Source: an uncultured Verrucomicrobiota bacterium (GTDB lineage: Bacteria > Verrucomicrobiota > Verrucomicrobiia > Opitutales > Opitutaceae). From it: DNA of 64,000 nt. This document shows positions 1 through 64,000 of this stretch, piece by piece. Position 1 is the first letter of the stretch. Each line of letters starts with the position of its first letter. The position numbers and the translations under genes are program-made. The notes under the pieces are model-generated. The model saw nothing but the letters and a program-made list of their open reading frames with translations. It had not been told where the DNA came from and searched no databases. The stretch is from the NCBI GenBank assembly GCA_903876795.1, contig CAIRBK010000036.1:1-64000 (forward strand), in the 5' to 3' direction.

Positions 1-375
1 ATTCAGGCTCATTGAGATACAGCCTATGCACAAATTATGCCATTGTTAATCAATGATATGCTAAATTTAGGAGTCCCCTTAAATCATTCGGCGCAGGTTC
101 ACCACGGCACTTACCCGACAGTAACCCGACAAAAACCACTATCAACGGCGTAATCGGGATGCTCGCCGCAGGCTCGAATTCTTCGTGCGTGGCCGTGCCC
201 AGAGGGTGCCTTTAGGGTAGCACCTGCGACGGCTGGCGGTCTCCGCGCTGCGCACTAGGACCGTCCACGCCTCTAGGTATTGCTCGCTGGCGGGCTCTGG
301 CGGCTGCGCCGTCCTGCGTCCCGTCCCGCTGCGTTGTGGTCCTCGCCGCCCGCAGCGCGGGCACTCGCTGTGGCC

Positions 376-1051
376 ACCCTTTCGCTTCGCTTCAGGGCCG
401 CGCCTAGGCGCGGCCATCTCCGTGCTGCCGCACTCCGTCCACCTTGCGCGGCCGGTGCTGGGCGTCAGGCATCCCTCGGGGGCGGCCGTTTTTTGTGTGC
501 CTTGCCAGGTCACACCCTTCGCGTTGCTCCGGGCGCGCGGTTTGCGCCGCTTGCCATCTCCGGGCTGCTGCCCTCCGTCGGTTTGGCCATCGGAGGTCTC
601 CGCGTAGCGCGGCCCGCTGCTCCCCGCGCCCTCGTTGGGGCGCACAGTTCCGATACACCAATGACCGATATACCCATAAGTGAACGAAGCGCGGCAGCGC
701 AAAGATGGTCACGCCGCAGGCGTGGCCCCGCAGCCTGGCAGAGGGGCGCGAAGGCTCGGGTGCCCGAAGATCGGGCGAGATCTAGCGCAAGTCTCCCGTC
801 AGCACTGCCCCAGCGTTCACGTAACCATGACGGCGGCGTTCTTCGGCATCATCGAGCAGGCCGTCGCGATCCCGAAACAGGCGAACGACTGCTGCGGCGT
901 CTGGCATGACGTTCTACACATGTCCCGCGCCTGCCCCCTCCGCGTCTGGCAGGGTGGGCGCCTGTTGTTCACTTCGCGGCCCGATGGGCACCCGCTCAGA
1001 TCACCCCTTTGCTCCGCTCCGGGGCCAGCGGCAGGGCCGCAGGCCATCTCC
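376..1051. repeat. Three degenerate copies of a ~50-nt direct repeat
   Basis: Copies lie at about 376-423, 513-563 and 1002-1051. Each reads roughly ACCCTTTCGCT-(C/T)GCTYC-GGGCC followed by a GC-rich stretch and GCCATCTCCG. Spacer lengths differ and the copies are clearly diverged. They lie only in the putative element end. I do not recognise the family; they could be remnants of repeated coding sequence or protein-binding sites. Confidence 0.45.
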
Positions 1052-1183
1052 GCGCTTACGCGCCTCTTCCGCGTCATCATCACCGGCACCGGACGGAAGC
1101 GCCTGCACACGTTGAAGGCCATTTCCCACCCCGACGAGACCGGCCTCCCGTGTCTGACGATTATGCTCCCCGACGAGGATTGA
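827..1183 (+). CDS. Small hypothetical protein in the element end
   Basis: An open frame of 118 codons runs from an ATG at 827 to a stop at 1183; a GTG at 680 would extend it. The C-terminal third (from about residue 80, FRVIITGTGRKRLHTLKAIS) looks protein-like, and an intrinsic terminator follows 14 nt after the stop. The middle overlaps a direct-repeat copy and is low in information. I see no ribosome binding site and no known family. It may be a real accessory gene or a chance frame. Confidence 0.3.
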   Translation: MTAAFFGIIEQAVAIPKQANDCCGVWHDVLHMSRACPLRVWQGGRLLFTSRPDGHPLRSPLCSAPGPAAGPQAISALTRLFRVIITGTGRKRLHTLKAISHPDETGLPCLTIMLPDED

Positions 1184-1196
1184 TCGACGCTCACCC

Positions 1197-1230
1197 AGCC
1201 CCGCCGCCACGAGTGCGCGCGGGGCTTTTT
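1197..1230 (+). terminator. Intrinsic terminator
   Basis: AGCCCCGC and GCGGGGCT form a perfect 8-bp stem around a loop of about 14 nt, followed directly by a T run. It sits just after the stop at 1183 and supports transcription on the plus strand through that frame. Confidence 0.7.
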
Positions 1231-1380
1231 CGCCCCCGTTTAGGTTGCCAGAAGGTTGCCACGGAAGAGAGATTTGGCTTCCACTTTGGCAACTTCGTGC
1301 TTCTTTAAGTCTTTTTTAAACAAATAACCATAAACTAATTAAGCGTTAATCAGCTACTTGGATTCCGGCCGTCGCTGCGT

Positions 1381-1403
1381 TTCGAATCCCCGTGGGGACG
1401 CCA
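1381..1403 (+). other. 3' fragment of tRNA-Glu (probable att site)
   Basis: The segment TTCGAATCCCC plus GTGGGGACGCCA matches the T-loop, T-stem 3' half, acceptor 3' strand, discriminator G and CCA of bacterial tRNA-Glu, whose acceptor begins GTCCCC. The upstream half is missing: the five bases before the T-loop cannot pair with CCCCG, and no anticodon arm is present. A terminator hairpin follows at 1433, as expected behind a real tRNA gene. This is therefore a tRNA 3' end left on the chromosome side of an integration event, not a functional tRNA. Confidence 0.65.
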
Positions 1404-1432
1404 ATTTTCATCGCTACGCAAGTAGCCGACAT

Positions 1433-1472
1433 GGAGGGAGAGGAGGCCTGAAACGGCTCGTCTCCCTCTTTT
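1433..1472 (+). terminator. Intrinsic terminator behind the tRNA fragment
   Basis: GGAGGGAGAGGAGGCC pairs with GGCTCGTCTCCCTC across a 6-nt loop, with one small bulge, and is followed by TTTT. It lies 30 nt after the encoded CCA and is best explained as the original terminator of the interrupted tRNA gene. Confidence 0.6.
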
Positions 1473-1649
1473 CGTTTTCGGGGCATTGCATTGTTTCCTT
1501 GTCCATCGCCCGCCGGGGCCAAAGGGAAAAACTCGTGCAGGCACTGCCCGCCTGCCTTGGCCGTGCTCGCTTCTCCTCTTGCGACGACCCGATTTGCTTC
1601 AGAAACACACCCGGGAATGAACGACCTTCCTGCGGGGAAAGGTTTGTTT

Positions 1650-3752
1650 TCAGTAACCCAGCGCGTGGCCGACTTGGTAGACGACGAGGCAGAGCAGCCA
1701 GGCGAAACCCGTCATGTAGCCGAGCTGGAAGAGCGGCCACTTCCACGAGTTGGTCTCGCGCTTCACCACCGCGATCGTGCTGATGCACTGCATCGCGAAG
1801 ACGTAAAACACCATCAGGTTTAGACAGATCAATGGCGTGAACAACTTGGTCCCGTCGGGCCGCTCGGCGGCGCGGAGCGCGTCGCGCAGGTGCAGCCGGG
1901 TCGCCTCCTCGTCGCCGGCGTCCTCGACGGCGAAGATCACGCTCATCGCGCTGTTGAACACTTCGCGGGCGGCGAAGGAGTTGATCAAGCCGATGCCGAT
2001 GCGCCAGTCGAAGCCCAGCGGAGCGATGACCGGCTCGATGACGTGGCCGGCGCGTCCGGCGAAACTATGAGCCAGCGCCTTTTGCTGCGGCGTGCCTTCG
2101 GGCGACTTCGGATAGGTCGCGAGGAACCAGAGCACGATGGACAGGCCCAGGATGACGGTGCCGGCGCGCTTCACGAAGATGCCGGCGCGCTCGAGCATCT
2201 GGAGGGCGACGTCGCGGACTCTGGGCAGGCGATAGGGCGGCAGCTCCATGATCATCAGCGGAGGGGCGCCGCGCAGGAGGGTCTTTTTGAAGAACCACGC
2301 GAAGCCGAACGCGCCGAAGGTGCCGAGCGCGTACATGAGGAGCATGATGCCGACCTTGGTGCCGACGGGCACCTCGCTGGTCGGCACGAGCGCGGCGATG
2401 AGCAGCAGGTAAACGGGCAGGCGGGCCGAGCAGCTCATGAACGGCGCGACCAGGATGGTGACGAGGCGGTCCTTGGGTTGCTCGATGGTGCGCGTGGCCA
2501 TGATGCCGGGAATGGCGCAGGCGTAGGAGCCGAGCAGCGGGATGAAGCTGCGGCCGTTGAGGCCCACGCGGCTCATGAGGCGGTCCATCATGAAGGCGGC
2601 GCGCGCCATGTAGCCGGTGCTTTCGAGCAGGCCGATGAATAGAAACAGAATCAGAATCTGCGGGAGAAAAATGATCACACCCTCGACGCCGGCGATGGCT
2701 CCGTCGATGACGAGGTCGTGCAGGTCGCCGGGGGGGATCCACGAGGAGACATGGCCGGACACAAACGACACGAGGCTCTCGATCCAGCCCATCGGGATGC
2801 CGGCGAGCGTGAAGATGCTCAGGAACATCGCGGCCATGATGGAGCCGAAGATGAGCCAGCCCCATACGGGATGCGTGACCCAGGAGTCGATCTTGTCACT
2901 GGTGGACGGGCCGGCCGGGGCGGAATCCGCGCCGACGATCTCGGCGGTGAGGCGGCCGATGCCGTCGTAGCGGGCGTTGACGAGTTCGGCGGCCCAGTCG
3001 GTGCCGGCGTCGGCCCAGCGTTGTTCCCACGAGGCGAGGATGTCCCGGGTGCGGGCGGAGAGCGGGGTGGAGCCGGCGACGCGCACACTGTCGCGGTCGG
3101 TGAGCAGCAGGAGCGCTTCGGCGCGGGCGATGAGCGGGGGTTTGCCGTCCTGGTCCTGAAGGGAGGCCTGCAACTCGGCGACGGCCGGGGCGATGGCGGC
3201 GGGGATGTCCCAGGCGTGGCGGGAGAGCGGGAGGTCGTTGCGGCTGAGGGCGAGCTTGAGTTCGATCAGGCCGCGACCGCTGGCGGCGGCGCAGGCGATC
3301 ACCGGGATGCCGAGCAGGTGTTCGAGACGGGAGGTGTGGATGCGCAGGCCGGCCTGTTCGGCGACGTCCATCATGTTGAGGACGAGGATGACGGGGCGGC
3401 CGAGGTCGAGGATCTGGTGGACGAGGTAGAGGTTGCGCTCGAGGTTGGTGGCGTCGACCACGCAGACGATGCGGTCGGGCATGGCGGTGTCGGCGCGGCG
3501 GCCGAGGAGCACGTCGCGGGTGACGGCTTCGTCGGGAGAGCGGGCGGCGAGCGAGTAGGTGCCGGGCAGGTCGATGAGCGTGAGCGGGTGGCCGTGCTGG
3601 GTGTAGGCGGTGCCGACCTTGCGCTCGACGGTGACGCCGGGGTAGTTGCCCACCTTTTGTTTGAGGCCGGTGAGGGCGTTAAAAAGCGTGGATTTGCCGC
3701 AGTTGGGATTGCCGACCAGGGCGTAAACGGGGGACTTGGTCGCGGGGCTCAT
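1650..3752 (-). CDS. feoB: Ferrous iron transporter B (FeoB)
   Basis: FeoB is the GTPase-linked inner-membrane permease for Fe(II). The 700-residue product has the family's usual order. An N-terminal G domain carries GNPNCGKST (about residues 14-22), the switch region NYPGVTVE, DLPG, and the NxxD guanine motif in LNMMD. A helical linker follows, then a polytopic membrane half with the gate-region sequence CAIPGIMATR. The start is placed at the ATG (3752) giving MSPATKSPVYALVG, because residues upstream in the same frame are Arg/Pro-rich and non-homologous. It overlaps the preceding feoA stop by four bases, so the two are translationally coupled. It is the last gene of a feoA-feoA-feoB operon. 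Confidence 0.96.
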   Translation of the reverse strand: MSPATKSPVYALVGNPNCGKSTLFNALTGLKQKVGNYPGVTVERKVGTAYTQHGHPLTLIDLPGTYSLAARSPDEAVTRDVLLGRRADTAMPDRIVCVVDATNLERNLYLVHQILDLGRPVILVLNMMDVAEQAGLRIHTSRLEHLLGIPVIACAAASGRGLIELKLALSRNDLPLSRHAWDIPAAIAPAVAELQASLQDQDGKPPLIARAEALLLLTDRDSVRVAGSTPLSARTRDILASWEQRWADAGTDWAAELVNARYDGIGRLTAEIVGADSAPAGPSTSDKIDSWVTHPVWGWLIFGSIMAAMFLSIFTLAGIPMGWIESLVSFVSGHVSSWIPPGDLHDLVIDGAIAGVEGVIIFLPQILILFLFIGLLESTGYMARAAFMMDRLMSRVGLNGRSFIPLLGSYACAIPGIMATRTIEQPKDRLVTILVAPFMSCSARLPVYLLLIAALVPTSEVPVGTKVGIMLLMYALGTFGAFGFAWFFKKTLLRGAPPLMIMELPPYRLPRVRDVALQMLERAGIFVKRAGTVILGLSIVLWFLATYPKSPEGTPQQKALAHSFAGRAGHVIEPVIAPLGFDWRIGIGLINSFAAREVFNSAMSVIFAVEDAGDEEATRLHLRDALRAAERPDGTKLFTPLICLNLMVFYVFAMQCISTIAVVKRETNSWKWPLFQLGYMTGFAWLLCLVVYQVGHALGY

Positions 3753-3988
3753 GGCGGCGCCTCGACAATGACGTGGTCGGCTTCGGATTTGCGGAGCGTG
3801 AGGTTGTAGCCGCGGATCTTGATCTCGATCGGGTCGCCGAGCGGCGCGGTGCGCACGAGGGTGACGGCGGTGCCGGGCAGCAGGCCCATCTCGCGCAGGC
3901 GGAGAAAGGCGACGCCTTGGCGGGGGAATTCTCGCACTACGGCGCGAGATCCGACGGCGAGGGACGAGAGCGTGACGAGAGCAGTCAT
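3749..3988 (-). CDS. feoA: FeoA family protein
   Basis: This 79-residue SH3-like protein is the cytoplasmic partner of FeoB. The family pattern is clear: LRLREMGLLPGTAVTLVR, then the PLGDPIEIKIRGYNLTLRKSEA core that is nearly universal in FeoA. It lies directly upstream of feoB with a 4-nt overlap. It is the canonical copy; the preceding gene is a more divergent FeoA. Confidence 0.95.
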   Translation of the reverse strand: MTALVTLSSLAVGSRAVVREFPRQGVAFLRLREMGLLPGTAVTLVRTAPLGDPIEIKIRGYNLTLRKSEADHVIVEAPP

Positions 3989-4015
3989 GACGAAAACCCG
4001 GCGGCGGGGCGTGCC

Positions 4016-4240
4016 TCAGGCGCCGCGGATGACCTCGACCGTGATGTGTTGGGCGACGCCGTGGCCGAGGGCGACCCTCATGCCGCAGACCTGGCAGAGC
4101 AGCGTGCTCTGGCCGGAGATTTTCTGGACGACGGCGGACTCGCAAAATCCCATCTCACGCAGGCGCTGGCACACCTCGGCCTCACCTTGCAACGCACACA
4201 CGCGACCGGCCGCACCGGCTGGCAAATCGGTGAGGCTCAT
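4016..4240 (-). CDS. feoA: Second FeoA-domain protein
   Basis: A second FeoA domain of 74 residues, with RLREMGFCESAVVQKISG and a Cys-containing middle (LLCQVCGMRVALG) where the canonical copy has PLGDPIEIKIRGYNLTL. Tandem FeoA genes before feoB are common, and the first may act as a distinct regulator or scaffold. The start used (ATG at 4240, MSLTDLPAG) matches normal FeoA length. An in-frame ATG at 4273 adds 11 residues and lies where the predicted transcript would begin, so leaderless translation from there is possible. The extra cysteines could bind metal, but that is speculation. Confidence 0.88.
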   Translation of the reverse strand: MSLTDLPAGAAGRVCALQGEAEVCQRLREMGFCESAVVQKISGQSTLLCQVCGMRVALGHGVAQHITVEVIRGA

Positions 4241-4278
4241 GCGGGGACGCTGAAATCGGGAGGACGGGTCCATTGAAC

Positions 4279-4314
4279 GAGTCCGTTATGACTGAGACTC
4301 AGTTTCAATGTCAA
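4279..4314 (-). promoter_or_regulatory. feo promoter with Fur-like operator
   Basis: On the minus strand TTGACA (4309-4314) and CATAAC are spaced 18 nt apart, a good sigma70-type promoter pointing into feoA. The spacer holds TGAAACT-G-AGTCTCA (4293-4307), a 7-1-7 palindrome with one mismatch, the layout of Fur boxes. Binding there would block RNA polymerase, which fits iron repression of Fe(II) uptake. No fur gene is in the window, so the regulator is inferred. Confidence 0.65.
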
Positions 4315-4369
4315 TGCGGGGTTAGGATTACGGGGACGGCGGGGGGCGGGTTGCACCAGCGATTTGAGG

Positions 4370-6079
4370 TCAGTTGGAGAACTCGAGGGAGCTGTTGGCG
4401 TCGATTTCCTCAATGGTGGTGAGGCCGAGGAGGACTTTTTTGAGGCCGTCGTAGCGGAGGGGTTTGAAGCCCACCTTGGCGGCGGCGCGGGTGATTTCGT
4501 GGGCGGGGGCGCGTTGGGCGATGAGGGCGCGGACCTCTTCGGTGACGATGATGAGTTCGTGGAAGGCGATGCGGCCCTTGTAGCCGGTGCCGCGGCAGGC
4601 GGGGCAGCCGCGGCCGCGGTAGAAGTGGACGAAGTTGATGCCCTCGTCGGTGAAGTATTTGTGGAGGACGTCGGGGTGGGGGACGTAGGCCTCCTTGCAG
4701 TTTTCGCAGATGCGGGCGGCGAGGCGCTGGGCGAGCACGCCGATGACCGAGGGGGCGACCATGTAGGCTTCGACGCCGATATCCATGAGGCGCACGATGG
4801 CCTCGGCGGCGGTGTTGGTGTGGAGGGTGGCGAAGACGATGTGGCCGGTGAGGGCGGCCTCGGTGGCGATCTTGGCGGTGGGCAGGTCGCGGATCTCGCC
4901 GATGAGGATGACGTCGGGATCCTGCCGCAGGAGGGCGCGGAGCACGGTGGAGAAGTTGAGATCGATGTTGGTGTCCACCTGGGTCTGGGTGATGCCGGCC
5001 AACTGGATCTCTATGGGGTCCTCGATGGTGGTGATGTTGAGCGAGGGTTGGTTGATCTCGTGGAGGGCGGCGTAGAGCGTGGTGGTTTTGCCGCTGCCGG
5101 TGGGGCCGGTGACGAAGATGATGCCGTTGGGGTTGCGGATGAGGCCCTTGAGCGGGCCGAGGATGCTCTGCGAGATCATCATCTTGTCCATGGTGATCAT
5201 GGATTTCCGGCTGGAGCCGGGGAGGATGCGGATGACGGCCTTTTCGCCGTAGTGGGTGGGCAAGGAGGAGAAGCGGAAGTCGGCCTTGTTCGGGGCGTGC
5301 CCGAGGGAGAAGCGCCCGTCCTGGGGCAGGCGGCATTCGGAGATGTCGAGGTTGCTGGTGATCTTGAGCCGGGAGATGAAGGCGCGGTGGAGGTTGCGGG
5401 AGAAGGTGAGGATCTCGCGCAACATGCCGTCGATGCGGAAGCGCACGCGGGAGCGCGTCTCCTGGGGCTCGATGTGGATGTCGGTCGCGCGTTCGCGGAT
5501 GGCGTAATAGAGGAACTGGTCGAGGATGGCGGCGACCTCCTCGGTGTCGGCCAGGGTGGTGAGATTATCCGACGCGAGATCGGCCGAGGTTTCGAAGAGG
5601 GCGGAGTGGGAGAGTTTGGCGAGGTTTTCCGCGAGGCTCTCCTCGCTGGAATACTGGACGCTGATCGCGTAATCGATCTCGCGCGGAAGCGCGAACACCG
5701 GGCTGACCGGCACCCGGGCGATCTGGCTGAGGCGGCGGACGAGCGCGCCGTCTTCGGGGGTGGACATGGCGGCGGTGAGCACGCCCTGGATGACGTAGAT
5801 GCCGATGGCGCCGGCCTTGCGGGCGATCTCGAATGGCAGGGCGGCCACGGCCTCGTCGGTCATGATGGAGGACAGCGGATCGACGTAGGCGAAGCCCAGG
5901 GCCTCGGCGTAGCAGCGGCAGGCCTCGTCCTTGGCGAGGTATTGGCGGTCGATGATGGTGTGCAGAAGGTCGAGGCCGTGGCCGTGGTCGCGCACGAGGC
6001 CGGCCACGTCGTGCGCCTCGTCGAAGCCGGGCAGGGCCCGGAGGCGGCGCGGGAAGGGGGCGTCAGTTTTTTCGTGCAC
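4370..6079 (-). CDS. PilB/GspE-family secretion or pilus assembly ATPase
   Basis: A hexameric ATPase of type II secretion/type IV pilus systems, 569 residues. Visible elements are an N-terminal MshEN/GSPII_E-like domain (about 20-150), then the ATPase core with VTGPTGSGKTTTLYA (Walker A, 323-337), an Asp box (IEDPIEIQL), a Walker B region DPDVILIGEIRD (387-398), the His box TGHIVFATLHTN, and a four-cysteine zinc site CENC (458-461)/CPAC (492-495). The GTG start at 6079 is chosen because the frame upstream is Pro/Arg-rich and overlaps other genes. No prepilin, platform or secretin gene lies nearby. The linked genes are a small protein, a receiver and a histidine kinase, which suggests a regulated or accessory copy. 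Confidence 0.9.
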   Translation of the reverse strand: MHEKTDAPFPRRLRALPGFDEAHDVAGLVRDHGHGLDLLHTIIDRQYLAKDEACRCYAEALGFAYVDPLSSIMTDEAVAALPFEIARKAGAIGIYVIQGVLTAAMSTPEDGALVRRLSQIARVPVSPVFALPREIDYAISVQYSSEESLAENLAKLSHSALFETSADLASDNLTTLADTEEVAAILDQFLYYAIRERATDIHIEPQETRSRVRFRIDGMLREILTFSRNLHRAFISRLKITSNLDISECRLPQDGRFSLGHAPNKADFRFSSLPTHYGEKAVIRILPGSSRKSMITMDKMMISQSILGPLKGLIRNPNGIIFVTGPTGSGKTTTLYAALHEINQPSLNITTIEDPIEIQLAGITQTQVDTNIDLNFSTVLRALLRQDPDVILIGEIRDLPTAKIATEAALTGHIVFATLHTNTAAEAIVRLMDIGVEAYMVAPSVIGVLAQRLAARICENCKEAYVPHPDVLHKYFTDEGINFVHFYRGRGCPACRGTGYKGRIAFHELIIVTEEVRALIAQRAPAHEITRAAAKVGFKPLRYDGLKKVLLGLTTIEEIDANSSLEFSN

Positions 6080-6269
6080 GGGAGGCCTTCTTGTTTTCGA
6101 CGAGTTTGGTGATCTCGGCCTGGTTGAGTTTTTCCATGGCGAAGGAGCCGGTGGTGCGGTCCTGCTCGAGCTCGTTGAGCATTTCCAGCAGCGGGTAGCG
6201 GACGGTGCGGGCCGCGAGGATCGAGGGGACGGGGGGCGGGGGCGACGGCGGGACGATGGGCGTGGACAT
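6063..6269 (-). CDS. Small hypothetical protein linked to the PilB-like ATPase
   Basis: A 68-residue product with a proline-rich N-terminus (about 1-17) followed by a likely helical part (YPLLEMLNELEQDRTTGSF and LNQAEITKLVENKK). Its stop overlaps the ATPase GTG start by 17 bases, and it begins 11 bases after the response-regulator gene ends, so it sits inside a tight operon. I do not recognise the family. The position suggests a partner of the ATPase or of the receiver protein. Confidence 0.6.
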   Translation of the reverse strand: MSTPIVPPSPPPPVPSILAARTVRYPLLEMLNELEQDRTTGSFAMEKLNQAEITKLVENKKASRARKN

Positions 6270-6279
6270 GGCGGCGGGA

Positions 6280-6690
6280 TCAGGCGGAGCGGGCTTGGGA
6301 CGGTTGTTCCTCGGCGTCGTCGAGCACGGATTGGAGTTCGCTGGCGATCTCGGTTCTCGGGGTGTCCTTCCGGAGGTAGTGGTCGGCGCCGGAGGCGAGG
6401 GCCTCCTCGACGCGCTGGCGGGTGGCCAGGGAGGTGAGCATGACGATCGGGCAACGGGCTCCTTCGGCGCGGAGCTGGCGCAGCGTCTCGATGCCGTCCA
6501 TACCGGGCATGTTGACGTCGAGCAGGATGAGGTTCGGGGCGGGGGCGAGGCTGCGGAACAGGGCGACCGCATCCCGGCCGTTGGGGGCCTCGTTGATGGT
6601 CACGGGGCCGAGGCCGCGCACCACCAGCGACAGGAAGAGGCGGACGTGCGGCTCGTCGTCCACGATGATTACGTTTCCCGTCAGGGGCAT
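6280..6690 (-). CDS. Single-domain response regulator (CheY-like receiver)
   Basis: The 136 residues make one receiver domain with no output domain. The acidic pair is in IIVDDEP (about 11-12), the phospho-acceptor is D58 in LILLDVNMPGMDG, then T in VMLTS and K in YLRKD. The last 25 residues are a short polar tail. It overlaps the end of the histidine kinase gene by 10 bases, so the two are very probably a cognate pair, with output through protein contact, perhaps on the PilB-like ATPase encoded next. Confidence 0.92.
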   Translation of the reverse strand: MPLTGNVIIVDDEPHVRLFLSLVVRGLGPVTINEAPNGRDAVALFRSLAPAPNLILLDVNMPGMDGIETLRQLRAEGARCPIVMLTSLATRQRVEEALASGADHYLRKDTPRTEIASELQSVLDDAEEQPSQARSA

Positions 6691-8057
6691 GGTTGGCAGG
6701 GGAGATTAAAGCAGAAGACGCAGCCTCCGTGGGGTTGGTTGATGGCGTCGATGGAGCCGCCGTGGGCTTCGACGATGGCGCGGCAGATGGCCAGGCCGAG
6801 CCCGCTGGAGTTTTCCCCGGCGGTGGGTCTGGGTGAAAGCCGGCCGAACTCGGTGTAGAGCCGGGCGCGCTCGGTTTCCGGGATTCCCGGGCCCTGGTCC
6901 TGCACGCAGACCCAGACGAACGGGTGCTCGGTCGAGGATTCCGGCATGGCGATCGAAACGGTGACGCAGGAGCCGGGCGGGGAGAATTTGACCGCGTTGC
7001 TGACGAGGTTGTCCACGACCTGGCGGATGCGGGGCGCATCGAAGGTCAACTCGGGGTCGGCGGAGGGCCTGGAGAACTCGATGCGCGTGCCTTTGCGCGC
7101 GGCTTGGACCGAGGCGACCCGGACGGCCTGGGTGATGACGCTGCGCAGGGAGGCGGGGGCGGGATTGAGGCGCAGGCCGCCGGACTCGATGGCGGCGAGG
7201 TCCAGCAGTTCGTTGACCAGCATCAGCATCGTTTGGCTGACGTCGTGGGTCATGGTGACGAGTTCGCCCTGCTGGGGGTTGAGCGGGCCGGTGTCCGGGT
7301 CCTGGAGGAACTCGGTCATGCCGCGGATGGCGCAGATCGGGTTGCGCAGGTCGTGGGCGCACATGCCGAGCAGCCGGGTCTTGGAGAGGTTGGCGCGGGC
7401 CTGCTCCTCGGCGATCAAGCGCTGGCGGGTCGCGTAGCGGTGGCCTTCGATGTGGGCGCGGATGTGGACGAGGGCATCCCGGGGCCGCAAGGGAGCGGGG
7501 AGGATGTCGATAACGCCGATCGGCAGACCGGACGATTCGAGCACCAGGTCGGGAGCGGCCCGGACGAGGAGTATGGGAGCGCAGGCTTCGCCATGAAGCA
7601 TGAGCAGGCGGCGACATGTATCCAGTTCGGCAATGCCAAACGGACTGGCGTTCACGAGCACGGCGGCGGGTTTCGCGGCTGCGGTTGCGCCGCGGGCGGG
7701 GTCGCCGGTCCGGGCGCGGAGGATCGCGTAGCCGGCCGACGTGAGGGTGGCCCGCAGCGGATCGGCGGCATCCGCTTCATCGGCTATGACCAAGATAGAG
7801 GCGGGGCAGGCGGATTTCGGGGTGGTTTCGCGGACGCGGAACGGGTTGGCGGTTCCGTTGCCCCGGCCATTCGTGGCGCGGTTGGCGGGGTCGGGCCTTG
7901 GCTGCGGGGTGCGGGCGGCGGGTGCGGGTTCGCACCGGTCGGAGGAGCGGAAATCAGTCGGGCTACACGGGTTGGGCTGGGCGAGGCGCGAGGCGGGCGC
8001 GGACGATGTGGCGCACCCCGGTTCGCCTTTGGTTGCATGGATGGAACAAGCTTTCAC
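6681..8057 (-). CDS. Sensor histidine kinase with degenerate N-terminal receiver
   Basis: A soluble kinase of 458 residues. Residues 1-85 are Pro/Ala-rich and probably disordered. Residues 86-203 have a receiver-like pattern (ASILVIADEADAADPLR) but the acceptor position is Asn136 (VLVNASPFG), so the domain should not be phosphorylated. The kinase core has H235 in MCAHDLRNP, N-box DNLVSNAVKF (349-358), G1 DQGPGIP (387-393) and G2 SSGLGLAI (417-424). There are no membrane segments. It is the first gene of the operon with the receiver protein and the PilB-like ATPase. The exact start is uncertain because of the low-complexity N-terminus. Confidence 0.88.
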   Translation of the reverse strand: MKACSIHATKGEPGCATSSAPASRLAQPNPCSPTDFRSSDRCEPAPAARTPQPRPDPANRATNGRGNGTANPFRVRETTPKSACPASILVIADEADAADPLRATLTSAGYAILRARTGDPARGATAAAKPAAVLVNASPFGIAELDTCRRLLMLHGEACAPILLVRAAPDLVLESSGLPIGVIDILPAPLRPRDALVHIRAHIEGHRYATRQRLIAEEQARANLSKTRLLGMCAHDLRNPICAIRGMTEFLQDPDTGPLNPQQGELVTMTHDVSQTMLMLVNELLDLAAIESGGLRLNPAPASLRSVITQAVRVASVQAARKGTRIEFSRPSADPELTFDAPRIRQVVDNLVSNAVKFSPPGSCVTVSIAMPESSTEHPFVWVCVQDQGPGIPETERARLYTEFGRLSPRPTAGENSSGLGLAICRAIVEAHGGSIDAINQPHGGCVFCFNLPCQPCP

Positions 8058-8300
8058 GATGCTGGCCTCCTTGGGGGTTGATGGTTTCGGGACGACGGTT
8101 TTTCCGAAGTCGGCATCATGGCGATGGAGCCTGATAAACGAAAGTGGGTCTGCACCCGGGGTGGCCCGGAGGTAAGTCCTGCCTGCGCGGGACGGCAGCT
8201 GGGGAAAAAAGGCTCGCGGGAGGAGATGGCTTCAGTGCGGACGTTATGCGTCACGCCTGCTTTACCGATGAAAAAACCGGCCGGTCACGGACGTTTCCCG

Positions 8301-8945
8301 CTAGCCCTGCCCGCGAGCGAGGTAGGAATCGAGCCAGGTGGTGAGCTCGGGGAGTCCGGAGAGGTTTTCCGGTGAGCGTGACCCGGCGCGCCAGGCTTGG
8401 AAGGGGCGGGTGTCGCCGGTGGCGAGGTCGTCCATGTCGTTGTGGATGACCGCATCTACCGTGCCGGCGGCGAAGAGTTTCGCCACGGCGGCGTCGCGGG
8501 CCGCCGCTTCGGCACCGGCGGTGAGTTTGAATGCGACGACCTTGAGCGGGCGGGGTGCGGCGTAGTTTTTCAACTCGGGGAGGAGCTTGGGCGTGGGCAC
8601 AAGACGCAGCACGAGTTCGGCGGCGTAAGAGGTCAGCTTGCCCGTGGTCGTCTCGGCGGGGCGGTAGTCGGAGACGGCGGCGCATTGGATGACTGCGTCG
8701 TAATCGCCGGTTCCGAGACGGCGGCGCAGGGCGGCTTGCAGGCTTTCGGTCGAGGAAAACGCCTCGGTGTCGCGTACGCGGGTCGGGTGCACGGAGCCCT
8801 CGCCGCGGAGAACTGTGACCTCGTGGCCGAGCCCGCAGAGTGCGTCGGCCAGGACCGCCCCGGTGCGGCCGGTGCTCACGTTGGAGAGAAAGCGCACCGC
8901 GTCGATGGGTTCACGGGTCGCGCCGGAGGTGACGAGGATCTTCAC
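8301..8945 (-). CDS. coaB: Phosphopantothenate-cysteine ligase domain (CoaB), stand-alone
   Basis: CoaB joins cysteine to 4'-phosphopantothenate in CoA synthesis. The 214 residues start ILVTSGATREPIDAVRFLSN, the classic CoaB opening, and keep VTVLRGEG, AAVSDYRP, KLLPELK, VAFKLTAG and a late IHNDMDD segment. In most bacteria this domain is fused behind CoaC; here it is a separate gene overlapping coaC by four bases, so the pair is still coupled. It is the last gene of panB-coaC-coaB. Confidence 0.92.
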   Translation of the reverse strand: MKILVTSGATREPIDAVRFLSNVSTGRTGAVLADALCGLGHEVTVLRGEGSVHPTRVRDTEAFSSTESLQAALRRRLGTGDYDAVIQCAAVSDYRPAETTTGKLTSYAAELVLRLVPTPKLLPELKNYAAPRPLKVVAFKLTAGAEAAARDAAVAKLFAAGTVDAVIHNDMDDLATGDTRPFQAWRAGSRSPENLSGLPELTTWLDSYLARGQG

Positions 8946-9505
8946 GCGATCTTGGGGCCGAGTTCGGCGAGGACGTGCATGACGAGCTGTTCGGGCTCAA
9001 GCAGCCGGCCGGGGCCTTCCTCGCCGCAGGCCAGCGCGCCCTCCCCGGTGGGCAGCACGCGCACGCCGAGGCTGGCGAGCTTGGCGAGCGAGGCCTGGGT
9101 GAGGGCGTGGTTGAACATCGCGACGTTCATGGCGGGAGCGATCCACCAGGGTTTTTTGCGGATTTCCCAGGCCAGGAAGAGGCTGCCGGACAGATCATCG
9201 GCCAGCCCGGAGGCGAGGCGGTTGATCGTGTTGGCGGTGGCCGGAGCCACGAGCGCGAGATCGGCCCAGCGGGCGAGGTTGATGTGGTCCATGGCCTTGC
9301 CCGGCTCCCACAGGTCGCCGGCCACGGCCTGGCCGGTGAGTCCTTCCAGGGTGGCCGAGCCGACGAATTTGAGGGCGGCGGGCGTGGCCACGGTGCGCAC
9401 CTCGACGCCGGCCTGCACGAGCCGCGAGATCGCGAAGCACGCCTTGTAGCAGGAGATGGAGCCGGTGAGTATCCAGAGGAGACGGGGCTTGCGGGCGGTG
9501 GTCAT
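8942..9505 (-). CDS. coaC: Phosphopantothenoylcysteine decarboxylase (CoaC), stand-alone
   Basis: An FMN-dependent decarboxylase giving 4'-phosphopantetheine. The 187-residue flavoprotein keeps LTGSISCYKA at the N-terminus, DHINLARWADLALVAPATANT, and the substrate clamp PAMNVAMF. The CoaC family usually has MN and a catalytic Cys near the C-terminal flap; LPTGEGALACGEEGPGR supplies that Cys. Its stop overlaps the coaB start. It is the same reaction set as a fused CoaBC, carried by two polypeptides. Confidence 0.93.
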   Translation of the reverse strand: MTTARKPRLLWILTGSISCYKACFAISRLVQAGVEVRTVATPAALKFVGSATLEGLTGQAVAGDLWEPGKAMDHINLARWADLALVAPATANTINRLASGLADDLSGSLFLAWEIRKKPWWIAPAMNVAMFNHALTQASLAKLASLGVRVLPTGEGALACGEEGPGRLLEPEQLVMHVLAELGPKIA

Positions 9506-9568
9506 GGGTCGAGGAGCTCGGAATGGGTCTTATGGGTCCCCTGAGACTTGCGGGACCGATATCTTCGT

Positions 9569-10366
9569 TCAGTAGGATTCTTTTTTGCTTGGGAAGGAGC
9601 CGTCGGTGACGGCTGCGGCGAAGGAGGCGAGACCGTCGGTCACGCATTTGTTCCCGTCGGCGAATTCGCGGACGAACCTGGCGGAGAAGCCCGGGTTGAG
9701 GCCGAGCAGGTCGTGAAACACCAGCACTTGGCCGTCGGTGTGCGGGCCTGCGCCGATGCCGATAACGGGAATCGCCAGGGCTTCCGTGATCTCGCGGGCG
9801 ACCTCGGCGGGGACGCATTCCAGGACAAGGCCGAACGCGCCGGCGGTCTCGGCGGCGCGGGCTTGACGGACGAGTTCCTCGGCGTCGTCAACGGTCTTGC
9901 CCTGGACCTTGTAACCGCCGAGGCCGTGGACGGATTGAGGGGTGAGGCCGAGATGCACCATGACTGGCACGCCTGACTCGACGAGGTGGCGGACGACGTC
10001 CTCGTGTCCGTCGATGCCCTCGATCTTCACGGCGTGGGCACCGGCGCGCATGAGCAGGGCGGCGCATTCGACGGCGGGGACGACGCCCTTGCGGGCGGCG
10101 AGAAAGGGGAAGTCGGCGAGCAGGAGCTTTTGGCCGTCTATCCCGCCAAGGCCGCGGGAGACGGCGGCGGTGTGACGAGCCATGATTTCGGGGGTCGCGG
10201 CGAAGGTGGTGGGTTCGCCGTCGACGACGGTGGCCACGCTGTCGCCCACGAGCACGCAGTCCACGGGCGAGGCGGCGAGGAACTTCGCCTCCCAGTGCGC
10301 GTAGGCGGTGGACATGCTGATGCGGCCTTTGCCCTTGCGGGCTTTGAATTCGAGGACGGACTTCAT
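9569..10366 (-). CDS. panB: 3-methyl-2-oxobutanoate hydroxymethyltransferase (PanB)
   Basis: PanB makes ketopantoate from alpha-ketoisovalerate and methylene-THF, the first committed step to pantothenate. The 265 residues match the family length. Hallmarks are CVLVGDSVATVV (metal-binding Asp), ALLMRAGAHAVKIEG, VMVHLGLTPQS, the catalytic-Glu segment GLVLECVPAEV, and VIGIGAGPHTDGQVLVFHDLLG. It lies 63 bases upstream of coaC, linking pantothenate supply with CoA synthesis. Confidence 0.96.
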   Translation of the reverse strand: MKSVLEFKARKGKGRISMSTAYAHWEAKFLAASPVDCVLVGDSVATVVDGEPTTFAATPEIMARHTAAVSRGLGGIDGQKLLLADFPFLAARKGVVPAVECAALLMRAGAHAVKIEGIDGHEDVVRHLVESGVPVMVHLGLTPQSVHGLGGYKVQGKTVDDAEELVRQARAAETAGAFGLVLECVPAEVAREITEALAIPVIGIGAGPHTDGQVLVFHDLLGLNPGFSARFVREFADGNKCVTDGLASFAAAVTDGSFPSKKESY

Positions 10367-10584
10367 ACGAAGGCGTTGATTCTCGCAGGGACCGGGGCAA
10401 AAGCCAACCCTGCTGTTTGGGCAAGCGGAGGGTCGAAGGTTACTTGGCGGCGGAGGCGGCGGTGCTGGCTACGGCTACAGGCAAAGAGTCCCGCCAATCC
10501 CGGAGGACTGCATCGATGTCGGGTGCGTTGGGCTTGGTCGCCTGATGCACAGTGTGAGGCCTGGCAGGGAAACGGGAAGTGGGT

Positions 10585-11262
10585 TTATGGGACGGGCGAT
10601 TTATTATTTGACGCGGAGTTTGAGGGTGGAGGATCGAACTCATCGGCGAAATCACGGCGCTCAATTTCGAGTCGGACGATACGCGGCGCAAGGTATAGGG
10701 TGGCGGCGCGCCGATTGAGGCGCCAGATGGGATAGTTGACGGCGGCGATCATGGCGGCGCAAATGCCGCCCCCAATGATCCGACCCGGCCAACTGGTCGT
10801 CGAGACGATGAAGGAGTCCGCCATGTAAAGCGCCGTGGCCAGCGCGATTGGAAGCAGATACCACCAAATTACGTTCATCAGCAGGCGATGCTGATGACGG
10901 AGTTCGGCGAGTGCGTGGTCCAGCGATGCGAGCACGGTGGTTGCCTCCTTGGGCCGGCGGTGCGCGCGGACGCGGTCGATCAGCAGGAAGCCCGCTACGC
11001 CCAGTGGAAGCGCGGCGGCGAGCCATAAAGTCCAGGACGATGCGCCTGCGAGGGTTTTGGCGCGGGCCTCGTGGGCGAAAAACAGAAACACGAGGAGCGC
11101 GGCTACGCATTCGCGCAGATCGCGCCAGAAGATCGTGCGATCAAAAGCGCGGGCGTCGGCGCGAACGCGCCGGATCGTGGCTGCGAGGGCGGCGGAGTTG
11201 GCGCGTGGCGTGGTGGGCAGCGGCTGTTTTTGCCACAGTGACTGGCAATCGTCAAAGTTCAT
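10585..11262 (-). CDS. Membrane protein, probable anti-sigma partner
   Basis: A 225-residue protein with a soluble N-terminus (about 1-45, starting MNFDDCQSLWQKQP) and four likely membrane segments near residues 50-67, 76-98, 125-150 and 158-180, ending in a polar tail. Its start overlaps the ECF sigma gene by 11 bases, so it is co-translated. The N-terminal Trp-Gln motif and small cytosolic head before the first helix are as expected for an anti-sigma factor, but no zinc-finger anti-sigma motif is visible. Function is inferred from position. Confidence 0.72.
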   Translation of the reverse strand: MNFDDCQSLWQKQPLPTTPRANSAALAATIRRVRADARAFDRTIFWRDLRECVAALLVFLFFAHEARAKTLAGASSWTLWLAAALPLGVAGFLLIDRVRAHRRPKEATTVLASLDHALAELRHQHRLLMNVIWWYLLPIALATALYMADSFIVSTTSWPGRIIGGGICAAMIAAVNYPIWRLNRRAATLYLAPRIVRLEIERRDFADEFDPPPSNSASNNKSPVP

Positions 11263-11785
11263 GGACTAGTCCCTTCATTCCGGCTGTGAGTTTTCGGCGG
11301 GCGCGTAGCAGGGCCACGCCGACATGATTTTCAGTCTGTCCGGTGATTTCGCCGATTTCCCGATGGCTGAGCCCGTCGAGGGCAAGGACGATCAACGAGC
11401 GCTCGGTCGGTGGCAGAGTGCGCACGGCCTCCATTAGCGAAGTGAGGCGTTCGGTGCGTTCATGAGCTTCGGCCGGATCAGCCTCGGGGCAGACAGGGTC
11501 GACGGAGGGATCGCTGGCCGGAACGACGCGTGCCTCTCTGCGGCGGCGTTCGCGTTGCCCGGTGAGAGCGGTGTTGAGGCAGACGCGATAGATCCAAGTA
11601 GAAACGCGGGACTGGCCGCGGAATTGGGGCAGCGAGCGCCAGAGTTGCACGAGCATCTCCTGATGCAGCTCCTCGACGTCGATCGCCTCGAAGGCGTAGG
11701 CCCGGCTTAGCTTGCGGGGAATGCCGCCATATTCGACGAGCCATTCGGCGAAGAGACTTTCGGGATCGGGTGAGCGTGCGGTCAT
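11252..11785 (-). CDS. ECF-type RNA polymerase sigma factor
   Basis: A sigma70 region 2/region 4 protein of 177 residues. Region 2 spans about 15-85 (DVEELHQEMLVQLWRSLPQF, then STWIYRVCLNTAL). Region 4 spans about 120-170 (LPPTERSLIVLALDGLSHRE followed by an HTH with TENHVGVALLRARRKL). It overlaps a membrane protein gene that is the likely anti-sigma factor. No zinc-sensing element is visible, so the stimulus is unknown. Confidence 0.93.
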   Translation of the reverse strand: MTARSPDPESLFAEWLVEYGGIPRKLSRAYAFEAIDVEELHQEMLVQLWRSLPQFRGQSRVSTWIYRVCLNTALTGQRERRRREARVVPASDPSVDPVCPEADPAEAHERTERLTSLMEAVRTLPPTERSLIVLALDGLSHREIGEITGQTENHVGVALLRARRKLTAGMKGLVHEL

Positions 11786-12027
11786 GCGTTCATCCCTATT
11801 GGTAGCCGACCGGCAAGGTTTCTTACAACGAGATCGATCAGGGGCGCTTGGGCATACAAATCAGGTCATTGTCCAGCCACCCGCTCGGCTGTTTGGTTGT
11901 GGAGGCGAAAGAAACCGTTGGGCTCCAATCAAGGTGCTGCCTTCTTCAATTCGTTTCTTCAAAACTCAAAGCTTTCCCTCTAACACCAGATTTTTCCGGC
12001 AATTCTCAACCCCTTCGCACCGCCGTG

Positions 12028-13377
12028 CTACTTGGCCACGGTGGGAACGGTGCCGGCCTTGATGAGTACGAACGTGTCGGGGTTCAGGTGCCTTTTGATG
12101 GCGGTGTTGACCTGCTCGACGGTGAGGGCGTTGAGTTTTTGCGGGTACTCGTCGATCCATGACAGCGGGTAGCCGCGGTGCAGCGTGGCGAGGATCGTGG
12201 AGGCGAGGCCGTTGGTCGTGGCGAGGCCGACCTGGAAACTGCCGGCGAGGTTGGTCTTGGTGCGCTCTACCTCCGCGGCGGTCACGCCTTGGTCATACCA
12301 GGACATCAATTCGCGACGGGTGGAGGCGAGGCCTTTTTCGAGGAGGTCGGGGGCGAAGTTGGCGGAGATGCGCCAGTCGCCGTCGGCGAAGGTGTCGTTG
12401 CCGGTCCTGGCGCCGATGCCGTAGGTCAGGCCCTCCTGGTCGCGCACGGTGGCCATGAGACGTCCGGTGAAGCCGCTGCCGAGGATCGCGGTGGCGACGC
12501 GCAGGGGCAGCGCGTCGGGATCGGAGTGGCGCAGGCCGCTGGCCTGGCCGAGGATCACGCTGACGTTGGGTTTGTCGGACATGAAGACGGTCTGGTCCCG
12601 GTCCAGGTCGGTCAACGGCGCCGTGCGCGGGTAGTCCGGGCGAGGCACGCCGCCGCTCCAGCCGGAGAAGGCCTTGGCGACCTCGGCCTGCAGGGCATCG
12701 GGGTCGATGTCGCCGACGGCGACCAGCGTAAGCGCGGCCGGACCGTAAAACTTGGCGTGGAAGGCACGCAGGTCGTCGAGGGTCGCGGTCTTGAGGGCGG
12801 CGAGAAACGCCTCGGTCGAGGGCTCGTGGTTGGGGTGGCCGGGCGGAAAAACAGTGGCGGCGAATGACAGGTTCGCGCGGTAGCCGGTCTGTTCGAGCGC
12901 GCGCTGGAGGCGGCCGGCGATCTGCTTCTTGAGCTTGGCGAATTCGACTTCGGAAAACGCGGGCGACCGCAACTGCTCGGCGAGCAGCCCGACGACGAGC
13001 GGGATGTCCTTGCGCAGGCATTTGCCGCTGAAGGAGACCATGGTCTCATCGACGGAAAAGGCCAGTTCGGCGCCGACGGCGTCGAGCGCCTGGGCGATGG
13101 CGAACTTGTCCCGGGTGGTCGTGCCTTGGTCCAACATGCCGCCGACCAGGGTGGCGATGACCAGATTGGAGTCGGGCGAGAAGGAGTCTCCGGCGGGGAG
13201 CGAGCCGGTGAAAGTGACGACGTCCCGCACGGGCGTCTTGTAGGCCACGACATCCACGCCGGCGACACGGGCGCGCACGACCTGGTCGGCGACGCCGGCG
13301 TGCAGCGCGGGCGTTGACCAGGCGCAGACGAGGGCGAGCAGCGGAAGAAGCGCGGAGCGGAAGAGGGAAAGGTTCAT
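12028..13377 (-). CDS. M16 peptidase family protein lacking the zinc motif (non-catalytic subunit)
   Basis: A 449-residue exported M16 protein with a signal peptide (about 1-27, ending PALHAG). At the position of HxxEH it reads GGMLDQGTTTRDK, so the zinc ligands are absent. The C-terminal M16 half keeps the substrate-binding region, with GLTYGIGARTGNDTFADG typical of the inactive chain. The gene starts 21 bases after its active partner. M16B proteases of this kind work as a heterodimer, one chain cutting and the other closing the chamber. Likely periplasmic, degrading unfolded polypeptides or small peptides. Confidence 0.9.
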   Translation of the reverse strand: MNLSLFRSALLPLLALVCAWSTPALHAGVADQVVRARVAGVDVVAYKTPVRDVVTFTGSLPAGDSFSPDSNLVIATLVGGMLDQGTTTRDKFAIAQALDAVGAELAFSVDETMVSFSGKCLRKDIPLVVGLLAEQLRSPAFSEVEFAKLKKQIAGRLQRALEQTGYRANLSFAATVFPPGHPNHEPSTEAFLAALKTATLDDLRAFHAKFYGPAALTLVAVGDIDPDALQAEVAKAFSGWSGGVPRPDYPRTAPLTDLDRDQTVFMSDKPNVSVILGQASGLRHSDPDALPLRVATAILGSGFTGRLMATVRDQEGLTYGIGARTGNDTFADGDWRISANFAPDLLEKGLASTRRELMSWYDQGVTAAEVERTKTNLAGSFQVGLATTNGLASTILATLHRGYPLSWIDEYPQKLNALTVEQVNTAIKRHLNPDTFVLIKAGTVPTVAK

Positions 13378-13398
13378 GGGACGGCGAGGGGAGGTGCT

Positions 13399-14808
13399 TT
13401 ATCTGGAGATCGCGGGAGCGGCGGACTCGGGTGCGTTCAGCGGGATGAACCAGCCGGTCGTGCTCCGGTCTTCGTCGAGGTATTCGCTGGCGACGCGTTT
13501 CACATCGGAGGCGGTCACCTTCGCGATGGCTTCGTCGAGGGTGACGTAGAGGGTCCAGTCGCCGCTGGCGATGCACTCGTTGAGGTTGCTGGCGATGGCG
13601 AAGGCACCGTCGCGGGCGTAGGCCGAGGAGGCCAAGAGCTGGCTGATGGCGGAGGCGACCTCGGTGTCGGTGACACCGTCCTGCTTGACGCGTGTTAGCT
13701 CGGCGAGGGTCAGGCGCTCGACCTCATCGTGTTTCGCATCGGGAGCGAGGCTCGCATAGAAAGTCGTGAGCGAAGGATCGCGGAAGAAGCCGATGTCGGC
13801 GCTGGCGGAAGTGGTGAGATTTTTGTCCGTGAGGGCGCGGTAGAGGCGGCTGTTTTTGCCCGAGGTGAGGATGGAGCCGAGCACCTGTAGCGCTGCCATG
13901 TCGGGATGGGTGGCGGCGGGTGTCTTGAAGGCGATGCCGACGACGCCGAGACGGCCTTCGCGTTTGACCGTCACGCGGCGAGGACCGGACTGGACGGGCT
14001 CCTCGGTGTAGACCTGCGGAATGGGGTGCGGCGAACGCGGGATGGCACCGTAGTATTTTTTGACGAGGGCCAGGGCGGCGGTCGCGTCGATGTCGCCGAT
14101 GACGGTGGCGGTGGCGTTGTCGGGCCAGTAGAAGGTGTCGTAGAACTCGCGGAGTTTTTCGATGGAGACTTTCTCGATGTCGCTGCGCCAGCCGATCGTG
14201 GGGTGGTGATAGGGATGGGCGATGAAGGCGGCGGCGTTGATCTCCTTGTCGAGGGCCTGGATCGGGTTGTTTTCGCCGATCTCGAATTCATTGCGCACGA
14301 CGGTCATCTCGGGGCGGCGGTCGTCCTCGCGCAGCCAGAGATTGCGCATGCGGTCGGATTCGACGGCGATGTAGGCCTCAAGATGATCTTTGCCGAGATT
14401 GGCGAAATAGTTGGTGCGGTCGAGCCAGGTGGTGGCGTTGTATCTGGCGCCCACGCGCTCCAGCAACTGGTCGATGCTGTTGCCCCGGGTGCGATTGAAC
14501 TGCTCGGTGCCCTTGAACATGAGATGCTCCAGCAGGTGGGTGGCGCCGGTGGTGCCGGTGACCTCGTTGCGCGAACCGACGTGGTAAGTGACCATGAACG
14601 TGACCACGGGCGCCGAGTGATCGGGCAGCAAGAGAACCTGGAGACCGTTCGCATCGAGCGTGTATTCGGCGATGCCGCCGACGGTTTTGACGTGGGTGTA
14701 GCCTTCCGCAACGGCGGGCGCGGCGGCGGTAACGGGCGGGGCGGAATCGGCCTGGAGCGATGCGGTGGACAGCGGCAGGGCAAGAAAAAGCAGGAGGCGT
14801 GGGTTCAT
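13399..14808 (-). CDS. M16 family zinc metallopeptidase (catalytic subunit)
   Basis: A 469-residue exported M16B peptidase with a signal peptide (about 1-21). The inverted zinc motif HLLEH is at residues 91-95 in GATHLLEHLMFKGTEQ, and a distal Glu lies in the segment RRPEMTVVRNEFE. The pattern DRTNYFANL and the C-terminal YRALTDKNL region match pitrilysin-like dimeric proteases. It is transcribed first, followed at once by the inactive subunit, so the two form a coupled pair. Confidence 0.93.
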   Translation of the reverse strand: MNPRLLLFLALPLSTASLQADSAPPVTAAAPAVAEGYTHVKTVGGIAEYTLDANGLQVLLLPDHSAPVVTFMVTYHVGSRNEVTGTTGATHLLEHLMFKGTEQFNRTRGNSIDQLLERVGARYNATTWLDRTNYFANLGKDHLEAYIAVESDRMRNLWLREDDRRPEMTVVRNEFEIGENNPIQALDKEINAAAFIAHPYHHPTIGWRSDIEKVSIEKLREFYDTFYWPDNATATVIGDIDATAALALVKKYYGAIPRSPHPIPQVYTEEPVQSGPRRVTVKREGRLGVVGIAFKTPAATHPDMAALQVLGSILTSGKNSRLYRALTDKNLTTSASADIGFFRDPSLTTFYASLAPDAKHDEVERLTLAELTRVKQDGVTDTEVASAISQLLASSAYARDGAFAIASNLNECIASGDWTLYVTLDEAIAKVTASDVKRVASEYLDEDRSTTGWFIPLNAPESAAPAISR

Positions 14809-14977
14809 GCGGAAGGACGGAAGACCCCGATGGGACGGGAAAAGTTCAAAGTCGGCGCGATAAAACCCGGCCGGGGCGGCGGCCGCAAGCAGGCAACGGG
14901 AGATTCAAGGGCACGGGCCGGTTTCTGTTCGGAGGATTTCGCTTCTGGTCGAGCCCGACACCACCTAGGTTTGTCCC

Positions 14978-17659
<2,682 letters not shown>

Positions 17660-17726
17660 GTCCCGGGCGTGATTTCCGGTCGCGTCTGGATTTGCACCCG
17701 GCTTAAAACCGCCCAACTGTTCCCCT

Positions 17727-18359
17727 GTGAACGTCCGCTCCAAAGTCATGGCCAAGCCCCTGGTGGCGTCTCCTGAACGCCGGCAGGAGGCGGATTCCGA
17801 CTGGGTGGTCGTGCAGCGCGTCCAAGCGGGAGACGTGGCCGCGTTCGACTCGCTGATTCTCAAATACCGCGAACGCGTGTATGCGATGATCTACAACATC
17901 ACCTCCAATCGGGAGGACGCGGCCGATCTTTCACAGGATTGTTTCATCAAGGCCTTTCAGTCGATCAATCGCTTTCAGGGCCAATCGTCTTTCTTCACGT
18001 GGCTGTATCGGATCACCCTTAACACCGCGTTAACTCATCTGCGCCGCAATAAGTTAAGATCATTTTTCAGCCTCGATAAAATCCATGAAGACGCCGCCGT
18101 CTCGGCAGTCATTAACCAGTTGACCGACAAGAAAGATGTGCAGCGCGAAGTGTTCGTAGGTGAACTTCAGGAAAAATTGAACGAAGCGATGCTCAAATTG
18201 TCTATCCCCCACAGAACCGTGATAACCCTGTTTGAAATAGACGGCCTCAGTCATGAGGAAATCGCCGACATCATGGAGTGTTCGGTGGGGACTGTGCGCT
18301 CCCGTCTCCACTACGCCAAACAGATTTTGCAGGCTGAACTTCAATCCTACGTCCGCTGA
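17727..18359 (+). CDS. RpoE-like ECF sigma factor
   Basis: A sigma factor of 210 residues from a GTG at 17727; an ATG at 17748 gives MAKPLVASPERRQEADSDW and is equally possible. Region 2 covers VVQRVQAGDVAAFDSLILKY through TWLYRITLNTALTHLRR, and region 4 covers LSIPHRTVITLFEIDGLSHE with the HTH MECSVGTVRSRLHYAKQIL. The type resembles RpoE/SigW group ECFs. Its stop overlaps the start of the next gene by one base (TGATG), so that gene is its likely partner. Confidence 0.93.
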   Translation: MNVRSKVMAKPLVASPERRQEADSDWVVVQRVQAGDVAAFDSLILKYRERVYAMIYNITSNREDAADLSQDCFIKAFQSINRFQGQSSFFTWLYRITLNTALTHLRRNKLRSFFSLDKIHEDAAVSAVINQLTDKKDVQREVFVGELQEKLNEAMLKLSIPHRTVITLFEIDGLSHEEIADIMECSVGTVRSRLHYAKQILQAELQSYVR

Positions 18360-19249
18360 TGATGAATCCTACCGAACGCACGGAATCTCCCAAGGTCACC
18401 CTCGAAGAATTGCTGCGCGTGAAGCGCGCCGAGCGCCCGTCGCCCGAATTCTGGGCCCGCTTTGAACAGGATCTGCGCGCGAAACAACTGGCGGCCATCG
18501 TCGAAAAGCGCCCGTGGTGGGTTTCACTGAAACTGCCACAGTTCGCACGGACGGCGGCTCGTTTCCAGTGGCCCCTCGGTGCCGCCGCCGCCCTCGCGTT
18601 GAGCCTGGTCGTCGTGCGCGAGTATCGCCCGTTTGCCACCGTCGAGGAGGCGGTAACTCTGGTACCGCCTCCCGAGGTCCGCGAGGTGGTTTCGCTTCCG
18701 ACCGAGGATCCGGCCGCCTCTCGCGCGATCCTCGCGGTTGCCTCGATGTCCCCCGAGGCGGAGCCGACCGCCTCCCTTGAGTTGTCCGCGTCTGTCCCGC
18801 CCGTCGTGCACGACGTGAAACCGGAGCCCGTTGGCGCACTGATGGCGCTGATCCCTTGGTCCGCGCCCCAATCCGCCGCGGCCAATTCCGCCGGTCGCAC
18901 GCTGGTGGTGCGTGATCTGCCTCAGGTGCATTTTGCCGCCGCCGTGGATCCGGCCCGCGAACATGCCTTCGATACTCGCATGGAAGTCGGATCGGTGGTC
19001 GTCTCCACGACGCAGCCGGACGCCTCCGACTCCGGCGTGGCGATGCGCGGCGCGCCGGCATCACTGCGCGAAATCCGGCGCAACCGCATCCTCTCCAGCC
19101 TGGTCGTCGCGGATAACTCCACCGATGCCGAGCGCTCGCGAGGCACCTCGATGCGCGAGGTCGCTGCGGGTTCGTTGAGCGATGATCGAATCTACGACGG
19201 TGCCGCACGCGTCGGCATGGGCGGCGACCGTTTCATCCTCAAGTTCTGA
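18359..19249 (+). CDS. Single-pass membrane protein coupled to the sigma factor (putative anti-sigma)
   Basis: A 296-residue protein of unknown family. The N-terminus (about 10-50) is a charged helical segment (TLEELLRVKRAERPSPEFWARF). One membrane helix follows at about 70-86 (AAAALALSLVVV), then a low-complexity Ala/Pro/Val-rich outer part ending GGDRFILKF. The topology (short cytoplasmic head, one helix, long outer tail) and the coupling to the sigma gene fit an anti-sigma factor. No zinc-finger or RseA signature is visible. It is followed by a strong terminator. Confidence 0.75.
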   Translation: MMNPTERTESPKVTLEELLRVKRAERPSPEFWARFEQDLRAKQLAAIVEKRPWWVSLKLPQFARTAARFQWPLGAAAALALSLVVVREYRPFATVEEAVTLVPPPEVREVVSLPTEDPAASRAILAVASMSPEAEPTASLELSASVPPVVHDVKPEPVGALMALIPWSAPQSAAANSAGRTLVVRDLPQVHFAAAVDPAREHAFDTRMEVGSVVVSTTQPDASDSGVAMRGAPASLREIRRNRILSSLVVADNSTDAERSRGTSMREVAAGSLSDDRIYDGAARVGMGGDRFILKF

Positions 19250-19274
19250 CCTGCCCCGGCAGGTTATGCCTTCG

Positions 19275-19305
19275 GCCCGCGCAAGCATCCCGCGCGGGCT
19301 TTTTG
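19275..19305 (+). terminator. Intrinsic terminator after the sigma/anti-sigma pair
   Basis: GCCCGCGC and GCGCGGGC form an 8-bp perfect stem with a 9-nt loop, followed by TTTTT. It ends transcription of the sigma operon 26 nt after its stop, before fumC. Confidence 0.85.
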
Positions 19306-19337
19306 CTTTTGTGGCTCCGGCGGGGTAGGCTCACCCC

Positions 19338-20747
19338 ATGAGAACCGAAACGGATTCGATGGGTCCGGTGTCGCTGCCCGAAGATGCGCTTTACGGAGCC
19401 TCGACGCAGCGGGCGGTGCTAAACTTTCCCATCAGCGGGCGACCCCTTCCTGACGGCTTCATTCGCGGGCTCGGCCTGGTGAAAATCGCCTGTGCACGCG
19501 CCAACGAAGAGCTCGGCCAGTTGACCCCAGGGAAAAGCCGCCTTGTTCAGCAAGCCGCGCGCGAAGTGGCCGATGGTCTTCTCGCCGCGCATTTCCCCGT
19601 CGATGTGTTTCAGACCGGCTCGGGCACTTCGACCAACATGAACGCCAACGAAGTCATCGCCAACCGTGTCAGCCAGCTCGCCGGCGAGGATGTCGGTTCG
19701 AAGCAACCGGTGCATCCCAACGATGACGTCAACCTCGGTCAGTCATCCAACGACATCATCCCGACCGCGCTCCATGTGAGCGTGGCGCTCGCGCTTGCGC
19801 GGACCCTGCGGCCGGCGCTCGTGCATCTGCATGCCGTGCTGGCGGCCAAGGCGCGAGCCTTCGAGCCGGTGATAAAGATCGGACGCACGCACTTGATGGA
19901 CGCCACGCCGGTCACGCTCGGCCAGGAGTTTTCCGGCTACGCCGCGCAGGTCGAAAAGGCCGTCGAACGCGCCGACAAGGCCGTCGCCGCTCTGCGGGAA
20001 CTCGCGGCGGGCGGCACCGCCGTGGGCACGGGCATCAATTGCCATCCCGATTTCGCCGCCAAGGTCGTGCGCAGTCTCAATGAGGAGACCGGTCTGGATT
20101 TCATCGAGGCGCGCAATCACTTCGAGGCCCAAGCGGCCCGCGACGACGCGGTCGAGGTCGCCGGACACCTCGCGACCATCGCCGCCAGTCTCACCAAAAT
20201 CGCCAACGACATCCGCCTGCTCGGCTCGGGTCCGCGCGGCGGTCTCGGCGAACTCCGTCTGCCGGCCACGCAACCCGGCTCCTCGATCATGCCGGGCAAG
20301 GTCAATCCCGTGATGAGCGAGATGCTCGTGCAGGTGTGCATCTACGCGCAGGGACTGTCGCAGATGGTCGTGCTGTGCGGACAAGGCGGGCATCTGGAAC
20401 TCAATGCCACGATCCCGCTCATCGCCCATGCGCTCCACGAGTCGATCCGCGTCCTTGCCAACGGTGCCCGCCAGTTTGCCGACGCCTGCGTGGTCGGACT
20501 GGAAGCCGACGAGGCGCGCTGCCGCGAGCTTCTCGACCGCTCGCTCATGCTGGTCACCGCGCTCAATCCTCACATCGGTTACGACGCGGCCGCCGTCGTG
20601 GCGAAGGAGGCGCTCGCCACCGGCAAGACGCTCAAGCAGGTCGTGTTGGCGAAAGGATTGATGACCTCGGCGGCGCTTGAAGCCGCGCTCGAGCCGACGT
20701 CGATGACGAAGCCCGGCCGGAGCGTGCTTGCCGCCGGCGGAGGCTGA
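19338..20747 (+). CDS. fumC: Class II fumarate hydratase (FumC)
   Basis: An iron-independent fumarase of the aspartase/fumarase superfamily that hydrates fumarate to malate in the TCA cycle. The 469 residues are standard length. Visible motifs are QTGSGTSTNMNANEVIANR, the catalytic-His loop of HPNDDVNLGQSSND, TVGRTH-like KIGRTHLMDATP, and the family signature GSSIMPGKVNPV. The second ATG (MGPVSLPED) is an alternative start. A class I iron-sulfur fumarase is encoded 1 kb downstream on the other strand. Confidence 0.95.
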   Translation: MRTETDSMGPVSLPEDALYGASTQRAVLNFPISGRPLPDGFIRGLGLVKIACARANEELGQLTPGKSRLVQQAAREVADGLLAAHFPVDVFQTGSGTSTNMNANEVIANRVSQLAGEDVGSKQPVHPNDDVNLGQSSNDIIPTALHVSVALALARTLRPALVHLHAVLAAKARAFEPVIKIGRTHLMDATPVTLGQEFSGYAAQVEKAVERADKAVAALRELAAGGTAVGTGINCHPDFAAKVVRSLNEETGLDFIEARNHFEAQAARDDAVEVAGHLATIAASLTKIANDIRLLGSGPRGGLGELRLPATQPGSSIMPGKVNPVMSEMLVQVCIYAQGLSQMVVLCGQGGHLELNATIPLIAHALHESIRVLANGARQFADACVVGLEADEARCRELLDRSLMLVTALNPHIGYDAAAVVAKEALATGKTLKQVVLAKGLMTSAALEAALEPTSMTKPGRSVLAAGGG

Positions 20748-20764
20748 GCGGTTACCTTGCCGAT

Positions 20765-21184
20765 ATGCCCGTCCACCAAGCCACGCTCACGGTCCGCACA
20801 ACCGGTCAGGGTACGCGGGAGATCACCGATTCGGTCGCGCGTGAAGTGGCGCGCAGCGGACTGAAGACCGGCGTGGTGACGGTGTTTTGTCAGCACACGA
20901 GCTGCTCGCTGGTTATCATGGAGAACGCCGATCCGACGGCGCGGCATGATCTGGAGGCGTGGCTCAACCGGCTGGTGCCGGAAAACGACCGCCACTTTGT
21001 CCACACGCTGGAAGGCCCCGACGACATGCCGGGCCACATCAAGATGGCGCTCACGCGCACGAGTGAAAGTGTGCCCTTCGCCGACGGCCGCCTGCGCCTC
21101 GGCACCTGGCAGGGCGTTTTCCTGTGGGAGCACCGCCGCTCCCCGCACACCCGCCACGTGATCGTGACGGTGATGGGCGAGTAG
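20765..21184 (+). CDS. YjbQ/UPF0047 family protein
   Basis: A 139-residue member of the secondary thiamine-phosphate synthase/YjbQ family. Conserved features are FCQHTSCSLVIMENAD, the DMPGHIKMALT strip and GTWQGVFLWEHR near the C-terminus; the conserved His residues are thought to bind metal. The biological role of the family is poorly defined (weak thiamine phosphate synthase activity is known). It lies 17 bases after fumC and is probably co-transcribed. Confidence 0.9.
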   Translation: MPVHQATLTVRTTGQGTREITDSVAREVARSGLKTGVVTVFCQHTSCSLVIMENADPTARHDLEAWLNRLVPENDRHFVHTLEGPDDMPGHIKMALTRTSESVPFADGRLRLGTWQGVFLWEHRRSPHTRHVIVTVMGE

Positions 21185-21225
21185 CCTTACGAACTGCACT
21201 CAATTACCCGGCGCAGGCCTCGGTC

Positions 21226-21248
21226 CAATGTTCGTATTACGAACATTG
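21226..21248. repeat. Long palindrome, copy 1 (23-bp perfect)
   Basis: A perfect odd palindrome centred on T21237, with the core GTTCGTATTACGAAC extended four bases each side (CAAT/ATTG). It lies just beyond the 3' end of the small HTH gene (stop at 21259). The same core recurs at 21619-21643 and 62092-62116. No T run follows, so it is unlikely to be a simple terminator. Confidence 0.85.
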
Positions 21249-21258
21249 CCGCAAGGGG

Positions 21259-21618
21259 TTATTTTTTGGACCTGTTACGCTGATGGTTTAGCCAAACGAG
21301 GAGTTGGAGAGCCCGTTCCGCGTCAGGCATGGCTGAGAGCTTGTCGAAATACTCGCCGATGCGGGCACGATGAAGCCCCAGTTCGCGTGCGAGCAGCGCC
21401 CGGTCGCCTCGGCGGCGCAGGTAGGGCTTAACCATGAGGGCGACCGCGTTCCAGAGCGGTGTTTCCGCACTGGGCCGGAGGGTTCCGCCGCGTCGGGCCC
21501 GCGGCTTGCGTGAATGCGACCGCTTGCGGGTTTCCGCTGCGAGTTCTCGCGCAGCCGTCTCAAGCACCTGTCCGATCACCAACAGGGGCTTTAGGCGTGG
21601 ATGGATGTAAGGATTCAT
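21259..21618 (-). CDS. Small helix-turn-helix protein bracketed by palindromes
   Basis: A 119-residue basic protein. Residues 30-48 are Arg/Lys-rich; residues 68-90 (RRGDRALLARELGLHRARIG) look like a helix-turn-helix with the recognition helix at LHRARIGEYFDKL; the end is LLVWLNHQRNRSKK. I do not recognise a named family. The start ATG abuts a 25-bp perfect palindrome and the stop is followed by a 23-bp palindrome with the same core, so the protein probably binds this motif and represses itself, or the whole unit is a small mobile cassette. Confidence 0.7.
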   Translation of the reverse strand: MNPYIHPRLKPLLVIGQVLETAARELAAETRKRSHSRKPRARRGGTLRPSAETPLWNAVALMVKPYLRRRGDRALLARELGLHRARIGEYFDKLSAMPDAERALQLLVWLNHQRNRSKK

Positions 21619-21643
21619 CCTTTGTTCGTATTACGAACAAAGG
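21619..21643. repeat. Long palindrome, copy 2 (25-bp perfect)
   Basis: A perfect odd palindrome centred on T21631, with core GTTCGTATTACGAAC and outer arms CCTTT/AAAGG. It lies directly against the ATG of the HTH gene, where an operator or a folded mRNA 5' end would control expression. It shares the core with copies at 21226-21248 and 62092-62116. Confidence 0.88.
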
Positions 21644-21698
21644 GATTGGGGCAAGGTCCGGGTCTACGGGGGGGCTTGGGCGTGGGGGGCCGGGGGGC

Positions 21699-23369
21699 TC
21701 AGGCCTTGGCTTTTTCGGCGGCGGCGGTCACGCCGCCGGGGAGGCAGGCGCCGCAGCCGTTGACGAAGAAATCGTTGCCCTTGTCGTCCACCAGGATGAA
21801 GGCGGGGAAATCAACGACCTCGATCTTCCACACCGCCTCCATGCCGAGTTCGGGATATTCCAACAATTCGACCTTGCTGATGTTTTCCTTGGCGAGGATG
21901 GCGGCGGGGCCGCCGATGCTGCCGAGGTAAAAGCCGCCGTGTTTTTTGCAGGCGGCGGTTACGGCGGGGCTCCGGTTGCCCTTGGCCAGCATCACCATCG
22001 AGCCGCCGAGCGACTGGAAGAGATCGACGTAGCTGTCCATGCGTCCGGCGGTCGTGGGCCCGAAACTGCCGGAGGCGTAGCCTTTCGGCGTCTTGGCGGG
22101 GCCGGCGTAGTATACGGGATGGTTTTTGAAGTAGTCGGGCAGGCCTTGGCCGGCGTCGACGCGCTCTTTGAGTTTGGCGTGGGCGATGTCGCGGGCGACG
22201 ACGAGCGGGCCGGTGAGCAACACGCGGGTGGTCACGTGGTGCCTCGAAAGCTCGGCGAGGATGGCGGGCATCGGCTGGTTGAGGTCGATGCGCACCACCC
22301 GGTCGTCCTTGATCGTGCGCTGGTCGGCGGGGATGAAGCGGCCGGGGTTGGTCTCAAGTTTTTCGAGCCAGATCCCGTCCTTGTTGATCTTGGCCTTGAT
22401 GTTGCGGTCGGCCGAACAGGAGACGCCGAGGCCGACGGGGCAGCTCGCGCCGTGGCGGGGCAGGCGGATGACGCGCACGTCGAGGGCGAAATATTTGCCG
22501 CCGAACTGGGCGCCGATGCCGCTCTGCTGGGCGATTTTCAGGACGAGTTTTTCGGTTTCGAGGCAGCGGAAGGCGCGGCCCTCGGCGTTGCCCGAGGTAG
22601 GCAGGTGGTCGTAATATTTGGTCGAGGCGAGCTTGACGGTCTTGAGGCAGGCTTCGGCGCTGGTGCCTCCGATGACGAGGGCCAGGTGGTAGGGCGGACA
22701 GGCGGAGGTGCCGAGGTAGGCGAGCTTGTCGGTGACGAATTTTTCGAGCCCCTTGGGGTTGAGAAGCGCCTTGGTCTCCTGGAAGAGAAACGTCTTGTTG
22801 GCGGAGCCGCCGCCCTTGGCGACGAAGAGGAATTTGTAGTCCGCGCCCTCGGCGGCGTAGAGGTCGATCTGGGCCGGCAGGTTGGTGCCGGTGTTGACCT
22901 CGTTGAACATGTCGAGCGCGGCGGTCTGCGAGTAGCGGAGGTTTTCCTTGGTGTAGGTCTCGTAGATGCCCTTGGAGATCCATTCGGCGTCGTTGGCACC
23001 GGTCCAGACCTGCTGGCCTTTTTTGGCGACGACGGTGGCGGTGCCGGTGTCCTGGCAGAAGGGGAGGATGCCTTCGGCGGAAATCTCGGCGTTTTTGAGG
23101 AGGGTGGTGGCGACGTAGCGGTCGTTGGCGGAGGCCTCGGGATCGTCGAGGATGGCGGCAACCTGGGCGAGGTGCTTCGGGCGCAGGAGGAACGACGTGT
23201 CACGCATGGCCTGCTGCGCGACAAAGGCGAGGACCTCGGGATCGATCTTGAGGATCTCACGGCCTTCGAATGTCGTGGTGGAGACGCCTTCTTTGGAAAG
23301 CAGGCGATATTCGGTGTCGTCGGGGCCGAGCGGGAACGGGTCTTGGTAGGAAAACGCGGGCGTAGCCAT
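21699..23369 (-). CDS. Class I fumarate hydratase (iron-sulfur)
   Basis: A [4Fe-4S] hydro-lyase of 556 residues with the alpha and beta parts fused, as in FumA/FumB. The three cluster cysteines sit in [29 protein letters not shown] and [16 protein letters not shown]. The C-terminal beta part has [20 protein letters not shown] with GRMDSY, the substrate-binding signature, and ends with [12 protein letters not shown]. The start is the ATG at 23369 ([13 protein letters not shown]); the frame upstream is non-homologous. Oxygen-sensitive, and complementary to the FumC encoded 1 kb away. Confidence 0.94.
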
Positions 23370-23511
23370 GCGACGAATTAGCCATAGCGACGGCCCGGGG
23401 GACGACGAAAAACGCCCGACTGCGTAAAAATTAGCAATAATTGCGGAGGGCACATCGTCCGCTTCTGGACCGCCCGAGGCTCCGCACGAACGGCAACGGG
23501 CGCCCCGGAGC

Positions 23512-23542
23512 AACAACTAACCCATTGTGTTAGTTGTTACGG
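23512..23542. repeat. 31-nt hairpin repeat, copy 1
   Basis: AACAACTAAC and GTTAGTTGTT form a perfect 10-bp stem around the loop CCATTGT. The whole 31-nt unit is identical to one at 42806-42836. It lies just past the kdsD stop. No T run follows on either strand. It may act as a 3'-end stabiliser or terminator, or be a dispersed extragenic palindrome. Confidence 0.85.
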
Positions 23543-23554
23543 GGAGGAGGGGGC

Positions 23555-24544
23555 TCAGACGATCTTGAGTTTTGGCAGGTCCTGGCCGTCGACAAGGCCG
23601 GTGGGCTTGCCCTTGGCGTCGATGACGATGAGGTCGTCGATCTTGTGGGTTTGAAAAAGGCGCAGGGCGTCCACACCCAAGGCGTGCTCGGACACGGTCT
23701 TGGGGGCGCGTGTCATGAAGGCGGACACGTTTTTTTGAAGGAAGTCGTCGCCGGTGAGCGCGCTGCGACGGAAATCGCCGTCGGTGAAGATTCCGGTGAG
23801 TTTGCCGGTCTTGGGGTGGACGACGGCGATGCTGCCGCTCTTGGCCTTGGTCATCGCGAGGATGGCCTGCTGAGTGGTCGCGGTCTCGTTGACGATCGGC
23901 AGGCGTTCGCCGCTGCGCATGATGTCCTTCACGCGCAACAACAGGACGCGGCCAAGATTGCCTGCGGGGTGAAACTTGGCGAAATCGTCGCGGGTGAGGC
24001 CGCGTTCGGCGAGCAACACCATGGCGAGAGCGTCGCCCAGGGCGAGCGCGGCGGTCGTGCTGGCGGTCGGTGCCAGTCGCAGCGGACAGGCTTCGCGGGG
24101 AACCTGGTAGACCAGTTGCAATTCGGTGTTGTGGGCGAGATCGGAGCCCGGGTTGCTGGTGAAACCGACGGTGCGCAGACCGAGGCGGCGGAAGCCGGGG
24201 ATGAGGCGCAGGATTTCCTCGGACTGGCCGCTGTTGCTGAGGAGGAAAACCAGGTCCCCTTCGTTGCAAAGACCGAGGTCGCCGTGGAGCGCCTGGGTGG
24301 CGTCGAGGAAGCAGGTGGACAGGCCGGTGCTGTTGAACGTGCCGACGAGTTTGTTGGCGATGTGGGCGGATTTGCCGATGCCGGTGAAGATAACTTTGCG
24401 ACCGGCCTCGCTGGTGGCCTGCACCGCGCGGGCGACTTCCACGAATTTCGCGTCCAGGGCGAGGGCCGTGGCGGCGAGCGCCTCCTGTTCGATTTTGATG
24501 GCGGCACGGGCGCGGGCCAGAGTGGTTTTGGAGTCGAGGGCCAT
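23555..24544 (-). CDS. kdsD: Arabinose-5-phosphate isomerase (KdsD/KpsF)
   Basis: Converts ribulose 5-phosphate to arabinose 5-phosphate, the precursor of KDO for lipopolysaccharide. The 329 residues show an N-terminal SIS domain (about 35-180, with FTGIGKSAHIANKLVGTFNS and LLSNSGQSEEILRLIP) and two CBS domains (about 205-329, with DIMRSGERLP and FMTRAPKTVSEHALG). The metal/substrate His region GNLGRVLLLRVKDIM is present. It supports a Gram-negative outer membrane with LPS. Confidence 0.95.
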   Translation of the reverse strand: MALDSKTTLARARAAIKIEQEALAATALALDAKFVEVARAVQATSEAGRKVIFTGIGKSAHIANKLVGTFNSTGLSTCFLDATQALHGDLGLCNEGDLVFLLSNSGQSEEILRLIPGFRRLGLRTVGFTSNPGSDLAHNTELQLVYQVPREACPLRLAPTASTTAALALGDALAMVLLAERGLTRDDFAKFHPAGNLGRVLLLRVKDIMRSGERLPIVNETATTQQAILAMTKAKSGSIAVVHPKTGKLTGIFTDGDFRRSALTGDDFLQKNVSAFMTRAPKTVSEHALGVDALRLFQTHKIDDLIVIDAKGKPTGLVDGQDLPKLKIV

Positions 24545-24620
24545 TTAGGGTTTGAGTCGTCGAACGGTCTGCGAGACTTAGGAGCAACTTTTTCCCGTTC
24601 AAACCATTTCACCCGCCCCG

Positions 24621-25508
24621 ATGAGGTTCCGTCTGATTCCGCTCTTTATGTGTGCGCTGGCAGCGATGCTGTTTGCCGCCGGTTGCGGGCGTTATGACGC
24701 GTCGCCGTTCACGGCCGAAATCGACGAACCCAACTACCGTCGCGGCAAGGATCTCCTGCGCCAGGGCCGCAACCAGGAGGCGCTCGCATCCTTCCTCAAG
24801 GTCGTCGAAAAGCGCGGCGACGACGCGCCCGAGTCTCATCTCGAACTGGGCATCCTCTATCAGCAGCACATCAAGGACCCGATCGCGGCGATTTATCACT
24901 ACCGCAAGTTTCGCGAGTTGAAGCGCAACTCGCCCCAGTCCGACCTCGTGCGCCAGCGAATCGACGCGGCCACGCGGGAGTTTGCCCGCACGTTGCCCGC
25001 CCAGCCGCTCGACAACCAGATGGAACGCCTCGATCTGCTCGAAAAAATCGACCAGATCCAGCGAGAGAACGTCCAGCTTAAGGACCAGCTCATCGGCCTC
25101 CGCACGCAGGCGATCAACACCCCGCGTTCCTCCGTGGCCGCCACCGAGCCCGTGCACACGGCTCTGGTTGAGGAATCGGTTCCGATGGCGCCGAATCCCG
25201 CAGAGTCGCCCATTGCCGCCGCCGACCCCGAGACACCCGAGCCCGCCCCGACGCCCGCAGTGACCCTGAATCGACCGGCACCGCCGTCGGTTTCGACCCC
25301 GCCGCCGCCCAAGCCGACAACTCCCGCGCCCGCCGCAGGGGGACGTCGCTACGTCGTGGCCAAGGGCGACACGCTCTTCGCCATCGCCAAGCGCCACTAC
25401 GGCACCGCGAGCAACGCCCGCGTGCAAGGCATCCTCAACGCCAACCGCGCGGTGCTGCCGACAGCCTCCGCCCTGAAACCGGGCATGACGCTGGTCATCC
25501 CGCAATAA
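24621..25508 (+). CDS. LysM-domain lipoprotein with TPR-like region
   Basis: An envelope lipoprotein of 295 residues. The lipobox LFAAGC places the lipidated Cys at residue 22. Residues 35-115 look like TPR-type helices (RRGKDLLRQGRNQEALASFL, ESHLELGILYQQ). A coiled coil follows (about 132-162), then a Pro/Ala-rich linker (165-240) and a C-terminal LysM domain (244-295, YVVAKGDTLFAIAKRHYG). It is likely attached to the membrane and binds peptidoglycan. It is divergent from kdsD across a 76-bp promoter region. Confidence 0.9.
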   Translation: MRFRLIPLFMCALAAMLFAAGCGRYDASPFTAEIDEPNYRRGKDLLRQGRNQEALASFLKVVEKRGDDAPESHLELGILYQQHIKDPIAAIYHYRKFRELKRNSPQSDLVRQRIDAATREFARTLPAQPLDNQMERLDLLEKIDQIQRENVQLKDQLIGLRTQAINTPRSSVAATEPVHTALVEESVPMAPNPAESPIAAADPETPEPAPTPAVTLNRPAPPSVSTPPPPKPTTPAPAAGGRRYVVAKGDTLFAIAKRHYGTASNARVQGILNANRAVLPTASALKPGMTLVIPQ

Positions 25509-25541
25509 CGCCCGATCACCGGACGCCGTCCGCCCGCTTCC

Positions 25542-26708
25542 ATGCCGCGCACCTCCCGCCGCACGTCCGTCTTCACCGAGTCGCTCATCCGCGAGATGTC
25601 GCGCGTCGCCGCTAGGTATGGCGCGATCAATCTCTCGCAGGGCTTCCCCGACGGCGATCCGCCCGCCGCGCTGGTGCAGGCGGCGAAGGACGCGATGGAC
25701 ACTGGCCGGCACCAATACGCCGTGACATGGGGCTCTCCCGAACTGCGCGACGCGCTCGCCGCCAAGCTCACGCGATTCACCGGTCTGCCGGTTGATCCGC
25801 AGCGGGAATTGGTCGTCACCTGCGGGGCGACCGAAGCGATGCTCGCGGCCGTGATGACCGTGTGCGATCCCGGCGACCGCATCGGGATGTTTTCGCCGTT
25901 TTACGAGAATTACAACGCCGACGCCATCCTCTCCGGGGCGACTGCGGTGCATGTGCCGTTGCACCCGCCGGGCTACGGGTTTGATCCGGCGGAGCTGCGC
26001 GCGGCGTTCGCGACCGGCGGCGGGTTGAAGGCGTTCATTCTGTGCAACCCGTCCAACCCGTGCGGGCGCGTTTTCACACGCGCCGAGCTGCTGCAAATCG
26101 CGGCGCTGGCGGAGGAGTTCGACACGTTTGTGATCACCGACGAGGTGTATGAGCACCTGGTGTTCGACGGACGTGAGCACGTGTATTTCGCCACGCTGCC
26201 CGGCATGGCCGCGCGCACCCTCTCGGTGTCGTCGTTGTCGAAGACGTTTTCGATCACCGGCTGGCGGCTCGGCTACCTGAGGGCCGCGCCGGAGATCATC
26301 GCGCAGGCGCGCAAGGTCCATGATTTTCTCACGGTGGGCGCGGCCGCGCCGCTGCAACACGCGGTCGTCACCGCGCTGGGGTGGGGGCCGGAGTATTACG
26401 CGGGACTCTGCGCCGAATATCAGGCGCAGCGCGACATCCTGCTAGGCTACCTCGACCGGACGGGACTGGCCTACACGCGGCCCGAGGGCGCGTATTTCGT
26501 GATGCTCGACATCTCGCCGTTCGGCTACGCGAGCGACGTGGAGTTTGCCCACTGGATGACGAAGGAGATCGGGGTCGCGCCTGTGCCGGGCTCCGTTTTT
26601 TTCTCCAACGGCGAAAACCGCTACGTCCGGCTCAATTTCGCCAAAAAGCCGGCGACCCTGCAGGCCGCCGGGGAGCGCCTGCTCAAGCTGTCCGCCCTCC
26701 TGAAATAG
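25542..26708 (+). CDS. PLP-dependent class I/II aminotransferase
   Basis: A fold-type I aminotransferase of 388 residues. The PLP-binding pattern is complete: NLSQGFPDGDPP, TCGATEAMLAA, NPSNPCGRVF, ITDEVYEHLVFD, the Schiff-base Lys in SSLSKTFSITGWRLGY, and R near the end in ENRYVRLNFAKK. The best match by motif is the methionine/kynurenine (KAT/YbdL-like) group. The exact substrate cannot be fixed from sequence. It follows the LysM gene by 33 bases. Confidence 0.88.
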   Translation: MPRTSRRTSVFTESLIREMSRVAARYGAINLSQGFPDGDPPAALVQAAKDAMDTGRHQYAVTWGSPELRDALAAKLTRFTGLPVDPQRELVVTCGATEAMLAAVMTVCDPGDRIGMFSPFYENYNADAILSGATAVHVPLHPPGYGFDPAELRAAFATGGGLKAFILCNPSNPCGRVFTRAELLQIAALAEEFDTFVITDEVYEHLVFDGREHVYFATLPGMAARTLSVSSLSKTFSITGWRLGYLRAAPEIIAQARKVHDFLTVGAAAPLQHAVVTALGWGPEYYAGLCAEYQAQRDILLGYLDRTGLAYTRPEGAYFVMLDISPFGYASDVEFAHWMTKEIGVAPVPGSVFFSNGENRYVRLNFAKKPATLQAAGERLLKLSALLK

Positions 26709-26721
26709 CGGCGGTCGCCTC

Positions 26722-27603
26722 TCAGGGGTTGGCGGGCTTGGTCCAGGCCGAGGCCAGGCTGCCGGCGAGAATGAGCGCTCCGCCCACCAGTTCCCAGGCG
26801 GTGAAGTGTTCGCCGAAAAAGGCGACGCCACCCGCGGCGATGCCGAGCGGCACGAGCATTTGCAGGAGCGAGCCTTCGGCCACGGAGAGGTCGCGAAAGG
26901 CCCGGGTCATGAGGAGTTGGCCGGTGCCGGCGCAGGTGCCGGCGAGGGCGAGAATGAGCCATGAGGCCGCCGGGAGGGCGGAGAATGTCGCGATGGCGGG
27001 GCCGCCGCAGAGGAGCAGGCCGAAGACGCATTGGGCCGCGAAGATGGTCGAGGAGTGTTCGCGGGCGTGCAGTTGGCGAATGGTGATGACGATCCAGGCT
27101 GCGGCCACGGCGTTGATAAGCGCGATAAAATCGAGGAACCCGGTGGCGGCGCCGTCCGCGAACGGATTGGTGAGAAAGCCGAGACCGGCGGGCGTGGCGA
27201 CTGCGCCGACGATCAAGGCGGGGCGAAGGCGTTCGCGCAGCACCCACACGGCGATGAGACCGCCCCAGATCACGTAGGTGTTGTTGATAAACGTGGCGCG
27301 ACCGGCACCGAGCGTGGCCACCGTGTAATAATAGGTGAGCGCGCTTAGCCCCCCGAGCAGGCCGCGCTCGATGAGCTTGCGGTTGGTGATCAGGTGCGTC
27401 GGACGGAAGTGGCTCCGGTAGAGCGTGAGGATGATGGCGAGCCCGACGACGAAACGCGCGGAAGTGACCACCCAGATGCTCACGTTTCCCATGCCGGCGA
27501 GGGCCCGGATGAGGAGCACGTTGGTGATGAAGCAGACGGCCGAGCCGAGCATCAGCAGAAGGCTGTTGCGGCGGGACCTGGCGGAGACGGTGGAGGTGGT
27601 CAT
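26722..27603 (-). CDS. EamA/DMT superfamily transporter
   Basis: A 10-helix inner-membrane protein of 293 residues made of two EamA repeats (about 12-140 and 152-285). The second repeat carries the conserved LLQMLVPLGIAAGGVAFFGE and GGALILAGSLASAW segments. Family members export metabolites such as amino acids. No ligand can be assigned. It is convergent with the aminotransferase (13 bases between stops) and lies downstream of a terminator that isolates it from metH. Confidence 0.88.
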   Translation of the reverse strand: MTTSTVSARSRRNSLLLMLGSAVCFITNVLLIRALAGMGNVSIWVVTSARFVVGLAIILTLYRSHFRPTHLITNRKLIERGLLGGLSALTYYYTVATLGAGRATFINNTYVIWGGLIAVWVLRERLRPALIVGAVATPAGLGFLTNPFADGAATGFLDFIALINAVAAAWIVITIRQLHAREHSSTIFAAQCVFGLLLCGGPAIATFSALPAASWLILALAGTCAGTGQLLMTRAFRDLSVAEGSLLQMLVPLGIAAGGVAFFGEHFTAWELVGGALILAGSLASAWTKPANP

Positions 27604-27904
27604 GGCGGATGTCCTGAAGACGCAACCGGGACTGACGACGGCGCAAAAAAACCGCGCCGGAATCGGGCGCGGTTGCCAAGGGAGGAGACGTTTCTTGGAT
27701 TATGCTTTTAAGAAACGATCACCGACCGTGCAGCCGCGCCGCTGGCCACGCGGATGGCGCGCCAGATGGCGAGTGCGGTTACACGGACTTTATGCGGTTG
27801 GAGCATGTGTGGGGTGCAGAGAAAGGGCACAATGGCGCGGGAATGCAAGACCTGGTTGGAGCGCGGGAGGGGTATGGTGCGCCTGTCGCCTGTAAATCAG
27901 ACGC
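27604..27904. other. Intergenic region between metH and the EamA gene
   Basis: About 300 bases with no supported gene. It holds an inverted repeat GTTTCTT/AAGAAAC (near 27690-27716) and, nearer the EamA gene, a minus-strand intrinsic terminator. The EamA promoter should lie here, but I cannot place it. I looked for a SAM riboswitch ahead of the terminator and did not find convincing core elements. Confidence 0.5.
27645..27674 (-). terminator. Intrinsic terminator (minus strand)
   Basis: On the minus strand AACCGCGCC pairs perfectly with GGCGCGGTT across a 7-nt loop and is followed by seven T. It lies 230 bases after the metH stop and 41 bases before the EamA start. It could end the metH transcript or act as an attenuator for the EamA gene. 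Confidence 0.82.
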
Positions 27905-30604
27905 CTAACTCGGATCGTAGTCGAGATACGGGCCGAGCCACCTTTCGTGCTCGGCGAGCGGGACGCCGGTGCGCTGGGCGTAGTCGGCAAGTTGGTCGCG
28001 ACCCAGTTTGCCGACCGCGAAATATTTCGAGTCGGGGTGGTTGAAATAGAAGCCGCTCACGGAGGACGCGGGATACATCGCGCACGACTCTGTGAGGGTG
28101 ATGCCGATTTCTTTTTCGACGGGGGCCAGGTTCCAGATTTGCGGTTTGTGGCGGTGGTCGGGGCAAGCGGGGTACCCCGGGGCCGGGCGGATGCCGCGGT
28201 ATTTTTCGCGGATGATGTCGTAGGGGCTCAGGTTTTCCGTGAGGCCGAAACCGCTCAGGTCGCGTTCTTTTTTGTGGAAGAACTCGGCCATCGCCTCGGC
28301 GATGCGATCACCCAGAGCCTGCACCAGGATCGCGTTGTAGTCGTCGCCGGCGGCTTTGAATTCGTGGGAGAATTGTTCGACTCCGGGGCCGGCGGTGACG
28401 GCGAAGCTGCCGAGGTAGTCGGGGCGGCCGCTGGACTTGGGCGCGATGTAGTCGGCGAGGCAGTGGTTGAACTGGTCGGCGGGTTTTTCGAGTTGCTGGC
28501 GGAGGAAGTGGAACGTGTGGAGAACCTGCGTGCGGGACTCGTCGGTGTAGATTTCCACGGAGTCGCCGATGCTGTTGGCGGGCCAGAACGTGAGGATGGC
28601 CCGGGGCTGGAAACAGTTCTCGGCGATGATGCGTTCAAACATGGCCAAGGCATCGCGGTGGAGTTTGGCGGCCTCGGTGCCGACGACTTCATCGGTGAGG
28701 ATGTCGGGGTAGCGTCCGTGGAGCTCCCAGGCGCTGAAGAACGGACCCCAGTCGATGAACTCGCGGTCGAGCAGTTCCCGCACGGAGGCGTCGCGGAAGA
28801 CTTGGGTGCCGAGGAAGGAGGGCTTGGGAATGTCGACGGCGGCCCAGTCGTGGGTCTGCTTGCGGGCGCGGGCCTGTTCGAGGGAGAGCAGCGGGCGCTT
28901 GTTGCGGCGGGCGTTGAACTCTTCGCGGGATTTTTCCTGCCTGGAGGCGACCTCGGCGAGGAAGGCGGGTTTCTGCGCGGGGGAGAGCAGGGAGCTGACG
29001 ACGTTGACGACGCGGGAGGCGTCGAGCACGTGGACGACGCCGTGCGGGTATTCGGGGGCGACCTTGACCGCAGTGTGCGCGGGGCTGGTGGTCGCGCCGC
29101 CGATCAGCAACGGCACGGTGAAGCCCTCGCGCTTCATTTCGCGGGCGACGTGGACCATCTCGTCGAGCGAAGGGGTGATGAGCCCGGAGAGGCCGATGAC
29201 GTCGGCGCCGATGCGGCGGGCCTCGGCGAGGATTTTGTCGCACGGGACCATGACGCCGAGGTCAACGACCTCGTAGTTGTTGCAGGCGAGGACGACGCCG
29301 ACGATGTTTTTGCCTATGTCGTGGACGTCGCCCTTGACCGTCGCGATCAGAAATTTGCCCTGGGCGCGGGTGGCTTCCCCGGCGGCGGCGGCGCGGGCTT
29401 TCTCGGCCTCCATGAACGGCGTGAGGTAGGCCACGGCGCGTTTCATGACGCGGGCGCTTTTCACGACCTGGGGCAGGAACATCTTGCCGGCGCCGAAGAG
29501 GTCGCCGACGACACGCATGCCGTCCATGAGCGGGCCTTCGATGATGTCGAGGGGGCGCGGATATTTTTGACGGCACTCTTCGGTGTCTTGATCGACGAAG
29601 GTATCGATGCCTTTGACCAGCGCGTGGGAAAGGCGGGCTTCGACGGAGCCGTTGCGCCATTCGTCGGCGGGTGCGGCGGTGGTGAGGGAGCCGGAATCGC
29701 CCGCAAGCAGGCTCCTGCCTTTTAATTCGTCGGCGTGGGTGATCAGTTTCTCGGTGGCGTCGGGGCTGCGGTTGAGGAGCACGTCCTCGCAGAGAGTGCG
29801 CAGGGTGGGCTCGATCTCGTCGTAGTTGCCCAACATGCCGGCGTTGACGATGGCCATGTCCATGCCGGCCTTGATGGCGTGGTAGAGGAACACGGTGTGC
29901 ATCGCCTCGCGCACCGGGTTGTTGCCGCGGAAGCTGAAGGAGATGTTGGAGAGGCCGCCGGAGACCTTGGCGTGCGGGAGGGTGGCCTTGATGATCCGCG
30001 TGGCCTCGATGAAATCGACGGCGTAGTTGTTGTGCTCCTCGATGCCGGTGGCGACGGTGAGGATGTTGGGATCGAAAATGATGTCCTCGGGAGGGAAGCC
30101 GAGGCGCCCGGTGAGGAGCTTGTAGGCGCGGGTGCAGATGCGGACTTTTTCGTCGCGGGTGGCGGCCTGGCCCTGTTCGTCGAAGGCCATGACGACGGCG
30201 GCGGCGCCGTAGCGCAGGAGGAGTTTGGCTCGGCGGAGGAATTCGGCCTCGCCGTCCTTGAGGGAGATGGAGTTGACGATGCCCTTGCCCTGGAGGCACT
30301 GGAGGCCGGCATCGAGGACGGTCCATTTGGAGGAGTCGATCATCACGGGCACGCGGGTGATGTCGGGCTCGGCGGCGATCAGGTTGAGGAACTTGACCAT
30401 GGTGGTCTCGCCGTCGATGAGCGCCTCGTCGACATTGATGTCGATGATGTTGGCGCCGGACTCGACCTGTTGTTTGGCGATGGCGAGGCAGGCGTCCCAG
30501 TCGCCGGCCTTGAGGGCCTTGGAGAACTTGGGCGAGCCGGTGATGTTGGTGCGTTCGCCGACGACGAGGAAGTTGGAGGCGGCGTTGGAGGGATTCGTGG
30601 ACAC
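27905..30604 (-). CDS. metH: Cobalamin-dependent methionine synthase, C-terminal modules (MetH without the homocysteine domain)
   Basis: Carries all MetH modules except the first. The pterin-binding methyl-THF domain spans about 8-290 ([38 protein letters not shown]), the B12 cap about 312-400, the cobalamin domain about 415-550 with base-off motif DVHDIG (426-431, His428), and the reactivation domain about 585-899 ([31 protein letters not shown]). It transfers methyl from methyl-THF through B12 to homocysteine bound by the partner encoded at 31396-32475. Residues 296-303 (GRSLLAGD) are encoded by a REP-like repeat. Confidence 0.95.
29696..29720 (-). repeat. REP-like element inside the metH coding sequence
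   Basis: The minus strand reads GCAGGAGCCTGCTTGC then GGGCGAT, the same as the intergenic REP-like copies except one base in the stem. It encodes residues 296-303 of MetH in the linker between the pterin and cap domains, where length varies among homologues. The frame is kept, so it is translated. Confidence 0.75.
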
Positions 30605-30628
30605 GGAGAAAAAGGGAATGCGGGTGGT

Positions 30629-31381
30629 TTAGCGGGCGGCGGGACGTCGGGCTACGAAGGTGGCAAGGCCGGCCTGGAGGTCGTCGCGCACGAGCTTGAG
30701 ACCGGCTGACTGCAGGCAGGTGCGCACCCTCGAAGGATCGAGGCGGAGTTTGGGGTAAACGCCCAGGCTCATCTTCCAACCCGTGGTTTCACGGGTATGG
30801 ACGATGTCGTGCACGGCAACATGGGTTTCGGCGTAGTCGAGGAAACAGGTGAAAATGCGATTGTCGTCGCTGCGCACGGGGATGAAGCGATCGGAGCCTT
30901 CGCGCCGGCTCGTGTGGTAGTCTCGGAACGAGATCAGCAGGTGTCCGCCGGGTGCGAGGGTAGTCGCGGCGTCGTGGAGGAGTTGTTCAACCTGAGTCAA
31001 CGTGTCGAGGTGGGTGAGCGTGTCGCCCATGCAGACGATCACCTCGGGCGCGGATGAAGCGACGTCGCGCATGACGGCGCACAGGTCGCCAAGGATGGTG
31101 CTCACGGTTAAGTGTTCCGCTGCGGCGTTGGCGGAGAGTTCCGCGAGCAGCGTTTCACTCAGATCGACTGCGGTGACGGCGTAGCCGGCCGAGGCGAGGG
31201 GAAGCGACTGGAAGCCGCTGCCGGCGCCGAGATCCAGCGCGGGTGCGCCGGGTCGCGAAGGCACCAGGTGGTGCGCGTTGAGCAATTCCGAAAAACGAGC
31301 GCGCGGGCCGGCCGCACCGCCGCTGATCCAGGTGTAAAGCGGGGCGAGGTGCGAATCGTAGTGCTCTTTGACGGAGGCCAT
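30629..31381 (-). CDS. Class I SAM-dependent methyltransferase between the metH halves
   Basis: A 250-residue Rossmann-fold methyltransferase. Motif I is DLGAGSGFQSLPLASAGYAV, then the acidic ribose-binding Asp in VTAVDLSETLL, VIVCMGDTLTHLDTLTQ (motif II/III) and LAPGGHLLISFRDYH. The C-terminal substrate region is unusual (ETTGWKMSLGVYPKLRLDPS). The substrate is unknown. It lies 24 bases upstream of metH-C and 14 bases downstream of metH-N on the same strand, inside what is one functional enzyme, so it is co-expressed with the methionine cycle. Confidence 0.85.
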   Translation of the reverse strand: MASVKEHYDSHLAPLYTWISGGAAGPRARFSELLNAHHLVPSRPGAPALDLGAGSGFQSLPLASAGYAVTAVDLSETLLAELSANAAAEHLTVSTILGDLCAVMRDVASSAPEVIVCMGDTLTHLDTLTQVEQLLHDAATTLAPGGHLLISFRDYHTSRREGSDRFIPVRSDDNRIFTCFLDYAETHVAVHDIVHTRETTGWKMSLGVYPKLRLDPSRVRTCLQSAGLKLVRDDLQAGLATFVARRPAAR

Positions 31382-31395
31382 CGGGGCGGCGTGGA

Positions 31396-32475
31396 TCAGG
31401 CGACGATCAGGGGCTCGAGTCCGCTGAGGCGGAGCGCGGGGGGAATCTTCGGCAGCGGGCGCGACGGGAGTTCGCGGACGGCGTCGGCGATGGCCTTGAT
31501 GTGCGGGGGCGTGGAGCCGCAGCAGCCGCCGACGAGGTTAACGAGCCCGGCGCGCGCGAATTCGGAGAGCACCTCGGCCATGTCGGCGGGCGTCTCGTCG
31601 TAACCGCCGAAGGCGTTGGGCAGGCCGGCGTTCGGGTAACAGGTGACGTGGCACTCGGCGATGCGGGCGAGTTCCTCGATGTAGGGGCGCATCGCGCGGC
31701 CACCGAGGGCGCAGTTGATGCCCACGGAGAACGGCTTCGCGTGCCGGATGCTGTTGTAGAACGCCTCGGTGGTCTGCCCGGAGAGCGTGCGGCCGGAGGC
31801 GTCGGTGATCGTGACCGAGATCATCACGGGCAGGCGGATGTTTTTCTCCTCGAAGACGCCCTCGATCGCGAAGAGAGCGGCCTTGGCGTTGAGGGTGTCG
31901 AAGATCGTCTCGACCAGGAGAACATCCACGCCGGCGTCGATCAGGGCGCGGACCTGCTCGGTGTAAGCGGTGACGACCTGCGACCAGGTGACGGCTCGGT
32001 AGTCGGGCCGGTTGACGTCGGGTGACATCGAAAGGGTGCGGTTGAGCGGGCCGATGGCGCCGGCGACGAAGCAGCGGCGGCCGGGCGTGGAGGCCTCGGC
32101 GGCGAGGGCGGCGCGGCGGGCGCAGGCTACGGCGGCGTGGTTGAGCTCGGTGACGATGCTCTCCAGGTGGTAGTCGGCCATGCCGATGGTCGTGGAGGAA
32201 AACGTGTTGGTTTCCACGATGTCGGCGCCGGCGGCGAAGTAGGCGGCGTGAATCTCCTCGATCACCGAAGGCTTGGTGAGGCAGAGCAGGTCGTTGTTGC
32301 CCTTCAGGTCGTGCGGGTAGTCGGCGAAGCGCGCGCCGCGGAAATCGTCCTCGGTGAGCCCGTACGTCTGGACCATCGAGCCCATGGCGCCGTCGAGCAC
32401 GACGATACGCTTGGCAAAAAGTTCGCGCAGGGCGGCGAAGGAGGCGGACTCGGGCGGGAGGGATTCGGCTGGCAT
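31396..32475 (-). CDS. metH: Homocysteine-binding methyltransferase module of methionine synthase
   Basis: The N-terminal Zn/homocysteine module of MetH as a separate 359-residue protein. It starts [20 protein letters not shown], has [40 protein letters not shown], the first zinc Cys in GINCALG and the zinc pair in [16 protein letters not shown]. The start is placed at the ATG (32475, [12 protein letters not shown]). An in-frame upstream ATG (32511) would add 12 non-homologous residues. It must work with the protein encoded at 27905-30604. Operon order: metH-N, methyltransferase, metH-C. Confidence 0.94.
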
Positions 32476-32538
32476 GGCGGGTGATCGTTGGGAGACGCAC
32501 CGCCAAACCAAGGAGAAATCACGACGGAAGCAAGAAAC

Positions 32539-32566
32539 ATATCTTTACATTTGTATATGTTGATAT
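32539..32566 (-). promoter_or_regulatory. AT-rich inverted repeat upstream of metH-N (candidate operator)
   Basis: ATATC at 32539-32543 and GATAT at 32562-32566 are inverted arms 18 nt apart in an AT-rich island within GC-rich DNA, 64-91 bases upstream of the metH-N start. Such a site fits a regulator of methionine or SAM-cycle genes. The regulator is not in the window. Confidence 0.4.
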
Positions 32567-32649
32567 ATTGATCGGCCGACGCCTTTGATCGGGAAGTCGT
32601 CGCTGGAAGCAGAAAACGCGGAAAGGTTGGCAACGGTTGCACAGGCTTG

Positions 32650-32845
32650 CGCGTTGATGGTGCCGGCGGCGGCGGGCAGGTTGGGGGCGGTTCGTCGTTC
32701 TTTTTCACAAATGACCGGGCAGCGGGGAAGGCCGTTAGAACCGGCCACAGTTGCGCTGCGGTAACGTATCAAACCAGACCCACACCTTGCGGGCGAACGC
32801 GGGGGCAAAGCCAATCGGAGTCGCATCCGGTGAAGGCGAGGGGCG
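32650..32845 (+). ncRNA. Cobalamin riboswitch upstream of btuB
   Basis: The core is recognisable: GGTGCC at 32659-32664; GGGGAAGGCCGTTAGAACC followed by GGCC, a small hairpin in the place of the usual GGGAA-CCGGTGAAAATCCGG segment; then ACAGTTGCGCTGCGGTAACG (32746-32765), close to the family's CGGUCGCGC-CUGUAACG strip. A weak B12-box-like stretch AAGCCAATCGGAGTCGCATC is at 32808-32827. It sits on the btuB strand about 200 bases before its start, the expected place. Boundaries are approximate and the B12 box is divergent. Confidence 0.72.
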
Positions 32846-32911
32846 AGGAGCGCCGGGGGCAGCCCCAGGCGGAGACATACGGAGTCCGAATATCCCGTCC
32901 GGTCATGCTCA

Positions 32912-32949
32912 CGCGGTGGTCGCTAATCTTTGCGGGCGACCAAGCCGCG
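32912..32949 (+). promoter_or_regulatory. Hairpin between riboswitch and btuB (possible expression platform)
   Basis: CGCGGTGGTCGC pairs with GCGACCA-AG-CCGCG (one 2-nt bulge) around a 12-nt loop. It follows the riboswitch core and precedes btuB by 94 bases. No T run follows, so control at the level of ribosome access or an alternate fold is more likely than simple termination. Confidence 0.5.
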
Positions 32950-33043
32950 AAATCTTCATCGCAAAATGAAGCGTGAGAGTAGCCGCTTTTCCCCTACGCG
33001 GGGCGGGTGGTCTGCTCTTGCCCTGGTTCAACAGCAGACACCC

Positions 33044-34897
33044 ATGAACGTATATCAACGCGTCCGGCTTGCCGGGCGCTCTCTCATCGCGTGCGCCCTC
33101 GCGGCGCCGCTTGGCAGCTCCTTCGCGCGCGGGCAGACCGCGCCCGAGCCCATCGTGCTCGAACGCATCGTGGTCTCCGCGACGCGCACCCCCAACGACG
33201 TCCGGGAACTCGGCTCGGCGGTGGACAAAATCACCGCCGCCGAGGTCTCGCGGCAGCAGTTCACCTCGCTGGCGGGCGCGCTGGCCGGTCCGGCGGGGGC
33301 TCCCGTGACCACCGGCGCGGCGGGCGGCGTGACTTCGGTCTTCCTGCGCGGATCCAACTCCAACCAGACGCTCGTCCTTGTCGATGGCCTGCGCCTTGGC
33401 GATTCCAACGCCGGATATTTCAACTACCTCGGCGGCGCGACGCCCTCGCGCTTCGACGCCGTCGAGGTGGTCCGCGGTCCGCAGAGCACCCTCTACGGGG
33501 CCGACGCCGTGGGCGGAGCGATCTCCATCAACGCCGGGCGCGGCCGCGGCGCGCTTACCACTGCGGTCACGGTCAACGCCGGTTCCTTCGGCACCTACGG
33601 CGGCAGCGTCGCCGCCCAGGGGGAACGCGGCCCCTGGGGCTACTCCGCCTTCATCGCCTCCGGGCATACCGACAACGAGCGCGAGAACAACGCCTTCGAC
33701 TCCACCACGCTGGTGTTGCGCGTTGACCGCACGTTGACCGCGCAGGTTTCCGTCGGCGCGACCGTGCGCGGGTTCATCAGCCGCTTCGAATCGCCGGACA
33801 GCACGGCGGTAAACGATCCCAACAACTTCGATCGCGAGCAAAACTGGCTCGCGACCACCTTCGCGGAGTTCAAGCCCTCCGATGATCTCACCGCCAAACT
33901 CACGGTCGGCGGCCAGCTTCGCCGCGTGATCTCCGAGACGCCCGCGCCCAACCCCGGCTGGCCGGTGCCCGGCATCCTCGACAACCAGCGCGCGGTCATC
34001 GACGGCCAGGCGACCTACTCCGGGCTGGCCCGCAACCGCATCACCGGCGGCGTGAACGCCGAGACCGGCAACGGACAGAACACCAACGCCGGCGACCACA
34101 CGCAGTCGCAGTGGGGCGTTTTCCTCCAGGATGAAATCAACCCGTTGAGAAACGTCTTCGTCACCGGCGGCCTGCGCTACGACGACTTCAACCGCTTCGG
34201 CGACAAGACCACCGGCCGCGCGACCGTCGCCTGGCTGGTCGTGCCGGAGCGTCTCAAGTTGCGCTCCAGCTATGGCACGGCGTTCCGCACGCCGGGATTC
34301 ACCGACCTCTACGGATTTTACGGCAATCCCGACATCCGGCCCGAGACCGCGCAGGGCGGCGACGCGGGCTTCGATCTCTACCTGCCCGACCAACGCGTCG
34401 AGCTCGGCGTCTCGTATTTCCAGAACCGTTACCGCGATCTGATCGTTTACCCCGCGCCCGCCTTCACGCCGGACAACGTCGGCCGGGCGCGCACCTCGGG
34501 CGTCGAGGTCTCGGGCAAGGTCGGCCTGACCGCGTCGCTCACCGTCAAGGCGGCCTACACCTACCTGGACGCCTACAACCAGACCGATGCGAAACGCCTC
34601 GCCCGCCGCCCGCGCCACGCGGTCGATCTCGATGTGGCCAACGACTTCGGCGGCGGGTTCACCGCAGGCGTCGGCGCGCACGCTTCGGCCGATTCCGCCG
34701 ACATCGACGCCGTCACCTACGGCGACATCAAGGGCCAGGACTACGTCACGGCGCGCCTCTACGCGGCGTGGGACGTCAACAAGCGCCTCACCCTGAAAGC
34801 CCGCGTCGAAAACCTCTTCGACCAGGACTACGCGGTGGTGAACGGATTCCCTTCGCTTGGCATCGGCGCCTATTTCGGAGCAGAGTGGCGCTTCTGA
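33044..34897 (+). CDS. btuB: TonB-dependent cobalamin receptor (BtuB-like)
   Basis: An outer-membrane beta-barrel receiver of corrinoids, 617 residues. Signal peptide about 1-31 (RSLIACALAAPLG...FARG). The TonB box region is LERIVVSATRTPNDV (about 41-55). The plug domain includes VFLRGSNSNQTLVLVDGLRL and VVRGPQSTLYGADAVGGAIS, typical BtuB phrases. The barrel ends with ARVENLFDQDYAVVNGFPS and an aromatic C-terminus WRF. The start is the ATG at 33044 because the upstream frame lacks a signal sequence. It is the first gene of the B12 operon, behind a cobalamin riboswitch. Confidence 0.9.
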   Translation: MNVYQRVRLAGRSLIACALAAPLGSSFARGQTAPEPIVLERIVVSATRTPNDVRELGSAVDKITAAEVSRQQFTSLAGALAGPAGAPVTTGAAGGVTSVFLRGSNSNQTLVLVDGLRLGDSNAGYFNYLGGATPSRFDAVEVVRGPQSTLYGADAVGGAISINAGRGRGALTTAVTVNAGSFGTYGGSVAAQGERGPWGYSAFIASGHTDNERENNAFDSTTLVLRVDRTLTAQVSVGATVRGFISRFESPDSTAVNDPNNFDREQNWLATTFAEFKPSDDLTAKLTVGGQLRRVISETPAPNPGWPVPGILDNQRAVIDGQATYSGLARNRITGGVNAETGNGQNTNAGDHTQSQWGVFLQDEINPLRNVFVTGGLRYDDFNRFGDKTTGRATVAWLVVPERLKLRSSYGTAFRTPGFTDLYGFYGNPDIRPETAQGGDAGFDLYLPDQRVELGVSYFQNRYRDLIVYPAPAFTPDNVGRARTSGVEVSGKVGLTASLTVKAAYTYLDAYNQTDAKRLARRPRHAVDLDVANDFGGGFTAGVGAHASADSADIDAVTYGDIKGQDYVTARLYAAWDVNKRLTLKARVENLFDQDYAVVNGFPSLGIGAYFGAEWRF

Positions 34898-34907
34898 TCC
34901 GCACGCC

Positions 34908-35744
34908 ATGATCCGGTCCCTCCTGCTTCTCGTTCTGACGATCGGCCTCGCCCACGCCGCTCCGGCGGTGCGCGTGGTCTCTCAGACGGTTGGCACGGAT
35001 GAACTGCTGCTCGCGCTGGCCGAACCGGAGCAGGTCGCCGCGCTCAGCCACATCGCCACGTCGCTCGAATACTCGGCCGTCGCCCGCGAGGCGGCGGCCT
35101 ACCCGCGCCTCCAGCCCGGCGACAGCGAGACGATCCTGAAATACAACCCCACGCTCGTGCTGTTCGCCGACTACAGCCGGGCCGAACTGGTCGCGCAGGT
35201 GCGCAAGCTCGGCGTGCAGGTGATCGTCTTCGACCGCTACGCGACGATGGCCGACGTCTACGCCAACCTTCGCACGCTGGGCCGCGCCCTCGGCCGCGAG
35301 GCGCGGGCGGAGGCGCTCATCGCCGCGTGCGAGGCGCGCCTGGCGGCCTTGGCCGGGAAACTGAAAAACGTGAAACCCGTGCGCGTGGTCAACGCCTCGA
35401 CCTACGCGCTGCTCTCCGGCGCCGGAACGACCTTTCAGGACCTGTGCGACCACGCCGGCGCGGAAAACCTCGCGACGACCCTCGGCGGGTTGAAGGGCGT
35501 CGCGCCCGAACCTTCGGAAAAAATGCTCGCGTGGCCCATCGATGCGGTGGTGGTCGGCGGCGAATCGACCGCCGAGGCCGCGCTGGCGCCGCTGCGGGCG
35601 ATCTTGCCCTACAAACACATCGCGGCGGTGCGCGCGGGCCGCGCGGTGGTGTTGCCCGAGGCGTTGCTCGGCAGCGTGTCGCACCATCGCATCGACGCGT
35701 ATGAACGGCTGGCGCGCGGACTGCATCCGGAGGTGTTCCAGTGA
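34908..35744 (+). CDS. btuF: Periplasmic corrinoid-binding protein (BtuF-like)
   Basis: A substrate-binding protein of the helical-backbone (cluster A-II) type, 278 residues with a signal peptide (about 1-18, LTIGLAHAAPA). Typical phrases are TVGTDELLLALAEPEQVAAL, YPRLQPGDSETILKYNPTLV, TYALLSGAGTTFQDLCDHAG and PYKHIAAVRAGRAVVLPEAL. It delivers corrinoid to BtuCD. It lies 11 bases after btuB, and its stop overlaps the btuC start by four bases. Confidence 0.88.
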   Translation: MIRSLLLLVLTIGLAHAAPAVRVVSQTVGTDELLLALAEPEQVAALSHIATSLEYSAVAREAAAYPRLQPGDSETILKYNPTLVLFADYSRAELVAQVRKLGVQVIVFDRYATMADVYANLRTLGRALGREARAEALIAACEARLAALAGKLKNVKPVRVVNASTYALLSGAGTTFQDLCDHAGAENLATTLGGLKGVAPEPSEKMLAWPIDAVVVGGESTAEAALAPLRAILPYKHIAAVRAGRAVVLPEALLGSVSHHRIDAYERLARGLHPEVFQ

Positions 35745-36718
35745 GGCCGTCGGCCTGGACGGCGTGGGCTTGGCCGGGACTGACGGCCGCCTTGTGCCTG
35801 CTGGTCTTTGTCTCGCTGGCCTGGGGTGAACTTTCGCTCGACGCGACCCGGCTGTGGGCCGGGTTGCGCGGCACCGACGAGCTCGCGGCGACGGTCCTGT
35901 GGCAACTGCGGCTGCCGCGCGTGATCGCCGCTCTGCTGGTGGGCGCGGCGCTGGCGGGCGCGGGCCTGACCATGCAGGCGTATTTTCGCAACAGCCTCGC
36001 GAGCCCCGACCTGCTCGGCGTGAGCAGCGGCGCGGCGGCCGGCGCGGTCTCGGCCATCGTGTGGGGCTGGACGCTGGCGGGGCTGTGGGTGTTGCCCTCC
36101 GCGGCCATCGTCGGCGCGGTCGTGGCGACACTCTCCGTGCTGGTGCTGGCCAGGCGCGGAGCCGGGAGCGAACGCCTGTTGCTGGCCGGCGTGGCGCTCA
36201 ACGCGCTGCTCGGCGCGATCACGAGCTACCAGTTGTCGCACGGGGTGGCGTTGTGGGAACGCAACGCGCAGTTGCTGTTCTGGCTGCTGGGCGGCCTCGA
36301 GGACCGCAGCTGGCTGCACGTTTGGGCGGCCCTGCCCATCGCGGTCGCGGCGGCGGCGCTCTGGCCGCTCGGCCGGCCGATGGATTTGCTCAGCCTGGGC
36401 GAGACCGAGGCGCAGAGCCTCGGCGTGGATGTGCGACGCCTGCGCCGGCGCATGTTGGTTTTGGCCACGGTGCTGGCGGCCACGGCGACCGCAGTGGCCG
36501 GCATCGTGGGCTTTGTCGGGCTGGTGGTGCCGCACGGACTGCGGCTGCTGGTGGGGCCGGAGCACCGGCGGCTGGTGCCCATGAGCCTGCTTGGCGGCGG
36601 GGTGTTTGTGCTCGGTTGCGATTTCGTCGGCCGCATGGCCGGCGGACTGCGGCTGGGCATCGTGACGGCGCTCGTGGGCGGCCCGTTTTTCCTCTGGCTG
36701 CTGAGGAGGCGCGCATGA
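35741..36718 (+). CDS. btuC: Corrinoid ABC permease (BtuC, FecCD family)
   Basis: A 325-residue, about 10-helix permease. FecCD signatures are RLPRVIAALLVGAALAGAGL, QAYFRNSLASPDLLGVSSGA, VGFVGLVVPHGLRLLVGPEH and LGIVTALVGGPFFLWLLRRR. The GTG start overlaps the btuF stop and the stop overlaps the btuD start. It forms the membrane channel for corrinoid import. Confidence 0.93.
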   Translation: MRPSAWTAWAWPGLTAALCLLVFVSLAWGELSLDATRLWAGLRGTDELAATVLWQLRLPRVIAALLVGAALAGAGLTMQAYFRNSLASPDLLGVSSGAAAGAVSAIVWGWTLAGLWVLPSAAIVGAVVATLSVLVLARRGAGSERLLLAGVALNALLGAITSYQLSHGVALWERNAQLLFWLLGGLEDRSWLHVWAALPIAVAAAALWPLGRPMDLLSLGETEAQSLGVDVRRLRRRMLVLATVLAATATAVAGIVGFVGLVVPHGLRLLVGPEHRRLVPMSLLGGGVFVLGCDFVGRMAGGLRLGIVTALVGGPFFLWLLRRRA

Positions 36719-37428
36719 GCGCACTGACGCTCAACGCCGTCACCGTGACCGGGCGGTTGCACGACGTGACGCTCGATCTGCCGGCGGGCGCCCTGGTCGG
36801 CATCGTCGGACCCAACGGCGCGGGCAAGTCCACGTTGCTGCAGGCCGCTGCGGGCCTGCTGCCGCTCGCCGGCGGCGAAGTGCGCTGGGGCGGGCGTCCG
36901 GTCGCCGGCATCGCCATCATGGAGCGCGCGCTGCGCGCGGCGTGGGTGCCGCAGGAGGCCCGGTTTGAATTCGGCTTCCCGGTGCGCTCGGTGGTGCAGC
37001 AGGGGCGTTACGCGCACGGCGACGACGAGACGGGCGTGGACGAGGCTCTCCTTCGATTCGACCTCGCGGCGCTCGCAAGCCGTCCGGTCAACCAGCTCTC
37101 GGGCGGCGAGCGTCAACGCGTGATGCTGGCGCGGGCGCAGGTGACCGGGGCGCGGTTGCAATTGTGGGATGAACCGCTGGCCCCCCTGGACCCGCGTCAC
37201 GGACTGGAGCTCCTCGGTTTGGCCCATGAACTCAAAAATGCCGGCGGCACCGTGGTGCTGTCGCTGCACGACCTGCGGGTGGCGCACTGCCTAGACCGGG
37301 TCGTGGTGCTCGACGGCGGACGCCTGCGCGCGTCCGGAACGCCGGGCGACGTGCTCACGCCCGGGCTGTTGCGAGAGGTGTTCGGGGTCACGGCGCGCCA
37401 CGAGCCGGGGCTCACGCTGTTTTTATGA
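36715..37428 (+). CDS. btuD: Corrinoid ABC transporter ATPase (BtuD)
   Basis: A 237-residue ABC ATPase of the siderophore/B12 family. Walker A is GPNGAGKST (about 33-41), signature LSGGERQRV (about 126-134), Walker B LQLWDEP followed by the D-loop PLDPRH, and the switch His in VLSLHDLRVAH. It overlaps btuC and cobO by four bases each, so translation is coupled. Confidence 0.94.
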   Translation: MSALTLNAVTVTGRLHDVTLDLPAGALVGIVGPNGAGKSTLLQAAAGLLPLAGGEVRWGGRPVAGIAIMERALRAAWVPQEARFEFGFPVRSVVQQGRYAHGDDETGVDEALLRFDLAALASRPVNQLSGGERQRVMLARAQVTGARLQLWDEPLAPLDPRHGLELLGLAHELKNAGGTVVLSLHDLRVAHCLDRVVVLDGGRLRASGTPGDVLTPGLLREVFGVTARHEPGLTLFL

Positions 37429-38033
37429 AACCACACCCGTTCACCGAAACCGAGGACGAGCACCGGGAGCGGATGCTCGCGTTGCAGGCGGAGATGCGCG
37501 CCAGGATGCGCGCGGCGAAGGATCGTCGCGGGCTGGTGATCTGCCACACTGGCGACGGCAAGGGCAAAACCAGCGCGGCCTTTGGCATGCTCGCGCGCCA
37601 GCTTGCCCACGGCAACGCGTGCGGCGTGGTGCAGTTTATCAAGGCCAGCAACGACGCGGTTGAGAAACAATTGCGCGGTCCGCTGCTCACATGGGACCAC
37701 GTGGGCGAAGGCTTCACATGGGACACGCAGGATCGCGCGGCCGACATCGCGTGTTGCCGGCGCGGGTGGGAGATCGCCCTGGGGCATTTCGCCGATCCCG
37801 GGATCGATTTTGTACTGCTGGATGAGTTAAATGTCGTGCTCCAGATGAACTACCTGCCGGTAGCCGAGGTGGTGGCCGCGCTAAAGGCCCGTCGCCCGGA
37901 TCAACACGTCGTGCTCACGGGGCGCGGCGCGCCGCCGGAGATCGTCGAACTGGCCGATCTGGTTACGGAGATGCGCGAGATCAAACACCCCTTTGCAGCC
38001 GGCGTGCAGGCGCAGGCGGGCATCGAGTTTTGA
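37425..38033 (+). CDS. cobO: Corrinoid adenosyltransferase (CobO/BtuR type)
   Basis: Adds the 5'-deoxyadenosyl group to cob(I)alamin or cobinamide with ATP. The 202 residues show the CobA/CobO/BtuR P-loop GDGKGKTSAAFGMLAR (about 44-59), FIKASNDAVEKQL, the WDTQDRAADIACCRRGWE helix and LLDELNVVLQMNYL. The gene follows the importer directly, so imported corrinoid is adenosylated at once. Confidence 0.95.
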   Translation: MKPHPFTETEDEHRERMLALQAEMRARMRAAKDRRGLVICHTGDGKGKTSAAFGMLARQLAHGNACGVVQFIKASNDAVEKQLRGPLLTWDHVGEGFTWDTQDRAADIACCRRGWEIALGHFADPGIDFVLLDELNVVLQMNYLPVAEVVAALKARRPDQHVVLTGRGAPPEIVELADLVTEMREIKHPFAAGVQAQAGIEF

Positions 38034-38035
38034 CC

Positions 38036-39097
38036 ATGAACGCGTGGACACCGCCGAGCATTCCGCCGCTGGCGACCGGGCTTGGGCCGGCTTTGCAGGC
38101 GCGGATCGACGCCAAGACCAAGCCGCGCGGCGCGCTGGGCCGGCTGGAGGAGCTGGCCCTGAGCTTCGGGCTCATGCAGGCGACCACCACGCCTGAACTG
38201 CGCGGTGGCACCGTGCTGGTGTTCGCCGGCGATCACGGGTTGGCGGCCGAGGGGGTGAGTCCGTTTCCAGCCGAGGTGACGTCGCAGATGGTGCTTGGTT
38301 TTTTATCCGGCGGGGCGGCGATCAACGTCTTCGCGCGTCAGCATGGCCTGGCGCTCAAGGTGATCGACGCGGGCGTGGCGGCGGAGCTTCCCCCGCATTC
38401 TTCGCTCATCGCGGCGAAAGTGCGGCCGGGCACGCGCAACTCGCTCCGCGAGGCCGCGCTTACCGCCGACGAGGTGGCGTTGTGCCTGCGACGCGGCGGA
38501 GAAATCGTGGACGCGCTGGCGGATGGCGGCACGAACATCGTGCTGCTGGGCGAGATGGGCATCGGCAACACTGCGGCGTCGGCGCTGCTGATGAGCGCGT
38601 TGCTCGACCTCCCGGTGGAGGACTGCGCGGGTCGCGGCGCGGGACACGACGACGAGGGTCTGGCGCGCAAGCGCGCGACGCTGGCGGCGGTTCGAGTGCG
38701 TCATGCGCGGGTGCGCGGGCCGCACGAGGCGCTGGCGGCCTTCGGCGGTTGCGAGATCGCGATGATGACGGGCGCGGTGCTGGCCGCGGCGGCGCGGCGC
38801 ATGATCGTCGTGAACGACGGGTTCATCGTGTCGGCCGCGGTGTTGTGCGCGGCGCGGATCGAGCCGCGTGTGCTCGACTACGTCGTGTGCGCGCACGGCT
38901 CGGCCGAGCAGGCGCACGGCCGTCTGCTGGCGGCGCTCGGCCAGCGTCCGCTGCTCAACCTGGACTTGCGGTTGGGCGAAGGCACGGGCGCGGCTCTGGC
39001 GTGGCCGTTGCTGGTGTCGGCGTGCGGATTTTTAAGGGAGATGGCGACGTTCGAGTCGGCTGGCGTGAGCGGGCGGGCGGGGGAGGCAAAGCCGTGA
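38036..39097 (+). CDS. cobT: Nicotinate-nucleotide:dimethylbenzimidazole phosphoribosyltransferase (CobT)
   Basis: Makes alpha-ribazole 5'-phosphate for the lower ligand of cobalamin. The ATG at 38036 gives 353 residues, near the family norm. Motifs are DAKTKPRGALGRLEELA, VFAGDHGLAAEGVSPFP, GGAAINVFA, LLGEMGIGNTAASALLM and the catalytic Glu in LRLGEGTGAALAWPLL. It lies two bases after cobO. Confidence 0.96.
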   Translation: MNAWTPPSIPPLATGLGPALQARIDAKTKPRGALGRLEELALSFGLMQATTTPELRGGTVLVFAGDHGLAAEGVSPFPAEVTSQMVLGFLSGGAAINVFARQHGLALKVIDAGVAAELPPHSSLIAAKVRPGTRNSLREAALTADEVALCLRRGGEIVDALADGGTNIVLLGEMGIGNTAASALLMSALLDLPVEDCAGRGAGHDDEGLARKRATLAAVRVRHARVRGPHEALAAFGGCEIAMMTGAVLAAAARRMIVVNDGFIVSAAVLCAARIEPRVLDYVVCAHGSAEQAHGRLLAALGQRPLLNLDLRLGEGTGAALAWPLLVSACGFLREMATFESAGVSGRAGEAKP

Positions 39098-39849
39098 GCG
39101 TGCCGGGGCGCGAACTCGCGGCGCTGCGGGCGGCGGTGATGTTTTTCACGCGCGTGCCGATGCCCTCGTCGACGAATCACGATCCGGCTGACCTCCAACG
39201 GGCGGCGGCCTGGTTTCCACTGGTCGGCTGGCTGGTCGGCGCGGTGGCGGCGGGTGTGTGGTGGGCGGCTTCGCAGGCGTGGCCGCCGGCGGTGGCGAGC
39301 GGGCTGAGCCTCGCGGCGACGCTGCTGTTCACAGGGGCGTTTCACGAAGACGGTTTCGCCGACGTGTGCGACGGGTTCGGCGGCGGCTACACCAAGGAAC
39401 GCACGCTGGAAATCATGCGTGACTCGCGCGTCGGCGCGTTTGGCGCGATCGGCGTTGTCGTGATGATCGTTTTGAAATGGCAGACGGTCGCCGCGCTGCC
39501 GTTGATGGCGGGCGCGGCGGTGCTGTTCGCCGGTCATGCGGTCAGCCGCGCGGCGGCGGTGTCGCTGATGGCTGTGCTGCCGTATGTGCGCGAGGATGCC
39601 GCCAGGGCGAAGCCGCTGGCGACGGAGCTGGGCGGCGGACGCCTGCTGGTCGCGCTTATGTGCGGGCTGGTGCCGCTGGTGCTGACGCCCGCGCGTTGCG
39701 CGTGGGCGTTGGGCGGAGTCGCGGTGTTGTGGTTGGTGCTGGCGCGGTGGTTTCGCAGGCGGCTCGGCGGCTACACGGGAGACTGCCTGGGAGCGGCGCA
39801 GCAAGTGTGCGAGCTGGGCTTTTACCTCGGGGCGGTGGCGTTGTTATGA
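39094..39849 (+). CDS. cobS: Adenosylcobinamide-GDP ribazoletransferase (cobalamin synthase, CobS)
   Basis: A 251-residue membrane enzyme that joins AdoCbi-GDP with alpha-ribazole (phosphate). The family core FHEDGFADVCDGFGGG and EIMRDSRVGAFGAIGVV carries the acidic metal ligands. The N-terminal FFTRVPMP and the C-terminal GYTGDCLGAAQQVCEL are also conserved. The GTG start overlaps the cobT stop by four bases. Its substrate AdoCbi-GDP is normally made by CobU/CobP, not found in this cluster. Confidence 0.96.
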   Translation: MSVPGRELAALRAAVMFFTRVPMPSSTNHDPADLQRAAAWFPLVGWLVGAVAAGVWWAASQAWPPAVASGLSLAATLLFTGAFHEDGFADVCDGFGGGYTKERTLEIMRDSRVGAFGAIGVVVMIVLKWQTVAALPLMAGAAVLFAGHAVSRAAAVSLMAVLPYVREDAARAKPLATELGGGRLLVALMCGLVPLVLTPARCAWALGGVAVLWLVLARWFRRRLGGYTGDCLGAAQQVCELGFYLGAVALL

Positions 39850-40370
39850 ATGCACTTCTGGTGAGGCATACGCGGTTGGCCGGCGTGGAGGGTGTGTGTT
39901 ACGGGCGCGCCGACGCGGTGTTGGCGGAGACCTTTTCCGAGGAGGCGGCGGCGTTGCGGGCGGTACTGCCTTGGACACCGCGCGCGGTGTGGACTAGCCC
40001 GGCGCGCCGGTGCGCGGCGCTGGCCGAGGTGCTGGCGGGAGGGGTGCCGGTGCGGGTGGACGAGCGGTTGCAGGAACTGTATTTCGGCAAGTGGGAAGGG
40101 CGACGGTGGGATACGTTTCACGGACCCGAGAGCGAGGCGTGGGCGCTGGATCCGTGGACGGTGCGTCCACCGGGAGGTGAGACGGGCTTGGAGATGTGGG
40201 CGCGGGTCGCGGCGGTGAGGTCCGAGGCGACGGCGCGAACGCTGGTGGTGACACACGCCGGGGTAATCCGCCTGTGGCTGGCTCAGACGGCAGGTGAGGC
40301 ACCGGGCGCGGCGGTGTTTAACCGCGAGGTCGGCTACGGCCGCGTGTGGCCGGTGGAGGCGGTGCGATGA
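39846..40370 (+). CDS. cobC: Alpha-ribazole phosphatase / histidine phosphatase (CobC)
   Basis: A 174-residue histidine phosphatase. The catalytic His is in LLVRHTR (about 4-10), the second Arg/Glu pair in WTSPARRC and LQELYFGKWEGRRWDTF, and the late His in LVVTHAGVIRLWL. The context with cobS and cobT supports removal of phosphate from alpha-ribazole phosphate or AdoCbl phosphate. It overlaps its neighbours on both sides by four bases. Confidence 0.9.
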   Translation: MNALLVRHTRLAGVEGVCYGRADAVLAETFSEEAAALRAVLPWTPRAVWTSPARRCAALAEVLAGGVPVRVDERLQELYFGKWEGRRWDTFHGPESEAWALDPWTVRPPGGETGLEMWARVAAVRSEATARTLVVTHAGVIRLWLAQTAGEAPGAAVFNREVGYGRVWPVEAVR

Positions 40371-41188
40371 ACGTCCCGAAGCCTGAACGCCGCGTGCGTT
40401 GCGAGATTCTGGGCACGACGCTGCCTTTGCCCGCGCGACCGCTCCGCGTGGTCTCGCTGGTCGCGGGGTGGACGGAGGCGATCTGGGCGATGGACCTGGG
40501 CGACCGGGTGGTCGCCGTGTCGCATTATTGCCGGCGCTACGTTGACACGGGCACGCGACCGGTGGCGGGCGATTATTTGAAGATCGACGAGGCGGTGCTG
40601 GCGGCGGTGCAGCCCGACCTCGTGCTGATGACCGGCGGCGTGCAGCTCGGGGTGGCGCGGCGTCTGGCCAAGGCAGGCCTGCCGGTCCATGTGCTGGCGC
40701 TGCCGGACAGTTTGGCGGGGATTTTGGAAAACATCCGCCGACTCGGCGCGTTGCTCGGCGAGATGAGGGCGGCGCAGGCGTTGACCGCGCGGATGGAGGC
40801 CGAGGCGGCGGCGCTGCGGGCGCTCGCGCCGGCGGTGCGACCGCGCGTGTATGCGGAGCTGTGGTTTGGCCGGCATCCGCGCATGGCGGGCGGGCTGACG
40901 TTTATCCATGACCTGATCGAGCTGGCCGGCGGGACCAACGTCTGGGCGGCGGAGACGGAAGGTTACCTTAAACTCGATTGGGCGGCGGCGAGCGCGATGA
41001 AGCCCGAGGTGATCGTGTTGTTTCACGAGGAGGACGATCATCCGCTCGACGTCGAGGCGTGGCGACGCGAACGCGGTTGGGCCGGCGCGGTCGTCGAGTC
41101 GGGCATCACCCCCGGGAGAAATCTGATCCACGACGGGCCGACACTCCTCGCCACGGCGCGCTGGCTGCGCACGCAGCTCGGGAAATAA
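40367..41188 (+). CDS. BtuF-like periplasmic-binding-fold protein without signal peptide
   Basis: A 273-residue protein of the same fold as BtuF: VVSLVAGWTEAIWAMDLGDR, AVLAAVQPDLVLMTGGVQLG, TFIHDLIELAGGTNVWAAET and PEVIVLFHEEDDHPLDVEAW. Unlike the btuF product it has no signal peptide (MNVPKPERRVRCEILGTT) and no lipobox, so it should stay in the cytoplasm. It is the last gene of the overlapping cob set. It may bind corrinoid inside the cell, for storage or hand-over. Alternatively, an export signal has been lost. Confidence 0.82.
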   Translation: MNVPKPERRVRCEILGTTLPLPARPLRVVSLVAGWTEAIWAMDLGDRVVAVSHYCRRYVDTGTRPVAGDYLKIDEAVLAAVQPDLVLMTGGVQLGVARRLAKAGLPVHVLALPDSLAGILENIRRLGALLGEMRAAQALTARMEAEAAALRALAPAVRPRVYAELWFGRHPRMAGGLTFIHDLIELAGGTNVWAAETEGYLKLDWAAASAMKPEVIVLFHEEDDHPLDVEAWRRERGWAGAVVESGITPGRNLIHDGPTLLATARWLRTQLGK

Positions 41189-41253
41189 GCGGCTACCCGT
41201 TCGACAGCGGGGCGGGGCGGGATACCCTGAAGCGAGGGCAACCCCCGACGCGC

Positions 41254-42786
41254 ATGAATACCCTGATCGAGTCTGCGGGACGCATGGCCGACCTGCCGGT
41301 GACGGCGCCGGGGAGCCGGGGTCTGAGGCAGTGGATCGGCTGGGTGTTGGGGCCGGCGTTGATGATCGTGACCGTGCTGACGGCGCCGCCGGAAGGGTTG
41401 GGCGAGGCGGGGTGGCGCACGGCGGGCGCGGCGGCGCTCATGGTGGTGTGGTGGGTGTGCGAGACGATGCCGGTCGCGGCGACCGGGCTGTTGCCCCTGG
41501 CGGTGTTTCCGCTGCTGGGCGTGGCCGGCGGACGCGAGGTCGCCGAGCCCTACGCGCACCCGATCATTTTTTTGTTTTTGGGCGGTTTCCTGATCGCGCT
41601 GGCGATGCAGCGCTGGAACCTGCACCGGCGGGTGGCCCTGGGCATCATCGGCGCGCTGGGCACGCGGCCGGCGCGACTGGTGGGCGGGTTTTTGCTGACG
41701 TCGGCGTTGGTGAGCATGTGGGTGAGCAACACCGCGACGGCGCTGATGATGGCGCCCATCGCGCTCTCGGTCTCGGGGCTGGCCTCGGAAACGACACGCG
41801 CGGAACCGAGTCACCGGGCGTTTGCGGCGGCGTTGTTGCTGGCGGTGGCCTACGGATCCACGGCCGGAGGGATGGCCACGTTGATCGGCACGCCGCCCAA
41901 CGCGCTGTTCGCCGCGTATGTGGAAAAAATCCACGGCGTGCGCATCGGCTTCGGGCAATGGATGCTGATCGGCGTGCCCGCGATGATCGTGGTGCTCGCG
42001 CTGGTGTATCTGGTGCTCACGCGTTTCGCGTTCCGGCTCGACCGCAGCCCGGTGGAGGGCATGGCGGCGCTGCTGGCGGCCGAGCGAGCGCAGCTCGGAC
42101 CCGTCTCCCGAGGCGAGGTGGTGGTCGCCGCGGTGTTTGCGCTCACGGCGGCGGGCTGGGTGGCCGAGCCCTGGCTGGCGGCGAAGGTGCCGGGCGTGAG
42201 CGACACGTTGATCGCGATGGCGGGGGCGCTGGCGCTTTTTTGCATCCCGGCGGGCGGGCGGCGGGGCGATCGGGTGTTGAACTGGGCCACGGCCCGGGAG
42301 GCCCCCTGGGACGTGTTGTTGTTGTTCGGGGGCGGGCTGAGTCTGGCGGCCGCGATCGAGCGCAACGGTCTTTCGCGCTACCTCGGGGAGTTGTGCCGGA
42401 ATCTGGACGGGATGCCGGTGATGCTCACGCTCGCGCTGGTGTGTCTGGGGATCCTCGTGATCGGGGAACTTACGAGCAACACGGCCACGGCGGCGATGTT
42501 TCTGCCCATCGCCGGCGCGCTGGCGCTCAGCCTCGGGCAGAATCCGCTGCTGTTCCTGGTGCCGGCGGTGCTGGCGGCGAACTGCTCCTTTGTGTTGCCG
42601 GTGGGCACGCCGCCCAACGCCATTGTTTTTGGCAGTGGTCGCATCGCCCTGCCGCAGATGGTCAAGGCCGGGCTGTGGCTCGATGCGCTGCTGTTGCCCC
42701 TGATGCTTGGCCTGATGCTCCTGCTGGGCGGATGGGTCTTCGACGTCCATCTCAACGAAATCCCGGCCTGGGCCCTCCGCCCGTAG
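41254..42786 (+). CDS. DASS/SLC13 family anion transporter
   Basis: A 510-residue polytopic symporter of the divalent anion:sodium family. Two SNT motifs are present: VSNTATALMMAPIALSVSG and LTSNTATAAMFLPIAGALAL. Each is backed by a partner loop (ATLIGTPPNALFAAYV and LPVGTPPNAIVFGSG). The N-terminal CETMPVAATGLLPLAVFPLL is typical. Likely substrates are C4-dicarboxylates, sulfate or related anions. It lies 65 bases after the cob genes and may be transcribed with them, but there is no functional link. Confidence 0.92.
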   Translation: MNTLIESAGRMADLPVTAPGSRGLRQWIGWVLGPALMIVTVLTAPPEGLGEAGWRTAGAAALMVVWWVCETMPVAATGLLPLAVFPLLGVAGGREVAEPYAHPIIFLFLGGFLIALAMQRWNLHRRVALGIIGALGTRPARLVGGFLLTSALVSMWVSNTATALMMAPIALSVSGLASETTRAEPSHRAFAAALLLAVAYGSTAGGMATLIGTPPNALFAAYVEKIHGVRIGFGQWMLIGVPAMIVVLALVYLVLTRFAFRLDRSPVEGMAALLAAERAQLGPVSRGEVVVAAVFALTAAGWVAEPWLAAKVPGVSDTLIAMAGALALFCIPAGGRRGDRVLNWATAREAPWDVLLLFGGGLSLAAAIERNGLSRYLGELCRNLDGMPVMLTLALVCLGILVIGELTSNTATAAMFLPIAGALALSLGQNPLLFLVPAVLAANCSFVLPVGTPPNAIVFGSGRIALPQMVKAGLWLDALLLPLMLGLMLLLGGWVFDVHLNEIPAWALRP

Positions 42787-42805
42787 GGCTGTTTGCCTGC
42801 CCGGT

Positions 42806-42836
42806 AACAACTAACCCATTGTGTTAGTTGTTACGG
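42806..42836. repeat. 31-nt hairpin repeat, copy 2
   Basis: Identical to the unit at 23512-23542; here the stem extends to 12 bp (GTAACAACTAAC/GTTAGTTGTTAC, 42804-42834) with the loop CCATTGT. It lies between two convergent genes, 20 bases after the transporter stop and 70 bases past the recQ stop, so again at 3' ends. Confidence 0.88.
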
Positions 42837-42860
42837 TGGGAACTTTGGGGGCGTGCGCCC

Positions 42861-42894
42861 ATCGCCTGCAAGCAGGCTCCTGCATGGACGTGTG
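42861..42894 (-). repeat. REP-like element
   Basis: The minus strand reads GCAGGAGCCTGCTTGCAGGC followed by GAT. The hairpin GCCTGC-TT-GCAGGC is preceded by CAGGA, the same plan as Pseudomonas REPs (GTAGGAGCGAGCTTGCTCGC). It lies in the recQ 3' flank, close to hairpin repeat copy 2. Confidence 0.82.
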
Positions 42895-42906
42895 CCGGCC
42901 TCACGC

Positions 42907-44781
42907 TCAGTCGTTGAAGGTCTGGCGGGAGTTGTCCCGGAGGTAGGTGGAGATTTCGCGGGCGAAGAGTTCGCCGAACTCGGCGCGTTTTTTGGCGCCC
43001 ATGCCAAAGATGTCCGCCATGGCCTCGTCGGACTGCGGGTATTCGCGGGCCATCTGGCGGAGGGTGGCGTCGCCGAAGATGACGTAGGCCGGGACCTTGC
43101 GCTCGTCGGCGAGTTTTTTGCGGAGCTCGCGCAGGCGGTTGAACAAAATCTCGTCGCATTCGATTTCGCCCTGACGGCGCACGACCTTGCGGACCTTGGG
43201 CGTGTCCATCGGTTTGGTGAGCGTGAGCGTGCGGCGTTCCTTGAGGAAGGCCAGGCCCTCGGCGCTGAGTTGGAGCGTGGGGTATTCGCCCTCGCTTTGG
43301 GCGAGCAGGCCGAGGCGGAGCAACTCGCGGGCGACGCCGGCCCAGGCGGGGCGGGGGAGGTCCTTGCCGATGCCGTAGGTCGAGAGGCGATCGTGTTCCC
43401 AGCGGCGGATTTTGTCGGTGTCGGCGCCGGTGAGGACCTCGCAGACGTGGTTGATGCCGACGCCGAAGCGGCTGGCGGCGTTGATGCGGTAAACACAGGA
43501 GAGAAACTTCTGCGCCTGAATCGTGCCGTCGTAGGTGTCGCGAGGCTCGTTGCAGTTGTCGCAGGCGCCGCAGTTATCGAGCGGGAATTGTTCGCCGAAG
43601 TAGGCGAGCAGCTCGGCGCGGCGACAACCGGCGCTGTCCGCGTAGTGCATGATCTGGCGGAGCTGGTTGCGGGCGACCTGCGCCTCCTGCTCGTTGGTCA
43701 TCTCATCGATGAAGTGCGTCTGTTTGGCGGCGTCGCCGGCGGAGAACAGCAGCAGGCAGTCGCCGGGGAGGCCATCGCGACCGGCGCGGCCGGTTTCCTG
43801 GTAGTAGCCCTCGATGTTTTTGGGCAGGTCGTAGTGGATGACCCAGCGGACGTTGGGCTTGTTGATGCCCATGCCGAAGGCGATGGTCGCGCACATGATG
43901 CGGACCTCGTCGCGGAGAAACAGCTCCTGGTTGCGGGCGCGCTCGGCGGCGTCGAGCCCGGCGTGGTAGGCGCGGGCGCTGTAGCCCTTGGCGGCGAGGG
44001 CTTCGGCGACGCGCTCGGTGGCGGCGCGGCTGGCGCAATAAACGATGCCGGACTCGTCCTCGCGTTTTTTGACCCAGGCGAGGACCTGGTCGGAGGGCTT
44101 GTCCTTGGGCAGGACCTTGTAGGTGAGGTTGGGGCGGTTGAAGGAGGCGACGAAGACCGCGGGGTCGCGGAGCTTGAGGTGCTTGATGATGTCGGCGCGC
44201 ACGCGCTCGGTGGCGGTGGCGGTGAGCGCCATCACGGGCACGTCGGGGAGGAGTTCGCGAAGCCTGGAAAGCTGGCGGTATTCGGGGCGGAAGTCGTGGC
44301 CCCATTCGGAGACGCAGTGGGCCTCGTCGATGGCGAGGGCGGCGACGTTCCAGGCCCTCAGGTTCTCCTGCCAGTTGTCCAGCATGAGGCGCTCGGGCGC
44401 GACGTAGAGGAGACGCCATTCGTTGCGGTGCAGGCCGGCGAGACGCGAGCGGGCCTCGGCGGAGGAAAGCGTCGAGTTGAGAAAGGTGGCGGCGACGCCG
44501 GCGGCCTGGAGCTGGTCGACCTGGTCCTTCATCAGCGCGATGAGCGGAGAGACCACGATGGTGAGGCCGGGGCGGTGAAGGGCGGGGATTTGAAAGCAGA
44601 GGGATTTGCCGCCGCCGGTGGGGAGCAGGGCGAAGACATCGCGCCCGGCGAGGGACGTCTCGATGATGTCGCGCTGGAGCGGCCGGAACTGGGGATAACC
44701 GAAGGTGGTGTGGAGCGTGTGGAGGAGTTCGGGCACGGGCAAAGTCGCGAAGATGTTCAACCGTGCTCGGCCAACCTTCAA
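42907..44781 (-). CDS. recQ: ATP-dependent DNA helicase RecQ
   Basis: A superfamily 2 helicase of 624 residues for 3'-5' unwinding in repair. Domain order: FGYPQFRPLQRDII (motif 0), LLPTGGGKSLCFQ (I), DEAHCVSEWGHDFRPEY (II), ALTATATERV (III), IAFGMGINKPNVRWVIHYDL and ETGRAGRDGLPGDCLLLFS (V/VI). The RQC zinc site is at CRRAELLAYFGE and CGACDNC, then winged helix, then an HRDC domain near residues 535-610 (LFNRLRELRKKLADERKVPA). It is complete. A start at M1 precedes a short non-conserved leader. Confidence 0.96.
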   Translation of the reverse strand: MKVGRARLNIFATLPVPELLHTLHTTFGYPQFRPLQRDIIETSLAGRDVFALLPTGGGKSLCFQIPALHRPGLTIVVSPLIALMKDQVDQLQAAGVAATFLNSTLSSAEARSRLAGLHRNEWRLLYVAPERLMLDNWQENLRAWNVAALAIDEAHCVSEWGHDFRPEYRQLSRLRELLPDVPVMALTATATERVRADIIKHLKLRDPAVFVASFNRPNLTYKVLPKDKPSDQVLAWVKKREDESGIVYCASRAATERVAEALAAKGYSARAYHAGLDAAERARNQELFLRDEVRIMCATIAFGMGINKPNVRWVIHYDLPKNIEGYYQETGRAGRDGLPGDCLLLFSAGDAAKQTHFIDEMTNEQEAQVARNQLRQIMHYADSAGCRRAELLAYFGEQFPLDNCGACDNCNEPRDTYDGTIQAQKFLSCVYRINAASRFGVGINHVCEVLTGADTDKIRRWEHDRLSTYGIGKDLPRPAWAGVARELLRLGLLAQSEGEYPTLQLSAEGLAFLKERRTLTLTKPMDTPKVRKVVRRQGEIECDEILFNRLRELRKKLADERKVPAYVIFGDATLRQMAREYPQSDEAMADIFGMGAKKRAEFGELFAREISTYLRDNSRQTFND

Positions 44782-44854
44782 CGCTCAACCTGGAACGGGC
44801 ACAAAAAAGCTCCGGTTCCAACGCGCCTGGTACGGGCGAGCGAGAGAACCGGGG

Positions 44855-45253
44855 TTATCCGCGGATCAGCCTACTTTTCATAACCGCTTTCCACTTTTCC
44901 AAGTTGGAGATCTGGGCGGCAAAGAGCGCGTCGATGGAGTCGCAGATTTGGATTTTGGTGATCGTGTCGCCGCAGACTATGCTATCGTTGACCTCTTGGT
45001 CATAGGCGACCTCGCCGAACACGCTGTGCTTGCGGTTGAGGTGTGCGGTGGTGACGTGGGTGAAGAAGAACCGGCGGCCGTTGGTGCCAGGGCCGGTGTT
45101 GGCCATTGAGGAGATGCCTGGTTTGTTGTGGCGGAGCGACGGATGAAACTCGTCGGCGAGGAAAGCGAGCGCGGCAAAACCGAGAAGACGACGGAGGAGT
45201 GCGGGTGAGTTCACGCGGTAAAGGAAGACCACGGAAAAAAAGAACCTGTACAT
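44855..45253 (-). pseudogene. Truncated cyclophilin-type peptidyl-prolyl isomerase
   Basis: The C-terminal half of a cyclophilin is clear: [58 protein letters not shown]. The N-terminal half, with the catalytic Arg/Phe (FHRV...GGD), is replaced by unrelated sequence ([20 protein letters not shown]), and no remainder is seen in other frames upstream. Key positions also differ (GSQFFIT is GRRFFFT). This is a 5'-truncated remnant. The neighbouring phoX-like gene is also broken. Confidence 0.75.
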
Positions 45254-45589
45254 GCTGTCGATAGTTACCTCTGCATCGCACCTGCCTCGGCCTCCTCACC
45301 GTGGATGGGAAGGGTGTGTTTTGGAAAAAGCTCAGGCCGTCGAAATCTGCGAACGGGCGGGCAAGTGGGCTGGGCCGGCGTTGCCCTGGGTGGCACGTGC
45401 CGCAGGCCCGCTTCCCCCCCGGTCGCCTTGACCGAGCTCACTTTCCCCCTCACCCCGATCTGATTTTTTCAATAAAACGTCCCGGGGTGGACCGTGACCT
45501 CCGGGCGCGGTCTGCGGTCTGGCGGCTCAGACGGCGGTCGGAGATCGCCACCCAAGTTTGTGGACGGCTATCGCTTTGGTTGAAAAGTT
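45254..45589. other. Gene-free stretch between two broken genes
   Basis: About 340 bases with no supported gene, RNA or recognisable repeat. It separates the cyclophilin remnant from the phoX-like pseudogene and fits a decaying region. Confidence 0.5.
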
Positions 45590-46981
45590 TTAGGCGCGCC
45601 GGGACTGCCAAGGGCCGGTGATGGCTAGGCTGTATCCGGGGTTTTGCACGTTGACGAACAGGGTGGTACCGACGGGGGAGAAACACGCTCCGGCGAGTTC
45701 GCGGCCGGGTTCAGAGTCGGCGGCGATCACGTGGTAGCGCCCGGCCGGGGTTACGCCGATGAGGCGGCACACGGTTGAGGTGTCTTCGCGGAGGATCAGA
45801 TCGCCCCAAGGCGCCACCGTGAGATTGTCGCAGTTGCTGAGCAGCGCTTTGTTTTTGGGCTCGGCAAAGAGTTCGAGCTTGGCCGGTTGTGCGCTCGCGG
45901 GGTGTGCCTTCGTAGCGGCCGGGGAGGTAACGAAAGATATGGGCGAGGAGGGCGTGGCCACCGTTGGTCATTGCGAAGCAAGCGGAGTCGTTGCCCCACC
46001 ACGCGCCTTCGCCGCGGGCGAAGACCGCAGCGAAGGCGGCGGCTCCGCGCGTGCGCGGGTCGTTCTTGGGGCTGTCATTTTCTTCACGATCCATACACGC
46101 AACGGGCAGTGGCTGGCCAACCGGGAAGGCCGCGGCCGAGGAAGGCCAGTAGCGAGTATCGGTGGTTTTGAGGTCGATAAAAACGAGCGCCTGCAAGCGA
46201 CTGCCGGCAGCGAGTTGGCCGGGACAGCTCGGGAGATAACGATAGAGCAGACCGTCGTCCAAGTAATCGGTTTGATACACCGCGCCTGCGGCGGGATCGA
46301 TCGCGACGGCCTCGTGACGGAAGCGTCCCATGCTTTGAGCGGGACCGGATCGACGAGCCCGGGCATGGCCGATGGGACCACCACGAAATTGTAGCCGCGG
46401 AGTTTTTCCGCGAGGGGCTCGGGTTCGGCGTTGACCTCTTCGCAGGAGATAGACGTGCCCCACGGAGTTGGGCCGCCGGCGCAGTTGAGCACCGTGCCGG
46501 CGAGGCTCAGAAAGTGACGTTCAAGTTTCTGTGTATGAGTATTGAATACATGGGTGGTGGTGCCGCCAAGGTTGGGCGCGCTGCAGCGGACCGCGTCGTA
46601 GAGCTTCCGCCGGTCGAGGCGGTCGAGCCGTGCCGCTTCGTGGCCGAAAGGGCTGCCGTTCACCGAGGCGCTTTCGAGCTCGTGGTTGCGCACGATAAAG
46701 GTGCGGCCTTCGGGGCCGGCAGAAGCCGCCATGCCGTTGTGCATCCCGGGCACGAGAAGGCCGTCGTCCATGTCTTCGCCGGTGCGGGAAAACTGCACGT
46801 AGCTAGAGCCGGGAGTAAGGTCGAGAAGTGCGGCGGGATCGGGCCGTGGCGATCCGATCCCGCTCGTGGAGCCGTCCGCGAGGTAGGCGGCGCGGGGTTT
46901 GTGGGCGAGACCGCGAGGACTGGCGAAAACGGCGGTGTAGAACGCGGCGGATTGGAGGAAGGCGCGACGCGAGAGCATCAA
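45590..46981 (-). pseudogene. PhoX-like (DUF839) phosphatase gene with two frameshifts
   Basis: The protein reads through three frames. Frame one (46981 to about 46332) starts with a twin-arginine signal SRRAFLQSAAFYTAVFASPRG and contains DDGLLVPGMHNGMAAS, FIVRNHELES and GGTTTHVFNTHTQKLERHFL. Frame two resumes with MGRFRHEAVAIDPAAGAVYQ and TDYLDDGLLYRYLP (46332 to about 45890). Frame three resumes with QPAKLELFAEPKNKALLSNC and DNLTVAPWGDLILRED to the stop at 45590. The first shift looks like loss of one C in AAAGC(C)ATGGGA. PhoX relatives are Tat-exported calcium/iron phosphatases. Two independent shifts make sequencing error less likely but not excluded. Confidence 0.8.
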
Positions 46982-47038
46982 GCCAAAATCCTGAGGCGAA
47001 GGCTGGCATCAAAGCCGCGAGGGCGCTTCACCGGAATG

Positions 47039-48049
47039 TCACGCGGCGGTCTCCAAGCCTGCCGCCAATAGATTCCGGGGATCTTTGATTCGCCGAACGA
47101 TCGCATATTCTCGGACCATCCGCGCGAGGCGATGCCCCAGGCGCACCCACGTGCGGGGCTCGATGAGATAACCGAGTTCGCTTTGGGCCGCCAGGGCAGA
47201 CCTGACCCGCTCTGCGTTTCCCGGCAGCCCCGTGCAAGGCGCGGCCCGCCGGGCCGGGTCCGGCGTGAAAACCACGGTGATGTTGCCCTCGTCTTCGGAT
47301 GCGAACGCCAGAACCACCCGCAACCCGGCCGCCTCTCCGGTGGCTTGCAGGGTGGGCAGATTGAAGTTGTGCAGATGCGCGAAGTGAAACCGCCGCGAGA
47401 GCGCACCGCACCTGGACTCCACGTTCGGCACCTCGACCACGAGCAGCCCGTCGGGTGCCAGCCAGCCGGCGAGACGGGTGAGCGCGCCGCGCGGATCGGC
47501 GAGGTGTTCAAGAACGTGGAAGAGCGTAACCGCCTCGAACTCGCCTCGCGCAAACTCCGCCCGATCCCATTCTCCGGTGATGACCGGCAACTTGAGGACA
47601 TCGCGCGCCCAGGCCGAGTAGGCCTTGTTGGGTTCGATCCCGCAAGGCTGGCGCCCCGTTTCCCGCAAGAGATGGACGAACTCGCCGCTGCTGGCTCCCA
47701 CATCGAGAATGCGGGAGCGGGAGCCGAGGACGTCCCGTAGGCGACGCCAGCGGCCCAGTGCAACCTGGCCGGCGCGGTAGATGTGTTTGGGTTTGGGGCT
47801 CCAGCAGCCTTTGTATCGGAGTCTGTATTCGTTCGCGTAATATGCGCAAATGGAGGCTTTGTCCGGAATTGGATCGGCGCGCACTAGGCCGCACCGGGTG
47901 CAGGCGACGGTGCGCAAAGGACGCCGATCGCGGTCGCGTTTGGCGATTAGAACGCTGTCAGAGGAGCCGCATAGGTTGCAGGCTTGATGGGAAAACGCGG
48001 CGTCAAGCGCCGGGGAAATGGTTGCGGGTTCGGATACGGAAGAGTTCAT
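47039..48049 (-). CDS. Class I SAM-dependent methyltransferase with N-terminal zinc-binding segment
   Basis: A 336-residue protein. Near the N-terminus CNLCGSSD and CTRCGLVRADP form a four-Cys putative zinc site typical of C-methyltransferase-type proteins. The Rossmann part has ILDVGASSGEFVHLLRETGR, AVTLFHVLEHLADPRGALTR and LAPDGLLVVEVPNVES. The C-terminal part may bind a sugar or lipid substrate. Relatives often modify surface polysaccharides. The ATG at 48049 (MNSSVSEPATIS) is preferred over an upstream Met. It overlaps the upstream small gene by four bases. Confidence 0.87.
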   Translation of the reverse strand: MNSSVSEPATISPALDAAFSHQACNLCGSSDSVLIAKRDRDRRPLRTVACTRCGLVRADPIPDKASICAYYANEYRLRYKGCWSPKPKHIYRAGQVALGRWRRLRDVLGSRSRILDVGASSGEFVHLLRETGRQPCGIEPNKAYSAWARDVLKLPVITGEWDRAEFARGEFEAVTLFHVLEHLADPRGALTRLAGWLAPDGLLVVEVPNVESRCGALSRRFHFAHLHNFNLPTLQATGEAAGLRVVLAFASEDEGNITVVFTPDPARRAAPCTGLPGNAERVRSALAAQSELGYLIEPRTWVRLGHRLARMVREYAIVRRIKDPRNLLAAGLETAA

Positions 48050-48450
48050 GGAGTTTTCGCGATACGGGTGGATGAACGCGCCGCCCCTGCGGGCCGGCGA
48101 CATGTACAAGCGCGGCGAAAAGCCGCCCCGTATGAGAGAAGGAAAACTGCAAACAGCTTATGCCTTGGTGGTCCGGTAGGAAGGACCGAGTCGCTCGGGA
48201 ATTCCATGGCCGCGCGGCTGGTTACCACCGTGCGCGCCACAAACGCTGTGAAGGCCGGCACCCATAGAACGGGCGTGATTTCCGTCTGCCGTTCCCTCAA
48301 TGCCTCGGATTTCCCTGCGCAGACGCCGCCGCTTTCCACTAAAATGCTCTCGGCCTGCGGCGCCTGCGTCTGGAAATACGGGAGCAGGTGGCAGCAAAAC
48401 GGGTTGAGAACTCCAAGCACCACCAGCGAGATCCACAGGCGTGGTATCAT
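48046..48450 (-). CDS. Small secreted hypothetical protein
   Basis: About 134 residues from the ATG at 48450 (MIPRLWISLVVLGVLNPFCC). The N-terminus is a likely signal peptide or anchor. The middle (CAGKSEALRERQTEITPVLW, VARTVVTSRAAMEFPSDS) reads like protein. The C-terminal 30 residues are Arg/Cys-rich and less convincing. Its stop overlaps the methyltransferase start by four bases, which supports coding. I do not recognise the family. Confidence 0.45.
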   Translation of the reverse strand: MIPRLWISLVVLGVLNPFCCHLLPYFQTQAPQAESILVESGGVCAGKSEALRERQTEITPVLWVPAFTAFVARTVVTSRAAMEFPSDSVLPTGPPRHKLFAVFLLSYGAAFRRACTCRRPAGAARSSTRIAKTP

Positions 48451-48586
48451 GCGGAGGTAGCAGAATGACAGGCTTGGCATCACGAAGAAAGACGCGGGCC
48501 AGATTTATTCGTTCAAAATTGTTTCCGGTATGGGTGGATTTTGATAGAAAATCACCGAATCTGGCATTTCTTGGCCAAGGCTGCGC

Positions 48587-49924
48587 ATGGGTTGGCAATG
48601 CTTTGACCCGGACGGTGCAAAGGCTTCGAGTGGGCTCATGGAAACCCACTCCTGGCTGCACCCCCGCGATGAACTGGTTGCTACGATGGATCGCATCTAT
48701 CGTTACCACATGACGACCACCTCGGGCGGCAATCTCTCGATTCTCGATCCCGACGGCGGCATATGGATCACGCCCTCCCGGGTGGACAAGGGCGCGCTGC
48801 GTCCCGACGACATCGTGCGGATGAAGGCCGACGGTTCGCGCGAGGGCCTGCACCCCCCGTCCTCGGAGTTCCCCTTTCACCGCGAGATCTACCGCCGTCG
48901 TCCCGACATCAAGGCGATCGTCCATGCGCATCCCGGCGCGCTGGTGGCTTTCAGCATCGTGCGGAGGCTGCCCGAGACGCGGGTGCAGACTCATGCGCAT
49001 GCCCTGTGCGGCAAGATCGCCTACGCGGCCTACGCCTGCCCCGGCAGCCAGGAGCTGGGCGACAAGATCGCGCAGACCTTCTCCGAAGGCGCCGACTGCG
49101 TGATGCTGGAAAACCACGGCGTGGTCATCGGCGGGCGTGATCTGGCGGAGGCGTTCCAGCGCTTCGAGACGCTGGAGTTTGTCGCGCAGACGGTGATACG
49201 CGCCTCGGCGCTGGGGGAGTTGAAGACGCTGCCGGCCAACCTGCTGACGGGCCAAGCCGTGCCGGATTTCTCGGTGCTGCCCGCAGCCGAGCCGGGCAAC
49301 CGCGAGAAGGAACTGCGCACGCAGCTCTGCGCGTTTGCCGGGCGCGCCTATCGCCAGCGCCTGATGATCAGCACGGCGGGCTCCATGTCGGCGCGGTTGG
49401 ACGACAGGCAGTTTGTAATCACCCCGCGGCGGCGCGACCGGCTGGATCTCCAGCCGGCCAGCCTGGTGCGGGCGACGCTGGAGGGGGCCGAAGCGGGCAA
49501 GCGCGCCAGCCGCACCAGCCGGTTGCACGGCTTGATCTACGCCGCCAATCCCGAGGTGGGCGCGATCATCAACGCCCAGCCTATGTGCGCCAGTGCGTTC
49601 TGCATGGCCGACGCGGAGTTCTCCACGCGGACGATCCCGGAAAGTTATCTGGTGCTCAACGACGCCCCGAAGGTGCCCTTCGCCTGCGTCGTCAAGGACG
49701 CCGAGGAGCTGGCCGCCAGGATGTCGCCCCGGAAGTGCCCCGTGCTCCTGATCGAGAACGAAGGCACGCTCATCGTGGGGCGCACGCTGCTGGAGGCCTT
49801 CGACCGGCTGGAGGTGCTGGAGGCCACGGCCGAGGCGCTGCAACTGAGCCGGCCGCTCGGGCCGCTCGTGCCGATGCCGGAAAGCGCGCTCGCCGAGCTG
49901 CGCAAAGCCTTCGGGCTGGAATAA
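48587..49924 (+). CDS. Tandem class II aldolase/adducin-domain protein
   Basis: Two class II aldolase domains in one 445-residue chain. Domain 1 (about 24-215) has GGNLSI, E94 in PSSEFPFHREIY, zinc ligands H113 and H115 in IVHAHPG and H177 in LENHGVV, so it should bind zinc. Domain 2 (about 235-435) keeps the fold (MISTAGSMSARL, FVITPRRRDRL) but has N329-A330-Q331 where HAH is expected and N391-E392 where NHG is expected, so it is not expected to bind zinc. An ATG at 48638 (METHSWLHPRDEL) is an equally likely start. A sugar-phosphate aldolase substrate is likely but unknown. Confidence 0.88.
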   Translation: MGWQCFDPDGAKASSGLMETHSWLHPRDELVATMDRIYRYHMTTTSGGNLSILDPDGGIWITPSRVDKGALRPDDIVRMKADGSREGLHPPSSEFPFHREIYRRRPDIKAIVHAHPGALVAFSIVRRLPETRVQTHAHALCGKIAYAAYACPGSQELGDKIAQTFSEGADCVMLENHGVVIGGRDLAEAFQRFETLEFVAQTVIRASALGELKTLPANLLTGQAVPDFSVLPAAEPGNREKELRTQLCAFAGRAYRQRLMISTAGSMSARLDDRQFVITPRRRDRLDLQPASLVRATLEGAEAGKRASRTSRLHGLIYAANPEVGAIINAQPMCASAFCMADAEFSTRTIPESYLVLNDAPKVPFACVVKDAEELAARMSPRKCPVLLIENEGTLIVGRTLLEAFDRLEVLEATAEALQLSRPLGPLVPMPESALAELRKAFGLE

Positions 49925-49971
49925 CCAATTGGGGTCATCGACCGGTGGGGTTGATGGCCCCGGTGTGAATA

Positions 49972-50003
49972 GTCCGGCCGGGTCAGTGGAGATCCGGCCG
50001 GAC
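49972..50003 (+). terminator. Strong hairpin after the aldolase gene
   Basis: GTCCGGCCGG pairs perfectly with CCGGCCGGAC over a 12-nt loop, 48 bases after the aldolase stop. No T run follows, so it may be a Rho-independent-like pause site or a 3'-end stabiliser. Confidence 0.5.
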
Positions 50004-50175
50004 CTAGCGCCGCCTTGATCCTGGAAACCGCATTCGGGTGGAAATGAGCGAGCAGGATAACGAGGCGAATGCCGATCGCGGAACCTAGGCGTGCTCCGGC
50101 GGGTGCATGGAAGGAGCGCGGTAGCGTGCAAATGGCATCGCCTTGGGGGAGATGGCCCGCAGTGCGATGAGGGCC

Positions 50176-50250
50176 ATCGCCTGCAAGCAGGCTCCTGCCT
50201 GGAATTGTGGCCACGTTCTTCGTGTGGCAACATCCGTCCCCGGACGTTTG
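50176..50250. repeat. Extended REP-like repeat, copy A
   Basis: Starts with the 23-nt REP-like unit (ATCGCCTGCAAGCAGGCTCC then TGC on the plus strand). It continues with CTGGAATTGTGG-CCACG, GTGTGGCAACATCCGTCCCC and GGACGTTTG. The whole 75-nt unit recurs at 51261-51335 with a few changes. The two copies flank the sigma factor gene. Confidence 0.82.
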
Positions 50251-50323
50251 GTTTGAGGGTCGCCTCCTGAGGCGGACGCGACTGCACGACCCAAGCCCTG
50301 GCGGCGGCTTTTTTGCCGGCCTG

Positions 50324-51049
50324 TCAGGCGCAGGCGACGATGTTCCGGCCGTGGGCGACGCGGCCCGACTCGAAGAAGTCGGCGGGCGCGGAGTCGGGGC
50401 CGAACTCGGGCGCGCATTCGGCGAGGAGCTTGCGGAGGTTTTCGCGGGCGCGGGCGATGCGGCTCTTGACGGTGCCGACGTTGATGCGGAGTGCGCGGGC
50501 GATGTCCTCGTAGGGCAGGTCGATGACGTTGCGCATGGTGAGGATCTCGCGATGCGACGGCTCCAGCTTCTCCATGCACAGGGAGATGAGTTCCACGAAC
50601 TCCTGGGTCGTCACCTCGTGGGCGGGGTCGGCATCCACGCAGGCGATCAGGTCGGCAAAGGTCGCGTCGGAATCCTCGGACGGCGGGCGTTCGAGGGAGA
50701 GGGAGTCCTGGCGGCGGCGGCGGAAGAAATACCAGTAGCGGTTGCGCGACAGGTTGAGGGCGATGCGGTAGAGCCAGGTGGCGAGCGAGGAGTCGCCGCG
50801 GAAGGCGCCCAGGCCGCGATGGGCGCGGATAAAGGTGTCCTGGACGATTTCCTCGGCGTCGGCGGCGTTGCGCAGCAGGTTGTGGGCTAGGCTGAAGAGG
50901 CGGGTATGGTAACGCCGCATGATCTCGACGAAGGCGGTTTCGTCGCCGGCGTGAAAGCGGGCCACGAGCAGCGCATCGTGGGCGGATTCGGCGGCGGATT
51001 CTGGTTTGGCGGGGGTGATCGCGCGGGGGCGGCGGGCTGGCTGAATCAT
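50324..51049 (-). CDS. ECF-type RNA polymerase sigma factor
   Basis: A 241-residue sigma factor. Region 2 spans about 28-105 (LVARFHAGDETAFVEIMRRY, ADAEEIVQDTFIRAHRGLGA, WLYRIALNLSRNRYW). A linker rich in Asp/Ala follows. Region 4 spans about 155-210 (KLEPSHREILTMRNVIDLPY, INVGTVKSRIARARENLRKL). The start ATG at 51049 has GGAGCC six bases upstream. The C-terminal tail (about 210-241) ends ARNIV-type with a Cys. No anti-sigma gene adjoins, unlike the other two sigma genes here. It lies between two direct REP-like repeats. Confidence 0.92.
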   Translation of the reverse strand: MIQPARRPRAITPAKPESAAESAHDALLVARFHAGDETAFVEIMRRYHTRLFSLAHNLLRNAADAEEIVQDTFIRAHRGLGAFRGDSSLATWLYRIALNLSRNRYWYFFRRRRQDSLSLERPPSEDSDATFADLIACVDADPAHEVTTQEFVELISLCMEKLEPSHREILTMRNVIDLPYEDIARALRINVGTVKSRIARARENLRKLLAECAPEFGPDSAPADFFESGRVAHGRNIVACA

Positions 51050-51422
51050 GGGAGGCTCCGATGGATGTTGGATGTATTCCGAATGAATGAGGCGGAACCA
51101 CCTTAGCGCGCCGCGCGCGGTTTCCCTATGGGTTGGTAAACCCAATTGGATACAACCGGGCACCGGTGGCCGGTTGGGATTCTACCACTGGAAACGAGTA
51201 GTCATGCCCGGATACAGGCGCCGATCGGCCGCGACCTCGGGGAACGGCGGAGCCCGAGTGATCGCCTGCAAGCAGGCTCCTGCCTGGATGTGTGGACACG
51301 ACCCCAGTGTGGCCACGCCCGTCCCCGGGCGTTTGCTTGCGGGGGCGCGTCCGGGGACGTACGCGTTTACAGGGCGGGGGCCGGCCCGCTTGGTCCGATT
51401 TCTACCGCGGGATTTGAGCCGG
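51050..51422. other. Intergenic region with REP-like repeat
   Basis: About 370 bases without a supported gene between the sigma gene and the 3' end of the ATP-grasp gene. It should contain the sigma gene promoter (minus strand) and it holds the second extended REP-like repeat (51261-51335), followed by a GC-rich inverted segment near 51320-51360. Confidence 0.55.
51261..51335. repeat. Extended REP-like repeat, copy B
   Basis: Begins with the same 23 nt as copy A, then CTGGATGTGTGG-ACACG, GTGTGGCCACGCCCGTCCCC and GGGCGTTTG. It is in direct orientation to copy A, 1,085 bases away across the sigma gene. Confidence 0.82.
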
Positions 51423-53942
51423 TCAGAGTTTCAACTCGGCCTGGGCGGCGCTCGGGGCGATGCGGGCCTGGTGGCTGAAGTAGTGGTCGCTGAGTATGGG
51501 GTGCAGACCGTAGAGGCGGTCGAGAAGGGCGGCCAGGGTGTCGCCGAGCCGGGCGGTGTCGGTGTCGGCACTCGCGGTATCCTCGTTGAAATAGCGCGCC
51601 AGGCGGACGGAGGCGATGAAGTGGAGGGTGTCGCCGACGGCGGCGACGGTGGGGTCCTCGCCCGGTTCGCCGAGGTCGCGGCGGATGGCGCGCAGGCAGG
51701 TTTTGATCTGGTGGAGATTGTGAAAGATGCTGCGCGGAGCGTCGGTCTGCTGGAGAAAAAGTTCGGCGACCAGGCGGGGCTGGCTGCGCATCTGGTAGAG
51801 GCGGCGGTAGGCATCCTGCGAGCCGAGCATGCGGAGCAGGGCGGACAACTCGGGGTTGTCGCGATAGGGGACGCGGGCGGCGGCCTGCCGGTAAGGGGAG
51901 GCGTCGTCGTGGGCGCTGAGGATGTGGCGGAGCGCGCTGCAGGTCATGGTGGCGCGTTCCAGATGCATGCCCATGTGGAGGAAGTGCCAGCCGGCGTCCT
52001 GGATCATGGTGCGCTCGGCCAGGCCGATGATGGCGTTGACCTCGGTGAGCACGGCTTGCACGGCTTGGGAGGGAAGCGAAGGGCCGCGATCGGGGCGGAG
52101 GGCGGGGCGGCGGCCGGGGGCGGGGCGGAGCTTGTGCAAGTCGTCGAGACGGCGCTGGAGGCGGCCGAGGGTGGTCCACACCTCGGGGCTGACGTAGTCG
52201 CGCAGTTGGCGGGCGTTTTCCACGGCCCAGCCGATCGAGGAATAGATGGAGCTGGAGTTGGCGGTGTCCAGGGACATGCGCCACATGAGGTCGGTGGAGA
52301 GGGAGGCCTGGGGGTTGGCGCGGGCGGTGATCTTGTGGTCGGTGTGGCCCGTGGCCTCGAGGAGGCCGCGCCAGACGGGCAGCCAGCGGCGGCGGTCGCG
52401 CGCGGAAATCTCCTCGAGCGCGACGTCGTCGAGGATGGAGAGCATGCGCGCGGTGGCCTCGGCGCGCTCAAGGTAGCGGCCGAGCCAGAAGAGATTTTCG
52501 GCGGCCCGGGAGCCGAGGGTGTGCGTCTGCACGCCGCCGGCGGGGGACTCGTGGTCGGCGATTTCGCCGGAATTGTCCTGGGTGTCGATGAGCACGACGG
52601 CGTCGGCGGTGGGGCCCACGCGGCCGAGGCCGTGGTCGGGCCCGCCGATGCGCACGAGGCCGCCGGGGAATACGGAGAAGCGCTTGCCCTGGCAGAGGAC
52701 GAAGGCGCTGAGGCGGGCGGGCGGGGCGTTGCGCTGGCCGGGACTCACCGGGAGCAGGTCGAGGAGGGGCTGGGCGACGAAGGCATGCGGGTTTTCGCGG
52801 ATGATGCTGGAGAGCCCGTCCGGGCCGATCAGGGAAGGCTGGTCGGCGGGGGCGAAGTTGGTGGAGTTCCAGTCGCCGTAGCGGGGATCGTGGGCCGGCC
52901 GCAGGTGGAGGGAGTCGCGGTGCTCGAGGATGTAGTCGAGGTGGTCGGTGTCGCCGCAGGTGTAGGTGGGGACGGAGCCGAGCAGCGGTTTCTCACCCAG
53001 GTAGAACCGCATGAGGCGGGCGGAGTAGGCCTGGAGGGCGCGGCTCTCGGCGACGCCGGTGCCGATGGCGTTGGCGATCACGACGGTGCCGGAGCGGATG
53101 CACTGGAGCAGGCCGGGAATGCCGGCGTTTTCGCGGTCGGTCGAGAAGACGACCGGGTCGATGTGGGAGTCGTTCAGGCGGCGGTAGACGACGTCCACGC
53201 GTTCAAGGCCGGCGATGGTTTTAAAGTAGACGCGGTTGTCGAGCACCAGCAGGTCGTCGCCGCGGGCGAGGGGGAGGCCCATCTTGCGGGCGAGGAAACT
53301 GTGCTCCGAATAAAACGGGTCGTGCGGACCGGCGGTGAGCACGACGATGGAGGGGGCCCGCACCTGTTCGGGCGCGAGGGCGCGCAGGTGGTCGAGCAGC
53401 TGGAGGGGGAAATTGATGACGCTGTGGTAGTCGGGCAGCGCGCGGTAGAGATCGGAGGCCTCCTGGGTCATGAAGCGGCGGTTCTGCACCGCGTAACTAA
53501 GGCCGATGGGGGTGTTGGCGCGGGTGTCGTCGAAGAGCCAGCCCCCGGTGGTCTTGACCAAGTCGAAGCGCAGGAGCGTGGCCGGGCTGGCGCGTTGCGG
53601 TTCCAGGCCGAGGCACGGCCGGCGGTAGTAGGGGTCGGAGAGGATGAGCTCTGGGTGGATGATCTGGCGGTGCAGCGCCTGCTGGGTGCCGTAGAGATCG
53701 ACGAGGAGGGCGTTGGTGTAGTGGGCGCGTTGGCGAAGAGCCGCCTCGAGCAAGGACCACTCGGGAGCGTCGATGACGAGGGGTGTGGGCTCAAGTTCCC
53801 AAAAGGGGAGTCCGGGCGCCCCGGATGCGGGACCCAAGTCCGTCAGGCCGGCGTCGCGGATGGAGGCACGCAGCCGGGCGCGCAACGGGCGGAGTTGCGC
53901 GGGGTGAAGGGTGGGAAGCTGCGAAGGCCGGCCGGACGACAT
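51423..53942 (-). CDS. Circularly permuted ATP-grasp / alpha-E domain fusion protein
   Basis: An 839-residue protein joining two families that are often separate neighbouring genes. The N-terminal CP-ATP-grasp type 2 part (about 1-490) has PWSLLEAALRQRA-like opening, LFDDTRANTPIGLSYAVQNR, DRVYFKTIAGLERVDVVYRR, GTVVIANAIGTGVAESRALQ and FVLCQGKRFSVFPGGLVRIG. The C-terminal alpha-E part (about 505-830) has SRAAENLFWLGRYLERAEAT and ERTMIQDAGWHFLHMGMHLE. These proteins are predicted to make peptide-like bonds with a transglutaminase-like partner and an Ntn hydrolase. No such partner gene is next to it. The ATG at 53942 is used. Confidence 0.88.
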   Translation of the reverse strand: MSSGRPSQLPTLHPAQLRPLRARLRASIRDAGLTDLGPASGAPGLPFWELEPTPLVIDAPEWSLLEAALRQRAHYTNALLVDLYGTQQALHRQIIHPELILSDPYYRRPCLGLEPQRASPATLLRFDLVKTTGGWLFDDTRANTPIGLSYAVQNRRFMTQEASDLYRALPDYHSVINFPLQLLDHLRALAPEQVRAPSIVVLTAGPHDPFYSEHSFLARKMGLPLARGDDLLVLDNRVYFKTIAGLERVDVVYRRLNDSHIDPVVFSTDRENAGIPGLLQCIRSGTVVIANAIGTGVAESRALQAYSARLMRFYLGEKPLLGSVPTYTCGDTDHLDYILEHRDSLHLRPAHDPRYGDWNSTNFAPADQPSLIGPDGLSSIIRENPHAFVAQPLLDLLPVSPGQRNAPPARLSAFVLCQGKRFSVFPGGLVRIGGPDHGLGRVGPTADAVVLIDTQDNSGEIADHESPAGGVQTHTLGSRAAENLFWLGRYLERAEATARMLSILDDVALEEISARDRRRWLPVWRGLLEATGHTDHKITARANPQASLSTDLMWRMSLDTANSSSIYSSIGWAVENARQLRDYVSPEVWTTLGRLQRRLDDLHKLRPAPGRRPALRPDRGPSLPSQAVQAVLTEVNAIIGLAERTMIQDAGWHFLHMGMHLERATMTCSALRHILSAHDDASPYRQAAARVPYRDNPELSALLRMLGSQDAYRRLYQMRSQPRLVAELFLQQTDAPRSIFHNLHQIKTCLRAIRRDLGEPGEDPTVAAVGDTLHFIASVRLARYFNEDTASADTDTARLGDTLAALLDRLYGLHPILSDHYFSHQARIAPSAAQAELKL

Positions 53943-54121
53943 GAGGGCGAAGGGTCCAGTGAACAGGCGCGCGGGTGGCGGGCGCAAGCACGCCCTTTGC
54001 CAGATTTTGGCGCCGGAGGATGTCTGAAACCGGCCTCATGAACGGTCGCCCAACGGGGCATAATTCGGTCGGGGATTTTTGGCGGTTGGCGCGGGCGGCC
54101 GGGGTGGTTTGTTTGCCGGGT

Positions 54122-54802
54122 ATGATTCCACTTTGGGACACCCAGGCGCACAAGCGGCCGCCGGTTTTCACGGTGCTGCTGATTTTGGCCAATCTCGCGG
54201 TCTTCGGTCACGAGGTGTGGCTGGGCCTGCAAGGCGGCGGAGCGCTGGATGCCTTCGTCACGCGGCACGCGCTGGTGCCGGCGCGATTGTTGGCGGGCTG
54301 GGACGACGAGGCGCAGTGGCTCACGCTGGGCTCGCACCTGTTCCTGCACGGGGGCGTGGCGCATGTGCTGGGCAACTGCTGGTTCCTTTGGATCTTTGGC
54401 AACAATGCGGAAGACAAGCTCGGGTCGTTGCGATATCTGCTGTTTTACGTCGTGTCCGGGCTGGGGGCGGCGGCGTTGCAAGTCGCGGTGGATCCCTCCT
54501 CGACGGTGCCGATGGTGGGCGCCAGCGGGGCGATCTCGGGTGTGCTCGGCATGTATTTCATCCTGCTGCCGACGGCATGGATTGTGACGCTGGTGCCGTG
54601 GATCGTGCCGGTCGTGCCCGTGCCGGCGTTTGTGTTTTTGCTGCTGTGGTTTGCGTTGCAGATGTGGAGCGGGACGGGGGAGCTGATGTCGGGCGGAGCG
54701 GGCGAGGGCGGCGTGGCCTGGTGGGCGCACGCGGGCGGTTTTTTGTCAGGGGTGCTGCTTGTGCTTTGGGCGAAGGCGGGCGGGCGGCGTTCGCGGCGTT
54801 GA
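54122..54802 (+). CDS. Rhomboid family intramembrane serine protease
   Basis: A 226-residue, six-helix membrane protease. The catalytic Ser is S135 in MVGASGAISG and the His is H203 in WWAHAGGFLSG. The oxyanion/helix-2 motif is HVLGNCWFLWIFGNNAED (81-98). The start used is the ATG at 54122 (MIPLWDTQAHKRPP). A longer frame upstream adds residues with no family match. It stands alone, convergent with the small membrane-protein operon that follows. Confidence 0.92.
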   Translation: MIPLWDTQAHKRPPVFTVLLILANLAVFGHEVWLGLQGGGALDAFVTRHALVPARLLAGWDDEAQWLTLGSHLFLHGGVAHVLGNCWFLWIFGNNAEDKLGSLRYLLFYVVSGLGAAALQVAVDPSSTVPMVGASGAISGVLGMYFILLPTAWIVTLVPWIVPVVPVPAFVFLLLWFALQMWSGTGELMSGGAGEGGVAWWAHAGGFLSGVLLVLWAKAGGRRSRR

Positions 54803-54810
54803 GCCGCCCG

Positions 54811-55140
54811 TCATCCCGCCCCGCCGTTCCGCCGCTCTGCTGAACGGGCCCGGCCGAGCCCACGCAGGGCGGCCATTGCCAGGGGCGCCCAACGCAGGAG
54901 GGATGGCAACACCTTCAGGCGCGGGGCCAGGGTGCGCGCCAGGAGCAGTCCGAGCGGCGCGCAGGCCGCCAGAAAAAGCGGCGATATCCCGCGCCAGACG
55001 GCGAGCGCCTGATCGATCCAGGCAAGTGGTCGGGTGACGATGCCGGCGGCCTCGGCGCAGGCGGTCCGGCGCTGGGCGATGCGCCGGCGCAGGGCTCCCT
55101 GTCGGGCGGCGAGCGCGGTCAGTTCGGCTTGCGGATACAT
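54811..55140 (-). CDS. Small YqjK-like membrane-associated protein
   Basis: A 109-residue protein with a polar, Arg/Ala-rich head (MYPQAELTALAARQGALRRR) and one or two hydrophobic segments (about 52-70 and 78-92). Its start overlaps the preceding YqjE-like gene by 22 bases. In E. coli yqjD-yqjE-yqjK lie together; this gene takes the yqjK position and has a similar head. Sequence match alone is weak. Confidence 0.6.
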   Translation of the reverse strand: MYPQAELTALAARQGALRRRIAQRRTACAEAAGIVTRPLAWIDQALAVWRGISPLFLAACAPLGLLLARTLAPRLKVLPSLLRWAPLAMAALRGLGRARSAERRNGGAG

Positions 55141-55511
55141 GCGCGGTCGGCCCCCAGTTCATCGAGGGTGGCGGCGAACGGGTCGGGCTGCCGGGCGAGG
55201 TAGCGGCGGAATGCGATCACCAGCAGGGCGAGCGCGCCGGTGTAAACAATCGCGAGGCCGCCGAGCGCGCAGAGGCGGGCCGATTCCCAAAGCCAATAAA
55301 CGAGCGCGAGGCTGGCGAAGGTGATCGCCATCATGGCGGTGAAGATGACCGCGCTGATCCAGACGAACGTCTGGATCAGGCGCAGCTTCTCGGCCTGCAA
55401 TTCGAGGGAGAGCAGTTGCAGGCGGTCCTGGAGCCCGGCGACGAGGTGGTCGCCGAGGGAGCGCAATGAGTCCAGGATGCCGGTCGGCGCACGGGTGGGC
55501 GTGTCGTCCAT
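55119..55511 (-). CDS. YqjE / phage holin family protein (PF07332-like)
   Basis: A 130-residue protein with two membrane helices (about 48-72, FVWISAVIFTAMMAITFASL, and 82-103). The N-terminal amphipathic head GILDSLRSLGDHLVAGLQDR is typical of YqjE. These proteins are membrane-stress associated and not true holins. It is 12 bases after the DUF883 gene. Confidence 0.82.
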   Translation of the reverse strand: MDDTPTRAPTGILDSLRSLGDHLVAGLQDRLQLLSLELQAEKLRLIQTFVWISAVIFTAMMAITFASLALVYWLWESARLCALGGLAIVYTGALALLVIAFRRYLARQPDPFAATLDELGADRACIRKPN

Positions 55512-55523
55512 CGGCGGCGTGGA

Positions 55524-55841
55524 TCAGCGCTCGCGGCGGCCGACGAGAATGCCGACGAGCAGGCCCACGCCGGCGGCGATGGCGAGCGACTGGTAGGGGT
55601 TGGCGCGGATGGCTTCGTCGGTGCACTTCGCTCCGGCGATGACGCGCTGCCTGGTGCCGGCGTAGAGTTCGGATAGGCGGGTCTGGGCGTTGTCGAGGCG
55701 CGAGCGCAGGGAGCTGGCCGCCTGGTCGGATTGTTCGCAGCCGGAGGACGCGGCGAGTTTTTCGGCCTCGGCCACGAGGGCGCGAAGATCGTTGAGAAGA
55801 TCGGCGGGGCTGGGCGCGGAGGAGGCGTCGGTGGTTTTCAT
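55524..55841 (-). CDS. ElaB/YqjD/DUF883 family protein
   Basis: A 105-residue protein: a helical cytoplasmic part (about 12-78, LLNDLRALVAEAEKLAASSG), then the hallmark DEAIRANPYQSLAIAAGVGL and one membrane helix ending GILVGRRER. Relatives bind ribosomes and anchor them to the membrane in stationary phase. It is the first gene of the yqjD-yqjE-yqjK-like set. Confidence 0.9.
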   Translation of the reverse strand: MKTTDASSAPSPADLLNDLRALVAEAEKLAASSGCEQSDQAASSLRSRLDNAQTRLSELYAGTRQRVIAGAKCTDEAIRANPYQSLAIAAGVGLLVGILVGRRER

Positions 55842-55889
55842 GGTGGGCGTGGTTGGGCGGTGGAGCCGCGGGTTGTGGGGGGGGGAGAG

Positions 55890-56048
55890 TCAGGCCTTGC
55901 GGCCCAGAAAAAGGGAGATGGCGAAGAGGAGCAGGAAGAGCCCGAAGAGGATTTTGGCGATGAGGGCGGCGGTGCCGGCGACGACGCCGAAGCCGAGCAG
56001 GCCGGCGATGAGCGCGACGATGATGAAGAGCAGGGAATAGCGCAGCAT
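55890..56048 (-). CDS. DUF1328 small membrane protein
   Basis: A 52-residue protein starting [20 protein letters not shown] and ending [12 protein letters not shown]. The family (YtjA type) has two helices separated by [13 protein letters not shown]. It sits 48 bases downstream of the DUF883 operon's first gene and 12 bases after the DUF3185-like gene. Its role is unknown, with expression usually linked to general stress. Confidence 0.88.
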
Positions 56049-56060
56049 GGCGGGCAGGGG

Positions 56061-56264
56061 TCAGGGTTTCCTTCCGGTGATCAATCCGCCGAGACCGGCG
56101 ACGGCGCTGATGCCGCCGCCGATCAGAAGCCAGATGGTCTTGTCGCTGGGCGTGCCGGTGAACAGGCGGGAGAGACCTGAATCGGCGGACTCGGATGCCT
56201 TCAGGCCGTAGGCGATGAGGATGCAGCCGCCCGCGAGCAGGATGATGGAGAATATCTTGTTCAT
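56061..56264 (-). CDS. DUF3185 family small membrane protein
   Basis: A 67-residue protein with two membrane helices (about 4-20 and 43-62). The connecting loop ADSGLSRLFTGTPSDKTIWL is the family signature. It is 31 bases downstream of the BON-domain gene and 12 bases upstream of DUF1328, in one run of minus-strand envelope genes. Confidence 0.88.
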   Translation of the reverse strand: MNKIFSIILLAGGCILIAYGLKASESADSGLSRLFTGTPSDKTIWLLIGGGISAVAGLGGLITGRKP

Positions 56265-56295
56265 GGGCGGCTGGAGCCGTGGCGACGGGGTCGGA

Positions 56296-57036
56296 TCAAT
56301 TTTTGACGGTCATGAAGTTGGTCACGGATTTCACGCCGCGGATGTCGCGGGCGAGTTTGGTGACCAGGGATTTTTCCGCGTCCGAGGCGGCATCGCCACT
56401 GATGGCGACGACACCGTCGATGGTGGTGATCTTGGTCTTGAGTGCGCTGGTGGATTTGTGGCTCACGAGGGCGTATTTGACTTGGCCGGTGATCGAGGCG
56501 TCGTCGATTTTTTCACCGAGGGTTTCGCCTGCGGGCTTCGGTTTGATGGCGAGCTCGTTTTTGACGGATTTCACCCAGTCGATCTCCTTGGCGTAGACTT
56601 CGGTGAGTTCCTTCTGGGCGGCGTTTTCGGCGGTGCCGGCGAGGGTGACGACGCCGTCCGTGACCGAGACCTTGGTGGTGCTGGCGCTGACGTTGGCCTT
56701 CATGAGGAGGCGGCTGCGGATTTTGAAGGCGATCCAGGCGTCGGAGTGCTGGGCATAGGCGGGCTTGACGAGGATTTCGTTTTTGACGGCGCTGACTCCG
56801 GGGAGGTTTTCGACGGTGTCGATGGCGAGGGCTTTGTCGTCTTCATCCTCGACGGTGCCAGTGAGGGTGACGATGCCGTCATTGGCCTTCACCTTGACGT
56901 GGTCTTCGAGGACGGTGCGGTAGTTGTAGGAGGCGCGGGCGGCGTCCTCGATTTTTCGATCCGTGTCGGCCGAGGCGAAGAGGGCGGCGGGAGCGAGGCC
57001 AATCAGGAAGAGTGCGGGGAGTTTTATGAAGTCCAT
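56296..57036 (-). CDS. Exported BON-domain protein (OsmY-like)
   Basis: A 246-residue protein with a signal peptide (about 1-22) and three BON domains (roughly 27-95, 102-168, 180-246). Repeated phrases are DGIVTLTGTVEDEDD, DGVVTLAGTAENAAQ and DGVVAISGDAASDAE. BON proteins bind phospholipid surfaces and protect the envelope during osmotic stress. It heads the run of small envelope-stress genes at 54811-56264. The ATG at 57036 gives a clean signal peptide. Confidence 0.92.
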   Translation of the reverse strand: MDFIKLPALFLIGLAPAALFASADTDRKIEDAARASYNYRTVLEDHVKVKANDGIVTLTGTVEDEDDKALAIDTVENLPGVSAVKNEILVKPAYAQHSDAWIAFKIRSRLLMKANVSASTTKVSVTDGVVTLAGTAENAAQKELTEVYAKEIDWVKSVKNELAIKPKPAGETLGEKIDDASITGQVKYALVSHKSTSALKTKITTIDGVVAISGDAASDAEKSLVTKLARDIRGVKSVTNFMTVKN

Positions 57037-57142
57037 GGGAGGGACTCCAAGATACCCCGTCGGCCTCGCCGGCGTCATGGGGCCGGAGCCTACTTCGGAG
57101 GTGGGCGCGGCGAGGCTGTGCGGGCGGCGGCGGGAGCCTGGC

Positions 57143-57829
57143 TCAGGCTGGAGCCGGTCCGGGGCCGGCGTTCACCATGCCGATGCTGATCGCGTGACGG
57201 GTGAGGCTGGCCGTGTCGTGGATGTCGAGCTTGTTCATCAGGCACTGGCGGTGTTTCTCGACGGTTTTGATGCTGATCGTGAGCAGGGCGGCGATTTGTT
57301 TGTTGGCCCGGCCCTCGGCGACGAGTTGCAGCACTTCGGATTCGCGGGCGGTGAGGCGTTGGCTTTGGTATTTCAGGAGGCCGTGGCGGTCGTGCGAATT
57401 GCGGAGATGCTGGAGGCGCTTGCGCACTGAGGGACTCAGGTAGGTGCGGCCCTGGGCGACCTCGCCGATGGCCTTGATGACGACCTCGGCTGACGACTGT
57501 TTTTCAAGGTAGCCGACGGCGCCTGCGCCGATCATGCGCTCGATATAGGCGAACTCGGAGTAAGCGGAGAGAATGACGACGCGTGCGGCGGGATCGGCGT
57601 CGAGGATCTGGCGGGTGGCGTCGAGGCCGTTGAGCTCGGGCATGGCGATGTCCATGAGGATGACGTCGGGCCGGAGGGCGTGGGCCAGCTGGACCGCCTC
57701 GCGGCCGTTGCGGGCCTCACCGACGATGCGGAAACGCGGTTCGATGCCCAGAAGCGCGAGCAGGCCCTGACGGACGATGGCGTGGTCGTCGGCCAGCAGG
57801 AGAGAGGTTGTTCCCGGCGGGGCATTCAT
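57143..57829 (-). CDS. NarL/LuxR-type response regulator
   Basis: A 228-residue regulator. Receiver about 8-125: LLLADDHAIVRQGLL, phospho-acceptor Asp in PDVILMDIAMPELNGLD, then VVILSAY and YLEKQSS. The LuxR-type HTH is about 155-220: LTARESEVLQLVAEGRANKQ and SIKTVEKHRQCLMNKLDIHD. No histidine kinase is next to it. It lies 107 bases upstream of the BON gene on the same strand, so it may control the envelope-stress run. Confidence 0.93.
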   Translation of the reverse strand: MNAPPGTTSLLLADDHAIVRQGLLALLGIEPRFRIVGEARNGREAVQLAHALRPDVILMDIAMPELNGLDATRQILDADPAARVVILSAYSEFAYIERMIGAGAVGYLEKQSSAEVVIKAIGEVAQGRTYLSPSVRKRLQHLRNSHDRHGLLKYQSQRLTARESEVLQLVAEGRANKQIAALLTISIKTVEKHRQCLMNKLDIHDTASLTRHAISIGMVNAGPGPAPA

Positions 57830-58011
57830 GGGGTGGATCGAGGTACGGCGTGTGATGGGCCAGCGGAGCAGGCGACACAGAACGGGCAGACTATAAGCAG
57901 GTAAGCGCTGGTCACGCGATGGGGCAAACACCTATGGAGTGCGACGGTGGGCTTTGGCCGGAACCCCCCGCAGGCGGAGGGGAGCCTCAGGGGGCCACTT
58001 TCGAGATCGCC

Positions 58012-58197
58012 CTAGGAAAGCAGGGCGGCGAAAGGGACTTTGTTGGCTACCTTTAGGTTGGCTTCTATGGGTTCGATGCTGCCCGTTTGGAGGCGGGCCA
58101 TGAGGCTTTGGTCAGGGGTGCTCATGCCATCTGCCCCGCCGTCCTTGCCGAGGGGGCGGATGTCGTGGATCTGGCCGCTGCGGATGGTGTTGGCCAT
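58012..58197 (-). CDS. Small hypothetical protein
   Basis: A 61-residue product beginning MANTIRSGQIHDIRPLGKDG and ending LKVANKVPFAALLS. A GGAAA stretch lies about 10 bases upstream of the ATG. It has no membrane segment and no known family. It is short enough that chance cannot be excluded. Confidence 0.4.
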   Translation of the reverse strand: MANTIRSGQIHDIRPLGKDGGADGMSTPDQSLMARLQTGSIEPIEANLKVANKVPFAALLS

Positions 58198-58324
58198 CGT
58201 CGATCAGTTTCCGGGCAAAATCCACCAGGCCGGCTTCAGGGGAGATCTTCCCAAACCTCCATGGCGCGGTCGCTGGCGAGGCACCGCTTGAACGTGGCCG
58301 GTTGTCATCTGGAGGGTTGCAAAG

Positions 58325-58353
58325 ACCGGCGTTTCGCAGACGCTCCGGTTTTT
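58325..58353 (+). promoter_or_regulatory. Terminator-like hairpin in the rhlE leader (possible attenuator)
   Basis: ACCGGCGT pairs with ACG(CT)CCGGT over a 7-nt loop and is followed by TTTTTA, ending 14 bases before the helicase ATG. The genes upstream point the other way, so there is no plus-strand operon for it to terminate; it lies in the helicase leader. It may be an attenuator or a fold the helicase itself opens. Confidence 0.5.
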
Positions 58354-58366
58354 AACCCGCCCATTC

Positions 58367-59887
58367 ATGTTACGAAAGATAATCACGAAGCTGCGCGCAA
58401 CGTTTGCCCCTTCGTCAAAGGCCAAGCCCGAGATCAAGGGCGGCCATCCCGCTTACGACGTCAAACCCCGTCCCGCCCAGAAACGCCCGGATCGTCCCGG
58501 CCCCGAGCGCGCCCCCAAGACCGAAGCCGCCCCCGCCCGTTCCCAATCCAAGCCCCCCCGCGCCCCGCGCCCGCTCGCGCGCGGCGAAAAACGCGAGCGC
58601 CCCGCCATCGACCAATCGTTCGACGGTCCGGTGCGCGCGCCGGTCAAGCCGGTCGCACCGATCGAGATCGCCCCGCAGGACACCGCGTTTTCCCGGCTCG
58701 GACTCAACGACGCCATCGCCTTCGCCGTGGGCGAGATGGGTTACGCCGAGCCCACCCCGATCCAGGCCCAGGCCATCCCCGTCGTCCTCGCCGGCCAGGA
58801 CGTGATCGGCTCGGCCCAGACGGGCACCGGCAAGACTGCGGCATTCGCCCTGCCCCTCATGCATCGCCTCGGCGGGCATCAGAAGAAAACCCGCTGCCTC
58901 GTGCTTGAGCCCACCCGCGAACTCGCACTTCAAGTCGAGGAGTCCTTCCAGAAATACGCCAAGTATACCGACCTCACCGTGACCGTGGTCTACGGCGGCG
59001 TCGGCTATGGCAAGCAGCGCGACGATCTGGCCCGCGGCGTCGATGTCATCGCCGCCACTCCCGGACGACTCCTTGATCACCTGGAGCAGCGCACGGCCGA
59101 CCTTTCCGGGGTCGAGATCCTCGTGCTCGACGAGGTGGACCGCATGCTCGACATGGGTTTCCTGCCCGACGTGAAGCGCATCATCCAGAAGTGTCCGCAG
59201 GCCCGGCAGACCCTCTTCTTCAGCGCAACGATGCCCCCCGAGCTGGCCCAACTCGCCGGCTGGGCGCTCAAGAACCCGGTCGAGATCAAGATCGGCCAGC
59301 GCCGCTCGGCCGCCGAGACCGTCTCGCACGCCTTCTACCCGGTGGTCGCCACGCAGAAGTTCGAGCTGCTGATCGAGCTCCTGCGCCGCACCGACTTCAA
59401 GAGCATCATCATCTTCACCCGCACCAAGATGGGCGCGGATCGGATCGCCCATCGCCTGAAGACGGAAAAACACACCGTCGGCGTGATTCATTCCGACCGC
59501 AGCCAACGCGAACGCGTCGAGGCGCTGCAGGGCTTCAAAGACGGCTCCTTCGAGGTGCTGGTGGCCACCGACATCGCCGCGCGCGGCCTCGACATCGCCG
59601 GCGTGTCCCATGTGATCAACTACGACGTCCCGGAAAACCCCGAGGATTACGTGCACCGCATCGGCCGTACGGGACGCGCCCAGACCACCGGCGACGCCTT
59701 CACCCTCGTGACCGAGGAAGACGTGCGCGACGCCCGGCCCATCGAGCGCTTCATCGGCGCCGGTGTTGAGCGCAAGAAGATCGACGGCTTTCCCTATGTT
59801 TACTCGGCCCTGTTCGACGAGAAGGCCCTCGCCGAGGCCGCCCCGCCGGCCAAGCCCAAGACCCGCCTGATGCGCGGTTCGCGATGA
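58367..59887 (+). CDS. DEAD-box RNA helicase (RhlE type)
   Basis: A 506-residue ATP-dependent RNA helicase. Residues 1-100 are a Lys/Pro/Arg-rich disordered extension. The core has the Q motif (FSRLGLNDAIAFAVGEMGYA), SAQTGTGKTAAFALP (I), PTRELALQ (Ia), TPGRLLDHL, DEVD in VLDEVDRMLDMGF (II; DEVD instead of DEAD), SATMP (III), ARGLDIAGVSHVINYDVP (V) and HRIGRTGRA (VI). It is probably used in ribosome assembly or cold adaptation. No Shine-Dalgarno is seen before the ATG. Confidence 0.94.
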   Translation: MLRKIITKLRATFAPSSKAKPEIKGGHPAYDVKPRPAQKRPDRPGPERAPKTEAAPARSQSKPPRAPRPLARGEKRERPAIDQSFDGPVRAPVKPVAPIEIAPQDTAFSRLGLNDAIAFAVGEMGYAEPTPIQAQAIPVVLAGQDVIGSAQTGTGKTAAFALPLMHRLGGHQKKTRCLVLEPTRELALQVEESFQKYAKYTDLTVTVVYGGVGYGKQRDDLARGVDVIAATPGRLLDHLEQRTADLSGVEILVLDEVDRMLDMGFLPDVKRIIQKCPQARQTLFFSATMPPELAQLAGWALKNPVEIKIGQRRSAAETVSHAFYPVVATQKFELLIELLRRTDFKSIIIFTRTKMGADRIAHRLKTEKHTVGVIHSDRSQRERVEALQGFKDGSFEVLVATDIAARGLDIAGVSHVINYDVPENPEDYVHRIGRTGRAQTTGDAFTLVTEEDVRDARPIERFIGAGVERKKIDGFPYVYSALFDEKALAEAAPPAKPKTRLMRGSR

Positions 59888-59896
59888 GCCGTTAAA

Positions 59897-59931
59897 AGAA
59901 AAGGCCGGACGAATAGGCGCCCGGCCCTTTC
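59897..59931. terminator. Bidirectional terminator between helicase and aquaporin genes
   Basis: GGCCGG pairs with CCGGCC over a 12-nt loop with an A run on the left and CTTTCT on the right. It lies between two convergent stops (59887 and 59957) and can serve both strands. Confidence 0.65.
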
Positions 59932-59956
59932 TATTAACAGGAAAACGCGGCGACGA

Positions 59957-61097
<1,141 letters not shown>

Positions 61098-61118
61098 ACC
61101 CTATTTATGACGAATGCG

Positions 61119-61589
61119 ATGAAGACAGAAACGGCGACGTTGAGCATATCCGAGGTGCGCGGCGCGCTGGCGGCGGCGCCCGAGCTGCCGATCACGGTCC
61201 TTTGGACCGACGGCGAGCCGATCGAGGCGCATTTCCACGTGACCGAGGTCGGTCGCGTGCAGAAGGATTTTGTCGATTGCGGCGGCACCGTGCGCCGGGT
61301 GGTGACCTGCCTGCTCCAGACCTGGGTGGGCGACGACACCGATCATCGCATCACCGGCGGAAAACTCCTCAAGGCGTTTGATCACGCCGCGCCGATTCTG
61401 GGCGGAGAAGACCTGCCGGTGGAGCTCGAATACGAGGCCTGCAACGTCGTCCAGTTGCGGGTCGTGGCGATCACGTCCGAGGCCGGCCGGCTGGTGATCC
61501 AGCTGGGCGGCAAACACACCGATTGCCTGGCCAAGGACCTCTGCCTGCCGTCCGCCGGCACCTGCCAGCCCGGATCGGGCTGCTGCTGA
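61119..61589 (+). CDS. Cys-tailed hypothetical protein of ars operons (DUF6428-like)
   Basis: A 156-residue protein from the ATG at 61119 (MKTETATLSISEVRGALAAA). The core includes VEAHFHVTEVGRVQKDFVDC-like sequence, VVTCLLQTWVGDDTDHRI and GGKLLKAFD. The C-terminus CLAKDLCLPSAGTCQPGSGC then C holds five Cys in the last 20 residues. I recall similar proteins between arsR and arsC in other bacteria (DUF6428), with no known function. The Cys tail suggests metalloid binding or delivery. It begins 22 bases after arsR and is 21 bases before arsC. Confidence 0.82.
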   Translation: MKTETATLSISEVRGALAAAPELPITVLWTDGEPIEAHFHVTEVGRVQKDFVDCGGTVRRVVTCLLQTWVGDDTDHRITGGKLLKAFDHAAPILGGEDLPVELEYEACNVVQLRVVAITSEAGRLVIQLGGKHTDCLAKDLCLPSAGTCQPGSGCC

Positions 61590-61610
61590 TACCGCGTTTT
61601 CTTTCCCAAT

Positions 61611-62069
61611 ATGAGCACTGCCAAACCCACCGTCCTGATTCTTTGCACCGGCAATTCGTGCCGAAGCCACCTCGCCGAGGGCCTGTTGCGCCATGCCGCC
61701 GGCGATTTTCTCAACGTGGCCAGCGCCGGTTCCAAGCCGGCGGGCTACGTTCACCCGATGGCCATCGCGGCCATGAAGGAAATCGGCATCGACATCTCCG
61801 CGCACACCTCGAAGCACATGAACGAGTTTCTTGCCGGCGAAGTCGAGACGGTCATCACCGTATGCGGCAACGCCGACCAGGCGTGCCCGATTTATCCCGG
61901 TCAGGTGAACCGCCACCACTGGCCCTTCGAAGATCCGGCGCACGCGACCGGGACGGACGAGGAAAAGATGGAGATGTTCCGCCGCGTGCGGAACGAAATC
62001 CGCCGGACGTTCACCGCGTATGCCGACGGCCGCCGCGACCAGATCAAGAGCGCGGCGAAGGCCGCCTGA
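61611..62069 (+). CDS. arsC: Arsenate reductase, low-molecular-weight phosphatase type (ArsC)
   Basis: Reduces arsenate to arsenite. The 152 residues have the P-loop CTGNSCRSHLAEG (about 12-24), DISAHTSKHMNEF, and the second cysteine pair in VCGNADQACP. The PTPase-type active site plus these later Cys match thioredoxin-coupled ArsC. The Asp loop HHWPFEDPA is present. The gene sits between the Cys-tailed protein and acr3, its product being the substrate of the efflux pump. Confidence 0.94.
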   Translation: MSTAKPTVLILCTGNSCRSHLAEGLLRHAAGDFLNVASAGSKPAGYVHPMAIAAMKEIGIDISAHTSKHMNEFLAGEVETVITVCGNADQACPIYPGQVNRHHWPFEDPAHATGTDEEKMEMFRRVRNEIRRTFTAYADGRRDQIKSAAKAA

Positions 62070-62091
62070 ACACGGGGTACCGTGTCGGCGC

Positions 62092-62116
62092 CCAATGTTC
62101 GTATTACGAACTTTGG
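62092..62116. repeat. Long palindrome, copy 3 (25-bp, one mismatch)
   Basis: Core GTTCGTATTACGAAC with outer arms CCAAT/TTTGG, one base off perfect. It lies 23 bases after the arsC stop and 65 bases before acr3. The same core brackets the HTH gene at 21259-21618, about 40 kb away, so that protein could act here. Confidence 0.85.
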
Positions 62117-62136
62117 CTGGCTGACGCGCCACCGCC

Positions 62137-62160
62137 ATCGCCCTTAAACGGGCTCCTGTT
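62137..62160 (-). repeat. Diverged REP-like element
   Basis: The minus strand reads ACAGGAGCCCGTTTAAGGGC then GAT: the CAGGA head and a shorter stem GCCC/GGGC. On the plus strand a T run follows, so it may also weaken read-through before acr3. It lies directly beside palindrome copy 3. Confidence 0.65.
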
Positions 62161-62180
62161 TTTATCAGACCGATTCAATC

Positions 62181-63230
62181 ATGGGCACTCTCACGCAAAA
62201 ACTTTCGTTTCTCGACCGCTGGCTGACGGCGTGGATTTTCCTGGCGATGGCCGCGGGCGTCGCCCTCGGGCGTTTCGCGCCGGCGCTGGCCGAGACGCTC
62301 ACGTCGTGGAGCGTGGGCACGACGTCCGTGCCGATCGCGATCGGGCTGGTGCTCATGATGTATCCCCCGCTGGCCAAGGTTCGCTACGAGGAGCTGCCCG
62401 ACGTGTTCCGCGACAAGAAAGTGCTCGGGCTTTCGCTGGTGCAAAACTGGCTGGTCGGGCCGGTGCTGATGTTTGCGCTGGCGGCGGTTTTCCTGCGGGA
62501 CCAGCCGGAGTATTTCGCCGGGCTGGTGCTGGTGGGCATCGCCCGCTGCATCGCGATGGTGATCGTGTGGAACGACCTGGCGGGAGGCAGCCGGGAGTAT
62601 TGCGCGGGGTTGGTGGCGGCGAACGCGTTGTTCCAGGTGTTCGCATTCGCCCCGTTGGCGTGGATTTTTCTGAAGGTGCTGCCGCCGATGGTGGGCGTGG
62701 ATCTGGGTGCCCTGGACCTGTCGGCCATCACCATCGGGAGCATCGCCGAGAGCGTGTTTGTTTACCTGGGCATCCCCTTTATCGCGGGCTGGCTCACGCG
62801 GCTGACCTTGCGGCGCGGAGGCCGGACCCAGTGGTTTGACGAGAAACTCCTGCCGGCGATCAGCCCGGTCACGCTGGGGGCGTTGCTGTTCACGATTATG
62901 GTGATGTTCAGCCTTCAGGGTAAGCAGGTGCTGGCGCGACCGCTGGATGTGCTGCACATCGCGGTGCCGCTGGTGGTGTATTTCGCGATCATGTTCACGG
63001 GGACGTTCTGGATGAGCGTGAAGGCGGGGGCGGACTACTCGAAGGCGACGACGCTCGGCTTCACGGCGGCGGGCAACAACTTCGAGTTGGCGATCGCGGT
63101 GGCGGTGGGGGTGTTCGGTCTGACCTCGGGCGCGGCCTTCGCGGCGGTGGTCGGGCCGTTGGTCGAGGTGCCGGCGTTGATCGCATTGGTCACCGTCGCG
63201 CTGCGCTGGAAGCGGCGGGTGGCGGTTTGA
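62181..63230 (+). CDS. acr3: Arsenite efflux permease ACR3
   Basis: A 349-residue, ten-helix transporter of the BASS/ACR3 family that exports As(III). The conserved Cys is in [19 protein letters not shown] and the second functional site is Glu in [19 protein letters not shown]; both are present. The N-terminus [20 protein letters not shown] and [20 protein letters not shown] are typical. It completes the ars operon. Confidence 0.95.
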
Positions 63231-63338
63231 GCAACACCCGGCGGGGCGCCCCGATTACAAAGCGCCGCTTTGCTTCGGGACGACTCCGGGGTTAGGTTCC
63301 GCGTGTCGGAAAATCCCAACCCCAACCCCGGAGGTCCC

Positions 63339-63608
63339 ATGTCCGCGATCAAGATTCGTCTCGAAATGGCCGAAATAGACGCCGTGCAACGCTACGCCGA
63401 TTCGTTGAATGTCAAGCTCGAGGACGTTGCCTACGCCGCCCTCAACCGGCTGATGCTCACCGCCCGTGATCCCGAGGTGCAGAATGACATCCGTGAAACC
63501 AGCAAGTGGCGGCACGACAATCTCCCGCTCTGGAGCGACTCCGCCGCGAGCGTCCACGCCTACGAGGGCAAACACGACGCCGAGCCGGAGCACAGCAAAT
63601 ACATCTGA
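63339..63608 (+). CDS. Small hypothetical protein
   Basis: An 89-residue protein starting MSAIKIRLEMAEIDAVQRYA. A clear GGAGG lies five to six bases upstream of the ATG at 63339, the best ribosome site in this part of the window. The N-terminal pattern resembles ribbon-helix-helix or antitoxin-like proteins; the C-terminal half (WRHDNLPLWSDSAASVHAYE) is polar. No toxin gene adjoins. I do not assign a function. Confidence 0.75.
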   Translation: MSAIKIRLEMAEIDAVQRYADSLNVKLEDVAYAALNRLMLTARDPEVQNDIRETSKWRHDNLPLWSDSAASVHAYEGKHDAEPEHSKYI

Positions 63609-63626
63609 GCACGGCCGGGGCCGTCT

Positions 63627-64000
63627 TCACTGCTTCCGCAGCGTGATCACGCACTCGAGGTGGCGCGTCTGCGGGAAGAGGTCGAAGGGTTGCACGGCGG
63701 TGAGTTCGTAACCGGCGGCGAGGAAGGACTTGAGGTCGCGCATCTGCGTGGCCGGGTCGCACGACACGTAAACGACGGCGCGCGGTCCGTAGGCGAAGAG
63801 CTGCGCGAGGAACGACTCGTCGCAGCCTTTGCGCGGCGGGTCGATGAGCACCACCGTGTCGGCGGCGGGAAACGCCAGCCCTGAGAAAATCGCCGCCGCG
63901 TCGCCCGCCTGGAAGGTCACGTTTTTCAGGCCGTTGGCCGCGGCGTTTTGCCGGGCGAAGACGATGCTGCTTTCGCTGATCTCGATGCCGGCGACCTGCT
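63627..64000 (-). CDS. RNA (uracil-5-)-methyltransferase of the TrmA/RlmC/RlmD family, C-terminal part
   Basis: A class I SAM methyltransferase that makes 5-methyluridine in rRNA or tRNA. The visible 124 residues are the C-terminus; the gene continues past the window end. Motifs: AGIEISESSIVFARQNAAAN (SAM-binding Glu), TVVLIDPPRKGCDESFLAQL, and the catalytic Cys in VYVSCDPATQMRDLKSFLAA, then the final general-base Glu in RHLECVITL. The choice between TrmA, RlmC and RlmD needs the missing N-terminus. Confidence 0.9.
   Translation of the reverse strand, partial: QVAGIEISESSIVFARQNAAANGLKNVTFQAGDAAAIFSGLAFPAADTVVLIDPPRKGCDESFLAQLFAYGPRAVVYVSCDPATQMRDLKSFLAAGYELTAVQPFDLFPQTRHLECVITLRKQ

Follow-up and report, generated by a model that had tools for sequence, protein, structure and literature searches.

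Short palindromes that recur along bacterial chromosomes have been described in several settings. Noc, SlmA and MatP are DNA-binding proteins that act at tens of short palindromic chromosome sites (NBS, SBS and matS, respectively); we know of no case in which they are encoded in bracketed cassettes or occur in several orthogonal versions per genome. In Rickettsia, short palindromic elements are tolerated in frame within protein genes. The LexA operator of Verrucomicrobia is itself palindromic, TGTTC-N4-GAACA, with half-sites 4 bp apart.

Two further descriptions come nearer to the locus studied here. In Geobacter metallireducens, multicopy sequences occur as short repeats between and within genes, some of them mostly paired, and the available part of that report proposes them as sites of a global regulator (PMC2700814). 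The closest described text for a bracketed gene combined with dispersed palindromes concerns REP/RAYT systems (REPtrons, REPINs), in which, according to the accessible portion of the paper, palindromes stand on either side of a gene and recur elsewhere, frequently as doublets and in some cases inside genes (PMC3733652). A literature search covering few subscription journals yielded no description that we recognised of a gene bracketed by its own dispersed palindromes.

Here we analyse such a gene in the window, a stretch of 64,000 nucleotides from an uncultured member of the Opitutaceae, together with its relatives across 252 family genomes. The explanation to which we incline, with confidence slightly better than even, is that a Cro/C1-type protein autoregulates, owns a genome-wide set of sites, and has spread in a REP-like manner without a RAYT.

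Results

A gene enclosed by two copies of one palindrome

A presumed DNA-binding protein of 119 aa is encoded on the minus strand at 21259-21618 (ORF list; start ATG). Its start codon is abutted by the presumed operator, a 25-bp palindrome with 12-bp arms and one central base, CCTTTGTTCGTATTACGAACAAAGG (21619-21643); downstream of the stop codon, after 10 intervening bp (21249-21258), lies a 23-bp palindrome, CAATGTTCGTATTACGAACATTG (21226-21248). This arrangement and the common core, GTTCGTATTACGAAC, agree by coordinates exactly with the initial annotation. The window palindromes are of the odd type, the central base being unpaired. A dispersed third copy, which had been claimed to precede acr3 with one mismatch, is indeed present at 62092-62116 between an LMWPc-family gene and an SBF-family (acr3-like) gene, its core intact and its single mismatched pair in the flank outside the core. 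The gene names yjbQ and acr3 are presumptive, assigned from our own reading of the sequence.

Allowing up to three mismatches, the 15-mer core gave seven matches in the window, where shuffles averaged 0.50 and none of 100 reached seven; the matches comprise the three perfect cores on both strands and one three-mismatch match at 16860. Apart from the palindromes described above, the window has a single perfect palindrome whose arms reach 9 bp or more (396-415), of unrelated sequence. Between the bracketing palindromes no second convincing gene was seen, overlapping frames of 58-91 aa being present, and no partner toxin gene of a toxin-antitoxin pair lies adjacent at the window cassette. Neither the ORF list nor the Pfam search revealed a transposase within the cassette. 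In addition, no sigma-70-like promoter was found in 21150-21800, an interval with two terminator-like sites (shuffle mean 0.8), and an Rfam search of the window returned nothing at the gathering score.

An optional cassette at a conserved junction

A UPF0047 gene and a class I fumarase gene flank the 514-bp intergenic region (21185-21698) that holds the cassette. UPF0047 and fumarase genes are adjacent in five genomes of the genus, and the junction between them measures 529 bp in G215, which carries an orthologous cassette, against 6 and 14 bp in G208 and G213, respectively. Junctions without the cassette, of the kind that the initial annotation had suggested looking for, thus exist, and of its proposal of a small mobile unit the optional presence of the cassette stands (514 versus 6 and 14 bp). 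Within the overall explanation that we hold to be somewhat favoured, the gene and its two palindromes would make up an optional unit of some 0.4 kb. The extra window DNA runs past the two palindromes by 41 and 55 bp, so that the true ends of the unit may or may not coincide with them; in the junction alignment, inspected for a target-site duplication, the sequences were heavily diverged. Compared by tblastx of flanks of about 1.4 kb, the 12 loci of the window class fall into three that share one context, four with some flank homology and five that are unlinked.

Two side observations concern this region. The G214 junction (L243) is 402 bp long with a different insert, a possible insertion hot spot. 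A class II (FumC-type) fumarase gene (19338-20744) and the class I fumarase gene (21702-23516) are encoded on opposite strands with about 1 kb between them.

A repressor-like protein family of Opitutaceae

An AlphaFold2 model of the 119-aa protein (pLDDT 82.8, pTM 0.58) has a long N-terminal helix (residues 10-36) and a C-terminal lambda-repressor-like HTH (54-118). VIA-align of the model gave modest Z scores of up to 7.6, with lambda cI, C.EcoT38IS and YdaS among the rows; the solved structures aligned were Cro/C1-type domains, restriction-modification controllers and YdaS, and also eukaryotic POU-type domains. The model is of the lambda-repressor-like HTH fold, and sharing that fold says nothing about function. 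Foldseek returned nothing for the protein at E 0.001, and the Pfam search gave the window protein no match of its own; YdaS_toxin was matched weakly by 22 of 32 family members (best E 1.7e-4). Matches in NCBIfam, PHROGs and PADLOC searches were weak or scattered. Against two orthologues, pN was 0.23-0.24 and pS 0.71-0.75; the window gene is under purifying selection.

Relatives are present in 130 of the 252 family genomes, with up to eight paralogues per genome. A genome scan with the family alignment, from which 80 of 98 stretches were retained, gave 79 named loci, all with Verrucomicrobiota names: mostly Opitutaceae, Opitutae, Opitutia, or Opitutus, Lacunisphaera and Rariglobus, with one labelled Akkermansiaceae. 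The window protein had no match at E 0.01 in 50,697 phage and 72,556 plasmid records, and none of 11 candidate stretches from viral contigs encoded a relative. A phage or plasmid origin was rejected on the lack of relatives in these phage, plasmid and viral collections.

Bracketing recurs across the family

Bracketing is not confined to the window gene: 48 of 88 distinct relatives lie between two copies of one palindrome, perfect in 37 and carrying a fixed mismatch in 11. The 37 perfect cases are of a TAWTA type and carry an identical arm on the two sides in every instance (37/37); control windows of 400 bp passed this test in 6 of 591 cases. Their palindromes lie 378-465 bp apart, centre to centre, in 30 of 37, and the upstream one ends no more than 12 bp from the start codon in 24 of 37. 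A perfect palindrome on one side is found in 14 members (9 upstream only, 5 downstream only), and on neither side in the other 37. Among these last, 11 carry one and the same one-mismatch palindrome upstream and downstream (4 of 510 control pairs do so), which leaves 26 of the 88 with neither a perfect palindrome on either side nor an imperfect pair; seven members without the expected motif may be wrongly delimited.

The fixed-mismatch palindromes, for example GTCACCTATTAAGTGAC, occur on both sides at L170, L172, L173, L175, L176, L193, L194, L202 and L209. Retention of the mismatch in both copies suggests that the sequence is conserved and not self-complementarity alone. The 11 members bracketed by matching imperfect palindromes speak against pure selection for a hairpin. 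Chance was dismissed on the basis of shuffled sequences, reversed patterns and local controls. As a separate observation, the arms in L053 (1456-1498) and L049 (1454-1490) are lengthened to 21 and 18 bp by copy-specific sequence beyond the core, as though adjacent DNA had been duplicated in inverse orientation.

Dispersed copies accompany the cognate protein

The assembly (3.57 Mb in 103 contigs) holds 12 perfect cores, GTTCGTANTACGAAC, and none of the reversed control, which confirms the suspicion that sites exist genome-wide beyond the cassette. Allowing up to two mismatches added one site, with one mismatch, and none with two (reversed control 1); nearly all copies in the assembly are therefore perfect. 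Across the family, the window core occurs in 38 of 252 genomes in up to 52 copies, and the related-arm pattern GTCACNTAWTANGTGAC in 103 of 252 in up to 78 copies, the reversed control being found in 1 of 252 genomes in each case.

At least four sites were present in 12 of 12 genomes with a GTTCG-bracketed member and in 8 of 240 others (Fisher p 1.2e-15), a definition that itself supplies two to three sites per positive genome. When genomes were split by protein similarity alone (E <=2e-35), the counts were 12 of 13 and 8 of 239; the exception among the 13 is G173, whose protein lies between palindromes with CGGAC arms. The protein loci are the best-scoring ones, and further members may exist. 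Palindromes common in genomes that lack the protein, which the initial annotation had named as evidence against its reading, are mostly not what this split reveals, with G001 and G038 as exceptions. G001, a complete genome, has 15 perfect GTTCG sites (G001:C1, L112-L118) and no close cognate protein, the gene having perhaps been lost or another binder being present; G038 (73% complete) has 33 sites and no close protein; and G005, G008, G011, G036, G132 and G135, some of them incomplete assemblies, have 4-10. Close protein and sites mostly co-occur, with real exceptions, and upkeep of the sites by the cognate protein is suggested. In G139, a variant, GTTCGTATTGCGAAC, stands both beside the cassette (L067) and inside an M16-like gene (L342), as if copies within one genome share variants.

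Arms covary with the recognition helix

Among relatives the centre TAWTA is nearly constant and the arms vary, with classes that include CGAAC, CGGAC, CGTGAC, AGTTGAC, AAGTGAC, AGGTGAC, AGATGAC, CGTTAC and others. Arm and recognition helix covary among 36 members less than 75% identical, to which a set of 50 had been reduced: the 14 best column pairs all lie at the shuffle floor of 1/2001, in shuffles that carry no kinship correction. For example, the helix HRARIGE pairs with the CGAAC arm and HxSR(I/V)TE with CGGAC. The relation is not one-to-one, as PRQRVH-type helices are found with CGTGA, GGTGA and AGTGA arms. The natural reading of this covariation is that each protein would bind its own palindrome. 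As part of the explanation we narrowly prefer, paralogues would have changed specificity repeatedly, and several networks could coexist in one genome.

Paired sites are helically phased

Many sites come in pairs, and spacings of up to 90 bp cluster near 45, 53, 64 and 75 bp (at least 32 spacings, among the matches listed). Phasing at 10.5 bp is evident in these at least 32 spacings, with R 0.60, Rayleigh p 1e-5 and best-period simulation p 4e-4; the list covers pairs outside cassettes and omits one G133 pair at 54 bp (L111), and intragenic pairs are restricted to multiples of 3, which favours 54 bp. Such spacing fits two dimers lying on the same face of the DNA, and bridging of paired sites by the protein may follow. 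The letters flanking the sites vary from one sister genome to the other, being AAT in 93 of 102 half-sites of G133 and AAA in 14 of 20 half-sites of ten G149 sites.

Phased pairs would let bound dimers bridge or loop DNA, and the protein could then be a chromosome organiser resembling Noc, SlmA or MatP. This alternative, which we regard as unlikely, draws on the phasing, the near-perfect cores, the intragenic sites and their recurrence in more than one species at matching positions of a gene (see below), and has against it the patchy presence of the system, the coexistence of several paralogous networks and the lack of clear regional bias on the two G133 contigs (KS p 0.058 and 0.91 for 20 and 8 merged units, among the sites listed).

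Sites inside genes and the regulon question

By our own rough gene calls, 63 site units in seven genomes divide into 21 inside genes, 15 between convergent, 20 between tandem and 6 between divergent genes, with 1 unassigned. Coding-like sequence lies on both sides of 21 of the 120 sites examined, and 20 of these 21 read as VR(I/N)TN.

Comparison with relatives indicates how such sites are accommodated. The rsmB gene has a single site in G133 and G149 at unchanged length relative to 14 site-less relatives; in G139 a doublet adds exactly 54 bp, and in G134, which has no close protein, a degenerate site lies at the same place, with another in one other gene. An mpl-like gene bears a site at the same position in G142, G149 and G002, its length unchanged versus 8 relatives. 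That site is perfect in G142, which has no close protein, and only degenerate, GTCCGGATTACGCAC, in G133, although the latter carries the protein together with 52 sites; the loss of sites in genomes without a close protein is thus no general rule, nor does the protein's presence guarantee a perfect site. The PutA-like enzyme of G038 can be aligned with solved PutA across its site with no gap. In biotin carboxylase, doublets occupy 99 bp in the window genome (G000) and 111 bp in G215 versus 24 bp in three relatives, and G209 has a single site with 42 bp. The two doublets have similar palindromes and diverged spacers; as far as these alignments go, sites appear to tend to persist while the surrounding sequence drifts. 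The names rsmB and mpl are below NCBIfam cut-offs, and rsmB and SNF2 are above Pfam cut-offs; the name uvrA-like is our assumption from reading the sequence, searches having given weak ATPase matches below cut-off, and HsdS-like (no Pfam match) and MutY-like are likewise presumed from our own reading.

Origin of the intragenic sites in place, from near matches, was considered and set aside, as the scores give no general rule. Out of 15 letters, six of the 14 site-less rsmB relatives scored 4-6, usual for their loci; mpl-like genes scored 4-9, the 9 belonging to G134 and being perhaps a decayed site; and M16-like, aminotransferase and uvrA-like genes scored 7, 4-7 and 6-7, respectively. The degenerate sites of G134 genes (L213, L357, L320) and of G133 (L393) all start GTCCGGA.

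These positions bear on the possibility that the protein is simply a transcription factor that regulates its own gene and a large regulon, its intragenic sites being roadblocks or by-products. The XRE-like fold, the palindrome at the gene's own start codon, the near-perfect cores and the site ahead of the acr3-like gene all suit it. A classical regulon has its sites mainly in promoters, however, and here 21 of 63 units are intragenic and 6 of 63 lie between divergent genes; rsmB, the mpl-like ligase, the carboxylase and the SNF2 protein have no evident common theme, and presence is patchy (38/252 genomes) with up to eight paralogues per genome. The initial annotation had entertained an autoregulated factor with a genome-wide regulon; the genome-wide sites hold (12 in the assembly), their distribution is unlike a plain promoter regulon, and we consider an ordinary regulator quite improbable.

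Y1 transposase loci rarely have the palindromes nearby

Y1_Tnp genes are found in 183 of 252 genomes. Near the 30 best Y1 loci, which are IS200-like and mostly in site-poor genomes, TAWTA palindromes (arm of at least 7) were found in no case (0/30), and near longer RAYT-like Y1 loci, mostly in site-bearing genomes, in 1 of 20, with an arm of no known class. Near member loci they occur in 68 of 108 cases, and near background loci in 6 of 41. G015 (97% complete) has 10 sites of the GTCACNTAWTANGTGAC pattern and no Y1 match. Within 13 bp of 91 sites, a GTAG tag was seen in 0 of 182 flanks (about 6.7 expected) and a CGTC tag in 9 of 182 (about 8.8 expected), which is no excess. A RAYT mechanism is not supported.

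That a Y1 (RAYT/IS200) transposase, or one of another kind, mobilises a REP/MITE family in trans, with the HTH gene a passenger or control protein, is very unlikely: the doublets are REPIN-like, Y1_Tnp genes are widespread and carboxylase-linker doublets stand where relatives have none, but palindromes keep company with member genes and hardly at all with Y1 loci (68/108 versus 0/30 and 1/20), G015 has its sites without a Y1 match, and specificity tracks the HTH.

Discussion

How could a simple DNA-binding protein come to own a dispersed set of palindromes? In the autoregulating Cro/C1-type explanation that we prefer, the protein would bind its own palindrome as a dimer, with the recognition helix reading the arms and TAWTA forming the centre, and the copy next to the start codon would make the gene autoregulated. 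Palindromes outside the cassette, whether single or paired, would be further binding sites, intact mostly where the cognate protein is present; we take them as such from their near-perfect cores, the covariation, the association with the protein and the phasing. The whole would work like a REP/REPtron, as a gene unit with dispersed palindromes and a repressor-like protein in the place of the RAYT. The sequences themselves show the bracketing, the dispersal, the covariation, the empty junction and the helical phasing; binding and autoregulation by the protein are what we infer from these patterns. The diverged spacers between similar carboxylase palindromes and the degenerate sites of G134 also speak for the explanation. 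Weighing against it are the helix types that occur with several arms, the sites of genomes without a close protein, the mpl-like sites of G142 and G133, which lowered our confidence slightly, and the 26 unbracketed members.

A bolder proposal, which we offer tentatively and think doubtful, is a class of transposase-free, self-addressed repeats: a repressor-like protein of about 120 aa would seed and maintain its own sites across the genome with nothing more than host replication and repair, enter or replace coding DNA in frame, and switch helix and palindrome together.

If the preferred explanation is true, a simple DNA-binding protein can be enough to found and keep palindromes dispersed through bacterial genomes, with no transposase needed. 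The family would constitute many natural protein/palindrome pairs with changed specificity, offering tests of how HTH specificity evolves, and the pairs could be useful as orthogonal DNA-binding parts. Furthermore, the intragenic repeats provide a testable case of parasites versus binding sites kept by selection.

Comparison with known systems places the locus between several of them. Its half-sites are spaced 7 bp apart, unlike those of the Verrucomicrobia LexA operator. It resembles Cro/C1-type (XRE) autorepressors, restriction-modification controller C proteins and YdaS in fold and in the operator-like palindrome at its own gene start, and differs from them in the second palindrome after the stop codon, in dozens of dispersed copies, including intragenic ones, and in the absence of a visible partner gene from the cassette. 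Tens of short palindromic sites per chromosome are shared with Noc, SlmA and MatP, and bracketed cassettes and several orthogonal versions per genome set it apart. In-frame palindromes within protein genes recall the Rickettsia elements, except that each class here has its own bracketed, presumably DNA-binding gene. Unlike the repeats of G. metallireducens, a member of another phylum, the gene here is bracketed by its own element, and the available part of that report describes none (PMC2700814). The closest likeness is to a REPtron, as the window-type gene is flanked by palindromes that are dispersed elsewhere, often as doublets and some of them intragenic; unlike a REPtron, it encodes a 119-aa protein without a Y1/HUH domain, modelled as an all-helical HTH, and, unlike REP/RAYT systems, its paralogues have arm sequences of their own.
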